Positions 1 to 64,000 of a DNA stretch of 64,000 nt are shown here, piece after piece. The translations under genes and the position numbers were made by a program. The notes under the pieces were generated by a model. It was not told the origin of the DNA. It worked only from the letters and a program-made list of their open reading frames with translations, and did no database searches. This DNA comes from Macrocystis pyrifera (Eukaryota; Sar; Phaeophyceae; Laminariales; Laminariaceae): assembly GCA_031763025.1 (NCBI GenBank), contig JASSKH010000010.1, forward strand, positions 2,604,001-2,668,000. Direction: 5' to 3'. The stretch's first letter is position 1. Every line of letters begins with the position of its first letter.

Positions 1-481
1 AATATCCATGGTGCGTATGATACCAGGTACGCGGTATCACTGACAGAATGAATACCGTAGCACTTAACGAATCGGGAATTGAGATACCCGCCGTGGGTCA
101 ATCGGTATTCTTGTTTTATACTGAAAATAGTCTAGGACGCGCCCTGGCGCATTTAGAAAATCGAGCCTGCTGGCCCCAAACAAAAGTGCCTGCGTAACGG
201 TACAACACGTTATATACAGCGTCGATTCAACTGTCATATTGTGGGCGCGGTGTGGCGGCGGAAGAGCGCGAGAGCGGGGCTGAAAGTCGCGCGCCGGCGG
301 CCACACCGCACCCTAAATATGACCGTTGAATTTGGTTATACATCAACGATATGAGGCGCGGGCTTGTATTGACAAAACACCAAAAAAATGCAAGGGGTCA
401 AGTGACGGGTAGCTTTGAGCTTCGGGGCGGAACCGACCGCAAAACAGATAAGGCCCTGATCAACCAACCATTTATAACCCT
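1..481. other. Intronic sequence, no gene seen
   Basis: This should be part of a FAB1 intron. The short open frames on both strands resemble no known family. Confidence 0.4.
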
Positions 482-1040
482 TTTGGTACGAAAACGGCAG
501 CCAAGTGAACCGGCATCTAACCCGAATGTAACTGCCATGGGCCATCGGCCACCGATATGATGGTTGGGCCGACATGACGTTGGTACGAAAACGGCATCCG
601 CGTGAACCGGCACCTAACCCGGGCGTAACTGTCATGGGCCATTGGCCACGGATATGATGGTTGCGCCGACATGAATGTGGTACAAAAACGGCATCCGCGT
701 GAACCGGCACCGAACTTGAACGTAACTGCCATATTCGCCACCGACATGTTGATTGCGCCGACATGAACCGGCTACGAAAACGGCAGCTGCGCGAACCGGT
801 AACGAACTCGAACGTGGCTGCCATGGACCACCGACATGATGGTTGTGCTGATACGAAATTGGTACGAAAACGGCAGCCGTCTGAACCGGCACCAAACTCG
901 GATGAAACGGACATGGGCCCATGACATGAGGGTTGCGCCGACATGAAATTGGTACGAAAACAACAGCCGCGTGAACCGGCACCTACCCCGGGCGTAACTG
1001 TCATGGGCCATTGGCCACGGATATGATGGTTGCGCCGCCA
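482..1040. repeat. Minisatellite, about six copies of a 90-97 bp unit
   Basis: Each unit contains TGGTACGAAAACGGCAGCC, GTGAACCGGCACC and a GGGCCATTGGCCACGGATAT-like segment. Units begin near 483, 572, 678, 770, 860 and 949. The repeats create long shadow open frames on the minus strand. They lie in the intron just downstream of the last FAB1 exon. Confidence 0.85.
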
Positions 1041-1071
1041 TTTGAAACCGTATGGTAAATGCCGTGCATAC

Positions 1072-1186
1072 CTGCATGTAACGCTCCTCCGCCTCCACCA
1101 GCGTGTCGAGACAGGCGATCATGCGCTCGCTGCGCTGGAACTCGATCCCTCCCGAGAGGACAAGCAGACGAGGGCGCTCGATCACT
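1072..1186 (-). CDS. FAB1: FAB1 internal exon (Cpn60/TCP1-like domain, continued)
   Basis: Encodes [18 protein letters not shown] and a helix ending EAEERYMQ. It corresponds to the NPRILLLGGxxEYQR strand-helix of the family. Acceptor CTTGTTAG, donor GTATGC, ending in phase 0. The following exon should begin with the VxxIExxxPDVLLVEK block; I do not see it in 1-1071, so it probably lies off the left edge. Confidence 0.85.
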
Positions 1187-4100
1187 CTAACAAGACCCAA
1201 CACAGCGAGCAACCAGGCGCCGCACAGACAATATCGGGTGGATGCACACACGCGCGCATGCAGGCACGCACACACGCACGCAAAAGAGAAGCAAGAGACA
1301 GAGAGACCCGTGAAGGGGACGGAATGCCGACTTAGTACGCTGTCTACTGACACCGAAATTCAACATGTATCTGCCGCTCGATTGCCCTACGCGTAGAGCC
1401 AAAATAGCGTATAGCTAAGCGCAGCACAAACCACACCCCGTGGATACACCCAAAACCACAGAGGCTTAGGGACACGGGGAAAGGAAGGAATTAAAACCTA
1501 TTACACCTAAAATCCTAGACCCCAACCATCCGATATAATATGATACGCTGTGCAGGAGCTGTGCCATACAGATCGAACCTAGGGAACAGCGCCTACAGTG
1601 GATGGTGCAGGTCACACGGCTTCCACCCGGCAGCACGAGCTGGATCATGCAGACCAGGAATCAATGTGCTCTGGAATATCTATTGTAGACCACGAAGACA
1701 CCACTACAACCCCACCGCCACCACCACCACCACCACCACCACCACCCCCCACACCTATCCACCACAACCACAACACCACCACCACACACCACCACCACCG
1801 CTGGGCTTCCGCGACCTCCCTTCCCCTTCCCGCCAACGCCAACTACTTTTCACCACGAAACCCGCAACTGTCTCCACGACCCCTCCTCCCTCCCCCCAGC
1901 CCCCCCCCCCCCCCCCCCCCCCCCGTTTTCCAAACCTGGGCATGGTCTTGTGGGTGACGTTTTTTCTGAACACGATGCCGTCGACGTAGCGGCACTCGTC
2001 GCGGCGTCCCCCCGGAATGAGCTTGGTCTTCACGTAGGGCCTGATGTCGAGGAAGTCGCCAGCTTTGACATTGGGGTCCACCGTGCTCACCGCCTGCCAC
2101 CGCCAACCCGATTGTGCCAAAACAGATACGGCTGGTTGTGAACTGGCTGGTTAGACTGTACAGTCAGTGGGTACATACCTCGCAACAAGACAGGTGTGGG
2201 ACAAGGCAATTGAATCAGCCATATTTTGCTACTATTGCCATATCCCGACTTCAGGCCGCATATATGATTACTCGAGACAAGGTCGAAACTGACCTTGACC
2301 CTTTTCGGACCGCGGTCCCGTTTCGGCCACAAAACACTCTAATTCCAAGTGATTTATTCCCAAAGCGGGACTGAGCTCCAAAAAAGGCGAAAAGCGGGAG
2401 AAATCGCTCGGACACCATATTGAGTAAAAGAGTGGGACAAACCGACGTGGCCTGCCTTACCTCTAGTTTTGCCTCAGCAATGACTTGCCATACTGCCGGG
2501 TGTACCCACGGTATATAAATCAATACAAGCCGCCGCCTAGTTATGACATCAGTAGTCGGTTCTTGGCCAGGTTCTTGCGCCTGTTTGCGATGCCGCTCAA
2601 CTGTCCGACTATGTTGTTCGGTGTTCCTCGGCCGGTAGCAGGCCTCGCCTGGTTTTTATCGTGTTTAGTGTTGTTGTCGTGAAACTATGAAGCCGTGCCA
2701 CGCACGACGTGGTTTTTCGGAGCAAGGCGAACCTCAAAAGACGACGCAGCAGCACACAGAAAAGTAAAAACAACACATGAAAGCATTCGCACCTCAGACA
2801 CACAGATTATCTACAGATATATCATCTAGATCCTAACCCTCCGTTACGAGAGTTGTGCAGGATCTGTACAGTACAGATCCAACCGAGGAACCACGTTCTG
2901 TAAGTAGATCATGCAGGCTATATACTGCTCTCACCCCGTAACATGCGCTAGGTCATACAAATCATACAGATCAGGATATATATATATATATATGCCCCGA
3001 ATGATCTAGTATTTCACCACTGGTAGGAACGGATGATCTAGATCATGATCTGTACGAGGTGCATGTGTCGCAAAAAACGGAACGCCGTATTTTACCGCGG
3101 TCGTGAAGCATCAAAAAGCTTTAAAGCTTCAGGTATATAGTTCGAACTACGGTAGTAAATACTGTAGCTCACCGGAGACAATACTCCACAACACAATGCT
3201 CTCCCTACTGAGGGGAACGAAAACAAATCTGACACCATTATTCTGCAGATAGCATTCGTCAACGTGGAAGATTAAGCGTATGACATTATACGAAGCAATA
3301 AATCTGGGTTTGGTGCTGAGGGCTTGAATCTTGACATACGTAGAAGGCATGTTTGGCTAGGGGATAGATACGAGTAGGAGAGATATCGAGCTTCATTGAA
3401 GTAGGAGCCGCATTCGGGAGAGGGACAATGACAGGACGGGCGGTAGTTCACACACGAGCGAAGCTCACGGCAGAGTACCGAAAGCTGGCTGGTATCTAAG
3501 CGGCAACAAACTGCTCTGGGAGAACTGTTGTTATCGAAGAGTATTTCGATCCACCTCTTATACCAGAGACGAAGCCTCTATTTCATTTCAGGCACTCGCG
3601 AGTCGGGGGGGGGGGGGGGGGTCTCCTACTTTATTCCAGGCATTAGCGAGGAGGGAGGAGGCTCGACAAGACTCACCTGCTGTACCAGAGAGGCGACAAT
3701 TCTACTCCACTCCGCCTGCTTCGACGCCTCGATGCCCCCGCTTGCCGCCACCAGCTGCCGCACCATACGCTGTTCCGCCACAACGAACGGCGGGCGTGTC
3801 GCATGTCGGGGGGGAGGGGGGGGGAACAAACATTTTTTTAGCGTGAATGAAACCATGTATCAAGGCGCGGCAAAAACAGGCGGGGGGGCGCGGGGGGGGG
3901 GGGAGGGGGGGCAAGACCACCCCAAGGGTACCTCGAGAAACATGTTCTTATGTAGATACACCGTGCATCATAGCGAGCGGGGCACACTGGGCAAGCGGGA
4001 ACGGGGGTGGGGGTGGGGGGGGGTAAGGAGCAAGGAAAGCCCTGCCACGAACCACGGTATCATTCGGGATAAGGTCTGCCACAACGGTGTCGTGTGAGAT

Positions 4101-7100
4101 GAAGTGAGCGGAAAATAGTTGTTCGCGCATATAGACCGAGAGTCAAAGCGGGGCAACAGGCAGGAAGTGGGTCGGGGGGGGGGGGGTGGGGGGTAGGTAC
4201 TCATTATCATGCATGGCCGTAGTTTTTTCGCCATAGACGTCGGGGGGTGTACTCGATAGGAGATATGCACTTGATATCATGCATGGCCGTAGTCGTATGG
4301 CCATATAGACCCTCGCATCCCTACAATGCCGGGACAGAGAACGTCGGGTTTTCACCGACCAGGCAGACATTGCTTGCACCAAGCGCGAAGCGCCGTGAGG
4401 TGTTCGGCGAGTTGCATGAAGGGTGAGCTGCATCCTACTAAGAACCGCTTGTGGGGCGGACTTGCATATAGGGGCGAGGGCGGAGGAGCGACAAGAGGCC
4501 CACTCACAAAAACGGCGGAAACTCGAAATCATATGTTGATGCTGCGGCGAGGCGTGAGCAGAGTTGCAAGGGTGCGCTGTATCAGGGTATACTCATACTC
4601 TAGGGTACCAAACCTGGTGTTTTTATATTTACTCGCGAAGGTATCCGGGGGTACCCAAATTGGTTGTTTCGGTTGTACTCGGGTAAGTACCCGGGTACGC
4701 GCAGAGTAAATAACCTCACGGAAGGCGACGGGCACAGGGTACTCGGGTGCCCCACGTGGTTACATTCTCGTACTCGGGGCAGGTACCGACCATACCGGCA
4801 TACCTATATCTGTGGTGCCGACCATTAGATCACTCTACATTTTCACATAACTGTGACAAGAAAAAACAAACAAAAAAAACAAAATTCAAGAGAATGGTCG
4901 ACCATGCACCGACCAACATCGACCACCAATCGCTCAAATAGATACATGAACGAGTGCTTCGGTCGTGCACAAACGAGAAAAAAAGATGGAAAAAACCCCC
5001 CGACAAATCAAAACAACCATACAAGAAAACAAAACAAAACAATCTGCCACCAACGCTATTCTACTGACATCACGAAGAACGCCGCGAAAGCCTCTATGCT
5101 CAAACCTTCGAAGTAATATGGAGAGAGACATCGATACAATTTAAAAAAAAAAACAAATCTAAAAACAAAAGTTGAAAAAAATTAAAAATCTAAAAAACCT
5201 AAAAAAACGAAGATAAAATATCGTTGTAAAAAATACAAAATAACGCACCTCCAGGTGAGCCACTGCTGCCTGCTCCAGCGTAGACCTCGCCGCCTCCATC
5301 GTCTCAGGGCTCTCCACGTTCCCCTTCAGCGTCTCTACGAAACCCGCATAAGATGAGGTTATGCCGCCCCCGGCCCCCAGCCCTCCAGCATCCCCATCAT
5401 CTCGCTCCCCCCCGATCGAGGACTTCCGCATGTCTGTATAGTCACCGCTTTTTTCTGGGGAGGGGTTCGGGGAAGGGTTGCTCGTCTTTTCCCGCTTCGC
5501 TTCCCCTCCAAGTGGAGCTCCCGGGGCGCTATCCGATTTGTCCCCCCCGGGGGTTTTCCGCCGCTTGGGGAGGCGCCGGCCGGAGACCTTGACGAAAACG
5601 TTTTTTTTTTAAATTCACGTAGGAGGGATGTGGAAGAGAAAACAAATCAACAACAAAAAAATCCCCACTCTGCACTGCAGCATAAAGACCGGTGGGACGT
5701 TTTTTGCTGTATACAAAGGTGCTTATAATTTCTGGGCAGATTTGTATATACTAAGCTAATATATCTCATGAATGAATGAACGGATAGATGGATGGATGGA
5801 TGGACGGATGGATGGATAGATGCATGGATGAATGGATGGATGGATGGACGGATGGATGGATAGATGCATGGATGGATGGATGGATGGACGGATGGATGGA
5901 TGGACGGATGGATGGATAGATGCATGGATGGATGGATGGATGGATGGACGGATGGATGGATAGATGCATGGATGCATGGATGGACGGATGGATGGATAGA
6001 TGCACGGATGGATGGATGGATGCATGGATGGATGGATGGATGGATAGATGCATGGATGGATGGATGCATGGATGGACGGATGGATGGATGGATAGATGCA
6101 TGGATAGATGGATGGATGCATGGATGGACGGATGGATTCACACATCGGATAGAAAATCGATTCCCGCATCACGTATCTAACCCTTTCAGGAAAGAGATAG
6201 ATGCCTGACCGCACGGCACGATCCTTACCTCATGCTGCCGCCGGGTGGGCGCCGTACAACCTGAATGCTCTACCTATATGCAGGACAGGTTTTTAGGGTT
6301 GGATCTGTATTATACAGATCCTGCGCAGCATCTATCTCCTGACGGCAGGTTAGGATCTATAAACGATATATCTGCAGATAGATGACGCCGCCGGGTGGGC
6401 GCCGTACAACCTGAATGCTCTACCTATATGCAGGACAGGCTTTTAGGGTTGGATCTGTATTATACAGATTATGCAGATCCTGCGCAGCATCGATCTCCTG
6501 ACGGCAGGTTAGGATCTATAAACGATCTATCTGCAGATAGATGACAGATATATTATATATATATCGTGATTTGTGCGACCGACGAGTGGGTGGATCGCAA
6601 CTTGCGGAAAGGAGTCGAACGTCCCCTGTTTCGCGGACGGCGACAATCCTTCGAAAAAAAGGGTCAAGATCCCTGGTCGAATGACAGAGTTCCTGCTCCG
6701 GGACCGCAGTAATCTGCAACAACACGTCAAGCCCCTCCCTTCCCCTGTCGTTGCTCGTCGGCGATAATCCTTTCACAACACGTCAAGACTCCTTCACGTA
6801 TAATGTATGGATTGCAAAAACTTGCGGCACATTTTTATGTATTTATCTTCGAAAATGTTCCCCTATTATCGGACGACGACAACGCTTCCACAACAGGTCA
6901 AAAACCCTCCCTATCGTGTATGGAATGCAACCTTGCGGCATATTTATATAGTTATCAGCGAAAACTTCCCGTTTTATTTGGACGGCGATAATCCTTCCAC
7001 AGCAAGTCAAGACCCACATCTGATGGATGGATTACAACTTGCGGCACAGCATCGAACGTCCCCTGTTTTCGGACAGCGGTAATCCTTCCACAACAGGTCA

Positions 7101-10100
7101 AGACCCTCTCCCGACGGATGGGTTGCAAACACTTGAGGCACACTCGTAGCCACGCACGTCCCTGCGTTCGGTTCGGAAGGCGAAGATGGTGTAACTCTCT
7201 TGCTAAGAGCTCGCGCAGCAGGACGTTCATGACAACTGTCGGCAACTTTGTGGGTTGGTATGAGGGACCGGAGGATCAGAGATCACTGTCGGAGGCCATA
7301 AAATCGTTCAAGCAGTGTGTCGGGGCGCGCCTCAAGTCCCCAAAAAAACATATTTTTCTCGAACTACTGGGCTAGTCACCGTTTCCCGGAGATGCCGACT
7401 ATAACCGATTTTCTCGCGTTTCCAGACTTGTACATATAGGAAGAATTGTTGAATGCGGGATACGTGGTACCTTTTTTTTTCTTTTTCGTTTTTGGGGCGG
7501 CGCTCCCTCTCCCGAGAAGAGGGCTGATTTGGCTTGCCTAGGTCGCCTGACTTTAGTCGGCAAGTCGGCTGACCACCAGCTGGCTTCGCCACCCGCCTTG
7601 CCGATTGAAGTCAGTTAGTTGGCTACGATAGCGGCACCTACCGGTCAGTCAGAGGTCGTGAAATCCTGCCTGCCGACTCACAGCGACTCACCGGTAGCTC
7701 TCAACAATCGCGGTCGAAATAATCCGGGTTCAGTCCAGCTGGAAAGGGGTCCCTATTTCTTGGCGCAAGTGTGGTTTAGAAACCTTCTTTCGCTCGTAAC
7801 GACCCTCTTCCCCGCGTCGGACATACCACTGTCTCTGAATATAAGGACATTTTTAATGCTAATATTCAATCAAAACGAAAATTATATTTAGGTACATAGT
7901 GGTATCACGACCTATCTATCTATCTATCTATCTACCTATCTACAGCAGTAGCTCATCTAGTTCCTAGCCTGCCGTAATGAGATGCTGCGCAGGATCTGTA
8001 TACGAAGTACAGACCTAGCTAAAACACGTGCTACGTGCAGCAGTAGAGATTATAGGGCTCCCACCCGGCAGCATGAGCTAGATCATACAGATCATACAGA
8101 TCAGGAATATATCTGCCCTGAAGGATCTAGATCATGCAAGTGGGAATGATCTGTAGATGATCTATAGATGATCTATCTGTTTGAGTCGTAAAAAAATTCT
8201 ACAACAACATCAACAACTACGCGCGGCTCAGCGGTAGATCCCCTTCATAGTGAAAGGACGTCAAGCGCCCTTCTCGTTCCCGTTCGTTCGAAATGATGTC
8301 GGCGATGTGTGCTACACGTGTGGTGACGATTTTATGCTGTTTGCAGCACTTTATTCGATATTCGATCACCGACCATCCAAGTCCGGTATTCAATATTCGG
8401 CGTCCGACAATCGACCTTCGTCACCCGACAATCGAAATTCGATATCCGACAAACGATATCCGATATATCTGAAGCCGATACCCGATATTCAAGGCTCGAT
8501 ATCTGGTATTCGATACTAGATACCGTGTTCGATATTTAACAGGCTAGCGCTGGATTCGACGCCATGACACCTACGCAGCCACCCTATGGCCCAATAACAA
8601 AATGCGCTATGAACAAAACTCCCTCGTCACCACTATTAATACCAGCGGTCACCCGAGACCGGCAATGTACCAAAAATGCATATCAAGGAACACGTTAACC
8701 CCCCGCGAGAGCGAACTCGACTCACCCCATGCTCTTGCTCCGGAAAAGGGCCCGCGTCGAGCCTCCGCGCCGTTAGATAGGCCGCACATGCCGTACACAT
8801 GCGTATGAAAGCTGCAAGAGAGACAGAGAGAGATAGAGAGAGGGGGGGGGGGGGGGAGGAAGGGGACGAGGTATGGCGAAAGGGCGAAAGAGAGGGAGAG
8901 GGGTGGCAGGAGGATAAGGTATTGCGCAAGGACGAAATAGGGGGAGGGGGGCGGGGGGGGGGAGGAGGTGTCACGCAAGGGCGAGTAGGAGAGAGTGGGG
9001 GTGGGGGGGAGGAGATTCGCGCAGGGGGTGTTCAGAGGAGGAAGAGGCATCGCGTGCGGGCGAGAGAGAGAAAGGAAGGGCATGTGAGGGGGGGGATATT
9101 GCGCAGGCGCGAGTGGTAGAGGGGGGAGCGTGGGTGGAGGAGGTATCGTGTAAGTACGAGTTGAAGAGAGGGGAGGCGAGAGGAGGAGGAGGAGGAGGAG
9201 GAAGTAGCGCAAAGGGGATTGAAAGCGAGGTCGGACGCGTGCGTCCGAATCAAGAATATACGACACCTCAACTACGCGTCCGGTAGGCCACCTACTTTTA
9301 GGGCACGTGGCTAACCTACCCGGGTACACTCTGCCAACGGGAATACATTACTCACCAGGCGCGAAAAAAAAAAAAAAACAGTTCGAAGAATAAAACGATG
9401 AGTATCTGGTTCTCATCGGCCAACGGAGAAATAATCCATTGTTCTTCTGACGCACTGCTGTAGCTGTGAGCGACGGCAGCAAAAGAAAAGGGTACAGCGG
9501 TGCTCTTTCGTTTGATCCCCGCCCCTTGTGCACACACCCGCGCGAACACATAAAAACAGAGGTACACGAGCGGATGGCACGGCACCGCTCGCTGCCGTCG
9601 ACAGGCTTAGTACATGCTAGAACCACCGTGGTTTTCTCCTGAAATGTTACCGGCCCGCTCGTCCACTCCTCGTACCCGTCCCGTCGACAATGTCACACTA
9701 GCTGGGATCAAGGACGAAACGTTACGCTTGACAAGCTATCGAGTGGGCAGGCAGTACGGGAACCAGACATGCGCAAGACGGTAGTACCTTCGATTGTGAG
9801 CGCGATTTCGAAAACACGCACGCCCCCCAGGCAGTTAGCAGACCAGGCAGCCACTATACAGAATATTATTTATTTATTTATTGTCATCCTCCGGCGGACT
9901 GGTAAAAATAAAGCTCAAGCTCACCAAATAGTAGAAGCTACCACCGTCTCGAAATTGAAGGACCGCTCGGTCTAAATTTTCACAACCAAAGTATCCCTAT
10001 ATTTTGTGACAGAGTGGTGGCTGATTTCCTTCATCGGCTCCCAAAAATCGGAGGAGCGCAGCGCTCGGTCACGCCAGCCCCCCGGGGGGGGGGGGGAGGT

Positions 10101-11628
10101 TCGAGAGAAACTTCAGCTTATCTCCACCCCGTCTCGCAACGGCTGATAGACAGACAGTACATATTCAACCCCCCCCCCCCCCCCCGCCAGGAAAAACTCC
10201 TGTTTGTCTCCACCTGTCTTGGTACGGCCGACAGGCGTTACACATGCAACCCCCCCCTCGGACGAAGGGGGAGATACGGGGGGGGGTGTACTCATTATCA
10301 TGCATGGCCGTAGTCGTATGACCATAGACCCTCGCATCCCTACAGTGCCGGGACGGAGCACGTCGGGTGTTCACCGATCAGACAGACATTTGCTTGCACC
10401 AAGCGCGAAGCGAAACGTGAGGTGTCCGGCGAGTCGCATGAAGGGTGAGCTGCATCCTACTAAGAACCGCTTTAGAGGCGGATTTTCTTGCATATGGATG
10501 ACATCATCAATGAATTGATTTAATTTCTGGTGTGGTCACTTCCAGAGACAGCAATGGGGTTACTATGTAACTGCCTCGTGGGTGCCTCACCATATACACA
10601 CTACGTGATACGATCATCCCCCTTGTGCGGAGTAAAGCTTCTCCCCGCACAAAAAATATCTAACTTGACCGCCAGAGACAGGGAAGGGGGGGGGGGATCC
10701 CACGGGCTTGATCTAACAACAACCCCATGCCGTATACGTACTCGAGAGTCAGTCAACTCCTACCTCAATTGGAGATTTCGATTTAGAACTCTTGACGCCA
10801 GCCCTCCAACATCGGATTGACTCGATCTGGGAAGGCTACTCGTGACTAGCTTGCGCCCCCCCCCCCCCCCCCCCCCCCCGCCTCCCTATTTCTTCCTCTA
10901 CCAGGGGAAGCATGTGTCGTAACACAGCTCTCCTTACTTTCCCACTTGGCACGCATAAAATTCAGGGCTGTTCACGAGTCGGGTGAAAATTCGAGGGTCG
11001 GGTCGGGTCGGTGTCACCTAACCCCACCCCAACCGGACGCGCGAGATTTCTTGAGGAACTCCTGACCCGACCAGACCCGACCCGAGTGGTCAGATGCTGA
11101 AGATCTGCTGGCCTGACCCGACCCGGAGGCCGGGTCATGACCCGTGATCAGCCCTGCTAAAGGTCACCTCGCGGTGAAAAGACCTCACCGTTAATGCCGA
11201 GGGCCCTGGCGTCGACTTGGTTGGAGCTGCAATTGTGGCAGAATATCTGTCCGCACACCCGGCAATGATGCCGCCGCCGAAACATCGTGAACGGAGTGTG
11301 GCACCCATAGCAGACCTTGCACATCTTGTCCTGTCGTGTCATCAGATTTATTCAATTTTGGCGTATCGAAAGGACGCGACGCGAGCAAGATGAGCGAGCA
11401 GCGCGAAAAAAGAAGAGCTGCAAGCGTTGGTTTGTCCACGCAGCAAGCAGCGTTTGACATTTTTTTCATCGCCAACAGCCCCCCCCCTCCCCCGCTCACT
11501 CGCCTCCCCTATTCACGCCTCCGACTGTACTATGTACTAACTGCTACTACACTATTGCTTGCTACTGCTGCAGCTACTGCTACTGCTACCGCTACCGCTA
11601 CTGCTACCGCTACCGCTACCGTTACAGA

Positions 11629-11659
<31 letters not shown>

Positions 11660-11761
11660 GCTACTGCTACTGCTACTGCTACTGCTACTGCTACGGCTCC
11701 TACTGGCTACTGGCTACTACTATTGCTACTACTATTGCTACTACTATTGCTACTACTATTG

Positions 11762-11831
<70 letters not shown>

Positions 11832-14800
11832 CACTACCACTACTACTGCTGCTGCTGCTGCTGCACGAGACGCGAACAACAGTCAGGCAGCTAGCTACGC
11901 TCGCCTCTCTACGATACCTACTCACGGGCATCCAGTACAGCTTTGGGTTGATCGTTATCGCCCCAGACACCCCAGACACGCCAGACACGCCACTGCCGCG
12001 GCGTCGAACTCCCCGGAGGCGGCGCAACTCCTTTTTCCTCGAGATGGCCGCCTTGGTCCCATCGTCATCGGAGCCGTCCCACTCGAACTGAATCAAGGGT
12101 CTACGCCGCGGGTCCCCTGGGGTAGGGAACGAGGTCAGCCTAGGGAATGGGAGGGGAGGGGTTCGGGGGGGAAGGAGAGAGGCAGAGAGTTATTTGTTCA
12201 ACTGAGATCCATCACAACCACAACCGGGCGATAGCAGGAGGCACCAAAGGGGACTTGCGTTTCGAGCAAGGGGATAGGGGAGGACCGAGCCGTAACGTCC
12301 GAAACACGAGAAAATGAAGAGTCACGACGGCTCCGCCCTCAAAATGAGGTCGCAGCGACGACGCTTATCGACGCCGTACAGCCTATCTCCGTGTCCCCGT
12401 GGGAAAAAAACGGACGCCTACGGTGGGGAGGAAACTCCATCGTCCAAACGGCAGCAACGAAAAAAAAACGATTCAGGGAGCGATCGGCGATTGAGGAGGA
12501 TCACGAGCTCAACGGCGGTTGCGCCAAAAGCAACCGAACAAGCCATGCCTCGACAGTACGTTGGGACCTAATCCAGCTTGACTGACGGAGCTCCCCAACT
12601 GATGAGAGCTGTGAGACGGGGGGGATTTCACGACTAACAGGTAATCGGTAGGTGCCGTGAGCCAACTAACTTATTATAGTCGGCAAGTCAGCTGGTGAAG
12701 TCTACAGGTGGCAAGCCGACTTTTGCCGACTCAATTGAGGCGAGTCTCCCCGGCTGAGGGAGCTCCACCCAACAAATAAAAAAAAAGCATCGTTCATTCA
12801 GCTATCCTTCTACAAATACGGAAACCCAATAAATCGGATAGGAGGTGCCGAAAACAAAACGACTACAGCAACAAATCATTGGTCCGATAAACAACTGATT
12901 GGCGAGCTCACCCTTTTAGTAGTTCAGTGTCCGTACACCTAAAATTGACTCTAAGTCAAAGTGTCTTGTTCCCACAGTGGGAGTGCGGTCCTAACGGTCT
13001 ACAGGGGCCAAGTCGTGCCGATCGAGGAAGTACCCAATACCTTCGCAAACCCATTTGTGCCTCTGTTTCGTCAGCTACTAATAATAAAGCAAGGAACGGT
13101 CAGGGCGGAGCCAGAAGCATGCACCCGAAAGTTCTCGACTGGTCGCGGTACGCTAGCAAGCATCGGAAAGTGAAGAGGATGCCAAAATTGATTGTTACGG
13201 CTTAAGGGCATACCAGGTATTAATAGTAATCAGAACAACAAACGCCGAGTAAAAACAGGGGGGTCGCTGTCTGTTTGGGAGCATAGAGGGCGCTGATTAC
13301 TACGCCCCCTCGTACTGGCACATCCGCATCATACTGCAGGCAGAAAGCAACGCGGCGCAACGCCACAGGGATGCATGCATGCCTGCGCAAGGTATTCGAT
13401 TGGTGGGAAAAAAAAAACAGCTTTCTTCTTTTCTCGTGGTCTGTTTGAGGGAGGGAGGTAGGGATGGAGGAGAGAGAATGGACGGAGATGAGGCTCACAC
13501 TGAGGCCTCGTCTCCGCGCATCAGGCGGCCTCCCCTAAATATCGGTACATCGGGATCACAGCTGAAAGCAACACAACTTGGCGCAAGATGAACGCATGCG
13601 CAGACTACAACGCGGGGGGGCTATTGTTGTAAGCAGAACCTACGATGGACCCAAAGGCCATGTGCCCCCCCCATGTTACACCACCGAATTAGGTTCCGAT
13701 TACAATATTCGGGAATAGACCGCGAAGGAAGTTCAGTTTTGTCCTTTTTTTGTTTCCTCCTCTTCTCGTGGTCTTGTTACGATTCGACGCGTGCGGCCAT
13801 GCGGGTAGAATTTTCCGTCCAAAATATTTGGGACTTAACCGGAGTTCTTAGCCCAATATCGTTGGAATACCATAAATACGGGGGACCATAGTAAACGGGA
13901 CCATTTTTTTTTATTAGTAAAAATAGGGAACTACATAGGTTTTTGTGTGTACCGTATTACGATGGTCCTCCGTAATAATTATAATAATAGCGTTTTTACG
14001 ATACTTTTCGTGATTTGCCTACTGTAGGCTTTAGGCTTTGGGGTTGCATTTTCATTTTGTCTCTAAAAAAATCAGCATTTTTCAGGTGAGGTATAAAGCT
14101 CTTCAAAGTCACCCACCTCATAAGGCATTTTTTTCTCACAATCAGTACTTTTTTGGTGAGGTACATAGCTCCTCAAGTGACCTGCCATACAAGGCAATTT
14201 TTTCCTCACAATCAATACTTTTTTTGGGTGAGGTACAAAGCTCCTTAAGTGACCTGCCTCAGAAGGTAAAAAGTAAGTGCTACCCTTACCGTGGAAGTCG
14301 TTATTCTCACTTTGAAGCGTCGTCCTCGTGCGCCAGTCGGTCTTCCATGAATATCGGCCTGCTGGGTATGGTCAGCCCCATGACCGTGTGCATCGCCGAC
14401 CCCGGAGATGACACGATCGCTTGGCTCCTCGGCTGCTTTTCGTCGGTACGTCACGTCCCCGCCGTGCCGTCCCATGCCATGCCGTGTTCATCGAGAAATG
14501 TCGGGACAAATCGAGCAGACGTCAAGCAAAACAAACACGCAGGATGTGGGGGTGGTGGACGACGCATCACGTCCCAGCCGTGCCGTCCCATGCCATGCCA
14601 TGCCGTCGAGAAATGTCGGACACAACGTCGCGCACACATGCAAGCAAAACAAAAACACGCAGGATATGAGAGGATGGACGATGACGCTCCTTTGTCGTCA
14701 GAGTCGTCGTCCGAGCCATCGCCGGAGCTACAATAGTACGAGTGTTTACTAGGGCTGTGAGTCGGCTGACTACAAGCCGCTGACTAGATATTGGTTGGCT

Positions 14801-17613
14801 AGGTATTTAAGTTGCGTGCGGTAAGTTCCTGGAAAACTTTCGTGCGTGACTGGCGCTCTTGTAGCTCGAGCTCTGCTGTGGGTTGATTAGTTGGCATACT
14901 CCGCGAAGTCTAGCCAACTCACATCCTTAGCGTTAATGCCTCCGCCTAGGTTCAAAAACATGGCGTATATATGAACATCACACACTAACGCCTCATTACT
15001 TTTACCGCGCTGGTCCAGTTTCGACTACAAAAAAGCGGCCATCATGAAGTCAACTTTTACTCCGATTTATCGAGTCGTCTATCATCTGGCGAAATAGTGA
15101 AAAGCAAGGCAAAATACGGAACACCACCTACACAAATTCACAAGAGGGGTATTGCTGTAACCTTCGGCTTGTCGTGTGTACATGTACGGCTTTATTGTAC
15201 CGAAGAGGTTTTATTTTTCTGCCCTCTTTGCCATTTTTTCCCCCTGTGATTCGACGCTCACGCTGGATAAATTCGGACGGCAAAAAACACACTATTGCAC
15301 CCATCGTTAGGCCAACTATTATGGGAAGTTATTTCTGAGCTCTCAGAACTGGGGTTTTAGGTCGAATATACGTGTTTTACTCGGCGGGACAGCAAAAAAC
15401 ACCAATAGACTCCTCAAAATGCTCCCCGTAGTTTTTTGTGAGCTTTCAGGAACAATTGTCCGTTTCTCTAGAGTTCTAATTTAAATTTTGGAGCTGCCAA
15501 TCACTTTTCTCTGGGGAGTCAGAAATAAGCAGGTCTTTTCGCGGGTCACGACCCGACCCGCGGGTCGGGTCACGGGGTGTTCAAAATGTCACGGGTCGGG
15601 TCGGGTCAGGAAGTGTTCAAAATGTCACGGGTCGGGTCGGGTCGGGTCGGGTCACGGGGTGTTCAAAATGTCACGGGTCGGGTTGGGTCTGGTCAGGACG
15701 TGTTTAAAATCTCACGGGTCGGGTCGGGTCGGGTCAAGAGGTGATGAAAAGCTCATGGGTCGGGTCAGGTCATGACCTGCGAGAAACGGGTCACTCGCGG
15801 GTCGGGCCAGCGCGACCCGCGAGTTCTTTTCTGCTGACCCGCGGGTCGGACCCGCGCATCCGGCCCGCGGATCCGACACTCAAAACACTTCCCGCTCTCT
15901 TACTCAAAGGCTTTTCTCGTACAAATACTCAATACTACTCCTTTGGTATCTTATTCAAACATTAAAACACTGCCAAGTCCATATACGCATGCCCGCATCC
16001 ATATATACCCACTACAGCCAGGCCACATATCGCTTGTGGGCACAAAAATGAATATTAAATTGTTTTTGAAGTGTCGACCCACGGGCCGGATCCGCAGGTC
16101 GGACCTGCGGGTCAACGTGACCCGACCCGCATGAAACCCGTGTCTCACGGGTCAATCCGAAGGTGGCGGGTCGGGTCGGGTCGGGTCAGGAGGTTTTGAA
16201 ATCTCGCGGGTCGGTTCGGGTCGGGTCAGGATATTTTCAAATCTCACGGGTCGGGTCGGGTCGGGTCAACAACTTTTTGAATCTCGCGGGTCGGGCCGGG
16301 TCAGCTGACCCGACCCGATCCGACCCATGAGATTTGACCTGACCCGCGAAAAGCCCTGGAAATAAGGCTGTTGGTCAGAACTGGGGCCAGAAATAGTGGA
16401 TCTTCGAGGATTTTTTATGAAAAATCACGATGTCCACAGAACTGGTAGAACTGGAAATATGGACGAACAGTCCAACTACGACCCTGGAGAAACGGAAAAG
16501 TGCTCGAGAAAGCTCTCGGAAAACTAAGGGGAGCATCCTGAGGAGTCTACCGGTGTTTTTGACAGTCCCGTCGAGGAAATCGCGGGTTTTCGGCAAAAAA
16601 GCCAGTTCTGAGACCCCTTCAAAAATTTCCCATAATAGTTGGTCTTAGTGGGAAACCTAATTCTACCATTCGTTGACAACAGCTATTACGGGGGACCATA
16701 GTAAATTGGGCCTACGGTACAAACAAAAACATACCAGTATATGTTACCCTATTTTTTACCCTATTTTTACTAACAATATTTGGTCCTATATACTATGGTC
16801 TTCCCCCGTACTACTTCGATGTCGATGTGAACCTGAGCAGCGAGAAAAATTTCAAACAGGTGAGCGATGCACCTGCTTCGCAGCATCCTTGCGGACTGGG
16901 AATATTTAAGTATATCGGCGTGGCATGCCCTCAGGACGCCCGCACGCTGCAAGTGGTAACACCCCATACAGCAAGTGTTTCAGCTCCGGTATCTATTGGC
17001 CGGTGCACGTCCCGCGCCTCCAGCCCGCAGCCAGGCGCACTTTTGCGGGGTCGATATCGATCTCCCGATGCGCGATGGCGCCCGCACCCTTCATCCTGAT
17101 CTCGATAGCATTTTTTCGGCTTTTCGAAATTTTGGCATCGAGATCAGGACCAAGGCTGCGGAAGCCGTCGCGGCTCGGGACATGTCGAGATCAACGCCGA
17201 AAAAGAGCGCCTGACTATGAGCAAGGGCGCGCAGGATGCCCTCAGAACCTCCGCCCGCCGCAAGAATCGTCTCAGGTATTCCTGGCTGGGGCATGTCCCG
17301 CGCATCTTGTCCTTCGTCAGGTGCACTTTTTCGGGCTTGATAACTCGATCTCCCGAACCGCAACGGCGTCCGCATCCTTCATCCTGATCTCGAAGGCGAA
17401 TTTTCGGCATCGAGATCAGGACAAACGCTTTGGGCGTTGTCGCGGCTCAGGGTATATAGACGGTGACATATCGTCAGGCCACTCACAGGTCTAATTACTT
17501 CTGTTATATGTACATAGATCCTTCGTGGCGTCATAGACTAACTAACGCACCGCTTGCTGAGTACATGCAGGAGGGAGGGGCGAGCTGCCACAGCGGCAGC
17601 GGCAGCAGCAGCA

Positions 17614-17692
<79 letters not shown>

Positions 17693-19263
17693 CAGCAGCA
17701 GTAGCAACAGGAGCAGCAGCAGCAGCAGCAGGAGCAGCAGCAACAGCAGCAGCAACGACAGAGGCAGCAGCAGTAGCAGCAGCAGCAGGAATAGCAGCAG
17801 AATCAGGAGGAGGAGGAGCAGCAGCAGCAGCAGCAGCCGCGGCCGCCGCGTGTGGGAAAAGGTCGACATTACGGTTTCATCCCACGCGGGGCAATCACGC
17901 TTTTCAACGTCTACGTACTCGTACGAACTGCGAACCGCATGCATATCGCACAGCGCCTGTACGAGTTTGACGCACCGGCGATATGACAGCGCAGACACTG
18001 CGTTCGAGATGCGGTCGCTGTTATCACTGCACAATACTACTATGCACTACTGCTGCGAGTAGAACTTCTATTTAATACCAGGTGCGCAGTAGTAAAGCCC
18101 ACAGCGGCACGTGTAGTTTGACGGAGGCGACCTGTGCGATGGACCATCGACGTAGAAATACCAGGCATCGCTTATCGCATCGCACATCGCATGCGACACT
18201 TGGTCGCATCCATCCCTCACATCGGACAGGTCATCTACAGATCATCATCTAGATCCTTCAGGGCAGATGATCTGTATGATCTGTATGATCTAGCTCATGT
18301 TGCCGGGTCGGAGCCATACAATCTGCATGAGTTACTGCTGCTGTAGTAGGTGTTTCTTCAGTAGGGTCTCTATGTCGAACACAGATCCTGCAATACATAT
18401 CATAACGGCAGGTTAGGATCTGAATGATCTACTGCTGTAGATACCTGGTAGATAGATCATGGTCTGTCACGCGCGTGAATTATTCCACGACAGTCAAAAA
18501 CCAACAGACGTCTACGGCATCGTATCGTACCAGTTTTGATACGTACCTGGTACGTGCCCAGGGTATGTACGTACAAAGTACTGCATATACCTGGTGCTGG
18601 TACTGCTGTACGACTGCTGTAACTGCTGTAGTTCAACACCATCCTGAACGAACGAACAGCAGTCTCTGACAAAGGTAGGAAAAGAGAACGAAACAAACCA
18701 AATACAGCAGCCCGCCTGGCAAGTACATACAAGCGGCAAAAGGGAGAAGGGGATCGCTCGTGATTGCCTCAATGGGCACGTCTCTAAGAAGAGCTGGAAG
18801 CATGCCGCCGTCCTTTCCTCGTCAGCTACACCACCCCCCTGTGATACCTCGTGTCTCAATCACTCTTTTGAGTTATGAGGCAGGAGGGCACAACAGCATT
18901 CCAGTACGACCCACAGCTTTTGAGGGCATGGTCATAAGGAAGGAGCAAGGAGGATAGAAATCAGGCCGCAACGTACTTGTAGGATTTGTCTTGTCCGAAC
19001 TCTTGCATTGCTGCTACAACTTCTCGGCAACGCCACACCCGCCACTCCAAAAAGCAGCAGCAACCCAACTACCACCCAATAAGGTGGAAAATAGATAACA
19101 CCAGCCTCACCTGAACGGCCGACCCCACGGAGGAGCGCCTGGGTGTGTAGGCGGAAATCGATCGTGAAAAGGGTGTGTTCCCACGGGACGGTCCAGACGG
19201 GGAGCTTGAATCAAGCTGCCCTTCCTCTCTCGATGGACTGTGTTCGGACATTCTAAAGTCCAT
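1072..19263 (-). CDS. FAB1: FAB1/PIKfyve-type phosphatidylinositol-3-phosphate 5-kinase, N-terminal half (multi-exon, runs off the left edge)
   Basis: This family phosphorylates PI3P to PI(3,5)P2 on endosome and vacuole membranes. I assembled it from eight minus-strand exons: 19111-19263, 14311-14432, 11926-12139, 11189-11330, 5249-5587, 3677-3769, 1936-2093 and 1072-1186. Exons 1-4 join in compatible phases with GT-AG borders, as do exons 5-8. The link between 11189 and 5587 is not resolved and at least one exon is probably missing there. Domain order is Ser-rich N-terminus, FYVE finger, low-complexity linker, then the Cpn60/TCP1-like domain, as in the known family. The catalytic PIPK domain is not in the window and should lie left of base 1. 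Introns of 0.7-5 kb are full of minisatellites and MITEs. Family assignment is firm; the full exon list is not. Confidence 0.85.
1493..1690. repeat. Dispersed GATC-rich repeat (family D), diverged copy
   Basis: Shares the order TGTGCAGGA, ACAGATC, CACCCGGCAGCA-GAGCTGGATCAT, CAGGAAT with copies at 2820-3060, 6237-6545, 7955-8185 and 18225-18470. Confidence 0.5.
1700..1925. repeat. ACC triplet tract followed by poly(C)
   Basis: (CCA)n with interruptions runs through about 1800, and a run of about 20 C ends near 1925. It lies in the FAB1 intron next to the 1936 donor, so the G-rich RNA follows the splice site directly. Confidence 0.85.
1936..2093 (-). CDS. FAB1: FAB1 internal exon (Cpn60/TCP1-like domain)
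   Basis: The exon encodes [20 protein letters not shown] then VKTKLIPGG and [17 protein letters not shown]. This is the diagnostic PIKfyve block (DxRxYVKIKxIPGG, VxGxVFTKNVAHKxMP in known members). It is 158 nt and ends in phase 2 before GTTTGG, a weaker donor. The join to 1186 restores Arg at the junction. Confidence 0.88.
2297..2395. repeat. MITE-like family C, partial copy
   Basis: Carries GGACCGCGGTCCCG, an AATTCCAAGTGATTTATTCCC core and AAAGCGGGACTG, matching the better copies at 41674-41768 and 41868-41956. Confidence 0.5.
2820..3065. repeat. Dispersed GATC-rich repeat (family D)
   Basis: Contains the perfect palindrome GGATCTGTACAGTACAGATC(C) and ends with clustered GATCTAGATCATGATC motifs. 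A (TA)n run lies inside it. Confidence 0.6.
3066..3600. other. Intronic sequence, nothing recognised
   Basis: No coding, RNA or repeat signal stands out in this stretch between a family D repeat and a poly(G) run. Confidence 0.4.
3605..3623. repeat. Poly(G) run
   Basis: About 17 G in a row on the plus strand. Further G-rich blocks follow at 3810-3830, 3884-3913 and 4006-4023. Confidence 0.85.
3677..3769 (-). CDS. FAB1: FAB1 internal exon (start of chaperonin-like domain)
   Basis: A 93-nt exon of 31 codons, [12 protein letters not shown]...[11 protein letters not shown], with a GAACAG acceptor and a GTGAGT donor. The W-x-x-I-V-x-x-L pattern directly before the VDP/VKPD block is typical of FAB1 proteins. 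Both joins are phase 0 and read smoothly into the neighbouring exons. Confidence 0.8.
4174..4475 (-). mobile_element. SINE-like element with poly(C) tail
   Basis: Read on the minus strand it runs from CGGTTCTTAGTAGGATGCAG to CATGCATGATAATGAGTAC and then C-rich DNA. The tail segment is partly duplicated here. Copies at 10278-10500 and 30333-30506 share body and tail. The last 70 bases also resemble the end of the LINE at 32319-35650. Confidence 0.65.
4560..5240. other. Intronic sequence, A-rich in its second half
   Basis: 4860-5240 is AAAC/AAAAAC-rich low-complexity DNA directly downstream of the GTGCGT donor at 5248. 4560-4800 has GGTAC-rich motifs. No gene seen. Confidence 0.4.
5249..5587 (-). 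CDS. FAB1: FAB1 internal exon (low-complexity linker into chaperonin-like domain)
   Basis: This 339-nt phase-0 exon lies between a CGTCAAG acceptor and a GTGCGT donor. The first two thirds are Lys/Arg/Ser/Pro/Gly-rich and likely disordered. The last part is a predicted helix, [20 protein letters not shown] then [10 protein letters not shown], like the helix that precedes the Cpn60/TCP1 segment in PIKfyve proteins. The donor phase matches the 3677-3769 exon. Confidence 0.75.
5770..6140. repeat. (GGAT)n-type minisatellite
   Basis: GATGGATGGATGGACGGATG with periodic ATAGATGCATGG variants, about 370 bp. Translated shadows read as Ser-Ile-His-Pro repeats and are not genes. Confidence 0.95.
6237..6545. 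repeat. Tandem duplication of family D repeat
   Basis: Two near-identical copies, 6237-6386 and 6387-6545. The second has a 9-base insertion (TATGCAGAT-like) near the ATTATACAGAT palindrome. High identity suggests a recent duplication. Confidence 0.85.
6575..7160. repeat. Diverged tandem repeat, unit about 100-110 bp
   Basis: Recurring GGACGGCGATAATCCTTCCA, CAACAGGTCAAGACCCTC and ACTTGCGGCACA blocks, about five to six units. Confidence 0.75.
7230..7375 (+). other. Unassigned short open frame in FAB1 intron
   Basis: ATG at 7230 opens 48 codons ([18 protein letters not shown]...) with balanced protein-like composition, ending TAG at 7373-7375. No family recognised. It may be an exon or remnant of an inserted element; the opposite strand is less protein-like. 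Confidence 0.2.
7560..7700. repeat. GTCGGC/TTGGC-rich dispersed repeat
   Basis: Repeated GTCGGCAAGTCGGCTGAC and AGTTAGTTGGC motifs also occur at 12585-12770 and 14748-14940, where the ends look inverted (GGAGCTCCCC...GGGAGCTCC in the 12.6-kb copy). Confidence 0.45.
7955..8185. repeat. Dispersed GATC-rich repeat (family D)
   Basis: Matches 18225-18470 in inverse orientation: CCACCCGGCAGCATGAGCTA, GATCATACAGATCATACAGA, then GATCTGTAGATGATC motifs. A (CTAT)n run precedes it. Confidence 0.65.
8345..8545. repeat. Degenerate GATATTCGAT repeat
   Basis: At least ten GATATTCGA/CGATATC-type motifs in 200 bp. Related ATCGA-rich DNA is at 44170-44300 and 44700-44790. Confidence 0.6.
8835..9215. repeat. 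Strand-biased G/A-rich tract (polypurine)
   Basis: About 380 bases of GGGGAGG/GGAGGAGG with GCGCAAGG spacers. On the FAB1 sense strand this is a C/T-rich intron segment. G-quadruplex potential is high on the plus strand. Confidence 0.85.
9216..10076. other. Intronic sequence, nothing recognised
   Basis: No conserved frame seen. A (TTTA)n run lies at 9868-9881, and an ACAGAGTGGT motif near 10008 resembles the end of the Stowaway-like element at 28505. Confidence 0.35.
10084..10186. repeat. Poly(G) and poly(C) runs
   Basis: CCCC then about 13 G at 10081-10096, and about 17 C at 10170-10186. Confidence 0.85.
10278..10500 (-). mobile_element. SINE-like element with poly(C) tail
   Basis: About 220 bp. 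On the minus strand it runs from CATATGCAAG through CGGTTCTTAGTAGGATGCAG, GCGCTTGGTGCAAGCAAATG and GTGCTCCGTCCCGG to AATGAGTACACCCCCCC. It is the cleanest of the three full-body copies. Confidence 0.7.
10858..10879. repeat. Poly(C) run
   Basis: About 22 C in a row on the plus strand. Confidence 0.9.
10963..11156. mobile_element. Short hAT-like MITE carrying GGGTCG repeats
   Basis: Ends CAGGGCTGTTCACGAGTCGG and GACCCGTGATCAGCCCTG form an imperfect terminal inverted repeat. Flanking 8-mers are ATAAAATT and CTAAAGGT, a weak duplication. The inside is GGGTCG/CGACCC repeats. It sits 33 bases from the FYVE exon donor. Confidence 0.6.
11189..11330 (-). CDS. FAB1: FAB1 exon 4 (FYVE zinc finger)
   Basis: The exon opens [10 protein letters not shown] and carries the FYVE PI3P-binding signature [10 protein letters not shown] followed by IFCHNCSS. 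The Cys pairs CKVC, CYGC-type spacing, HHCRVCG and FCHNC give the first six to seven zinc ligands; the last CxxC pair must be in the next exon. Acceptor is CGACAG at 11331-11333. The most likely donor is GTGAGG ending the exon at 11189 in phase 1. The domain targets the kinase to PI3P-bearing endosomal membrane. Confidence 0.88.
11545..11865. repeat. TAC/TGC triplet microsatellite in FAB1 intron
   Basis: About 320 bp of (TAC)n, (TGC)n and CTACTATTG units, ending 61 bases from the donor of FAB1 exon 3. Poly-Leu, poly-Ser and poly-Tyr frames here are shadows. Confidence 0.95.
11926..12139 (-). CDS. FAB1: FAB1 exon 3 (acidic/basic linker leading into FYVE)
   Basis: The acceptor has a strong pyrimidine tract ending CCCTAG. 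The exon is 214 nt, one base plus 71 codons. It encodes an acidic patch ([12 protein letters not shown]), a basic stretch ([15 protein letters not shown]), a short Gly-Val-Ser repeat, and ends at NPKLYWMP before GTGAGT. The YWMP ending is the classic lead-in of the FYVE finger in this kinase family, where WMPD-x-x-C opens the domain. Joining to the next exon restores that motif exactly. Confidence 0.8.
12585..12770. repeat. GTCGGC-rich element with GGAGCTCC ends
   Basis: Starts GGAGCTCCCCAACTGATGAG and ends GGCTGAGGGAGCTCC, with internal GGCAAGCCGACT and TAGTCGGCAAGTCAGCTG. Probably a small inverted-repeat element related to 7560-7700 and 14748-14940. Confidence 0.5.
12780..13870. other. Intronic sequence, no gene recognised
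   Basis: The frames at 12927-13205 (+) have protein-like composition but no motif I know. They may be remnants of a mobile element. Confidence 0.3.
13876..13975. mobile_element. MITE family A (TTACGGGGGACCATAG ends), degenerate copy
   Basis: Left end ATACGGGGGACCATAGTAAA and right end GATGGTCCTCCGTAA are inverted copies of each other, with the AGTAAAAATAGGGAA...TAGGTTTTTGTGTGTACC core shared with 39203-39308. Confidence 0.8.
14066..14275. repeat. Three-copy tandem repeat, unit about 70 bp
   Basis: Each unit has TTTTTCTCACAATCA-TACTTTTTTGG, GTGAGGTA-A-AGCTCCT and AAGTGACCTGCC. A single inverted relative (CTCCTCACTTAAGGAGCTCT, ACCTCACCCG) is at 40695-40745. It lies beside the donor of FAB1 exon 2. 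Confidence 0.8.
14311..14432 (-). CDS. FAB1: FAB1 exon 2 (linker, unrecognised sequence)
   Basis: The 122-nt exon is bounded by an AAAAGCAG acceptor and a GTGAGA donor and encodes about 40 residues ending [12 protein letters not shown]. It starts in phase 0, fitting exon 1, and ends in phase 2, fitting the acceptor at 12139. The opposite strand is also open here with a good-looking GTACGT donor, so strand assignment depends on the phase chain. Confidence 0.5.
14452..14678. repeat. Direct duplication of about 115 bp
   Basis: The block TCACGTCCC-GCCGTGCCGTCCCATG...GAGAAATGTCGG...CAAGCAAAACAAA-ACACGCAGGAT is present twice in tandem. Confidence 0.8.
15312..15490 (+). repeat. Dispersed repeat family B
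   Basis: Shares CCAACTATTATGGG, CTC-AGAACTGGG, AATAGACTCCTCA, TGCTCCCC, GAGCTTTC and CCGTTTCTCTAGAGT with 25395-25630. The inverse orientation is at 16375-16650 and 26400-26645. Confidence 0.65.
15530..16358. mobile_element. hAT-like non-autonomous element packed with GGGTC repeats
   Basis: Ends CAGGTCTTTTCGCGGGTCA and TGACCCGCGAAAAGCCCTG are inverted repeats, and the flanks carry a perfect 8-bp duplication GAAATAAG (15522-15529 and 16359-16366). An 8-bp duplication with CAGG-type ends is a known hallmark of hAT transposons. No transposase. The interior has (GGGTC)n arrays in both orientations separated by GTTCAAAATGTCAC spacers. Confidence 0.85.
16375..16650 (-). repeat. Dispersed repeat family B, inverse orientation
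   Basis: Contains CTGGAGAAACGGAAA, GAAAGCTCTCGGAAAACT and CATCCTGAGGAGTCTACCGG, shared with 26400-26645. A family A MITE follows 36 bases later. Confidence 0.65.
16686..16810. mobile_element. MITE family A copy
   Basis: TTACGGGGGACCATAGTAAA left end and ACTATGGTCTTCCCCCGTA right end, with a short internal duplication of CCCTATTTTT. Confidence 0.85.
16820..17460. repeat. Diverged repeat with CATCCTGATCTCGA units
   Basis: Blocks such as CTTCATCCTGATCTCGA and GGCATCGAGATCAGGA recur at 17090-17150 and 17375-17425, partly inverted. Minus-strand frames show repeated protein-like strings (IRMKxAxAxAxREI), but stops interrupt them. Possibly a decayed gene with internal repeats. Confidence 0.45.
17590..17845. 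repeat. CAG triplet microsatellite, about 250 bp
   Basis: (AGC)n with GGAGCAGCAG and AACAGCAG interruptions. It lies in the first FAB1 intron. On the FAB1 sense strand it is (CTG)n. Confidence 0.97.
18225..18470. repeat. Dispersed GATC-rich repeat (family D)
   Basis: Ends ATCTACAGATCATCATCTAG and GATCTACTGCTGTAGAT are inverted relative to each other, suggesting a MITE. The internal GATCTGTATGATCTAGCTCA matches the 7955-8185 copy in reverse. Confidence 0.65.
19111..19263 (-). CDS. FAB1: FAB1 exon 1 (start codon, Ser/Pro-rich N-terminus)
   Basis: ATG at 19263 is preceded in frame by TGA TAG. The 51 codons are rich in Ser, Pro, Arg and Gly (for example [14 protein letters not shown]), like the phosphorylatable leader before the FYVE finger in this family. 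The exon ends GTT CAG before a GTGAGG donor, phase 0, which matches the phase-0 start of the 14311-14432 exon. Membership in the FAB1 gene rests on strand, phase and position only, because this stretch has no diagnostic domain. Confidence 0.55.
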
Positions 19264-19603
19264 CCTCTATCACCGATATACCCTGCTAGATTGCACAGAA
19301 TGTGTCACCCTCGACACCGTGAAGCTGTTCTCGCCCGCGGCGAGCAAACCACAAAGAAAACTACTGCACAACGCCCAACATTTCAAAGCAAAACAGAACG
19401 AAAATCAAACCGGCTGTGTCCCCCCTGTGTTCCCGATAAAAAACGCCACAATATTTACCAGAAACCCGAGAAGAACAAACCGCCTATTAATACAGAAGAA
19501 GGACACATTTTATGTTGTCATAACCATTGGTGCTGAGTGCTGCTGCGCTGCTGCGCTACCGTGCTACGTACATTGACTCGGGTGTTTGAGCTTTGCATCA
19601 AGC
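19264..19603. promoter_or_regulatory. Putative shared 5' region of divergent FAB1 and release-factor genes
   Basis: Only about 340 bases separate the two inferred start codons on opposite strands. I see no clear TATA box. The role as a bidirectional promoter is inferred from layout only. Confidence 0.4.
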
Positions 19604-19831
19604 ATGTCCGTGGGTGTGCTATCCACGGCGAGAATATGCTATATGTCCAAGGCATTGGTGATGCTGCGATCGCCGTTGTCCCAAGCTTCTTCGAGAGAAA
19701 GTATACTTCGTACTCGTAGCATGTTGCTCTCTACGAGTAGTAGAAGGACAGGCGTGCCAACGAGACGAAAGCCACCCCTTCCTCCTGTGCAGCAGCTGCT
19801 AGACGAGGATATCGAAGAGCGCTTCGTAAAG
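19604..19831 (+). CDS. Release factor-like exon 1 (presequence, start of RF-1 domain)
   Basis: ATG at 19604 gives 76 codons. The first 55 are rich in Ser, Arg and Leu with no acidic cluster, like a mitochondrial presequence. The end reads [17 protein letters not shown] before GTGAGT. The DLEEQFVK-type segment directly before GxGPGGQ is characteristic of this family. The frame is open upstream to a TTG at 19586, but ATG 19604 is the first ATG. Confidence 0.8.
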
Positions 19832-22800
19832 GTGAGTTCCGCGCTCTGCCCTAACGCCCCCCACTCCATACCATTGCGCATGCCGCATCCAAAGCGATAC
19901 GTCGAAGGCCGCCCGTTAGGGTTGGAGCCTGTACCATTCAGTGGCATTGGATATGTCTCGCCACGCACTGCCGCTACTGCTGTCCTGTGGATTGACGTTG
20001 TTTCCTCGCGATACACAGCAACAGGGTACGGTACTTCGCGCTATATTGCTGTGTATGCTGGCGCAAAATAGTAGGTTATTCGTACAGCGATTAGGTCCGC
20101 GAGCCGAGCACCCGCACACACCGGATATGATCAATCACCAGCCCAGACCACAAATGGGGTGATCGATGAGATCGCACCCCCCCTCCCCCGTTGCACCCCC
20201 CGCTATCTTGGCCAGCAGTTGCAGCAATGCAGCTACAGCACGTAAAGTAGGGCTGGACCCACTCTATCCTCTGACAAGCGAAACGACCCAATTCTCACTA
20301 CTTGTATGCACGACGACTGGCTGATGATGATGATGATGATGTTCTCACATTAGCTCACGTCCCTGAAGTCCTGCCTGTGGTCACGAAACAGGCTGCATCT
20401 CGATGGGAGAAAACAAACAAGTACGAAATAGTGCGCACGGCAGGATCGTACCAGTCCATACGGGAAACGGTACTATTTAATATTAATAACGAGCTCTGGT
20501 ATACCATCCCTTAGCACTTGCAACTAAATAACTCCAGGAACATATCCATGGTGTATGTGTACACTCGAAAAAAAAAGGAAAGAAATAAGACGAAAGAAAA
20601 ACACGAAGAGTTAACAGAAAGAAGCAAGAAAAGAAAAAATGAAAGGAAAGCTACAAGAAAGAAAACGTAGCAAACATGCGCTCAGGGCGCAGGCCGAATC
20701 CCGAGGACAAGGTTGCAGTTTGTTGGTAAGATCAGTCCTATGACATGTCCAGCTGATAGGACCAACACAAGGACGTCACAAGGAGACAAGCCGGAAGGCA
20801 AGAAGACCAGACGGAAGGCAAGAAGGCAAAAAGAGGGCAGAGATAAAGAGCTAACAACAAGCAAAAAACGAGCAGTCCTACGTACGTACAGTTGGTGGTT
20901 GGTGGATCAAGGACGACAACCGACGCAAAGAAGACAAGAGACAAACGGACCAGGGGGGGGGAGGATTAAAAACGTGATGTATAATCGGAAAAAAAGGAAG
21001 AATAGCAAAGGGTCTCAACAATAAGCAATAAGGTGACGCAGCCGACGCAGAATGGCAGGGTACAGGGGGGGGGGGGTACCATCGACTTGGCAACAAACGC
21101 AAAACAAACATAAAACAACGAGAACCGGGATATTAACGCAGCATTAGGCAGTAGTCAGTGGGCGTCTCAACTACAAAGACGGCCAGTGCCAAGTTTCGGC
21201 GGGTGCCTTCACTAACTTAACCGGTCTAGCTGCTGTTGCTGCGCCTCCTTCAACGCGGCTCATCTTGCCCCCCCCCCCCCGGGCCTTGGGCCCAACAGTG
21301 TCTTAATAAAGTTGCTGCGCATTTTGTACCTGAAGCACTCGTGGTTTTGCTACATTCTCCTTCTTCTTAACGAACCAGCGCTTCATATACTGCTCTGCCG
21401 CTTTTTCAATACGTCACTTGCCCGAATTCTTCGCTGCCAGCGTTCATTGCTTCTCTGTAATGGGCAAGTTAAACAACGATAGGTCGCGTTCGAGACAACC
21501 CATCCAGTCCTGCTCTTGCCCTCCCAAGTAACCCTTAACCCTTTCCCCTAACATCACTTGTTTGGGTAGTCTCTCGGTACCCATACGAGCCGCGAACCAC
21601 GCGAAAAGTATCCTCCGCTTTCGCACCATCGTCTCGACGTTCTCACAGCTAATCTTGGCCAGTGCGTTTGCGTATGAAAGCACGTGGTAGCCGTCGCGAG
21701 GTTTTCTCGTCTGTCTGATGCAGCGGAGGAGCAATCAGTGGTGAGCGGTCCGCAGTATGGCGAGATGGGCCACGGTGGGGCTCGACGTGACACACCCGTA
21801 TAGCATGATGACCTCGGCTTTAAGCATCCGTAGTTTGAGCCGGAGCGGTGCGGTGGGTTGGTCGCACAGTGACAAACTATGCCGTCTGAAACGTAGCCTT
21901 GCCAGCAGCAGCACGCGCCGGTTGATTTCAGCAGTAAGGCCGGCGTTCTCGCACACAGTTGCGCCATGGTACACAAACTTGGTTGTTTTTATACACCTGG
22001 CCGGCTGCCACAGTAACAAAAGTGACCCTGTACATACGTGTCATCAGGCACATGGTCTCCGTCTTGTCTTCCGAAACTGTCGATCCGAACGAACCACACT
22101 CTACAACGATACCTGCCATCATCTACGCAAGGGTGTTCCTCGATCTGGAAACGATGCCCGCGTCGTCTGCATGCAGCATTCCCCAGTTCGGTTGCGGCTC
22201 CGCCGCAGTCTCCTGGGGTTTATCTCGCCCTTTCTCCGGCCCCCCTCGCTGACCCCCCCCCCCCCCCCTTATCATCGATCACCTTGGTGCACACCCTATC
22301 CTTCACCACATCAGCGTTGGCGCGAAACCGCCCGACCGCCCTACGCAGTACGGCAGTAAAGAACATGTTGAACAGCAATGGTGCCAGCACGCATCCTTGC
22401 CGTAGGCCCTGCCCCACGCCGAACCAGTCTGAACATTCACCATCGTCCGTCCGGATGCGCTCACGCATTCGATCGTGGAATTGGCAAAAAAAAACGTGAG
22501 CATCTTTGGTGGTACGCCGAACCGAGGGAGCACGGCCCACAAGAGAGTCCGGTCGACTGAATCGCATGCATTGGCGAGGTCGAAGAAATACATGTAAAGA
22601 TGAGTGCTCTGCTTTCGTGCCAATTGGTGAAGTCGTCGAACCACGAAGATTTTTTATTTATCGTCGACCGTTGCGGTCTGAAGCTGCACTGCTCCTCTGG
22701 TAAGATATCCTCCGGTTCGCAGTTATTGCTGAGGCGATTGGCGATTACCTTGAGAATCTTGCCAGCGTGTGCCACGAGCGAGATGCCCCGATAGTTACCG

Positions 22801-25800
22801 CACTTAGTCCTGTCCTTCTTCTTGTGCAGCACTATGATCGTGGTGTCTTTCCACTCCTGCGGTACGCCCCTGCCCTGCCGTACGGCGATCACAATGGCGT
22901 GGAACTGTTCTAGTATACGGAGGTTACCAGCGCGATCTCCATCTAAGGCGAGTGTGAGCAGTTCGGCGGGAAGCTCATCGGGTCCAACAGCCTTTCGATT
23001 TGACATGCTAATAATGGGTTCCTCCATCTCAAAGATCGAAGGTAAATCATCGAGAGGTATTCACGGGGGTCATACCTTGAGCTCTTCGACGATACTCGGG
23101 TCGAGCGTTGGCGACTTGATTTCGAACAAAGAGCTGAACCACTGTGCCCACCGATCGCGAATGAGCCCCATGTCACGAAGCTAACTACCCTCTGCATCCT
23201 TGACTGCATCCTTGATGTATTGAGAGCTGCACGATGTCTTTCGTTCGAAATCCATCACCTTGAGATGCTTGTAGAAACCAAAGTGGTCGTCATCTTTGAT
23301 GCGTACCTCAAGGTGACTGACGAATTCTTCGAACAATCTCTGCATAGCCTCGATCCCCACGGGCTTTAGGCGTTTCCCGGCTGCTTTCGGGGACTTCCCG
23401 AGGTTGCTGTTGCTTGGATCCGCGCGCAATAGCTCTTTCGCGGCTGCCCTTTCTTGCCACGCCGCGAGCTTTTCCGCCTTGGTTTCCCCGCTAACACACC
23501 ACCCCGCAGGTCCTTACTGCGCTTTGCACGTGGCGCGATGTTAGCGGCTGTCGACAGTATCGCTTCAGCGAACACCATTGTCATACCATCCACATCCGTG
23601 CCAAAGGGTAGGGGTGTGAAGCTCTCGGTGAAGGCTCTCCGCAGTTGGGGGTTTGCCACCAGTTGTTGGAGGTCTATTGCCCGTCTGCCCTTGTTCTCTC
23701 GCTTGCGGCGGTTTGGGGCAAAGCGTCCAAGCAGCCGGATGTCTGTCTGCTGTGACCAGGTTGTGATCCGATTCAGGTTTCACTAGAGGAGGTCGACGCA
23801 CAGTAGCATTTTGTACGAGTCAGTCTATCTGGTTGCCGCGTGAGGATAAACTCCAGCGGTAGCGACCTTTCCCACGATTTGGACGTTGGAAGGTGTATGA
23901 GATTCCACGCTTGTGTGCGCTTAAAACCGTGTTGACAAGAGCAAGTTGGTTTTCTGCTGATAATGCCAGCAGACGCCGGCCGTTGTCATTCAGCGTACCC
24001 TGCCCGTATGCACCCAGCACCTTGTCATCGACGCAACCTTCCCCCCTTGCGCGCCAGTGCGAGCGTGAGCATCCATCATCACAAGCAGATGTTCTCCTTT
24101 AGGCACTTCAGTAACTGTGCTGCCTAGTGTGGCCCCAAACAATTATTTGACACGGACTGATTTGATGGCGTACGCAATCACAGAGGAAATCCCACTCGAT
24201 TTCTCCTTCAAGTGTAGTCGCGCCTTCATTAGTCGAGCACTGATGTACTCTACAGTCAGTCCACCCTTCTCGACATCCTGGAAGATCGACTCCTTGATGG
24301 CTATCCCTACTCCGTGTTGACCATTGGCCTCCGTACCACCTCCGCCAGCTCCACTGCAATACACAGTGAAACCCGCTGCTGTGAACCCACCCTGCTCATC
24401 CCGTCTCGTCTCCTGCAACCCACGAACATATCACGCTGGCTTTACCTGCAGGCCTGCATGATCTCCTCGACATGGCCAAGACCGTTCTTGCCGTTGCCGG
24501 CCAGAGTACGGACGTTGAACGTGCTCACGGTAGACTCGCCCTCTCGAGTCTTCAATCTAGCGACCCTTCGTACCACTAGAATAACTCGCCGCGTTTTTCG
24601 CCCCCTCCTTCTCTTTTTTCGAGCAGCTTTCAACCGTCTAACATGGTGTCTGCTCTGGTTATTCTTGCCTTGCTTCCAAAGGGTCGGGTGCAGCGCTCCC
24701 GACCCGCCACATCCGCCTCCATCTTGTCCCGCGGGTGGCTTTCTCGCGTGGGATCTCCTGCCGTTTTTACTCTCTGTACTGCGGACTCCACGCTTTCCTC
24801 GACGGAGCCCCGTCGTTGCCGCAGGCCTGAAAGGCCGCGGGGAACATAATCCACGATGATTGGGGTGCAGTCCCCACCAGCGTAACCACGCCAACGCACC
24901 ACGTGCAAGGCAGTACACAGACAAGGTCAGCGCCCTGCAAGAGGTACCAGGTACTGGTACCAGGTACCGGTACCAGGCAGGAGGTACAAGGTATCGGTAC
25001 CCTCCTCCGGTCGGATCGAGAAGGCCAAGGAGGAGGAGGAGGAAGAGGCAATATAAAGTACAGACTACTGACCCGGCTGATCAGGAAATTGGCTGGGTTG
25101 GTGGTGCAGTTGGGACATGGGCGGCGCGATGCCTCTGTTGGACCGAAAGCGAGAGAGAAAATAAACATATTTGCTGACGGGTGCGGAGGCTGAGCGCATC
25201 ACCCGCACCTGGTGCAAAACAGGACGCCTTCTCATTACGAAATCCCTATTGATAGGTTCCAAGTATGACCGGGCTGATCAACGGCTTGGCCGTAGGTATT
25301 GCAGTCGGTTGTCGGATTGCGTTCGGTGCGTCAGGCATGACTCAAGTTCGACCTGCGAACCTACCTTGTACATACAAACCAGGTACTTTATATTAGACCA
25401 ACTCTTATGGGCAAACTTTGAAAGGCTCTAAGAACTGGGTTTTTTTGCCGGAAACCCGCAAATTTCTAGGTGGGATGGTCAGAAACACGGGTAGACTCCT
25501 CAGGGTACTCCCCTTAGGTTTCGGAGAGCTTTCTTGAGCAGTTCTCCGTTCCTCCAGAGTCGTAGTTTGAGTGGTCGCCCATATTGCCAATTCTGAGGAC
25601 ATTATGATTTTTCATCATAAGGCTGTTTCTTAGCGGTTCGATTTCGAGCTTCAGATTTGTATTTTTCGATCTAAAAAATGAATGACCCTGCTTATGCAGT
25701 CCAAATATGCAAAATCCGACCGGATTTTTTTTTATTTGAGAATCCGATGACCCGACGGCCAAAATCCGACGACCTGGGTCATCAGATTTTCAAATCGAAA

Positions 25801-28800
25801 AATGGCATGTTCTCTAAATTCAAAATGTTATCCACCACAGCAAACAGCAGCAGAACGATCGATGAGTTGGATGGTGATACAGCTGTATAGCGACGTTGCT
25901 TCGCGCCCGACGCGCGGACGGCGCGTCCCTCCGTGGCCAGACTAGAGTCGGCTGGCGCGGGCTCGGGCCTAGAGACCAAGAGAAGCGCACTCGGCACGCG
26001 CCTCTCCGTGGATACGTACTCGTAGACTACACTGCAGCTGTACAGCAGCAGCAGCAGTCAGTCACGAAATGAAACACGAAATACCAAGATAGGTTGACTC
26101 TAGCGCACTCGCCACGTCTTTTCGCCACCAGACTAGAGGCAGTCAGCGTCGGCTCGGACGCTTGGGTCCTACGCGCAGGGCAGCGCACCCAGCGCGTCTC
26201 TTCGCGGCGCCAAACCACAAAAACAGCAGTTGGTCTCGGCGTTTGCTCGAATCTCTACACGCACAATAAATCTGATTTTTCCGCATAGGAAGACTCTTTC
26301 GATTTGTCAAGTTCGTATCTGCAAATGCCATCGGGTCAAAATCTGAAGCTCAAAAATCGAACCCCATAGGAAACTGCCTATAAATCTTCAAATATCCATT
26401 ATGTCTGGCCCCAAGTTTGACAAACAATCTTATTCCCGACCCTCAGAGAAAACTGATTGGCGGCGCAAAAAATCAAGCAAAAACTATGGAGAAACAGAAA
26501 CTGTTCATGAAAGCTCTCGGAAAATTCCGGAAGCATCCTGAGGAGTCTACCGGTGTGTTCGACTGCCCCGCCGAGAAAAACGCGTATTGTCGGCCCAAAA
26601 ACCCAGTGAGCCCAAAAATCCCGTTTTCAGATGGTCTTATTTTACCACAACACTATTACGGGGGTCCATAGTTAACAGGACCTATGGCATACATAAAAAC
26701 CTATACATTTAGGTATTTTTACTAACAATATTTGGTCCTGTTAACTATGGACCCCTGTAATATGTGTTTCAAAACTATGAATTTGCAATCGCTGATGGCC
26801 GTCTTCGCGATCTGTACCAATACTGCTGTAGCTCTTCCCCCATTGTGGATTACTATGTATTATTTTTGTACGCTGTATGTGCAGGAAGGTTCCGGCTTTG
26901 CTCTGCCGAGGCAGATCGCCACCGTCGCGGGAAGCTCGCGGGGGTCCCTTGTTTTGCGAGAGGCGACGCCCTGTGCGCGAGTTGACAGGGTTTGACGTAG
27001 AGGGTGGAACTGTTTGTGCAACTATTCGATTCGTAGGAGTGATACCACAGTAGCAGGATGGCAGCAGTAGTACATTTCACTGTTAATAGTGCTAACCGGG
27101 CTAGTGTGCAGGCACGATGGACAGAAAGTCCGAGCAGAGTCGGGAGAGTTGAGCGCCATCAGGTACGATGAGGAAACAGCGGACCGAGAGGTGGGCTTCA
27201 TCGCGAGAAAAACTGAAAACGGCTCGAACCATGGCCGAACTTACACATTTGGGAGTCCAAGTGTTGTTCGTGAATATTCACGGCCAGTGGAAAACACTTG
27301 AAGCGAACGAGAAATTGACACTGATCACGATACGTCGTTATACGTTAGCGAGCTTGTCATCATACCGTTCACGAGTCCGCCAAGCGCGTGAGACGCCCGA
27401 AATATATACCAGGTACCAAGTACGAATGATAACGGCAAGAAAACGTCAACAAATTATTCCGTTCTCACGGGACTGTCAGTAATTACCGCTCGCACCAGCC
27501 TGGAATTCCACCGCCTTCGCGAAACGTGTATATGAAATATGAAATGCTTAGACATTTATGTGAAATGCTTACAAAGATAAATGCGAGTACACCACGCTTC
27601 GCCGGGACACGTCGCGAGCACGGCCGAGGCCACCTCCGGCAGAGTTGGGACAGGCGAGCAAGGTGAGGCACACAAACACTTTTCGAGTTTTCACAGCTCA
27701 CCTCAATGTCATCGTACTCACGTATATCTATGAAGTCCAAAAGAGATTTTGACCCCCCCCCCCAAAAGACCGGCCTCCTATACTAGGTATGTTACAGCAG
27801 GACATTATGTGTTCGCTCTTTTGACTCGATCACCCGTATCCCGTTACCCGCCCACGACGCATGCATATCATCGGCCGCCTTGAATCTATATATGTAACAG
27901 GGAAGTGGGCCTGGGGGGCAAAAAATCAACAAGGTGCGAAACTGCGTTCAGCTGACCCCCACCGACCTACCGGCATTTCAGTCTCCTGCCAGGACTCTCG
28001 GGAACTGACGGCCAACCGTCACATCGCCAGAAAGCGCCTCAGCGAGAAGGTGAGCTGCACGCGTGCTGCCAGGCAAAACATGCCATTACCAGAGGCCTTA
28101 TTTGTTTCTTTGTAAGTGTCTGCCACATCTCCTGATGGGAGCCACGACATATTTTTCTTCCCTTTTTCCTTTTTTCTCTTTGATTTGTTGCCTTGTTTTT
28201 TTTTGCTTTTTTTTTTGCTTTTTCGTTTGTTTGTTTCCTTTTGCCATCTCTCTTTCATAGAATGTGTATGTCGTGCATGTCGTATCCAGTATGGAGAGAT
28301 GACATTGCGTTGTCTACTCTGCTTACTGCATAACAATGTAGTATCTTTGTGGCGTAGGTTTGTGATCACAGAACTTGTTACTCTCTAGGATTGAAGAATC
28401 GGCACGAACACTGGTTTTGCTGGATGTCGACGGGTAGAAATAACGGTTCAATGTGAAGAACACACACATCTTAATCAGAACCCACGATGGAGCCAAAAAC
28501 CATGTACTACTCTGTCTCTAGATATAGGGACCGTTTAAATTTAATATAATTATACAAACGGTCCTTATATTCCGGGACGGAGTGGTATCCTCTTGTGTTC
28601 GAACGCCATATTTTGTGCTGATTATTACATACGCCCACCCGCGATAGGAGATGAGTCTTTTGGGGCGCGTCAATCTCTTTGGGAGTTTCTATACTGGTTT
28701 TAGTGGGGGGAGCGGTCAGTCAAGGGGTGAAAACCGCGGTCCCATATTTGCTGGTGCTTTTTGACGCGCAAGGACGCGCACAAATGCTACGAGTCCGGCC

Positions 28801-30451
28801 GGAAATACGGTCCTCCTTTGGACTCTCGATGTCAACGTAAAACGGTGATTTTATTTCCGATCAGAGTGGCACGTGGGAGACCGGTCTTTTTGCGCACATC
28901 AAGGCCCAATTTGGCCTCACTACACTGGTTTTAGTGCAGGGCGGTCAGAGCGCGGTCTTCGTACTAATATAAATATTTGGTGACACGTGGCGTGCTTCCG
29001 TCTGCGCTGTTTGCTGTTTTGAAGAATCGTTGTTCTCTGGCACCATTTGGCGTCGCGATAGCGCTACCTACACACGTGGCCAACCGGCTACCCCCAAAAC
29101 ACCCTCTGGAGGGCAATATATCTTTTCCTCTTGAGGGCGCCCAAAAAGTGGGCGATACTATCGTGCGGTAATTTTTAGACCCACCACACCGACGTACTGA
29201 GTTGTCGGCCGCGCACCCTCTGGAGGCCGACGTCACAATAGGAAGCCCCAGGAAGCCCCTGGAGAACAGTATATATTTCCCTCTGGAGGGCGCCCAAAAT
29301 TCGGCGACTCTATCGTGCGGTAATTTTCAGACCCACCACATCGACGTACAGAACGTTCCGGCGCGCAGCCTGTGGAGGCCGACGGCATCTCCCAAAGCCC
29401 TCTCGAGGGTATGCGACCGTACCCGCTGGAGGGTGCCGAAAGAAGGGCGACCCTACAGTGCAGTCGAAAACGCACCCACCACACCGATATCCAGTGGGTT
29501 TGGACGGTAGACCGCCACAAAACGCGTGACAGTCAGAGACGCGCCTCCTGTATGTATAAATATGTGGCAACGGTAGCATTGTTGCTTTTAATATTTCTTT
29601 AAAATTATAAATCTACTCCATGTTTGCTCAATCCAACTGACCCTGTGTGGATATTTGTTTACACACGATGTCCTATGTCTGCCACTCCTTTAGAGACTAT
29701 ACTGCGCCATACAGACCCCAGTTGCGAGCATGTAACGTACAACATTGTACAGTATGCCGACCGTGCGGCTTGGTGCCCGCCTAACCTACCCCTCGCGCCT
29801 CCTTCTCCCTCCTCCCTGCTCAATGCATCTACGTGCATATGCTTCGGGGAAGCCTGTGCCTCTCTCTTTGACAAACTCTACTTCAATGCGCCACGACGAG
29901 GCAACAGCACAACAACTCCCCACTTGCCGTGGTTGAGCGAGTATCATACATCATTTACAAAATTTATCAACCGCGTTGTCTTCATCTTTCGCCCAACGAA
30001 CATTTGCAATGTAGGCAGGAGCCAGACACACAGATAGTGTGGATATTGAAATTCACAGCATCAACCGGCCAGAATACAAAATGAAGACGGTGTCATCGGT
30101 CGAACACAGGAGGGGGCATCACTTTGGCAACCTTTGCCAGCTAAACACGCGCTTTGAGCAACACACCCTGCGGGCACCGCAACCGAACAGAGATGGCGCA
30201 ACCAATACACATTACAGCAGACATCCCACCAAATACTCACACCTGCCACCATCGACCACGGGGAAACAGCGAATATAAACGCAATAAAATCGACAGAAAA
30301 CAGACATGCCCTGATGCTCTGATCCCCCCCCCGGCAATGTCTGCCTGGTCGGTGAAAACCCGACATGCTCCGTCCCGGCATTGTAGGAATGCTAGGGTCT
30401 ATGGTCATACGACTACGGCCATGCATGAGATCGAGTACATCATCTCTCCTA

Positions 30452-30508
<57 letters not shown>

Positions 30509-31109
30509 CAAATCAGAATCATATTAATCATCTACGACTGTTCAGGCACCAGCCGCCTCACCCCGTTTCCCCCTCCTTGTCGTCTATGCCTGAAGGGCCG
30601 TAACCAACACAAGAATAGTCCACTTCCATGGTAAGTTATCCCGCGAGTAGAGGTCTCTTCGACCAGGCCCGTTATCGTCGTCGCGACAGCCGTCTTGGCC
30701 ATAGCCCTCGCCATCGCTATACCGGTACTCATACGGCATACCCGGTATGTATTTAGTTGTTTTTTATTAAACCATGTTTTGGGGCTGTTCTTGCATCCCC
30801 TCTCCCCCCTCCCCTCAACGCCTGAAGTAGGTGGATTTCCATCTGATGGGCGACGAGAGCAAGACCGGCCGCCGTATCGCTAAACTTCGCAACAAGAAAA
30901 CTCGCTCCCAGCGCAAGTCGCGCCTCAAGCACCAAGGGAAAGCAGCAGCGCCGACCGGGGAGGCGTCGCCTGACGAGATTTCGTTGGCAGACGCCGAAGC
31001 GGAGGACTCGTCTGAAGATTTTTCTGACGATTTGTTTGAAGATTACGATGCCGGTAACAGCGGGGAATCTGACAGCGAGGACGACAAGCGAGGTGGAGCG
31101 GCGAGATAG
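19604..31109 (+). CDS. Organellar GGQ peptidyl-tRNA release factor-like protein (C12orf65/ICT1 type), three exons
   Basis: Exons 19604-19831, 27901-28049 and 30831-31109 join in phase 0 to a protein of about 218 residues. It has a basic, Ser-rich N-terminus typical of an organelle presequence, then the RF-1 domain with [11 protein letters not shown], in which GGQ is the peptidyl-tRNA hydrolysis loop. A Lys/Arg-rich tail follows ([20 protein letters not shown]), as in ribosome-rescue factors, and then an unusual acidic C-terminus ([15 protein letters not shown]). The codon-recognition domains of full class-I release factors are absent. It likely frees stalled mitochondrial or plastid ribosomes. 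Intron 1 (8.07 kb) holds an antisense LINE. Exon 2 needs one extra base to stay in frame. Confidence 0.85.
20300..21400. other. Intron of the release factor-like gene, nothing recognised
   Basis: A (GAT)n run lies at 20325-20340 and purine-rich AAGAAAG DNA at 20565-20660. A poly(G) run is at 21066-21077 and a poly(C) run at 21270-21281. No gene seen. Confidence 0.4.
21430..24650 (-). mobile_element. LINE-A non-LTR retrotransposon, near full length, degenerate, antisense in intron
   Basis: Minus-strand fragments in several frames follow LINE order. An APE-type endonuclease ([11 protein letters not shown] start near 24540, then SDHNLV near 23770) comes first. Reverse transcriptase ([11 protein letters not shown] near 23000, [27 protein letters not shown]) follows to about 22250. 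A C-terminal region with [15 protein letters not shown] ends near 21440. Frameshifts and stops make it inactive. The best frames are 22461-23027, 22303-22644, 24143-24418 and 21444-21734. Same family as 48004-50966. No target-site duplication found. Confidence 0.85.
22250..22268. repeat. Poly(C) run inside LINE-A
   Basis: About 15 C inside the reverse transcriptase 3' part; it contributes to the loss of frame. Confidence 0.8.
24930..25015. repeat. GGTACC/AGGTAC cluster
   Basis: GGTACCAGGTACTGGTACCA with variants. It is the densest cluster of the TACCAGGTA palindrome that recurs across the window. Confidence 0.75.
25395..25630 (+). repeat. Dispersed repeat family B
   Basis: Same orientation as 15312-15490, sharing GACCAACT-TTATGGG, GGTAGACTCCTCAGGGTACT and CGTTCCTCCAGAGTCGTAGT. 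Confidence 0.65.
26400..26645 (-). repeat. Dispersed repeat family B, inverse orientation
   Basis: Shares AAAGCTCTCGGAAAA, GCATCCTGAGGAGTCTACCG and CCCGCCGAGAAAA-CGCG with 16375-16650. A family A MITE begins 11 bases later. Confidence 0.65.
26656..26760. mobile_element. MITE family A copy with TA target site
   Basis: 105 bp. TTACGGGGGTCCATAGTTAA and TTAACTATGGACCCCTGTAA are inverted ends, flanked on both sides by TA. TA duplication suggests the Tc1/mariner or Stowaway type. Confidence 0.9.
26761..27900. other. Intron of the release factor-like gene, nothing recognised
   Basis: Short frames have no known motif. TACCAGGTACC-type motifs occur near 27410. Confidence 0.35.
27901..28049 (+). CDS. 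Release factor-like exon 2 (GGQ catalytic loop)
   Basis: A TATATATGTAACAG acceptor precedes [19 protein letters not shown]. After a run of five C (27956-27960) the homology continues one frame over as [20 protein letters not shown] and [10 protein letters not shown] before GTGAGC. The exon is 149 nt; 150 would keep one frame and agree in phase with both neighbours. Either the homopolymer is one base short in the assembly, or this copy is mutated. Confidence 0.8.
28110..28478 (+). mobile_element. LINE-A 3'-end fragment
   Basis: Resembles 50440-50895: a T-rich stretch, then TAGG-TGAAGAATC-GCACG-ACACTGG, TTGCTGGATGTCGACG and GTGAAGAACACACACA. Only the 3' untranslated part is present, as expected for a 5'-truncated insertion. 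Confidence 0.65.
28505..28587. mobile_element. Stowaway-like MITE, 83 bp
   Basis: Near-palindrome. Ends TACTACTCTGTCTC and GGGACGGAGTGGTA, with GGGACCGTTTAAATTT / AAACGGTCCTTATAT inside. The CTCCGTCC-type end recalls known Stowaway elements. Confidence 0.75.
28637..28745. repeat. MITE-like family E copy
   Basis: GATAGGAGATGAGTCTTTTGGGGCGCGTCAA ... ACTGGTTTTAGTG ... GCGGTCAGTCAAGGGG ... CCGCGGTCCCATA. Other copies at 28874-28975 and 31996-32112. Confidence 0.6.
28874..28975. repeat. MITE-like family E copy
   Basis: GAGACCGGTCTTTTTGCGC ... ACACTGGTTTTAGTG ... GCGGTCAG ... GCGGTCTTCGTA. Confidence 0.6.
29000..29515. repeat. Three-copy tandem repeat, unit roughly 150-190 bp
   Basis: Units share GTGCGGTAATTTT-AGACCC, CACCACA-CGACGTA, GCGCACCCTCTGGAGG and a CCCTCTGGAGGGC palindrome. 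Confidence 0.75.
29520..30330. other. Intron of the release factor-like gene, nothing recognised
   Basis: The plus-strand frame 29624-30037 is open and Pro/Ser-rich with no recognised motif. Confidence 0.3.
30333..30506 (+). mobile_element. SINE-like element, 5'-truncated, with 54-base poly(C) tail
   Basis: Starts at GGCAATGTCTGCCTGGTCGG and ends CGACTACGGCCATGCATGAG, ATCGAGTACATCATCTCTCC, then C from 30453 to 30506. Third copy of the 4174 and 10278 element, in opposite orientation, so the tail is C on its own sense strand. Confidence 0.75.
30831..31109 (+). CDS. Release factor-like exon 3 (basic tail, acidic C-terminus)
   Basis: Follows a CTGAAGTAG acceptor. [20 protein letters not shown] continues the RF-1 fold directly from LSEK of exon 2, then [12 protein letters not shown]. 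An acidic tail of about 40 residues ends at TAG 31107-31109. Homologues normally stop after the basic region, so the acidic extension is distinctive. Confidence 0.85.
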   Translation: MDFHLMGDESKTGRRIAKLRNKKTRSQRKSRLKHQGKAAAPTGEASPDEISLADAEAEDSSEDFSDDLFEDYDAGNSGESDSEDDKRGGAAR

Positions 31110-31995
31110 GTGCCGTTTCGGCTGGAGGGGTTCGGCCAGATGTGTGTGTGGGGCGTAAGTGGCTCTGTCGATAGCACGATCAATATCTCTTGATCGCGCA
31201 ACGAGTTCGACAACAATGATGGTGGTCACGTGGTGGCTGGCGCAAGCAACGTTTCGAGAGGTTTTTCTACTGGACCGCAGGTGGGCAGTGGCATTCTGCT
31301 GCGAGTACATGCTAATTTTTTTACGTTTTGGTGAGCAGTGGGATATGCTGGTGGTCGCAAAGCATGAGAGACAACAGGAAAAAAAACGGTCGAATCGGAT
31401 GTGGCCGCGCTGACGGACTTCAAGAATGGTAGAAAGGAAATAAGCTTTTCGATTGTTTCAGACTAAAGCATGGCCGAAACGCCAGGCAGTTGTATGAGCG
31501 GAGCACGAGTGGGAGGTCGCGCGGGCCATGAAAGGAGCCAGTTTTTTCTTTTTTCTTCACGCTTCCTTGTGGCTTTCTACATCCGTGCGCGCGGATACCG
31601 AGTCCGGGTCCGAGTAAAATGGCGCCCATTCGATAACGTGATGAAATACAAAGATTCTGGTAAAAGCAGCACCCCCGTTTTTGGATACAAACTACTTGGA
31701 ATTAGTGTGGGCTATTTTTTTTAATCTAGTACAAGGGCGTAGGAAACATACTTTGCGTGGAGCGTGAAACTTCGCGCGAAAAATTGGGATGCTGTTCACA
31801 GAAATATCTTCGTTTTTTATTTTTAACTTTTTCTCCTACCCCCCTGTCTTCCGCTTGCCTGTTGCGCTTTTCTTCCACAGCTCGTCCTCACCCTCGTCGT
31901 GGAGGTGGCGGGTACCTAGTATCCAAACTCACGAGTTCCTTTGGAAACGGAGATGAACAGCCGTGTTTTGACAGTTGCAGGGCAGCAATGATGCT
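31110..31995. other. Region downstream of the release factor-like gene
   Basis: The start should be its 3' untranslated region; no obvious AATAAA. A trace of MITE family C (TACAAACTACTTGGAATTAG) lies near 31686-31705. No gene recognised. Confidence 0.35.
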
Positions 31996-32112
31996 GCATA
32001 GGAGACCGGTCTTTTTTTGCGCGTCAAGACCTTTTGTTGCCATTTATATGCACCACTATTTATCGTTTTGGGGGCGGTCAGTCAAGGGGCCAAGCCGCGG
32101 TCTTCTATGTTA
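31996..32112. repeat. MITE-like family E copy
   Basis: Left end CATAGGAGACCGGTC and right end CCGCGGTCTTCTATG are inverted repeats of one another. Confidence 0.65.
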
Positions 32113-32318
32113 TGTTACAGGCCAGCACCTGCACGTAATTCATGTTATGCTTTTGATGTTTGCACCATCAGTTTTGACACGTAATAAATACGCCAATGAT
32201 TAGGGCGGGAGAGCGCATTCGGGGTGGTGGCTCGCTCAATACGGTGGGTGTTGCCCAAGCCGTTAGTACAGAAAAGCGTGCAGTTTTGATGCGTAGCCCT
32301 CGCACTAAGAATGCGACC

Positions 32319-35300
32319 GGGGGGGGGGGGGGGGGGGGGGGGGGGTACTCATTTGTTGCTTGCCTTAGTCATTTGACCATTGACCACGCATCCCTTTCGA
32401 GACGGAGCACCATTCCTACTCCTATTAGGACACCTCCAACAATTGGGCGCTCATTACGTTGTTTCCATACATTACAAATGAACTTTTTGCTGATCTTGTC
32501 TCGTTCCTGTCTGGCCGCCTGTGGCCACCATCTATCTCTCAGGATAGCGATCGTTTTCTCGCTGCTATTCATTGAATCAAACCCCTCCATGTCACATTCG
32601 TCTATTTTCCTCATCTCCTCTTCTAACACGTCCCGTTCCTCCTTGTATATTTCACATTCTCGTACTATGTGAGTTCTATTCTCTATTGCTTTGCCACACG
32701 GGCACAATTGTGCATCTACTTCCTCCTCCTCCCGGCTACTAGCATACCTATTTCTTCTTTCTGGCAGGTCCAGGTCCCCTACACGAAAGCGCAGTTTCAG
32801 CATTTGCGCGAAGTCCATAGGGCCATGCAAACACGTTTTCATTCCTATTCCTCCCCTTAACCTCCCGTAAGTGTCTTTCCGACTCCACCTTGTTTCTTAG
32901 CGCTAGCCTTTCCCTTCCTTCCATCCTTTCTTCTGCTTCTGCCTTGTACCTCCCAAACTTCCCGGCGGACATCATCTCTTCTTGGTTTCCCCCTGTATCC
33001 TTCCATACTTTCTCAACTACGCCATCCCACCTTATTCCAGCTCGCCCTTTTGTTGCTTTCTCCCATACAGCTCTATCAACTATGGCTGGTAACCTCTTTT
33101 TTGGCATGCTCCTTGCTTTATTGTCAGTTCAACTTTCTCATGTCTCTACAAGTATTTGTCTGAGTGGGTGCATTCCCAGTTCTGCTCTTAATACTGTATT
33201 ACTAGTCGTACTTGAGCATCTTACGATTTTTTTAGCTGCTGTCATGTGTACTGTTTCCAACTGTTTTACGAGTTTCGCGTTCCCTTCCTATACTTCTCCT
33301 GCATATTCTAGCTTTGGTACTGTCACATTCATCAGGATACATCTCTTAATCCTAGTGTCAAGGTGCGAGTCTGTTAGGATCGCATCCATCTTGCCTACCC
33401 TTACCCTTTCCTATTACTTTTGCTATATGTGTATCCCACGAGCAGCCTTTTGAGATCTCTACGCCAAGGTATGTATACTGGTCTACTATCCGCATTTCAT
33501 CTTCTCCCCACTTCCAACTGAAATTTACCGGGTTTACCTTATCTTCGTCACATACAACTACTGCGCATTTCTTGACGTTCGCCGTCACCCTCCGTTTACT
33601 GGTGTAGTATTATAGCGCCTTCTCTATTTGTTTCCGCAATCCTTCGGGTGTTTCTGGTGTCCCCACGAAGTCATCCGCAAACATCAATCCCGACACCGTA
33701 TCTTCCCGTACCGTGACTCCCTGCCTTGCTGCCTCGACTGCTACTATCTGGTCGTTAATATATATCTTGAATAAGTTGGGTGACAACGTACATCCCTGCG
33801 CAACTCCTTGTAAAATATCAACATACTTCGATATTCCCCCGTCCAGCATCACAGCACTTCTCGCACATTCCGTCATATTTTTCATCATTCTCCATATCTT
33901 TCCTCTGATTCCTATTTCCCACAGTTTTTTCCACAATCCATTTCTCCATACTGTGTCGTAGGCTTTCTGCACGTGTAGAAAGAAACAGTACGTTGTTAGT
34001 CGCGCGTCTTTCCTTCCTTGAATAATCTTACCTAAGGTGTACACATGGTCCACGCAGCTACGGTTTGGCCTAAACCCTGCTTGCCCTTCGCTTATTTTGT
34101 CTTCCTTCTCCATCATCGTTCCCATTCTTTCGTTCGAAATCTTACAAAATGTTTTGCCTACTGTGCTTAGTAGCGTTATCCCTCTACAGTTCCCCGGGTC
34201 AGCCTTATCTCCTTTCTTGAATAAATTTACTACTCCTCCTTCTCTCCACCTCCTAGGTGCGTACTCGTTTTTCCATATCTAGTTATACAACATAACCATC
34301 ATTGTAAGCATTCCTTCTCCCCCGTACTTCATAAATTCATTCACTATTTGGTCTGCCCTTCTGCTGCCTTTCTAATCTTAAGTTTAGCTAAACACTTCTT
34401 TACTTCTTCCCTTGTGAGCTCTCTCTGTAACTCTTCCGAACCACTGTCTTCCCTTTATGATGTATCTACGTTCGCCTCTGCCCATGCGTTGACTTCCTTC
34501 TCGAATTCTGCGTCGAATGTTTCGTTGGCTGTGGGTGTTCCTCGCTTTCGGTAATGCTCTTCTAGTACTTACCTTTTCCCCTTCGAACTAATTACCATTT
34601 TACCGTTCTTTGCTCTTAGAGTAGCTATTCCCGTGTCTGCCTCTCCTGCTTGTTTGCCAAGTATCTCTTTAATCCCTACCCACATCTGCTTCATCCCGCC
34701 CTGAAAGTCTTCATTCGTTTTATTTACTACCTGGTACGTCTTTTCATATCACTTTCTTCTTCTCTACCATCTCTTTTGCTTTCTTTCTAGCTATAGCATA
34801 TCCCTCCCACCCTGTCGTAGTTTTACTCGATGTCTCCTTGCTCTTATAGCCTCTTTCACTTCATCCCACGCTTTCTCCTTGCTCTTATAGCCTCTTTCAC
34901 TTCTGCATCCCACCATTTTACTGCTCTGTTGCATACTATCAACTTCTTCCCTATTACTTTACTTGCTGTGGTCTTAACCAACTACTCCCATCCTTCTATT
35001 CTCCTAGCTCCAGCAGCATCCCTCTCGATATCGTTCCTTGTTGTACCTATTCTTTCCAACAGCTCGGAAAATTTCTCTGCTTTTTTGGCCATCTCTTCTT
35101 GGAACTCTTCCCGTTTCTCTTTTACTTCTAGTCTATCTATTCTCCATCGGTGCAAGTTCCTACCTCGTCTATGTTTGATAACTCTCGTCCGTTGACTTTC
35201 TGTCCATATTAGACAGCGATCCGTAGTTCCTATGTCCGCTGCGCATACATGTAGTTCCGTTTCCTTGCCACTTCCATTTTTCTACTATTTAATACTATAA

Positions 35301-35650
35301 AGTCAAGGATGGAGCTTTCTCCCTTTTGTATGCACTGTCTAGTCCATTCCAATTCTGCCTTTTTTACTCTGTCGTTCAACGTTTTCATCTCGTTGTGCTT
35401 GAGGAACTTCAACATCTCTTCCCCATTCTTATTCTTTGTTACTTCCCCATATTGTCCAATGTTCTCATTCAGTTTGCTTGCATTCCCAATTCTTGAGTTA
35501 AAATATCCCACTATTAACAGTACTACTTCTCCTTGCCTCTTGTTCTTCTGTACATCTACTGCTACTTCTCCGAACTTCCTCTGTATATCTTTTATCGTAT
35601 TCTTCGACTCTGGGAGCATATATATGTTTCCTAAGTAGCCTTTCGCTCCC
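32319..35650 (-). mobile_element. LINE-B non-LTR retrotransposon, 5'-truncated, with poly(C) 3' tail
   Basis: On the minus strand: the C-terminal half of an APE-like endonuclease (VVLLIVGYFNSRIGN, SSILDFIVLNSRK; 35230-35650), then reverse transcriptase (EGQAGFRPNRSCVDHVYTL, QGVAQGCTLSPNLFKIYIND, LMFADDF; 33610-34125). Then VDQYTYLGVEIS (33358-33588) and a C-terminal zinc-knuckle-like CPCGKAIENRTHIVREC (32369-32842). Polymerase motif FADD is intact, but frames are broken. The element ends ...CAACAAATGAGTAC followed by 27 C (plus-strand G, 32319-32345). Different family from LINE-A. Confidence 0.85.
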
Positions 35651-37180
35651 CGAGGGGGGGGGAGGAGGGAGGGAGCACTGACATTTTTTTTGCCCTTGAA
35701 CAAGGAGGGGCTGTGCCATAGTGGTACGTCGGCAGGTGGTTGTCTCTGTTACTGTGGTGGAATCGCGTAAAAGGCAAACCCTCACACTATCGGGAAGGTT
35801 TTACACAACCTTGTTGGTGTTTATATGTGCGAAGTATGAGGGGCAGGGGAGTGGGGATGGAAAGGACAAGAGCAACAAAGACTGTGATTCCCGTTTCATG
35901 TATGTTCGTGACTCGTTTGGCGATGTTATACCTTGTTGGTGCTAATATTGCGTACGGATAGACGGAAAGAAGGACATTTTCGTGCAAGGTGCGTTGGCTT
36001 TTCTTTTACTGGCTGTTCGGGTTACACCCCTTAAGAGCTACGCGCGAGCCCGCGTTTTGGGAATAAACCGCTTGGAATTAGATTGGGATCAACTTTCTTC
36101 GCAGCCGTGAAGGGGTGTGATACGGTATAAGATTGTGTGTACGTGCTCTCCCTGAGCGGTGTACATATACCCACAAAGCGCTTACAGGTGCGCGGAGTTG
36201 GAAACACAGATCGACAGTTATTTTCGATCGAAAAAACATAATCAACATCATGGAACAAACGAGAAAGCAAAGGCAAAACTATGAAACTAACGTTTATTGG
36301 CGGGGAGGCATCCAAACAAAACTACCACGACGACGTTGGGCCCAATTTTCTTTTCTGGTGAAGCAATGTCCTTCCTTATATTCCTCAGGGGCAGACGCTT
36401 GCTTGGGACCGTTTGTTGTGTACGCTGTATACAACCAGCAAATATAATATTTGGATGAAACATGCCCGAAAACAACTGATTGATGTGGTGCGTCAAGGGT
36501 AGCCGATACTGCTCCGCACACTGGTGTCCTCCAGTCAAGTTTGTTGAGGATTGCCACCTATTATGCGGTTGCCCCTGTGGTCTATCTAGTGGTTGTCCTC
36601 GAAAACTACCAGAAGAGATTCGATTCTCCGTTCGTTTTGCACGTGCGAGTTTTTTGTTATGACACCAAATAACTGTTGAGAGCGCGTATTGTAGCGTGGG
36701 CACGTATAATTTGACGCGAGTCGACGCAGGAAGAAATTGCTGAGCCTTTCACGCGATAAAGATCCAATACGAGCGGGGAGGGGGAGGGGGGAGAAGAGCC
36801 TGCTTTACCATGTGACCCCGGATCTGAGTCATGACTGGAGGGAGCACGAGCAAGGAGGCCCAAGAATATAAAGGGGATGGGAAAAATAAGAAGTACCCCA
36901 TTCTTTGGTGACGCACACATTGGGTACGTTTCGGCCTCCTCGATCATACCAGGTACCGAGCAATCGGGCAAAGGAGGAGTGAAATTCACGCGTAACCGTT
37001 CGAGCAGACAAGAGCATGTTACACAACAGGCATGCACATACCTACGTGGGTGTTTTGAGTGGGCGCCGATAGATGCAAATCCTAATGATCGGGTGCAAAT
37101 TGACCCCTGGAAAACTGCCTCCACGTTTTTTGGAGAAACTACAGTACTTTGAAATAGTGTTGATTTTTTTTTTCCAGCGG
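35651..37180. other. Intergenic, no gene recognised
   Basis: The minus-strand frame 36657-37550 (297 codons) is long but has no recognised domain and overlaps a tandem repeat. A family C trace (GGAATAAACCGCTTGGAATT) lies at 36058-36078. Confidence 0.35.
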
Positions 37181-37199
37181 TAAAAAACCAAGAACAGTA

Positions 37200-37715
37200 G
37201 ACATCGTGGGATAGCGTGGCATGAGCGTGGCATCGAAGGCGTATGACACCGCCAAGGAAATATACTGAGGTCTTCAATACAATGTTCATCCCTTGCCAAG
37301 ATAACCCGGACTTCGACGAACATTGCCAAGGTGCCCCCCGCCAGGCGACTGGATGAGCGGCGCACATTGTCACATATGCACGCCACACGAAACGCGGCTT
37401 CCGCAAAACGTGGAGGGAGCTAGGAGCTGTGAACACGTGAGTGCTACATGAGAAGAGAAGGAAAAACTGTAATCGGCGGGTGGAACGTGGAATCGAAGGC
37501 ACAATATGGCCAAAGCAAGATAATGCGGCCTGAACTATAGAATGACCCAAGCTCCGTCAAGTCACCGGATGTGCGGAGCACATAGCGCACCACAAAACAC
37601 GGCTTCCGCAAAATGGAGAGGGAGCTCGGTGGGCGTGAACACATTGATTGCACGCGCAAAAACCGTGACGTCCGCAAAAATGTGGCGAGAGCTGGTGGCA
37701 ATCAACACATGAAAA
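37200..37715. repeat. Diverged tandem repeat, unit about 240 bp
   Basis: GCGGCTTCCGCAAAACGTGG, AGGGAGCT-GG and GTGAACAC(A/G)TG blocks appear two to three times. Confidence 0.6.
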
Positions 37716-38407
37716 CACACCTCATTAAGAAAAAAATGGCATTGTTATTGTTGTACCCTCGGAAACGGGGCGACACCGTAGTACTCAACAAAAAAACTTG
37801 AACGACGCGAAGGCTCGATTTTCAGTTTTAAACCGACAAAATAGACCGCTGCCGCGATCCCCGCAAACACCATGCTAAAGCTAAAAGCAACACTTACTAA
37901 AGCAAAGACAACATTGAATTAATAGCAGAAAGATCGATTCCACGCAAAAATGGCTTCGATGTTCATCCAAACCATCATTTTCGTCTCAAGAGTCAGTTCC
38001 TGCCGCTGCCGCTGTGGCATATAAATGGTGCGTGTGATTTCTACACCCGCCTCTCAAATCCCCGGGAAAGCTACACGCCGGTGCGGCTGTGACCCCTCAC
38101 CCCTGCCCCAACGACGAGTACTATACAAAACACCGACTTTCATTCTCATCCGCCGCTGGGGGGGAGGGTAAAGCCAAAAATCTACCCTGGCGTAACTCGT
38201 AAAAACTCACGCCGGAGCAGGAGATAAAACCGGAAGGGGCCCCGTCTCTTCTCTTCTCACTGGCTTCCTAGACTCGGGGGTGGAATCCAGGGATTCAAAT
38301 CTTTGAACTATCTCTGCAAAATCAAAACGCGAAACAACGGTGGAGAAGAGAGACTCCAAGCGTAAGGGATAATCTATATTCTTCGGTGTTCCTCCTGCTC
38401 GTGTCGT

Positions 38408-38548
38408 TTATGCGCCGCCCTCGGCAGCCTCCTTCTCGGCCTTCTGCTTGAGGTACTCCGCGAAGCTGACGTTAGGGCGGATGGGGTCCTTGTACTTGGT
38501 CTCTCCCGGGTACCAGCCGCTGGCGTCGCACTTGTTGCCCGTGGCGTC
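38408..38548 (-). CDS. Plastid protein exon 2 (C-terminus)
   Basis: An AAAATCAG acceptor, then DATGNKCDASGWYPGETKYK, DPIRPNVSFAEYLKQK, a Lys/Glu/Ala end and TAA at 38408-38410. Strong third-position GC bias. Phase 0 fits exon 1. Confidence 0.85.
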   Translation of the reverse strand, partial: DATGNKCDASGWYPGETKYKDPIRPNVSFAEYLKQKAEKEAAEGGA

Positions 38549-41500
38549 CTGATTTTGGTTGGGTGGGACGCCGAAAATATTAAAAAAAAAAACACGGAAG
38601 GAAGAGACAGCAAGAAGAAACGTGAAGATTGTGTGTGGGTAAGTACAAGGCAGTCATGCTTGTCACTCTGATAGAACACAGAAATAATAGAATACGTGGG
38701 CCCAAGTCAAACAATAGACTTCCTCGTGGGCAAGGAGATTGCCTCATGCGGTAGTGGTCCCTCTATAGCCGCTTGGCGCCGGTGGAATGCACCAGTGTGA
38801 TTGTGTGCGAAGTAGCGCCGATTGCCGCTAAAGTGCCGCTACTGTTGGTTGGCACATATTATCACATTAGAAGGACCACGACTGCCTGAAGTCAAATATC
38901 TACTGTCGTAGACTACATATCTCGCGTCAAACAGGCAATTGACACAAGGTAGTATTTTAGCATAAACTAGTACGTTTTAACTCAAATAATATCATACATA
39001 AATATAAAAGAAAACAGGGATGCTTGGCCAGCCTGGGCTTCGTACTTGGGATGGAAGCTGTTCTGCACAAAGTTGAAGAAAAACTTCTCTCAGGATAAAA
39101 CGCGCCTGGATTGCTTGCTTCCTGAAACCCCAGCCTGACCTTTTTAGCTCTCGGTTTTTGAGTACACTCTGTACAATGTGCGGTACCTCGTGTGTGCTAC
39201 TATTACGGGGGACCATACTAAATAGGACCAAATATTGTTGGTAAAAATAGGGAAATATATAGGTTTTTGTGTGTACCATAGGTCGTATTAACTATGGACC
39301 CCCCGTAATAGTTATATACTACCCATATATCTGGCATGTATTTAGCGGCAGCCACCAACGTCAAGCAATTCCGCGGGTACGGTACAAAACTACGAAAGGT
39401 CACGAGAAAAAGTTTTACCTGGCACAAAAACGCCAGGACTCGTAGCGAAATGAATGACACATCACGAGCACATTTGCTGAGACACTACTGCAAGAGGGAG
39501 TGTAGAGCTCAATGGATTTCTTTCAGCCAGGCCCTTTCTTCAGCGGCGAGTCACATGCTGACGGACGCGCTGTCCCCCGGTCCCGCCCCCTTTCTATTGC
39601 AGCTATTTACAAGAACGGCCTGCACTTGCGTTTCGATGAAAAAAACATTGCTGTCTGGTAATTAGTGCAAGATCATTGTTGACGAAGTGAAAGGGTAACG
39701 TTTTAACGACACTGTGAAAATTTGCCCAAATGGCAAGTTTTTAAAAATTTGGATTTCCAGGTCTTGCTAAAAACTTGCCAAAACAAATGGCAAGTCCAAA
39801 TTTCCTCAAACTCGCCAACGAAGGGCTTGGGGAATATCCATGGCAATCGGCCGCTCATTTGCGGCCCAGGACACGTTTTCAGAGTTGTGGGCTGGGTTTA
39901 GGTGGTTCTTGCCGTCTTGCGTGTTATTTTTCTTTTCGTTTCCGTATTCAAATCGCTTTTCCATGCATCTTTCTCGCCTCCCCCCCCCGTGCGGGCGGCA
40001 TGGCGATGGCTTTCATTGACGATTTCTTCCTGCTCCTTAAGGCTAGGTCTTTCCTTTATTTTTTGACGTACTTTGCCGATTTCGTTGCCTCGCCGGTCAG
40101 AGGTGTGGGAGTGGGTTTTGAGGAGTCACATCTTCGACTCGTGTTCTAGTTCGTGGAATCGGGGTTTCATGAATTTCCCATAATTCTGCATATATACGGC
40201 TCATCAGAGTGGGCTAGTGTTATGATATTGCGTTGTATGAGGTTGAAAGCCCGGAAATTACCTAGGTTCAGGCACTGGGAACGTATTGCAGTACTTGGAA
40301 GGCGTATCCAGAGACGCACGAGCTTGGTCTCAGTCTCCGCGTGCACGAAAGGAATAAAACTGCTCTTCTTCTATAGCTAAGCAAGCAGCACACGTGACTA
40401 CCAACGATTACCGACTCAAAAGGCAGACCTGTCCAGGGATACAAATTGTCCCGCATCCTTTATGTTAACACTAAATTGGCAAATCCAAATTTCCAAAAAA
40501 TTGCCAATTTGGCAAGTTTTTTTTTGTTGCCAATTATGTGTCGTTAAAAACGACCCTAACCTGTGTCTTCGCCGCTCATGCGCTTGAGAATAATACCGAC
40601 GACAGAAAACGAAACACATCTGTAGAAGAAAACAGGTGCCGGTACAGTGGGCACCCCGGGTTAACCCCTGTAGAGTCGTTCTACAGTAGAGGTTCCTTGA
40701 TTTTTCTGAGGCTCCTCACTTAAGGAGCTCTATACCTCACCCGAAAACTGACTCCAGCAAAATTCAAAACTCATTCCGATGAACAATCCCGTGGCCCAAG
40801 TACACAAAATAAGCCATTTTTTTCGAAACAAGATTGGCGTTCGGACGTTTTGGGGCCAAGGGACCCCGTCATTCAGAAAATATTTCAGCGGAAATACATG
40901 TGCTACCTCTATCGTAGAACGCGTCTGTAGGTTTGCATTCCCGTTGTGGAGACAAATTACTTGGAGTAAGAGTCAGATTGTCAGTAGTTTTTTCTGCGGT
41001 GCACTATCTAGCGAAAGGGGTGTATTAACGCTTCAAGAACTGCGGTCTCGTTTCTGAGACGATCCACTCAAATCCAAAGTAGTTCATCCCCAAAACCGGA
41101 CTGCAGTGCCAAAAAGGTCAAAAGGTGTGTTTTCGGGCCGAAAGTACCCTCTTGTGCCCCCAGAGGGGGAAAGTGACGATCAAAAGCGGCGATTGAAGCA
41201 AAGGCCACTACGTGGAGGGGGGGAGGATACCGATCGGCGTCGGAGTTACAGTACGGCAGGGGTGCATCATGACCCCATCTGTACTACGGGGCGCTCACGC
41301 CGCTTGTAGACGGTTGACAACACCAAACTTATCGTTGTTTACATCCCAAAGGAGTTGACTCCGTAGCGTTCTCTCGTGTCCCGATGAAATAAGAGCGTTT
41401 TTCAAACCGCGACTAAATAACACACTTGTTCATCACTACATGGTGGGTCCCCCAGTCGAGAGTCGAAAGCGCGTTGGAGGCGGGATTCGATACCCCGGAG

Positions 41501-43605
41501 ACGCAGGCTTGCACGGTGAAGCAATACATTTCCTCACTCTGCACCGGTACGTACGATATTTGCACGGAAGCGGGAACACCATAGTGTCCTGTTCACTCCG
41601 CACTCTGCAGAAAAAGAACAGCCCTCACAAAATCACATGTGATGATGGGAAGGCGTGTCAGACCGTGACTTAACCCCTCTATAACCGCAGTCCCGTCTTG
41701 GGGAAAAAGTACTTGAAATTTGACTGGTTTGTCCCCGAAACGGGACTGCGGTTCTATGAAGAGAGGGGTAGGAGGGAAACTATCTCTTCACCCGTTTTTT
41801 TTAAAGGTTCAGTCGCTTTATCCTCTCTAAACTGCTGTACTATTCTCTCATCTTGACCCTTTTTTAACCCTTTTAGTACCGCAGTCCCGTTTTGGGGACA
41901 AATCACTTGGAATTAGACTGGTTTGTCCCCAAATCGGGACTGTGGCACTAAAGGGGTGGAGTGCGCACGTACAGTACCAGGTATGTATGTGGCATCAGGC
42001 ACGGCGTTTATCATATCGACGAGCCAGAGTATGCGTGGCGAGTCGCGTGGCATCTGTAGGTGTTAGTTGCAGGACAGAATCTCACGTAAAAACAAAGCTA
42101 GTGGCTTGTCGCGTATCTTCTTTTTTCACACGTACATATAATTGTCATACGTGATACCGCCGTACCTGGTACGTACCAGGTACCTGGTATATGATGCCAT
42201 CACCAGTTATTCGACCGGAGCATTCGTCGAGCGTGCTGATTTCTCCGCTGACAATGACGTATACAGCATTTACAGCTTCATGTACAAGTATTATTACGGG
42301 GGACCATAGTAAACAGGACCAAATATTGTTAGTAAAAATACACAAATATATAGTTTTTTTTATGTATGCCATAGGTACTGTTAACTATAGACCCCCGTAA
42401 TAATAGGTTTCATGTGTGAACAGCATGTTACGTATGCTACCATTACGGAGGAACATAGTAAATGGGACCAAATATTGTTAGTATTAATAGGGAAATATAT
42501 AGGTTTTTGTGTCTAGCGTAGGCGCCATTTACTATGGTCCTCCGTAATACTAATAATACCAGTTTTATGAACAACTAACTTGTAGTCGTATATATATACC
42601 TGTCAAAGGAGAACGAGGAGCGGGGCGAACATCGATCGGCCTACATCGTGCAGTAAAAGCCAGGTAAGTATACCCTGCTGTTCAGGTATTCCAAGCTACG
42701 TGGTGCCTGGTATGTTGTATCCGCCGGTACATGCTCAGCTGTTTATAATATGTAATGTGTACATGTGTTCCGAGTATTCAACTCCGTACTGAGGTTCATT
42801 CTTAATCAGACAGAGGGTGAGTACCCGGTCGCTACAGCAGCAGTACCGCACTCACTTTCGGTACCAACCATTGGTTCATGTTTCTGCGTACGTCCGCAAA
42901 AAAAAAAACAGCTGCTCGAGTACGTACGTACTCGTACCTCGTACGAGTCATATGTACACACGCACGAGAAAAGAGTTTCGACAAGAAAAAAAATGCTCAT
43001 GGCTCGGACGCGTCACAAACATATACTCAAAACTATTCATACGAGGCTGCGAGTACGAGCAAGGCTCCCTTCGTCTGTCGGCGCTGGTGAGCAAAGCACC
43101 ATGTTTATGTTCGAATGCACAAGACGACTGCCACTCCTCACAAAAAAGAAACGAGCTCATGAGGGACGACAGCAGTATAACGATTTTACCATATTAATAC
43201 TTGCGTGGTGGAAAAAAAAAAAACCCAGTCCGGAAATGTAAGGACCGTATATATATTAATTTAGAGAAAAGTGATCTTTATATTTTCAGACATTCACAAC
43301 TGGTCCGAAGGTCCGAAGACTGCCGCGCATCCATGCGTGCATGTTTTGACGTAAAAAAAAATCGAGTTCAACGACGCCTGGCCGGATTTTGTAGGAGTGA
43401 GGATGCCACGACCTGCTGGACTACGGCCGCATGCCACCACCGACACTTCCTCCCTAGTTGCTTCCGAGTTCGACACGGCGACCTGACACGCGCGCGTGAG
43501 CAAAAAAAGCCGCCACGTCGGCCTCAAAAGCGTCGACCAAAAGCTCACGACTGCTTCGCTGGCCCAGCACCCCTCGTCGAGTACACGCAAAAACCACGGA
43601 ACAGC

Positions 43606-43650
<45 letters not shown>

Positions 43651-43984
43651 TCCTGCTGCATCGCATGTTGTCATGCATAGCGCGACCTATCGAACGACTC
43701 GTAGCCCACACACTCGGCTCGCTTCTTTCAACCCTCTCTCTCACCTTCTCAAAGGGGTCGAAGTTGGTCTCGCTCCTGGGCTCGTCGGGGTTGTAGAGGG
43801 ACTTCACGTCGTTCTTGGCGGCGTCGTCCCACAGCTTGCCGTCGTACTTGCCACCGGCGTTGACGCGGGTCGCGGTGGAGCGAGCGGTCTGGGCCAGGCC
43901 GCCCACGGGGGCGGTGGGCACCACGAAGGCGCTCGCGCACGACGCGGCGGCGATCACACCAACAGCAGCGATTGTGAACTTCAT
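38408..43984 (-). CDS. Small plastid-targeted protein, two exons, 5.2-kb intron
   Basis: Exon 1 (43745-43984) and exon 2 (38408-38548) join in phase 0 to 126 residues. Residues 1-20 form a signal peptide, MKFTIAAVGVIAAASCASAF, followed by VVPTAPVGGLAQ and a TARSTATR transit-like stretch. The ASAF/VV site is the known cleavage motif for plastid import in algae with red secondary plastids. The mature part is soluble with no membrane span, has KYDGKLWDDAAKNDVKSLYN early, WYPGETKYKDPIRPNVSFAE late, and ends in a Lys/Glu helix. I do not recognise the family; the role could be thylakoid or stromal. Further small exons inside the intron cannot be excluded. Confidence 0.8.
39203..39308. mobile_element. 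MITE family A copy with TA target site
   Basis: 106 bp, TTACGGGGGACCATACTAAA ... TTAACTATGGACCCCCCGTAA, TA on both sides. Confidence 0.9.
39310..41670. other. Plastid-gene intron, no further exon recognised
   Basis: Contains two TTGGCAAG-rich inverted segments (39724-39800 and 40468-40540: GCCAAATGGCAAGTTTTTA, CCAATTTGGCAAGTTTTTTT) that look like one small repeat family. Fragments of family C lie near 40960 and 41040-41100. Confidence 0.4.
41674..41768. mobile_element. MITE-like family C copy
   Basis: CCCCTCTATAACCGCAGTCCCG ... CGGGACTGCGGTTCTATGAAGAGAGGGG, inverted ends around a core with TACTTGAAATTTGACTGG. Confidence 0.8.
41868..41956. mobile_element. MITE-like family C copy
   Basis: CCCTTTTAGTACCGCAGTCC ... 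GGGACTGTGGCACTAAAGGGG, with the core CACTTGGAATTAGACTGG. About 100 bp from the previous copy. Confidence 0.85.
42294..42400. mobile_element. MITE family A copy with TA target site
   Basis: 107 bp with full-length inverted ends and TA on both sides. Another copy lies 42 bases downstream. Confidence 0.9.
42443..42547. mobile_element. MITE family A copy
   Basis: TTACGGAGGAACATAGTAAA ... TTTACTATGGTCCTCCGTAA. Slightly different ends (GGAGG) shared with the 13876 copy, perhaps a subfamily. Confidence 0.88.
43600..43650. repeat. CAG triplet microsatellite in plastid-gene intron
   Basis: About 16 CAG units, one TAG interruption. On the sense strand it is CTG, about 95 bases past the exon 1 donor. 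Confidence 0.95.
43745..43984 (-). CDS. Plastid protein exon 1 (bipartite targeting signal)
   Basis: 80 codons from ATG at 43984 to ...FDPFEK before a perfect GTGAGAG donor. GC-rich third positions contrast with the surrounding DNA, supporting coding. Confidence 0.88.
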
Positions 43985-44453
43985 GATAATGATAATTTAG
44001 TGTGGTGTGTAGGAGTGGGGGATGTGGGGTGGTGTGGCGGTCTCTATAATAGCTTTGCTACGTACGGCGAGTGAGGTTCCGTCAGCGCTTTTTTGTGTTT
44101 TTGGGTGAGAACAGCACGTCATCGCCTTCCCTGATCCCTCTTCTGTTGGCCTCTTTCGCGAAACTTGACACAAATTTCCACGATATCGGATATCGAAAAA
44201 ACTATTATTAATAAATAGAATTCGATATCGGGCGAACCTACATCGATGCGATACATAATCTGGATCGATACCACGATACATCAAATCGATACTGTTTTGA
44301 TAGTCGATGTTATGTACCAGGTGGCTGGTACGATATAATTTTCTTTGAATGTCTTATAGTTATCATACTCTAATAACAACGACCTATCCTCACGCGCGCT
44401 TCTCAATGACAATAATTGGCGGCTGGAGCACAGCAGAGCATCATCGCGCACTA

Positions 44454-44558
44454 TTACGGGGGTACATAGTTAATAGGACCTATGATGTACATAAAAACCT
44501 ATATACTTACCTATTTTTACTAACAAAATTTGGTCCCGTTAACTATGGACCCCCGTAA
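44454..44558. mobile_element. MITE family A copy with TA target site
   Basis: 105 bp, TTACGGGGGTACATAGTTAA ... TTAACTATGGACCCCCGTAA, TA on both sides. Subtype with ACATAAAAACCTATA shared with 26656-26760. Confidence 0.9.
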
Positions 44559-44559
44559 T

Positions 44560-47550
44560 ACCACGTAAGAGCTGCTCGGACATTGGCTTCGGCCGGCGCC
44601 AAGCCTCAGCTTCTCGGCAACATATAATAATATATACGACGCACATATATATATATATACCTGGTATATGGTACGATAGGACAAGGTAGGTATGGTTGGT
44701 AGAGCACAAAAAATGTTCGATACGATGTTGTATCGAAATGTTCGATACTTCATATTCCGATATATCGAAACGTTCGATTGATATTAATAGTATGTTGACG
44801 GTTGATGTCTCATCGTGTCGGCAGTCGGCAGTTGTGTGAAATTGACGTCGTGGCCTCGAGACTGAGGGCTTTTCGAGGACACAACGATTGTTCGGTTTTC
44901 GGAGATCTCTTGATCTCTCGAGCCCCCGCCCCTCAAGGCTCAAGGAGATAGATGACGGCTTGTTGTGTGCTCGTTCCACCGGGTGCCATGCAGTGGCCTC
45001 TGTACCCGTTTCGCCGGGCAGCGCAGGCTGCCGATGACGCTTACAACACATCGCAGCAGCGCCATTCGAGCGTTTCGTCGTTTTACCTTTCGACTCAAAT
45101 GCGGCGAAATTATATGGTCGTGATCGGTTTCAAATTACGGTTACATCCTCACGTCGTCACTCGTCACTGCTTGCAGTCGGTTTCAACTTACGTTAGCCAG
45201 ATATCATGTATACCTGGTATATCTTTTACCTGTGCATCGTCGTGTGCAATGTGTGGTGCATGTGTACGTATGTGATGTGCGTGCACCAGGTGAGCATATA
45301 ACGTGCACGTGTGTACGGGGAGCCAGTAGAAGTTCAGCAGCAAGCAGGTCCGCGCCTGGCAGCAGCAGCAGCACCACCACCACCGGCAAAAAAAGGTAGC
45401 AGAGTGACTACGGATTGTTCAGCTGCCCCCTTATTAGATCCCACTCACCATTTTTTTTTTCTATTTTCCTCTCTCCTCGCCTGAGACAAAACGCTCAGCG
45501 AAAAGTTAACCCTAGAGCCCAGAGCCCAGAGAACACGTTATAATATGTTGGGGTGGCTGATGGACGAGGGTGACAGGAGACGGCAGTTTAGGCCTGTGAC
45601 GAACGGCCGGCGCCTAGAAGAAGAGCTCCGAAACACGTGACTGACGACGCTCGAAACTGCCGCCTCCTGCCTTTTTTTCTGCTAGTGCTGGATGACAACC
45701 ATATATATAGGACGAGTTATCGTACGTACCACGTACCATCCAGGAGTAACTAACGAGTACCACTGCAAAGTGCCTGGTGTACCACTGCAGCAGTACACTG
45801 CTGTTCTGTGTTCTTGCAATAAGTTTGGAGATTCCGCAGGTTACTACGCCGTCCTTTGGCAACAAGCTCAGGGGCGAGGGCGCGCGACACGACGATTTTC
45901 ACTTCTTGGACGGTTTGAGCCACCCTCAACCCCCCCACCCCCATCTCACCGAAAAACGGGATCCAGGCGGCGTGCTTCCACAAAACCACGGAGAAACCGA
46001 CGCAAGTGTCATTCATCACCACGACGAGCACGACAACCATGTTTTTTTGCACCGGTATATAAATACAGAAATAATGGAAAACGCGCGCGGTTCACGCAGC
46101 TTGCAAAGTTGAGTATCGACCGATCTGCCGATCGGTTGAAGTCACAGCTGACGTGCTTTCTTAGTTTCTTTATAAAATATATATCCCAACCTTGGCATCC
46201 CTCATCTGGGTCGCTGAAAGCAATCTACAGCAGCAGTGTATACCACGACGACAATACCGCTTCAACGTGGGGCCGGCCGGCACCGCAGGAGATACTGCTT
46301 TCTGTTTGGGTGCGACCCATCTACAGCTCTGCGCTGATCGCCTGTTGAGTTTCTTGTCGACGGAAACATGTCCTCGGGTGCACGCAGCAAGGGGCATGCA
46401 ACCACACCAACAGCGAGCGCAAGACATTCCCTTCGCACTCGCATCCCGCAGAGCCTAGGCCGTCGCGAAGGGTATGGAGAGCCGCAGCATGCCGGACTGG
46501 GGGTGGAGGGGGGGTGGCGTTGGGCCAGTGAGGGCGACCAGGAGCAACAGCTCTTCTGTGTGTCTGGGTGATAGTTTTCAAATTGGCTCGCTGGGATTCT
46601 CACCGGAGTTGTAATTTGTGAGCACGAGGGGTGGGGGAGCTGCTGCTGTCACAGTGGTTGGAGGTTCGAGCGGGGTGGAGGAGGCAGATCACAAGGACGA
46701 GGATGAGCAGGGGGGGAATAACGCAGGCGGCGGTACAGCAACAGGATATGCTTGGGGTTGTATGTAGCGGGTCATTCGGAGCATATGGCGTTCGTATGAT
46801 GTACGAAGCTACATGCACGGAGGATCGCTGCCTACGTGATTTTGCGTTTTTGAAGATACTACTGCTGTAATGACCAGATACGAGGTATGACACCTGGTAT
46901 TAATAGGAAGTACGTCCTACTGTTGTTTGCTTTATGTACTCGTGTGTGGGGCAACTGCTGCTGTACGACCTTCAGGCATCCAGTAAACAACACACGCGTG
47001 ATTGGACCCACGAATGGAAGGGGTGTAGCAGTAGCGCCAGTTTAGCAGCTGTTAACCGTGTCATGAGATAGATGCGGGTTTTCATGAGTTACAGGTGATG
47101 AGAGCATCAGGGATGCGCGAATCGGCATACTGTAAATAAATGTAGGAAATTAGATTTCACGACCACAAACTCTCACAGACGTGTGAACCTCCCCCCTCCC
47201 TTGCGCACAACGTCTGCTGCACAAACTTGGGGCCGCCGTATGTGAATTTACACGCAGACATGCACGGTCGCAACGCACTACTATTTTACCCCAACCTACC
47301 CGCCGTCCGTAGGGACTCGTACCACTTTTTTTGTTAAACGAAAGCTTTTATCTTCACACACCCGCGGGGATAACTACCGTTTCCATGTCATCAGTGTCCC
47401 ACGGAAAAAGAGAACCTGGGTTGTAAAATCTTTTGCTGCAATTCGACGACAGTTTATCGGCGACCAGCACCCCCACTCCCCGACACAACACATTACCTCC
47501 TCCAACAATCAAAAAACTACTCGTCGACATCCAGCCTCTAACCAAGACAC
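44560..47550. other. Intergenic, no gene recognised
   Basis: CGATATATCGA-type palindromes occur at 44700-44790, a (CAG/CAC)n stretch at 45359-45385, and several TACCTGGTA motifs. Frames at 45692-46348 (+) and 46192-46458 (+) are open but have no recognisable motif. Confidence 0.35.
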
Positions 47551-47562
47551 CGCCAAGAGAGT

Positions 47563-47642
47563 ATGCCGGACAGTGATTCCTCTTCGAATCCTCAGTTTGG
47601 CGAGACGATTACGTACGAATCGGACGACTCCTATCTTGAATG
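47563..47642 (+). CDS. Candidate first exon of an acidic protein
   Basis: ATG opens MPDSDSSSNPQFGETITYES then DDSYLEW, followed by GTACGT. Composition is protein-like. It lies upstream of the zinc-finger exons on the same strand, with the LINE-A insertion in between, and could be their first exon. The phase (2) does not match the 51149 acceptor (phase 0), so an exon is missing or the link is wrong. Confidence 0.3.
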
Positions 47643-48003
47643 GTACGTTCGTGCGTGGGATTTTACTTTTTTGCGGAGCATGCGTTCAAGTTTAAGCGCG
47701 GGCCTTCGTTGTTCACGAAAAGGCACGAGCGGCGAGATCTCCATAACTTTCGCAGACTACTCGCCAAACTGTCCTTCAAACGTCACGGCGAACTTCACGA
47801 CGATATTTTATGAACTGACACGACGTTCTCCGCGACGTTCTTTCACGGCGTTTTGTAAAAAATACGGGGAAACCCTATAACTACGATTTTTGAGGTCGTT
47901 GTCACTTGCTAGCTCTTGGCAGGACAAGGTTTAGCAATCTGGGAGAAGGGATCTTTAGGGGTGTTTTTGACTTGAAAAATCGCTAGATAGACAGCTCTTC
48001 GCA

Positions 48004-50966
48004 AACAAAAGGACAGCGAGGGAGGATGCGAGACAGCTCTTGCGCGTCTACCCCCGAGATAGTACAGCGTGGAAGAAGTTGAGATCCGCCTGTGCGAATC
48101 TGCAGGAAGTGGTCGCCGCAGGAGTCAATGCGTATTTTGAAGAGTACCTCGCTGAAACGAGAAATTCCTCGCGAGTTCTGATCAACGAGGGTTCTACAAG
48201 CACCTGAAGAGTACGGTAGGGTTGCAAGGTACGAAAGCGAGGAGTGAACAGTTTATCATGGACGAGGATGGCACGCTGTTGCGGGATCAAGCGCGAATTC
48301 GTGAAAGAAGGGCGGGGCACTACCACAAACTATTGAACACGAAATCGCTGAAACTTGACCCCACGATCATCGACCTAGTGCCACCACGACCGCTGAAACT
48401 ATCCCTTGGAAATGAACCATCCATTGACCAGATGATGGAAGCAGTGAAGGGTATGTCAAACTGGAAAGCCGTTGGACCAGATGGTCTCCCGGTCGAAGTA
48501 CTGAAACTTGACCACCCCGCTTTCGTGCAGTATTTTCACAGTATCCTTGTTAACGTTTGGGTAACGGGAGAAGTCCCCCAGCAAAGGAAAGATGCGATCA
48601 TAAAAACCCTTCATAAAAAGAAGGATAGAACTGATTGCAACAACTACAGAGGCATTTCGCTTGTTGCTCACGCAGGCAAGGTGTTGCTGAAAATCGTTGC
48701 GTCCCGTCTAAGCAGCTACTGCGAGACCGAGCATATACTCCCTGAAGAACAGTGCGGCTTCCGCCCCGCACGGTCAACAGTCGATATGCTGTTTGTCGTG
48801 CGCCGGTTGCAGCAGCTCGGGCGGCAGAAGAAAATCCCCCTGTACATGTGCTTCATCGACTTGCAGAAAGCGCACGACTCTGTCGACCGAGAACTGTTGT
48901 GGGAGGTACTCACACGCCTTGGTGTACCAACCAAGATGCTCACAATCATTCGCAATTTTCACGAAGGCATGCGGGCTCGCGTGCGTACGGATGACGGTGA
49001 ACACTCGGACTGGTTCAATGTAACCCAGGGGCTGCGGCAAGGCTGCGTACTATCGCCGTTACTGTTCAACGTGTTCTTCGCCGCTGCGTTACACATCGTG
49101 CTGGTACGCCTCAGCAAAGACGAATGCATCGTAAGGGATTTGGTTCATCTCGAAGAGGACAGGGTTGTCGGAAAAGAGGAACCGTTGGCATGCGTGCAAA
49201 GGGCTGTGTGGGGCATGTTGTATGCAGACGACGCAGGAATAGTCTCGAAGTCGGTGGAAGGCCTTGCAAGAATGATGACAGTCATCGTGACTGCCTTCGA
49301 AGCAGTAGGTCTCACGGTATCCGAGAAGAAGACAGAGACGATGCTCCTACGAACACCGGATCAGACGTTTACCACCTCACCGCTCGCGATCGAAGCTGCA
49401 GGCCAAAAGTATAAACAGACGACCCAGTTTTTGTACCTAGGAGGCATTATCCACGAGAACGCAGACCTCTCCTTCGAAATCGAGCGACGAATCCGTCTGA
49501 TGCGGGCATGCCTCAAACGGTATGGTCCGGAACTGTACGATAGGACGAACGCACCGCTTAGTCTGAAAGTCCGGATGCTGAAGGCCGAGGTGATTGAGAC
49601 CTTGCTGTACGGTTGCGTGACGTGGACCCTCAATGCGGACCACTTCGCCAAGCTTCGATCAGCCCACCACGAAGTCCTTCTGCGAGTCATTGGTTTCCAG
49701 CGCCGACTACGCACCGACCACACCACCCTCTCGTATGCGAAGGCGCTCAGGATAACACGATGCGAAAGTATCGAAACGACCATCCGTAAACGGCGACTCT
49801 TCTTTGCGGGGGCTGTGGTGCGGCAACACGAGGGGCGATTGCCCAGTCGGTTGATGTTCGGGACGATCGCTGGTGGGGGGAGCCCGAAACCAGGCGGGCA
49901 GCCCAAGACTTGGCCTAGGGCCATTGCTGAGGACCTTAGAGTGTTCAAAGCCACCGAGGGATCAACGGAAGACTCCCCCTTAGTCTTTGGAGTTGGGACC
50001 GCACTGTGGCCCACTGCAGCAAAACAGACGGGAAAGTGGTACCGGGGAATCCTCGAAGAAGCTGAACAGTTCATGGGCAGGTGGCACGAGGCTGAGGCAA
50101 AGCTGAGTAGACAGCGCCGTGCATCCGCTGCAGGTAGTGTAAGAGGGAATGGGGTTAGGGGTAACAGCAGGAGGGGTAGAAGGAACACCGTACAAGTGTA
50201 TGGGGGCAGGGGGGGGAACAGGAGGAGTAGAAGGGAAACCGCAGTAGAAGAGAGTAGCAGAGAGATCGCAGATAGGGTAGCAAGGTACCAGGCCGACTAA
50301 TAGGTTGAACTTTTCTTTGCTACTCGTACCGCCAACTGCTGCGGCCGTTCGGTATGCATTCTGATTTTTTTCCCTTCTTATCCTTATGAAAGAAGTACTA
50401 CATAGTGGGTGGGTGACGAGCGTATTTTGGCCCACTCACTATTGCTCTTTTTACTTAGTTAAGTGTTCACCGGGATGCATAGTCCCCTTTTTCCTTCTCG
50501 TATCTTTCCCCTTGCACGTCCCTTTTGGCTCATGCTCGGGGTAAGTATGTATGTGTCTGAGCTTTGGCTTCCCATTTTATTTATTTATTTGGGATTCTTC
50601 TCCTTTTCTTTTTCTTTTTCTTGTTCTTTTTCGGTTTGGTTTCTTCGTTGCTTCTCTTTCCTTATGGTGTATTTTGGTTGCTGGCGTATGTATGTATGTT
50701 GTGTCGGCCGCACCTAGTGTGAAGGCATGGTATTGCGTAGGCTATTAATGCATTACGGTGTGTTATCTCTGTGTCGCAGTCTGTGACCACAGAGCTCGTA
50801 TCTTTCTAGGGTGAAGAATCAGCACGGACACTGGGCTTGCTGGATGTCGACGAGTAGAAGAACGGTTTAATGTGAAGAACACACACACACAAACAGCCCT
50901 TCTCCTTGGAAACAGCTGAACAGCCAAACAACCTTTCTTCTTTCTTCTTCCGCAAACTGCCAACCA
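48004..50966 (+). mobile_element. LINE-A insertion, 5'-truncated, flanked by a 17-bp target-site duplication
   Basis: ATAGACAGCTCTTCGCA is present at 47987-48003 and again at 50967-50983. Between them lies a LINE lacking the endonuclease domain. The single long frame and its 3' untranslated region fill the insert. No poly(A); the 3' side has an (AC)n run near 50880-50891 and T/C-rich DNA. Confidence 0.85.
48222..50300 (+). CDS. LINE-A reverse transcriptase ORF (692 codons)
   Basis: RNA-directed DNA polymerase for target-primed reverse transcription. Motifs in order: [16 protein letters not shown] (near residue 80), [70 protein letters not shown] and the catalytic LYADD. Then [10 protein letters not shown], a thumb with [14 protein letters not shown], and [20 protein letters not shown] near the end. 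The start is arbitrary, because upstream DNA (about 48005-48190) continues the protein in another frame. The catalytic core is uninterrupted, so this is the youngest LINE in the window. Confidence 0.9.
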
Positions 50967-51148
50967 ATAGACAGCTCTTCGCACGGCGCCTAAAAGAGGC
51001 GTCTCGCCTTCGACGAACGGTATAGATAGGTGCAGCTGTCGGCGGCCAAGCTGCTGCTGTCGGTGGCGAACCTGCTGGTGCTGCAACCCCCGCCTCTCCC
51101 TTCTCCACGCCCCCTAAGCTCACCTCCCCCTCGTCGAGAGGCGCGTAG

Positions 51149-51399
51149 TCCTCGCCCTCTGGCAAGAGAGCGGCAACGACAAAGACCGACCTGGTGCCGG
51201 CTGTTGTTTGCGACCAGTGCACGTACCAGCACTTGGTCAAGAACTCCGCGCCTGGTGGCAAAAACGTGGCCTTCGCCACCTGCAAGGATCTCACGTGCGT
51301 GGTGGCGGGATCATCCTAACAGGACAACCGACTGCGAGTTCTGTGCTCGCCCGATCAAGGAAGGGACTGTCTCGTACTCCCTCGAGACTGCTGACAGTG
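51149..51399 (+). pseudogene. Cys-rich zinc-binding protein exon(s), frame-broken
   Basis: After a GCGCGTAG acceptor the frame reads KRAATTKTDLVPAVVCDQC, then TYQHLVKNSAPGGKNVAFAT, CKDLTCVVAGS. Near 51311 it meets TAA, and the homologous-looking sequence resumes one frame over as PNRTTDCEFCARPIKEGTVS before GTGAGT at 51400. A 28-nt GTGCGT...AACAG intron would also restore the frame but is implausibly short. CxxC pairs suggest structural zinc sites. Function unknown. Confidence 0.55.
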
Positions 51400-51749
51400 G
51401 TGAGTGTCTTACGTCTATTGTGCATGCTGTATGTTGCCAGTACGTTTTTTTTAGGGTTTTCAATTGCCTTTTTGCATACAAACTTACGTCAAAGCGTTTT
51501 TTTTTTTTTTACTCATCCATGCTCGTTCTTTCCCCTTCGTGCGTTGCGTCGGCTCCTCTTACACACAACTGTAGTGCACGCGAACGCGCACATGCACAAC
51601 TGTTTGCGGGACGTGAACGAAGGAACGGAGGATTCAGCTGTCGCCGTCACCGCTGCACCGAACGACGTGAGTGCTGCTGCTACTGTGGTGCATTTTCGGT
51701 GCATGCACACGATTTCTGTGTGTACATGTTTTGGTGACCCCACATGCTC

Positions 51750-52051
51750 ATTTTGCTCGTTTTCGGCTGCCGCCGCTGCTGCTGCTGCTGTCAGCGCCAC
51801 GCCATGAGTGCTGCTGCTGCTGTGCACCTGCTTCTCCTGTGCACTCGCTGCTGCTGTAGTGCTGCTGCGTTGTTGCCGTGCTGTGCACCTGCTGCTCCTG
51901 TGCACTTGCTGCTGCTGTATGTAGTGCTGCTGCGTTGTTGCCGTGCGTCATGCTGGAAGCGTACATATTTTCGGATCGTCAATTCCGTAGGTTTTGCGAT
52001 GGCGGCATACCAGGGTACATGCTTTTTTTCTTCCATATTTTCATATCTTTG

Positions 52052-52098
<47 letters not shown>

Positions 52099-53160
52099 AC
52101 GCTGCGGCGATTCGTTGCGGCTTCTGCTGCTTTCTAATGCTGCCGCAATATCCACCGAATGTTCGTATGTACTCGGATTACTGTTTTTCTTGGTCGTTTT
52201 TGTACCCAAATGGTTCCTTTTGATACGTGAAAAAATATTTTTGTCGTTTTGCTCCTGCATTTTGCGTACGTACTGCAATTTCTCGTTTTTGGCTTTGGTT
52301 ATTTTCATATATATCGTTGCTATGCTGCTGCTGTGGTGCTGCTGCGTTGTTGCCGTACATCATGCTGCACTTGTGTGTGTACATATTTCGGTATCGTCAA
52401 TGAAATTCCATAGGTTTTGCGAGTGCGGCATACCAAGGTACATACTTGTTTTCTTCCTTACTTTCATGTCGTTGCTATGCCGCTGCTGCCAACGCGGATT
52501 ATTGTTTTGGTTGGCCATTTTTGTACCCAAATAAATGTTTTTTTTTTATACGTAAAAAAAAAATATTTTGGTCGTTTTGCTCCTGCATTTTGCGTACGTA
52601 CTACTTTTTCTCGTATTTCGTATTGTTGTTATGCTGCTGCTGCGTTGTTGCCGTACAGCATGCGGAGGTGGGTCTATAGTGAGGTACCAAAAATACTTTT
52701 CGGACGGCCTCGGGGTACATACTTTTTTTCTCCCCTTCTTTTCATATCGTTGCTATGCTGCTGCTGCTGCCAACGCTGTGGCGATCCGTTGCTGCTTCTG
52801 CTGCTGCTGCCGCTGCTCTGCTTTTAGTGCTGCCGCAATATTCACCGAATGTTTGTATGTACTCGGATAATTGTGTTTCCTGGTCGTTTTGTGGCGCTGC
52901 TGCGTTGTTGCCGTACATCATGCTGGACATGATTTGTGTATATATTACACTTAAACTTGTGCGTGTGTACATATTTCTGTATCGTCAATGATTTTTTTTG
53001 TGGTGCTGCTGCGTTGTTGCCGTACATCATGCTGGACGTGATTTGTGTGTGTACTGTACTACACTTGTGTGTACATATTTCTGTATCGTCAATGAAATTA
53101 CGTACTTGCTGCTTCTGCTGCTGCTGCTGCTGCCGTCGTATAGCAAGCGATTACGTACTG
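51750..53160. repeat. Intronic tandem array with CTG tracts
   Basis: Diverged units of about 250-400 bp carry GCTGCTGCGTTGTTGCCGTACATCAT-type, ACATATTT-GTATCGTCAATG, CATAGGTTTTGCGA and GGTCGTTTTGCTCCTGCATT blocks, plus pure (CTG)n (52056-52096). At least five unit starts are visible. Confidence 0.85.
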
Positions 53161-53198
53161 CTGTTGTGCCGCGGTAGAGTAGTACAAATAATGAACTC

Positions 53199-53215
53199 TG
53201 CCCCCCCCCCCCCCC
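53199..53215. repeat. Poly(C) run
   Basis: About 15 C just upstream of the zinc-finger exon at 53287. Confidence 0.85.
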
Positions 53216-53286
53216 GCTGCCCCCTCCCCCGCCATTCCCTGCACGCCACTCCCGCCCCGCGCACCCTATATGTTTACTTCGACCAG

Positions 53287-53456
53287 GTCCGTGGCAAGTG
53301 CTACAACTGCCGCCAGACGGACTCCACCATCAGAGACGGAGACATCATCATGAAGCGCAAAAAGACTCCCTTCCATTTCGCCTGCTCCAGGGCTTCGCGG
53401 AATTCCGAAGCAGTACGCCAAGCAGATTGTCGCCATCCAGGACGAACGAAAGGAAA
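53287..53456 (+). pseudogene. Second zinc-binding module, PARP-finger-like, frame-broken
   Basis: After TTCGACCAG the frame reads GKCYNCRQTDSTIRDGDIIM, then KRKKTPFHFACS. The CxxC ... HxxC spacing with IxxGD is reminiscent of PARP-type fingers. One base extra near 53384-53392 shifts the frame; past it the sequence reads GLRGIPKQYAKQIVAIQDER. Its acceptor phase does not fit the 51399 donor, so an exon is missing or a further indel exists. Weak family call. Confidence 0.5.
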
Positions 53457-53801
53457 CAAATTGTTTCCCACATTTCCCAAAATCACGATTATTTCTTCCT
53501 ACACATACCCAACGGGTTCAACAGCGAACATATCCACATTCTGGGCCTCCCGCCTCGTTACTACAGCATCCTGGAAGACTATTTACATATCATGTCTCAT
53601 CCAAACTCCTATGCTGGCTACATCGAAATCGCGGCCGCCCAGCAACTATACAACATTTCGATGACCGTTGTCGTTGCCGGCACTGCTGCTTTCTCTCCTG
53701 TCCCAAACCTTCCTTTAAACAACAGCCTGTATATCATCCACATGCCAAGCACTACTCCACTCTCTCCCCACACTGATGAAGGATGTTATTCTTATTATTA
53801 G
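53440..53801 (+). pseudogene. OTU-type cysteine protease domain fragment (C-terminal part)
   Basis: The frame reads RKQIVSHISQNHDYFFLHIP, YYSILEDYLHIMSHPNSYAG, YIEIAAAQQLYNISMTVVVA and ends HTDEGCYSYY before TAG. OTU domains have the same layout: R-x-x-V-x-x-I, YxxYLxxM...GxxxEIxAxxxxYNxxIxV. The N-terminal Asp/Cys catalytic part is not present in this frame. It overlaps the end of the zinc module, so the two may be an accidental fusion. AATAAA lies near 53861. Confidence 0.5.
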
Positions 53802-53921
53802 ACGAATGCCATTCTTACTCTTGCGTCACCCGATCTTACGTTTTACATTATATTAATTAATAAACGCGATTATTACATCCTTTACCGTTTCTTACACAAA
53901 TACATTTAGTTTGGTTGGCTT

Positions 53922-54508
53922 TGGGCTATGTCGCCAATTAATTGCAGTTATATGTACACGAAACGACGGAATACCCACTGCGAAGGAAAGCCTTGTATAT
54001 ATTATTGTTATTGCCCTCGACGAAATTGTGAAGCGGAGACCGCTCTAGGGTAGTGGTAAGGGTAGTGGTAAGGGACGCAGATTGTTCTGGCAGCTGGAAA
54101 GCAGTGCTTCGCTTCTTCTGATTTAGATCTTCTAATTGATGGCGAGAGCTGAGGAGGTGCTCTGGTAGTAGAGAAGTGAGAGGTAGGGGGGCGGGACTCG
54201 ACGCCCAGATATACTCGTCCCACCCCACGCCACAAGCTCTCCTAAATTCCTCTTATCTGATGTACGCCTACAGAACTTTCCTATGGCTACCGATCGTTCC
54301 TCTGCTAATATAAGAATATCTCACTTCGTGGTCCTATCTGCGTTAAGGAACATTACTCTCATCTAAGGGGTTTTCCGCCCTAGGGAACATTCCTAAGAGA
54401 ACGTTACTCTCAACTAACGGAATATCCGCCGGGTTAATCCATTCTTTGGATTATTCTCGTATTCGTGAGACTACAAGACTGCAACGTATTATCTATATCT
54501 ATAGCCCA
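53922..54508. mobile_element. Possible solo LTR, 587 bp
   Basis: Ends TGGGCTAT and ATAGCCCA are an 8-bp terminal inverted repeat of TG...CA type. Flanking 5-mers (GGCTT, TGAAT) do not match, and no second copy is in the window, so this is tentative. Confidence 0.35.
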
Positions 54509-56088
54509 TGAATAATCCACCCATATCACATCAGCCCACCCTGAATAGTCGTATATGCAGACCATAAGATGGTCGGAGGGTGATGACAAAGTTCATCCCA
54601 AACGGCCAGGAAAAAGATGGTCGAAGATGCGGCTATTCGAAACAAAAGAAATGAGGCTATAGATCCCCCCACATCTCGTAATAAAACCCAAACACTACGA
54701 AGAGGGGGTGTTCGCTGAGAACAACCACTGAAAGGGAGACTAAAGGAGAGAGATACACAGAACTCAAAGCAGAGGCGAAAGGAGAAATCACCCAAAATGA
54801 AAACAAAGAAAGACGAACGCAAAAGGAGACAGAAACCGAAACGAAGGCTGAAGAAGAAAACGAAGACCGAAGTGAAGGCAAAAGAAGGACGTACAAGCGT
54901 ATTACTGGAGCCATTGTCTGGGGCCCAAGGAGGTACGAAAGGGTTGTTCGCTGAACCGGGTTGGCAAACGAGGAAACTCTAAAAAGGAGACAGCGATCAC
55001 AATTCAAAAACATAAATATATATCCGCTAGGCCCCATGCCTTGTCTTGTGGCGAAGGTCCTAACATGGTAGACATCACGCGAGACAGAAGGGACACAGCA
55101 AGAGTGCTATGAGGGCTGCGTGTACTAGGGACTACTAAAACCGAGAGACGGAACGAACAACGCAGCGTCTCGGAGACCTGTTCGTGGTGTGAACAATACC
55201 AGCAAACGTAGCAAGGTAGGCAACTCAACAAAAACAAACTCAAAGATGGTGGCGGCAAGAAAATCAGCAAGAAAATCGGCCTAATGCGTGCAGTTCGAAG
55301 TTGTAGATAGCGCGGGACCCAAACACTAGCGTGTGCAACTCGGTCAACCGGGGTGACATCAAACGTGGTGTCGTTTACCAGAGGACAGAGGGGTGTGCGG
55401 AATACCGGACAAGAAAGAAAGAAGAAGAAAAGGGAAAGAGAAAACGAAATACCATCGGGACCAGAAAACAGACGAAAAGCTGGACACAGGTCAGGAGAAA
55501 TCGGTCATGTCCGAACCGCTTATGTATGGCCGATAACTCAGCGGCCTTCCGGGGCGGCAATGCTATCGGGACCCTACTTGTCAAACATGGAAGAAACACG
55601 GGTGAGCTGGAAGCTTGATATAGTCTTAGCTCGAGGACCGTCTGAAACACGGGTCGGCGGAAGTCGACTAAGGTCAGAGTACAGCTCAGGCTACAACACG
55701 ATTTTACCTCGGCGTGATATCGCCGATAATTGGCTGTAGGCTAGTGGAGTACAAACACAAATGCAAATGAAGGTATCGCTACGAGTCAGTGGCCTGAACG
55801 TAAGGAGGTTACACGGAGCCGTAGGCGATAAGAAGAAAAACAAACGGGGGGGGGGGGGGGGGGGGCGATGATACTCCCAAACATACCCAAAAAAGAAACA
55901 TACACGGCCTCGGATCGGTAGCCAACACGGGGTCGGTCGAGCGATACCGGTGGCGGTAGATGGAAACAAACACTCCCAAGAGTATGACTGCTGATGACTA
56001 TTGAAGACTAACCCTGAAGAACTACTCTTAAGATATTGCAGACTAACCAGAACCAAATACCCAGAACTAACAAAAGACTAAACTAAGA
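54509..56088. other. Unassigned DNA next to the Ty3/gypsy element
   Basis: Could be its 3' untranslated region and LTR, but I found no repeat of the 63.6-64.0 kb sequence. Includes a poly(G) run at 55844-55866 and purine-rich DNA at 54720-54860 and 55405-55470. No conserved frame. Confidence 0.35.
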
Positions 56089-59000
56089 CTAACCAGGGGG
56101 GGGGAGTGGAAACGGTGGGGGTTCCGCGGGACACATCAGAGTTCCGCAGCACCCCCACGTGCTAGGGTTCCATTCCCAGGCGTTGAAGACACCACGATCC
56201 GTATACGGCGTTCCGTGCTGTAGTGTAGCGGGCGGGTTGGAGGTCGATCTTGATCGGGCCGGGGTCGTCCGGGAACCGGACGATGTAGGAGCTTTCCGGT
56301 GAAGGCTCCGGCGGAGTTCCCGAAGAGGCGTCAGGGGGTGAGCTGTGATGCCCAGCCACCAAAGGCCGTCGCGCGCCTTGTACCATATGTGTGCTCCGGA
56401 GGGTAGGATGGTGGTGCTGAAGTTGTGGAGCCAAAGGCTGCGGGAGACCAAGGCGTAGCCTGGGGCGAGGAAGATTTGTCCTTGAGATCGTGCCAGTTCG
56501 CGGTGAGCGGCGCCGATGCGCATCTGGCGGTAGAGGCGGTTCGTCTGGCGGTGCTGGGTTGGTGATCGTGACCAGTACAGTAGGATGTGGCGCCGGAAGT
56601 GTTGAAGGTCCAGCTCGCGTTCCCAAAAGGGGCTGAGAAGTCGAGTCCAGTGAGTCTCGTACAGAACGGCGATGACCCCGCCGCGGCCGCGTACGAGTTG
56701 ATGGCCAGTGATCTGCTCGACCTCGAGGCGTTCCGGTGGAGGAGTGACGTCGTCGACGGTGACGTGGTAAGGTGGGGACTTGGCGGCAGAAGCTGTGAGC
56801 ACGTATGTAGTAAGGTCCGCGGGCAGATGCTTGGGGATGTCGCTGGTGTCTTCGGGGTTCCGGCAAGGTTTGCATCGTTGGACGGAGACGCGTGGCTTGG
56901 AGTCTCGTCCCGGAAGGTCGGATGGAAGGTCGAGGAAAAGTAGCTTGTCGTGAAGGGGGCGATTGTCGGGGGTGTTTGAGGCGGGCGTTGGCCCTGCGGC
57001 GAGGACCTTGAAGGGGCCATTCCAGTTCAGGGAAAGCTTCGCCTTGAGGACGGTTGCGTCGGTGCCCTTTTTGACGCCTTGGCGGATGGTTGAGGCGGAG
57101 TTGTAGACCCAAACCCAGCGGCCTACGGTGAAGGGGGGGGATGCTAGGAGGGCGGCCATGATGGGCGCGTTGCGGCGCTGAAGACGCGAGACGGTGAGTC
57201 GGTGTAGTTCGCGGACGAGGGAATAGGCGCGTCGTTGTCGGTCGGTGGCGAGGTTGATGTAAACCAGGTGATCGCGGTCCAAGCTTTGGTGACCGCCGAT
57301 GTTGTCGGGTTCGAAGACCGAGAGCGGGAGGCGAGGAAGGCGGCCCATGTGGATTTCGTTAGGTGCAAGCCCTGTGGCGGCGTTCACGGCATTGTTGTAG
57401 GCCGATGACACGTGTGGGAGCAGCACGTCCCAGTCGGTCTGCTGTTCGTTGCCAACCACAGAGAGCATTTGGGCCAGTACGTGGTTGACTCGCTCGACGC
57501 CGCCGTTGGTGCAGGGGTGGTAGGAGCTGGTGTTGACCTTGTGGATGCCAAGGCGTTCGTAGACGATGTTCGCAAGCTTGGAGGTGAAGTGTAGTCCGTT
57601 GTCGGAGAGAAGTGTAACCGGGCACCCCCAGAGAGGGATGTACTCGTTCAGGAAGATGTCGGCAGTGCCGGCGGCCGTGAACTGCGCCGCTGAAACGGCA
57701 TACATATCGGCGCGGCGGCTGAAGCGGTCTGTGAAGAGGAGGATGTCGATGTTCCCGCGCGGCGTGAGTGGCAGGGGCCCGAAGTAGTCGACGCTGACGG
57801 TGATGCCAGGCCCGTTGGGCAAAGGAAGAGAAAGGATGGGCCAACGAATGGTGTGCCGGGAGGTCTTCCGCGCCTGGCATTGAAGGCAACCGCGGATCCA
57901 CCAGCGGACGGAAGAGTCCATGCCAATCCACCAAAAGAAACGTGCCAACATGCGGACCGTTCGGGTGAATCCCAGGTGTAGAGAGGTGGTGGCGTGGCAT
58001 GTGTTCAGCACCCAAGGGCGCATTAACATTGGCACGTAGACGCGTGGGGTAGAGGGGGCGGGTGGTGGTAGGCTGTTCCCAGTTGAGGTTGTGGGTGGTC
58101 GTTGAACCAGGAGGGTGGTTTCGTCGTCGGTACGGTGTAGCCTGCTTTTGGAGGCAAGAGTGAGGACGTCCGAAAGTTGTGGGCGCCGGGCCGGGGGGAT
58201 GAAGTCCAGGAGGTCGTGCGGCGTGGGGGTGGGGGAGTCCAACGACAGGAAGCGGATGGTGGCGCAGCACAGGGGCTCCGCGCGTTGTTGTCGCGCCCAG
58301 TCTTTGTAGGTGTAGTGCTCGACGCAGGCGAGGAGGTAGGGGTCGTCATCGGGTTCGACGACGGGCTCAAGAAGGGGCACTGACGGTGGTGTTGGTGCCG
58401 GCGGAGAGGGCGTTGTTGATGGGGTTGCTCTTCGCGTAGTGGGCGCCAATGGCTTGGGTGGCGGTCGGCGTCCAAACCGATAGTCGGCTGTAGGCCGAGG
58501 GGTTCCCGCGGCAGCGGCGACGCGATGACGGGTCCGAGAAGATATCAGACCTGGAAGGGCTGGTGTCGTGGCGCCAATGGGGGCGGCGGAGAGACGACGG
58601 ACGGCATGGAAGCCGAGCCTGGAGGAGCTCCGGTGTTCACGGCGGCATTCTCGGTGCCGGCAAGCTGTCCGGTGGTGGAGTCGCGGGTCGCAATAGGCCC
58701 GATGAAGGTATGGGTTGCGGGGGAAAGGGTGGGGTGCTCCATACGTGGTCCGTGTAGGCGAAAGTCGCGGAAGTCGTCGTCGGTGAAGGGGAGCGGCTGG
58801 ACGGTTGGGATGGGTCTGGAAGGGGGGGAGACGAGCCCACTCAAGCCGATACCCGGGGTGGAAGGGTCGTTCGGCGCGAAGCCGCAGGGGCGGATGAGGT
58901 AGATGCCGACGGTGTCGGGGCCAGTGAGGCGGTTGCGTCCGGTGCGGTCGGCGTCGGTGGCTGGTTGGGGAAGCCGGGAGAGGAAGTCGGCGTTGCCGTT

Positions 59001-61023
59001 GGCCGTGCCCTTCCGGTACTCCAGCGTATAGGTGTACGCTGAAAGGAGCTCGAGACGTTGGGCTGTCCGGGGGTACGGTGATCTTGAACGGCATGAGCGG
59101 GCACGAGCCGAAGTCAGTCTTGGTGGTGGAGAAGACGTCCTGGAATTCGCAGAGGACGTCGCCCAGGTTGTTCATCACCGATGGGGTCCATCCAGAACCG
59201 CGACGGTCGAAGTCGACGTTGCGTAGGTGTGACGGCAGACGTTGCCAGAGGTTTAGGAAGCTTTCCCGTTGATCAGCGTTGAGGCGTGCAAGGAGCGGTG
59301 GGCACGGGGCTTTTGGTGCGGTAGGAGGGTCGTCTGTGGATGGGCTCTGGTCGGCCACGGGGATGATGTCGTGGAGGGCATGTACATCCGGAATCGGAGA
59401 GGGATGGGGAGGGGCCAAGGAAGGGTGTCCAAGGGTGGAAAGTGGTACCTGTAACAGTGGGGAGCAGGAGGTTCCGAGGAGGTCGCCCGGCTCGAGATCG
59501 GTAGATCCAGATAGTGGGACCGTTTGGTATCCGTCCGAGACGAAAATGGCCGTGTCGGAAAGGGGGTTCTTGCGGGGGAGCATGTTCACCATGTAGTTCC
59601 CGGTAAATGCTGGAGCGCCTGACTGACGCGCCAGGTTGACCTTGACGAGCTTGGGGGTGGAGGAAAGCGAAATAGCTTTGTTGCCGGCGAATCGGAGGTG
59701 GTAGACGTCGTCAGTGGAACGGTCGTCGGGAATGAATGCTGAGGCTCCGTTGGGGTCATGGTGGTTCAAGGAGAGCTCACCGCGGGTTCGCCGGGGAGGT
59801 TGGTGGGGGGGGGTGGGCTGTTGCTGGAGCGTGGTATACGAGCGTTGCTCGAAGCGCATCCAGCTGTCTCGTCCCAGAAGGATTGGGTGCTGCATGGTTC
59901 CTGCAGGAACTACGCAGGCCCATACTGCCAGGGCAGCGGTGGGGGACTGGAGGCGCATAAACTGGATGCTTAAGCAGATGGAGACGGAGGTGGAGAGGGG
60001 GGTTGAAGTGCCGAAACCTCCCCATGAACGGGGGGAACTGTGCCATTCGCACGCATCGGTGGCTGCCCGGGAAGCCTTCAGTTGTTCCACCGAGGTTGCG
60101 GTGATAAACGACTGGGGCGAGCCGGTATCGAGCAGTGCCACGAGTTCGCGGCGCGTAGTGGCGGTGGGGCCGCTGTGCACGAGTACTTTCGTCGTGAACG
60201 ACGCGTCGTCGACGGTAATGATGCCGCTTGTAAGGCATGATCCGTGTTCTGGTATCGGCGGGCGGCGGGTAGGGAGGTGGCTGTGGACTGCGGTGTTGAT
60301 GGTGGACCCTTGGGCAAAGTGGCTGCTCGGGTAGGCGTCGGGGGTAGACGGCGGTAGGAGTGGCCCAAGTGGTGAGTTAGGCGGTTGCCATGGAGGGGTC
60401 GGGCTTGTTTCGTGGATGCCGTCGGCTGTGGGGGAGACCCGGGTGGAGTCGGTGGGGGCGGGTGTTGGCTCCGGGTCGTGAAGATGGGGGGGAAATGGAG
60501 GTTGGGCGGAGCTATTGGCGCCGAGGCTTTCTCGAACGTCCATCAGTATCCTGCCAAGCAGATTCCGACCACGCCAACGCGTCGGGTCGCAGGCGTCCGG
60601 ATGGTCGGCCTTGAAGTCTATGCCCCAGATGAGGTCGTGTGGGCTGGCCTCGGCGATGTGCTTGTCGTCGGTTGCTATTAGCTCCTGCCGTAGCTCCGGG
60701 TGTTGGCGGAACTTGGAGAAGTTAATGTAGAGGACGATGGTGTAGCGGTGTCGCTCCCTGACCATTTCGTCGAAGTCGGAAACGGTTCGCCCAAGTGCTT
60801 TTTGGCGGGCCGGGTCGCGGGTCGCTTTGATGCGGCGCTCAGTTGTGATGTCCCCGAAGAGCGCGGCCTTCTGCGCCATCACCATCTGCTCAGCGCAGTT
60901 GTATGTGACGCCATCGTGTTCGATGTCGCACAGGTACCACTGCGAAAAGACCGAAGAGGAGTCCCAGAAGAAGTGGAAAGATGAGGCTGCCTCTGCGGTG
61001 ACGTGTGCAGTTGATGGCGTCTT
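56089..61023 (-). CDS. Ty3/gypsy pol-type frame: NADAR - protease - (deleted RT/RNase H) - integrase - chromodomain
   Basis: One open frame starts right after the TAA at 61024-61026; its first ATG is at 60885, inside the NADAR domain. Protease: ALLDTGSPQSFI. RT N-terminus: FQDVFSTTKTDFGSCPLMPF. Integrase zinc site: CHATTSLHLG...CLQC. Catalytic core: VSVDYFGPL, LLSDNGLHFTSK and GGVERVNHVL supply D, D and E. Chromodomain-like: LEVEQITGHQLVRGRGG...HILLYW. A further 130 residues follow, ending in a Pro-rich tail. Between about 59045 and 58500 the frame is displaced: the true RNase H end (YTYTLEYRKGTANGNADFLS) is one frame over and ends in a stop near 58545. The uninterrupted length is partly due to GC-rich, stop-poor sequence. 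Confidence 0.8.
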   Translation of the reverse strand, partial: KTPSTAHVTAEAASSFHFFWDSSSVFSQWYLCDIEHDGVTYNCAEQMVMAQKAALFGDITTERRIKATRDPARQKALGRTVSDFDEMVRERHRYTIVLYINFSKFRQHPELRQELIATDDKHIAEASPHDLIWGIDFKADHPDACDPTRWRGRNLLGRILMDVRESLGANSSAQPPFPPHLHDPEPTPAPTDSTRVSPTADGIHETSPTPPWQPPNSPLGPLLPPSTPDAYPSSHFAQGSTINTAVHSHLPTRRPPIPEHGSCLTSGIITVDDASFTTKVLVHSGPTATTRRELVALLDTGSPQSFITATSVEQLKASRAATDACEWHSSPRSWGGFGTSTPLSTSVSICLSIQFMRLQSPTAALAVWACVVPAGTMQHPILLGRDSWMRFEQRSYTTLQQQPTPPHQPPRRTRGELSLNHHDPNGASAFIPDDRSTDDVYHLRFAGNKAISLSSTPKLVKVNLARQSGAPAFTGNYMVNMLPRKNPLSDTAIFVSDGYQTVPLSGSTDLEPGDLLGTSCSPLLQVPLSTLGHPSLAPPHPSPIPDVHALHDIIPVADQSPSTDDPPTAPKAPCPPLLARLNADQRESFLNLWQRLPSHLRNVDFDRRGSGWTPSVMNNLGDVLCEFQDVFSTTKTDFGSCPLMPFKITVPPDSPTSRAPFSVHLYAGVPEGHGQRQRRLPLPASPTSHRRRPHRTQPPHWPRHRRHLPHPPLRLRAERPFHPGYRLEWARLPPFQTHPNRPAAPLHRRRLPRLSPTRTTYGAPHPFPRNPYLHRAYCDPRLHHRTACRHRECRREHRSSSRLGFHAVRRLSAAPIGATTPALPGLISSRTRHRVAAAAGTPRPTADYRFGRRPPPKPLAPTTRRATPSTTPSPPAPTPPSVPLLEPVVEPDDDPYLLACVEHYTYKDWARQQRAEPLCCATIRFLSLDSPTPTPHDLLDFIPPARRPQLSDVLTLASKSRLHRTDDETTLLVQRPPTTSTGNSLPPPAPSTPRVYVPMLMRPWVLNTCHATTSLHLGFTRTVRMLARFFWWIGMDSSVRWWIRGCLQCQARKTSRHTIRWPILSLPLPNGPGITVSVDYFGPLPLTPRGNIDILLFTDRFSRRADMYAVSAAQFTAAGTADIFLNEYIPLWGCPVTLLSDNGLHFTSKLANIVYERLGIHKVNTSSYHPCTNGGVERVNHVLAQMLSVVGNEQQTDWDVLLPHVSSAYNNAVNAATGLAPNEIHMGRLPRLPLSVFEPDNIGGHQSLDRDHLVYINLATDRQRRAYSLVRELHRLTVSRLQRRNAPIMAALLASPPFTVGRWVWVYNSASTIRQGVKKGTDATVLKAKLSLNWNGPFKVLAAGPTPASNTPDNRPLHDKLLFLDLPSDLPGRDSKPRVSVQRCKPCRNPEDTSDIPKHLPADLTTYVLTASAAKSPPYHVTVDDVTPPPERLEVEQITGHQLVRGRGGVIAVLYETHWTRLLSPFWERELDLQHFRRHILLYWSRSPTQHRQTNRLYRQMRIGAAHRELARSQGQIFLAPGYALVSRSLWLHNFSTTILPSGAHIWYKARDGLWWLGITAHPLTPLRELRRSLHRKAPTSSGSRTTPARSRSTSNPPATLQHGTPYTDRGVFNAWEWNPSTWGCCGTLMCPAEPPPFPLPPPG
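60523..60981 (-). other. NADAR (YbiA-like) domain fused upstream of the retrotransposon protease
   Basis: About 150 residues with the full NADAR layout: FHFFWDSSSVFSQWY, YNCAEQMVMAQKAALFGD, DPARQKALGRTVSDFDE, RHRYTIVLYINFSKFRQHPE, IAEASPHDLIWGIDF and GRNLLGRILMDVRESL. The conserved Glu of YxxxEQ, the Trp-Gly of DxxWGI and the NLLGxxLMxVR helix are all present. Known members act on ADP-ribose-type or riboflavin-pathway N-glycosidic bonds. The DarT1-associated branch removes ADP-ribose from guanine in DNA. Activity here is inferred from motifs only. Confidence 0.9.
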
Positions 61024-63553
61024 TTATGTTGGGGGTGGAGGGCGACGATAATTATTCCTATCGCCGCCTGGCGTCGACGGAGGTAGAGTCAGCAACGATC
61101 GAGCGGTGCTGACCGGAACCCTCGTGTTCGCGGGGGGATTGCTCGGCAAAGCCGAGGTACCGGGGCGGTCCTCGCCGGAGCTTATAAGCCGGGCGGGACG
61201 ACCCTCAAGCGCCCTATCGTCCAACTTTTGGAGAACAGGGGCATACTCGCTAGGGGATGCCACACCTGGGGTCCGTGTCCACGCTTTGCGCGAAGCAGGC
61301 GAGGAGGACGGGTCAGGGGGCTCAGGGCAGACCCTGGTCGACGTTGGTCGCGAGTCTTCCGTATTTAAAACGGGACTGTCCCTCGAGCTCAGGGACAGCG
61401 GTGGTGTCAACACCGTGGCAGCTGGAGGAAGCCTGTCGTTCGCGGGTTCAACGCTGTCACAAGAAATGCGCGCATGCTGGAACATGCGCGTATGGAGCGG
61501 CCAATATGAGGCAGGCTCAGGGGGCGATGGCCCGGCAGACGAAACAGTAGTTTCGTGTGAACCGGAGCCGCTGGTAGCCGTAATCGTCGAGACGTTTCCC
61601 AGGGTAGCAACGTCTGGGGTCTCGGCAATAGTCGGCAAGCAGCGTTGCTCACCGCCAGAAGACGTCGAGTGGAGCATCCCGGTGGGGCTCGGGGTCTTGG
61701 CCTCCTCCCGCCCACACCTCAAGGCAATCACTTGGGCAAGATGATCAGTGCTTGAACAAGTGGCTGTGAAATGGGCTGGGGTAAGGAGGGGGGCATTGGG
61801 GGGCAGGGGTCAGGTAGGCGTGGTGCACGTGATTTACTCGTTCGTCCTGGGAGCCTCGGGTGCTCGCAGTAGATGCTGTTGGTGGAGATGCGACAGTTGC
61901 TCCACCATCGGCTTGTCCGTTGGTGCGGAAGGTGCCCGGCTGCCGTTGGTTCGGGTGGGTACTTCGAGTTGGTGCTGCCCATCCGCATGTTCGCGAGGGC
62001 GGCAGGTGCGGAAGTATTGGTCGCGGGGCTATGCACCGTCAATGCTGAAGACGAGGGGGCAGGCTCGGTGCGTTGTCATTGTAACTGTTGCCCTGGCGAC
62101 TGTCGGTTGCCGTTGTCGTATGACCGGCCGTTGTTGTGGCGCCAGTTGTCGGAGCGCCCGTTGTTGCCGCGGTAGTTGCGGGAGTGGTTCTGGTTGGAGC
62201 GGTTGCTGTTGTAGTTTCCGCTGCGGTTGTTGTTGTTGTTGCCTCGACGGTTGTTGTCGTAGCGGTTGGAGTGTCGTTCCAGGTTGTGCTCGTAGTGTCC
62301 ACGGCGATATAAGAGCATCCTCTGCTGCCATTGGCGGTAGGCGTGTCCGACTACCGGGCTGAGGATGCCAAACGTGTTGTGAAGCGCAGGGGGCAGGTCT
62401 TCATACTATGTCCGTGCTATTGCAGTTGGGGCAGTGGTCACCGTGAGCTCGTAGGGCTTGGGCGTGGGACACCACGACGTTCCGCCTCCGTCGTGGGCTC
62501 CGTGTTGACTCTCGTCATCAGGCTGCGCGCTCGTGAGGAGCGGGGCGCTGTCGTCGTAGGGGGCGCTGTCGAGGTGGGAAGGGGCGGTGTCGCCGGCGAT
62601 GGCGTGTCCGTCGTGGGGCGGGTGGTTGGGGGTGTCGGGGGAGCGGGTCGAGACGGTTGGGTTCCACACGTAGCCGCGGCCGGCGTTCGAGTGAAAATAC
62701 CGTGGCTCGAGTAAACGGGTATGGGCGGCCCCGATGAACTCGGAAGAACCACCCTCGGTGGCGGCGCGGGCCAGAACGAAGGTGATCGACGGGTTACAGT
62801 CGGGTGTGAAGAGCCGCCATACACGGTGTGCCTCTAGCGAGACATCCGAGGCCGTCGCGTCGCGTGTACTCTGCATCCAGCGGAGCTTAGCGTCGAGGAA
62901 GACCCAGTCATTGGGCTCAAAGCCGAACGTCTGCGGGTGCCGGTGCCCAGTGGGTATGGGGGCTGGCAAGGGTTGGGCCGGTAGTGGTGCCTGGGACATT
63001 GTGGTCCCAGCTTGGTTTTTGGGAGGCTGGGAGGTGGTGGTCCTAGACATCGCGGCGGAAGTATAGGGTGCCCATGATGAGGAGCGAACGGCTGCGATTG
63101 GGCCGTGGTGGCCGCGGTCGCAGCTGTAGTCCCATAGGTGGAGTCGAAAGGATTCGAGGAAGGGGTGGGGGACGGCGGTATCACGAGTAGGAGGTCAGCG
63201 CCCTCTTTCGCGAGAAGGAGGAGCTGCTCGTGGTGGGCTTTGAGGGCCGCACGGCGCTCACGGAGGGCCGTGGGATCGCCTTGGTAACGCCCCGGATTGA
63301 GAGCCAGGGTGGAGGTTTCCTGTGCAGAGACCTCCGGGTTGATGGTAGGCCCGGCACTGGTCGTGCCTGCTCCCATTGGAGAAGATCCCGGTGTGGTGGG
63401 GTGTAGCGTGAAGTCGCTCAGAATGGTTTCGAAGCCAGGGGTGTCGTCGTCGGTAGCGCGAAAGGCCCTTGTGGCATACCTCGCCTCGCGGGGGTGGGTG
63501 GCGTCGGAGGAGTGGGCGCCGGGAATGTTGGTGGAGGAAGCTTTCTCGGCCAT
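61024..63553 (-). pseudogene. Ty3/gypsy gag-like region, broken by frameshift and stops
   Basis: ATG at 63553 opens MAEKASSTNIPGAHSSDATH; the frame (62834-63553) hands over near 63060 to 62406-63050, which has TFGFEPNDWVFLDAKLRWMQ, IPTGHRHPQ and EFIGAAHTRLLEPRYF. A TAG at 62406 interrupts it. The same frame continues as YEDLPPALHNTFGILSPVVG and an Asn/Arg/Gly-rich nucleic-acid-binding segment (RRGNNNNNRSGNYNSNRSNQ) to 62076. A Ser/Pro/Thr-rich stretch in the pol frame runs from 61731 to the TAA at 61024. Gag is called from position and composition; no capsid homology is claimed. Confidence 0.6.
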
Positions 63554-64000
63554 GTTTAGGTGGGTAGAACGCTTGTACTGGGGCGGGAAAAGGTTTGGTG
63601 GAAGATGGAGAGGGTGGGTGGATCCAGGCTTGGATCAGGGTAGGCGGCTACAATATCAACAAACCGATCTAAGAGAGAGAAAGGAGTGACGGTAAAGACG
63701 TACGATAGGGGGGTGTTGAGATTGTGCGTGCCACGATTTTAGTGCCCGTCGAAGGATATTTTTATAGTTGAGGGCATCTAACTAGCGCCAGGCGCCTCGC
63801 GTTTGATTGACGGTAGTCGCGCCGGGGTCACTCAAGTGATATCAGTAGAACAGAATTGAACAGAACTCCGTCTGAAATGCCCAATGTTCGTAATGATAGC
63901 AGGGCGTGACGATTACAGAGCGTGGGCAGTGCAAGACCTTTCGTTGGGATACAAATAAGAGTACCCGTAAAGAAAATGTGCAGGTCGAGGCGGGAAAAAA
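63554..64000 (-). other. Probable 5' leader and LTR part of the Ty3/gypsy element
   Basis: Includes a CTATAAAAATATCC promoter-like motif and a CTCTCTCTTAG pyrimidine run on the minus strand. No primer-binding site could be matched to a tRNA by eye. Confidence 0.4.
63752..63770 (-). promoter_or_regulatory. TATA box-like element upstream of gag
   Basis: Minus strand CTATAAAAATATCC lies about 205 bases upstream of the gag ATG at 63553. That is a suitable place for an LTR (U3/R) promoter, but the LTR limits are not established. Confidence 0.4.

Follow-up and report, generated by a model that had tools for sequence, protein, structure and literature searches.

Why does a brown-algal retrotransposon carry, inside its polyprotein, a domain of the kind that processes ADP-ribose? 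In bacteria, ADP-ribosylation of nucleic acid is known from toxins and defence. The question arose from a window of 64,000 nucleotides of Macrocystis pyrifera DNA, the whole stretch that was analysed. For eukaryotic NADARs the role is stated to be unclear in excerpts of PMC11125620. A preliminary description of the window had proposed a complete NADAR/YbiA-like domain in a Ty3/gypsy polyprotein, recognized by the motifs YNCAEQ, DLIWGI, and NLLGRILMDVR. All three motifs were indeed found in a minus-strand frame, where the domain forms part of an open reading frame of 1644 amino acids (56092..61023, minus strand). The Pfam profile that the description had suggested, PF08719, matched significantly (155.4 bits against a cut-off of 35.1, E = 2e-45, profile positions 1-162 of 163) and placed the NADAR domain, of the YbiA type, at 60523..60972 on the minus strand. 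We rejected a reading on the plus strand, as the one plus-strand frame translated had none of the motifs.

The structure model of the domain had a pLDDT of 93.6. The only PDB matches at E <= 0.001 were 8bau, the Phytophthora nicotianae NADAR with ADP-ribose (the best match), and YbiA 2b3w, each with a TM-score of 0.81 by query length. Residues are numbered here after the P. nicotianae NADAR, following excerpts of PMC11543638, and were compared in 43 element copies (16 of family A and 27 of family B). R79, R93, E125, D130, and W133 were retained in all 43, and E43, K50, K75, and W89 in 42 each, the single losses being in L049, L041, L037, and the window copy, respectively. Thus the catalytic residues, on which the preliminary description had made its reading depend, are present (E125 in 43/43 copies, K50 in 42/43). 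Four of the 43 copies contain a stop inside the domain. Across the phage and prokaryote rows of alignment A2 (n = 35), E43, K50, K75, E125, D130, and W133 were invariant; the site aligned with D86 was variable, and R93 varied outside the transposable elements. The P. nicotianae protein, itself of the YbiA subfamily, thus shares its nine pocket residues from E43 to W133 with the element copies. It differs in being a stand-alone enzyme, is 29% identical in structural alignment, and has Y84 where the element NADAR has F; the D86 site also differs. Excerpts of PMC11125620 and PMC11543638 give Glu at the E125 position as the YbiA hallmark, Asp in BC4488, and His in the phage gp30.3 type. Glu occupied this position in every element copy and in all 35 phage and prokaryote rows. 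The Pfam score, this residue, and the predicted YbiA fold assign the domain to the NADAR superfamily and, by prediction, to the YbiA subfamily. A DarT1-linked antitoxin of the BC4488 type would need Asp at the E. coli C7 D171 position, where all 43 element copies have Glu. The ADP-ribose pocket is conserved, in the predicted fold, across many copies.

The domain resides in a minus-strand LTR retrotransposon of Ty3/Gypsy type, delimited by its LTR pair and 10,628 bp in total (54027..64000 within the window), which extends 654 bases beyond the window's right edge. The 3' LTR (504 bp, TG...CA, 54027..54530) and the 5' LTR (514 bp, 141-654 bases to the right of the window end), both on the minus strand, are near-identical, with two substitutions and three indels between them, and a 4-bp target duplication, ATTT, flanks the element. 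The combination of TG...CA ends with a target duplication, which we used as the LTR criterion for Ty3/Gypsy, comes from the window copy only; 19 other 10-kb stretches, each shorter than the element, showed no LTR pair. The open frame at 56092..61023 contains NADAR, a protease region, and integrase, without a reverse transcriptase (RT). Pfam was run on the part of this frame from 60885 down. It gave the integrase zinc-binding domain (Integrase_H2C2, 57862..58035, E = 4.3e-15) and two sub-threshold matches, one to the integrase core (rve, 57514..57813, E = 9e-5) and one to the Ty3-type Peptidase_A2B in the aspartic protease region (59776..60141, E = 0.077), all on the minus strand. DarT was not detected by Pfam in the window's Pol frame. 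Further upstream, the Pol N-terminal linker stays open in the same frame (61027..61809, minus strand), and Pfam gave no match there. Two overlapping minus-strand frames at 62409..63634 form the presumed gag region; no Pfam match was obtained in the tested frame 62409-63194, nor in the corresponding frames of L043 (737 aa) or L034 (656 aa).

The preliminary description had located NADAR in frame between the gag stop and the protease. It is in frame, with the protease region downstream, but the TAA at 61024..61026 (minus strand) is a nonsense change within the Pol N-terminal linker. Comparison of 16 family-A copies revealed CAA at this codon in 12, TAA in three (the window, L026, and L028), and a gap in one (L047), which rules out a gag stop here. 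Two further changes were identified by comparison with A2 and the element copies: the window has R at 60757..60759, where W (W89 in P. nicotianae numbering) is otherwise found, and D at 60616..60618, the second G of WGIG elsewhere (both minus strand). In each case the usual residue was present in 41/41 other A2 rows and in all 42 other element copies examined. At a deletion junction (59054..59056, minus strand) about 1.17 kb has been lost, comprising RT and most of RNase H, so that the Pol order protease-RT-RNase H-integrase is absent from the window copy; this deletion was common to 10 of 12 family-A copies examined. The window copy is a broken, recent insertion and belongs to a subfamily without RT that arose from one deletion. 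Lacking RT, with a nonsense codon ahead of NADAR and with W-to-R and G-to-D at two positions that are otherwise kept, this particular copy lends no support to the function that had been proposed, namely undoing ADP-ribosylation of its RNA or cDNA.

In the same 537-Mb genome, we scored 150 further NADAR matches out of 1264 candidates from a first look, all 150 above the cut-off, and the element protease region was downstream of NADAR in 30 of 30 loci checked. That a NADAR gene landed by chance in a single element copy, the outcome against which the preliminary description had set its own reading, is refuted by these counts, and we give it practically no credence. For the family the Pol order was obtained piecewise, with NADAR, RT, and RNase H sharing a frame (L033, L034), integrase further on (L036, L037, L050), and a protease match below threshold. 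When copies were selected by integrase, 15 of 40 had no entry in the NADAR match list; since that list also misses the window's own NADAR, these 15 say nothing on presence or absence of the domain.

Two element families, A and B, carry NADAR. Between L034 (A) and L033 (B), identity was 50% without gaps in NADAR, 77% in RT, 58% in the protease region, and 23% in the post-NADAR linker, and the best match between their N-terminal linkers spanned 20 residues (E = 0.014). For NADAR, pN was 0.34 against a pS of 0.73 (dS near saturation). By these comparisons, NADAR has been kept since the two element families diverged. The domain could instead be a hitch-hiker, captured once and tolerated as a linker segment with no gain for the element: copies without RT and with stops still spread, and within-family dN/dS was moderate (NADAR 0.45 in B and 0.55 in A; protease 0.40 in B and 0.56 in A). 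However, the identity and the intact pocket persisted across A and B while the adjoining linkers lost most of their similarity, and pN is well under pS. Such tolerated carriage is therefore disfavoured, and we regard it as very improbable. The within-family ratios carry little weight because the copies were drawn from a NADAR-ranked list; all except the window copy were chosen by NADAR score, a choice that flatters NADAR. In eight long B copies dN/dS was 0.63 for NADAR versus 0.38 for RT.

Families A and B grouped together, weakly, in both trees (83/77 and 86/75), and neither tree separates a bacterial from a phage donor. P. nicotianae contributed the only stand-alone eukaryotic NADAR, in the first tree (83/77); there it and E. 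coli YbiA had long branches, and both were omitted from the second (86/75). With family B as the only query, the closest named phage relatives were found in Pseudomonas phage ZQG1 and Stenotrophomonas phages AXL_1 and DLP4 (identity up to 53.5%), whose YbiA-like proteins are stand-alone phage genes, unlike the element domain. The closest phage relative carries the annotation 'GTP cyclohydrolase', as an annotation only. No fusion of NADAR with a retroelement came to light in virus contigs or prokaryote genomes: L033 protease, RT, or RNase H pieces were absent at E <= 0.01 from all 66 loci encoding a NADAR relative (46 from IMG/VR and 20 from GTDB), in non-exhaustive scans that each used two peptide patterns, with flanking sequence of at most 5 and 1.5 kb.

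The best explanation, which we advance tentatively, is that NADAR acts as an N-glycosidase on ADP-ribose-type adducts during retrotransposition. The domain would be made as part of Gag-Pol, freed from the polyprotein by the element protease, and carried along with the particle. There it would take ADP-ribose or a related ribosyl adduct off nucleic acid, be it the element's RNA, the tRNA primer, or cDNA, allowing reverse transcription and integration to proceed. The window copy would be a defective passenger, and the RT-less subfamily would be mobilised in trans by relatives with RT. Counting against this reading are the within-family dN/dS values, which for NADAR are close to those for protease, the losses of pocket residues in single copies, the stops inside the domain, and the variability at the D86 site and, outside the transposable elements, at R93. 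NADARs of eukaryotic RNA viruses are argued, in excerpts of PMC9503650, to act mainly on macromolecular ADP-ribosylation. The kelp genome holds at least one PARP-like exon, a match confined to a single exon (profile 8-58 of 199) in a search that matched none of 14 control genomes and hence had no positive control. Among the literature matches listed for brown algae and ADP-ribose polymerase, none, by its listing, was about algal enzymes. Removal of ADP-ribose from RNA or cDNA might serve as anti-defence, an unproven role. The retention of an ADP-ribose-processing pocket through the A/B split points to an encounter between this chemistry and retrotransposition in brown algae, and the element NADAR is a defined domain open to assay.

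Both families also scored far above the cut-off of TIGR02464, the equivalog-domain profile of riboflavin-intermediate N-glycosidases (139.2 and 149.5 bits versus 73.7). Like the TIGR02464/COG3236 enzymes, the domain might act on a small metabolite, either riboflavin-pathway intermediates or free ADP-ribose derivatives, and so alter the NAD or flavin state of the cell, or it might serve to clean up RNA ends. The annotation of the closest phage relative is in line with this, as are excerpts of PMC9503650, in which soluble ADP-ribose derivatives and RNA repair are proposed for viral, above all phage, NADARs. However, guanosine-ADP-ribose is a substrate of C. crocatus YbiA and of other NADARs that have been tested (excerpts of PMC11125620), and a polyprotein fusion with RT and integrase would better suit a nucleic-acid substrate; we consider a metabolite enzyme possible but rather unlikely. 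Weak chromodomain-like matches, both under the cut-off, followed the integrase in L033 (E = 0.0072) and L034 (E = 0.084), with none in the other frames tried or in the window's C-terminal frame. They make chromatin targeting plausible in this Gypsy lineage, and NADAR could then be a binding or structural module that holds ADP-ribose or nucleic acid without catalysis, for example guiding the particle or pre-integration complex to ADP-ribosylated chromatin. The near-universal retention of catalytic E125 and of K50, which is required for hydrolysis, argues against such a module and leaves it improbable.

The preferred N-glycosidase reading concerns a fusion already described for Ectocarpus (PMC12477816), the only paper that, judged by the listings, seemed relevant to the fusion among the matches listed for NADAR, on its own or with retrotransposons or Gypsy, and for YbiA with retrotransposons. 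Gypsy-12_Ec32 and its NADAR-carrying lineage (PMC12477816) resemble the kelp elements by their published description; the kelp case differs in its 537-Mb genome, in having two families with about 50% identity between their NADARs, and in its RT-less subfamily. A C-terminal chromodomain behind the integrase is a mark of the Ectocarpus lineage, and the kelp candidates for it are the two sub-threshold matches in L033 and L034. A NADAR-like domain in a retroelement is also found in Tx1 LINEs of Crassostrea gigas, which differ in being non-LTR elements of an animal host with the domain in ORF1 (PMC12477816). New here are the kelp occurrence, the two families, the subfamily that carries NADAR but lacks RT, and a proposed link to Esi0017_0056 that can be tested. 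This stress-induced Ectocarpus protein of 391 aa has DUF1768 (= NADAR) at 132-291, and its closest relatives are two Ectocarpus proteins, then prokaryotic ones (PMC7922944). Like the element Pol, it is brown-algal and has other sequence on both flanks of NADAR; it differs in that PMC7922944 presents it as a host gene, with two introns predicted, and does not use the stem 'transpos' in its main text. We hypothesize that Esi0017_0056 is connected with NADAR elements. A broader scenario, in which a particle-borne nucleic-acid de-ADP-ribosylating enzyme defeats a host barrier, RT-less derivatives parasitise the lineage, and Esi0017_0056 either is a fragment of such an element or was co-opted from one, is doubtful as a whole. 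NADAR genes listed as 'conserved unknown' in annotations of brown algae call for caution, as they may be retroelement fragments.

The reading frame with a NADAR domain noted in the preliminary description is real and lies on the minus strand. The domain is complete, as the Pfam model PF08719 matched over its whole length at 60523-60972 (-) with an E-value of 2e-45. Translation and Pfam searches placed it together with a protease-like region and an integrase in one open frame of 1644 aa (56092-61023, -). Self-comparison of the right part of the window and the next 5 kb of the contig revealed the 3' LTR at 54027-54530 (-) and the 5' LTR 141-654 bases past the window end (-). The LTR pair has TG...CA ends and a target duplication, ATTT, giving a total element length of 10,628 bp. 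In this self-comparison the two LTRs differ by three indels and two substitutions, and their similarity suggests a young insertion. Direct repeats rich in CTG, interleaved, 41-69 nt long and each present in two to five copies, were seen at 52023-53121, approximately 0.9 kb away from the 3' LTR. A 714-aa open frame at 48156-50297 (+) with a strong reverse transcriptase (RT) match (PF00078, E 2.9e-33) is another retroelement near the Gypsy element.

The genome (537,376,219 bases, 223 contigs) was searched for NADAR with Pfam, yielding 1264 first-look candidates. All 150 candidates that were scored exceeded the cut-off, and this number is a lower bound; the lowest had 160.4 bits and the window's own NADAR (155.4 bits) is absent from the list. 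The element protease region adjoined NADAR in 30 of 30 returned loci, 7 of which were contained within longer stretches fetched afterwards. The 150 matches and this gene order show that the domain is not a single chance insertion, an explanation raised at the outset. Nineteen 10-kb stretches sorted into two families, the window-like family A (n = 11, NADAR 91-95% identical to that of the window) and family B (n = 8, 46-50% identical). NADAR, RT, and RNase H share a single frame of 1231 aa in locus L034 (family A) and of 1696 aa in locus L033 (family B). In a single family A copy, L043, the Pol frame shares 61 nt, in the -1 frame, with a presumed gag frame of 737 aa that gave no Pfam match.

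The element copy in the window is defective. A TAA codon precedes NADAR in the window, L026, and L028, and was initially taken for a gag stop; this reading did not hold, as the same codon is CAA in 12 of 16 family A copies (L047 has a gap). The window NADAR carries R and D where W and G are found in the 42 other element copies and in the 41 other rows of an alignment, A2, of element copies with 35 phage or prokaryote sequences. Compared with L034, approximately 1.17 kb comprising RT and most of RNase H is missing from 10 of 12 family A copies (window 54027-64000, L035, L037, L038, and L043-L048), which form a subfamily defined by one deletion junction; L034 and L036 retain the stretch. The junction is the same within a base in nine of the ten; L047 has a break in its upstream alignment, and its downstream block begins at the common junction. 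The 40 best matches to the window integrase DNA were 98% identical (the window itself 100%). RT-less spacing, with NADAR at 2.90-2.93 kb, was found in 15 of these (the window by its own coordinates and 14 from the 150-match list) and RT-bearing spacing (4.09-4.13 kb) in 10; the remaining 15 had no NADAR in the 150-match list, which is a lower bound and not proof of absence. Since both spacings occur among these matches, both forms coexist, and from their coexistence we infer that the RT-less form is probably copied in trans. The integrase is equally close to that of the window in RT-bearing and RT-less copies.

Between L034 and L033 the NADAR domains align gap-free at 50% identity, compared to 23% for the linker after NADAR, 58% for the protease, and 77% for both RT and RNase H. 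The N-terminal linkers of L043 (360 aa) and L033 (228 aa) gave a best match of 20 residues (E 0.014). Values of pN/pS between L034 and L033 were 0.34/0.73 (NADAR), 0.30/0.74 (protease), and 0.14/0.68 (RT); dS was saturated or nearly so. Within families, dN/dS is biased by sampling on NADAR score; it was 0.45 for NADAR and 0.40 for protease in family B, 0.55 and 0.56 in family A, and 0.63 for NADAR vs. 0.38 for RT in eight long B copies. For variants found in at least two copies, NADAR dN/dS was 0.30 (B) and 0.69 (A, 12 vs. 5 changes). Taken together, the between-family identities, pN/pS, and within-family dN/dS indicate that NADAR has been kept across the split of families A and B, under weaker constraint than RT.

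Pocket residues, in the Phytophthora nicotianae numbering of PMC11543638, were transferred via an alignment to the structure 8bau and compared in 43 element copies (16 A, 27 B), all except the window found by NADAR score. R79, R93, E125, D130, and W133 are present in 43/43, so the catalytic E125, the possible loss of which had been considered, is retained; E43, K50, K75, and W89 are each present in 42/43 (exceptions L049, L041, L037, and the window). A stop lies inside the domain in 4/43. Across the 35 phage or prokaryote rows E43, K50, K75, W89, E125, D130, and W133 are invariant; either R or K occupies the R79 site and F the Y84 site, R93 varies, and the D86 site shows no conservation. The AlphaFold model of NADAR (pLDDT 93.6) had two PDB matches at E ≤0.001, 8bau and YbiA. 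The NCBIfam model TIGR02464 (riboflavin-intermediate N-glycosidase) fits both families, and the anti-phage NADAR model NF053876 scored far under its own cut-off. In the last NADAR helix (window residues about 154-156), outside the pocket residues named in PMC11543638, 6 of 16 family A copies have VRA and the rest VRE, possibly reflecting two sublineages.

Phage records with a match numbered 673; the closest named relative of family B among them is a Pseudomonas phage ZQG1 protein (53.5% identical), which on raw identity is nearer to family B than family A is. A and B were joined in both trees (support 83/77 and 86/75, neither starred). A single capture of NADAR is probable, favoured also by the common position of the domain within Pol and by the 77% identity of the RTs.

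The main claim of the preliminary description, a NADAR-Gypsy fusion, is borne out; the fusion is already in print for Ectocarpus (PMC12477816), and the claim is therefore not new. The observation of the element stands, and an anti-defence role of its NADAR is a testable hypothesis. A PARP search gave one exon-sized match over the cut-off (35 bits vs. 26.7, profile 8-58 of 199), and none of 14 control genomes gave a match. No word starting with "transpos" occurs in the main text of PMC7922944, and the main text of PMC12477816 leaves Esi0017 unmentioned. PMC7922944 describes the stress-induced Esi0017_0056 (391 aa, NADAR (DUF1768) at 132-291), whose nearest relatives are a pair of Ectocarpus proteins, followed by prokaryotic proteins. 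Known here by this published description, Esi0017_0056 is proposed as a candidate element-derived or recruited protein, and may be a NADAR-Gypsy fragment.
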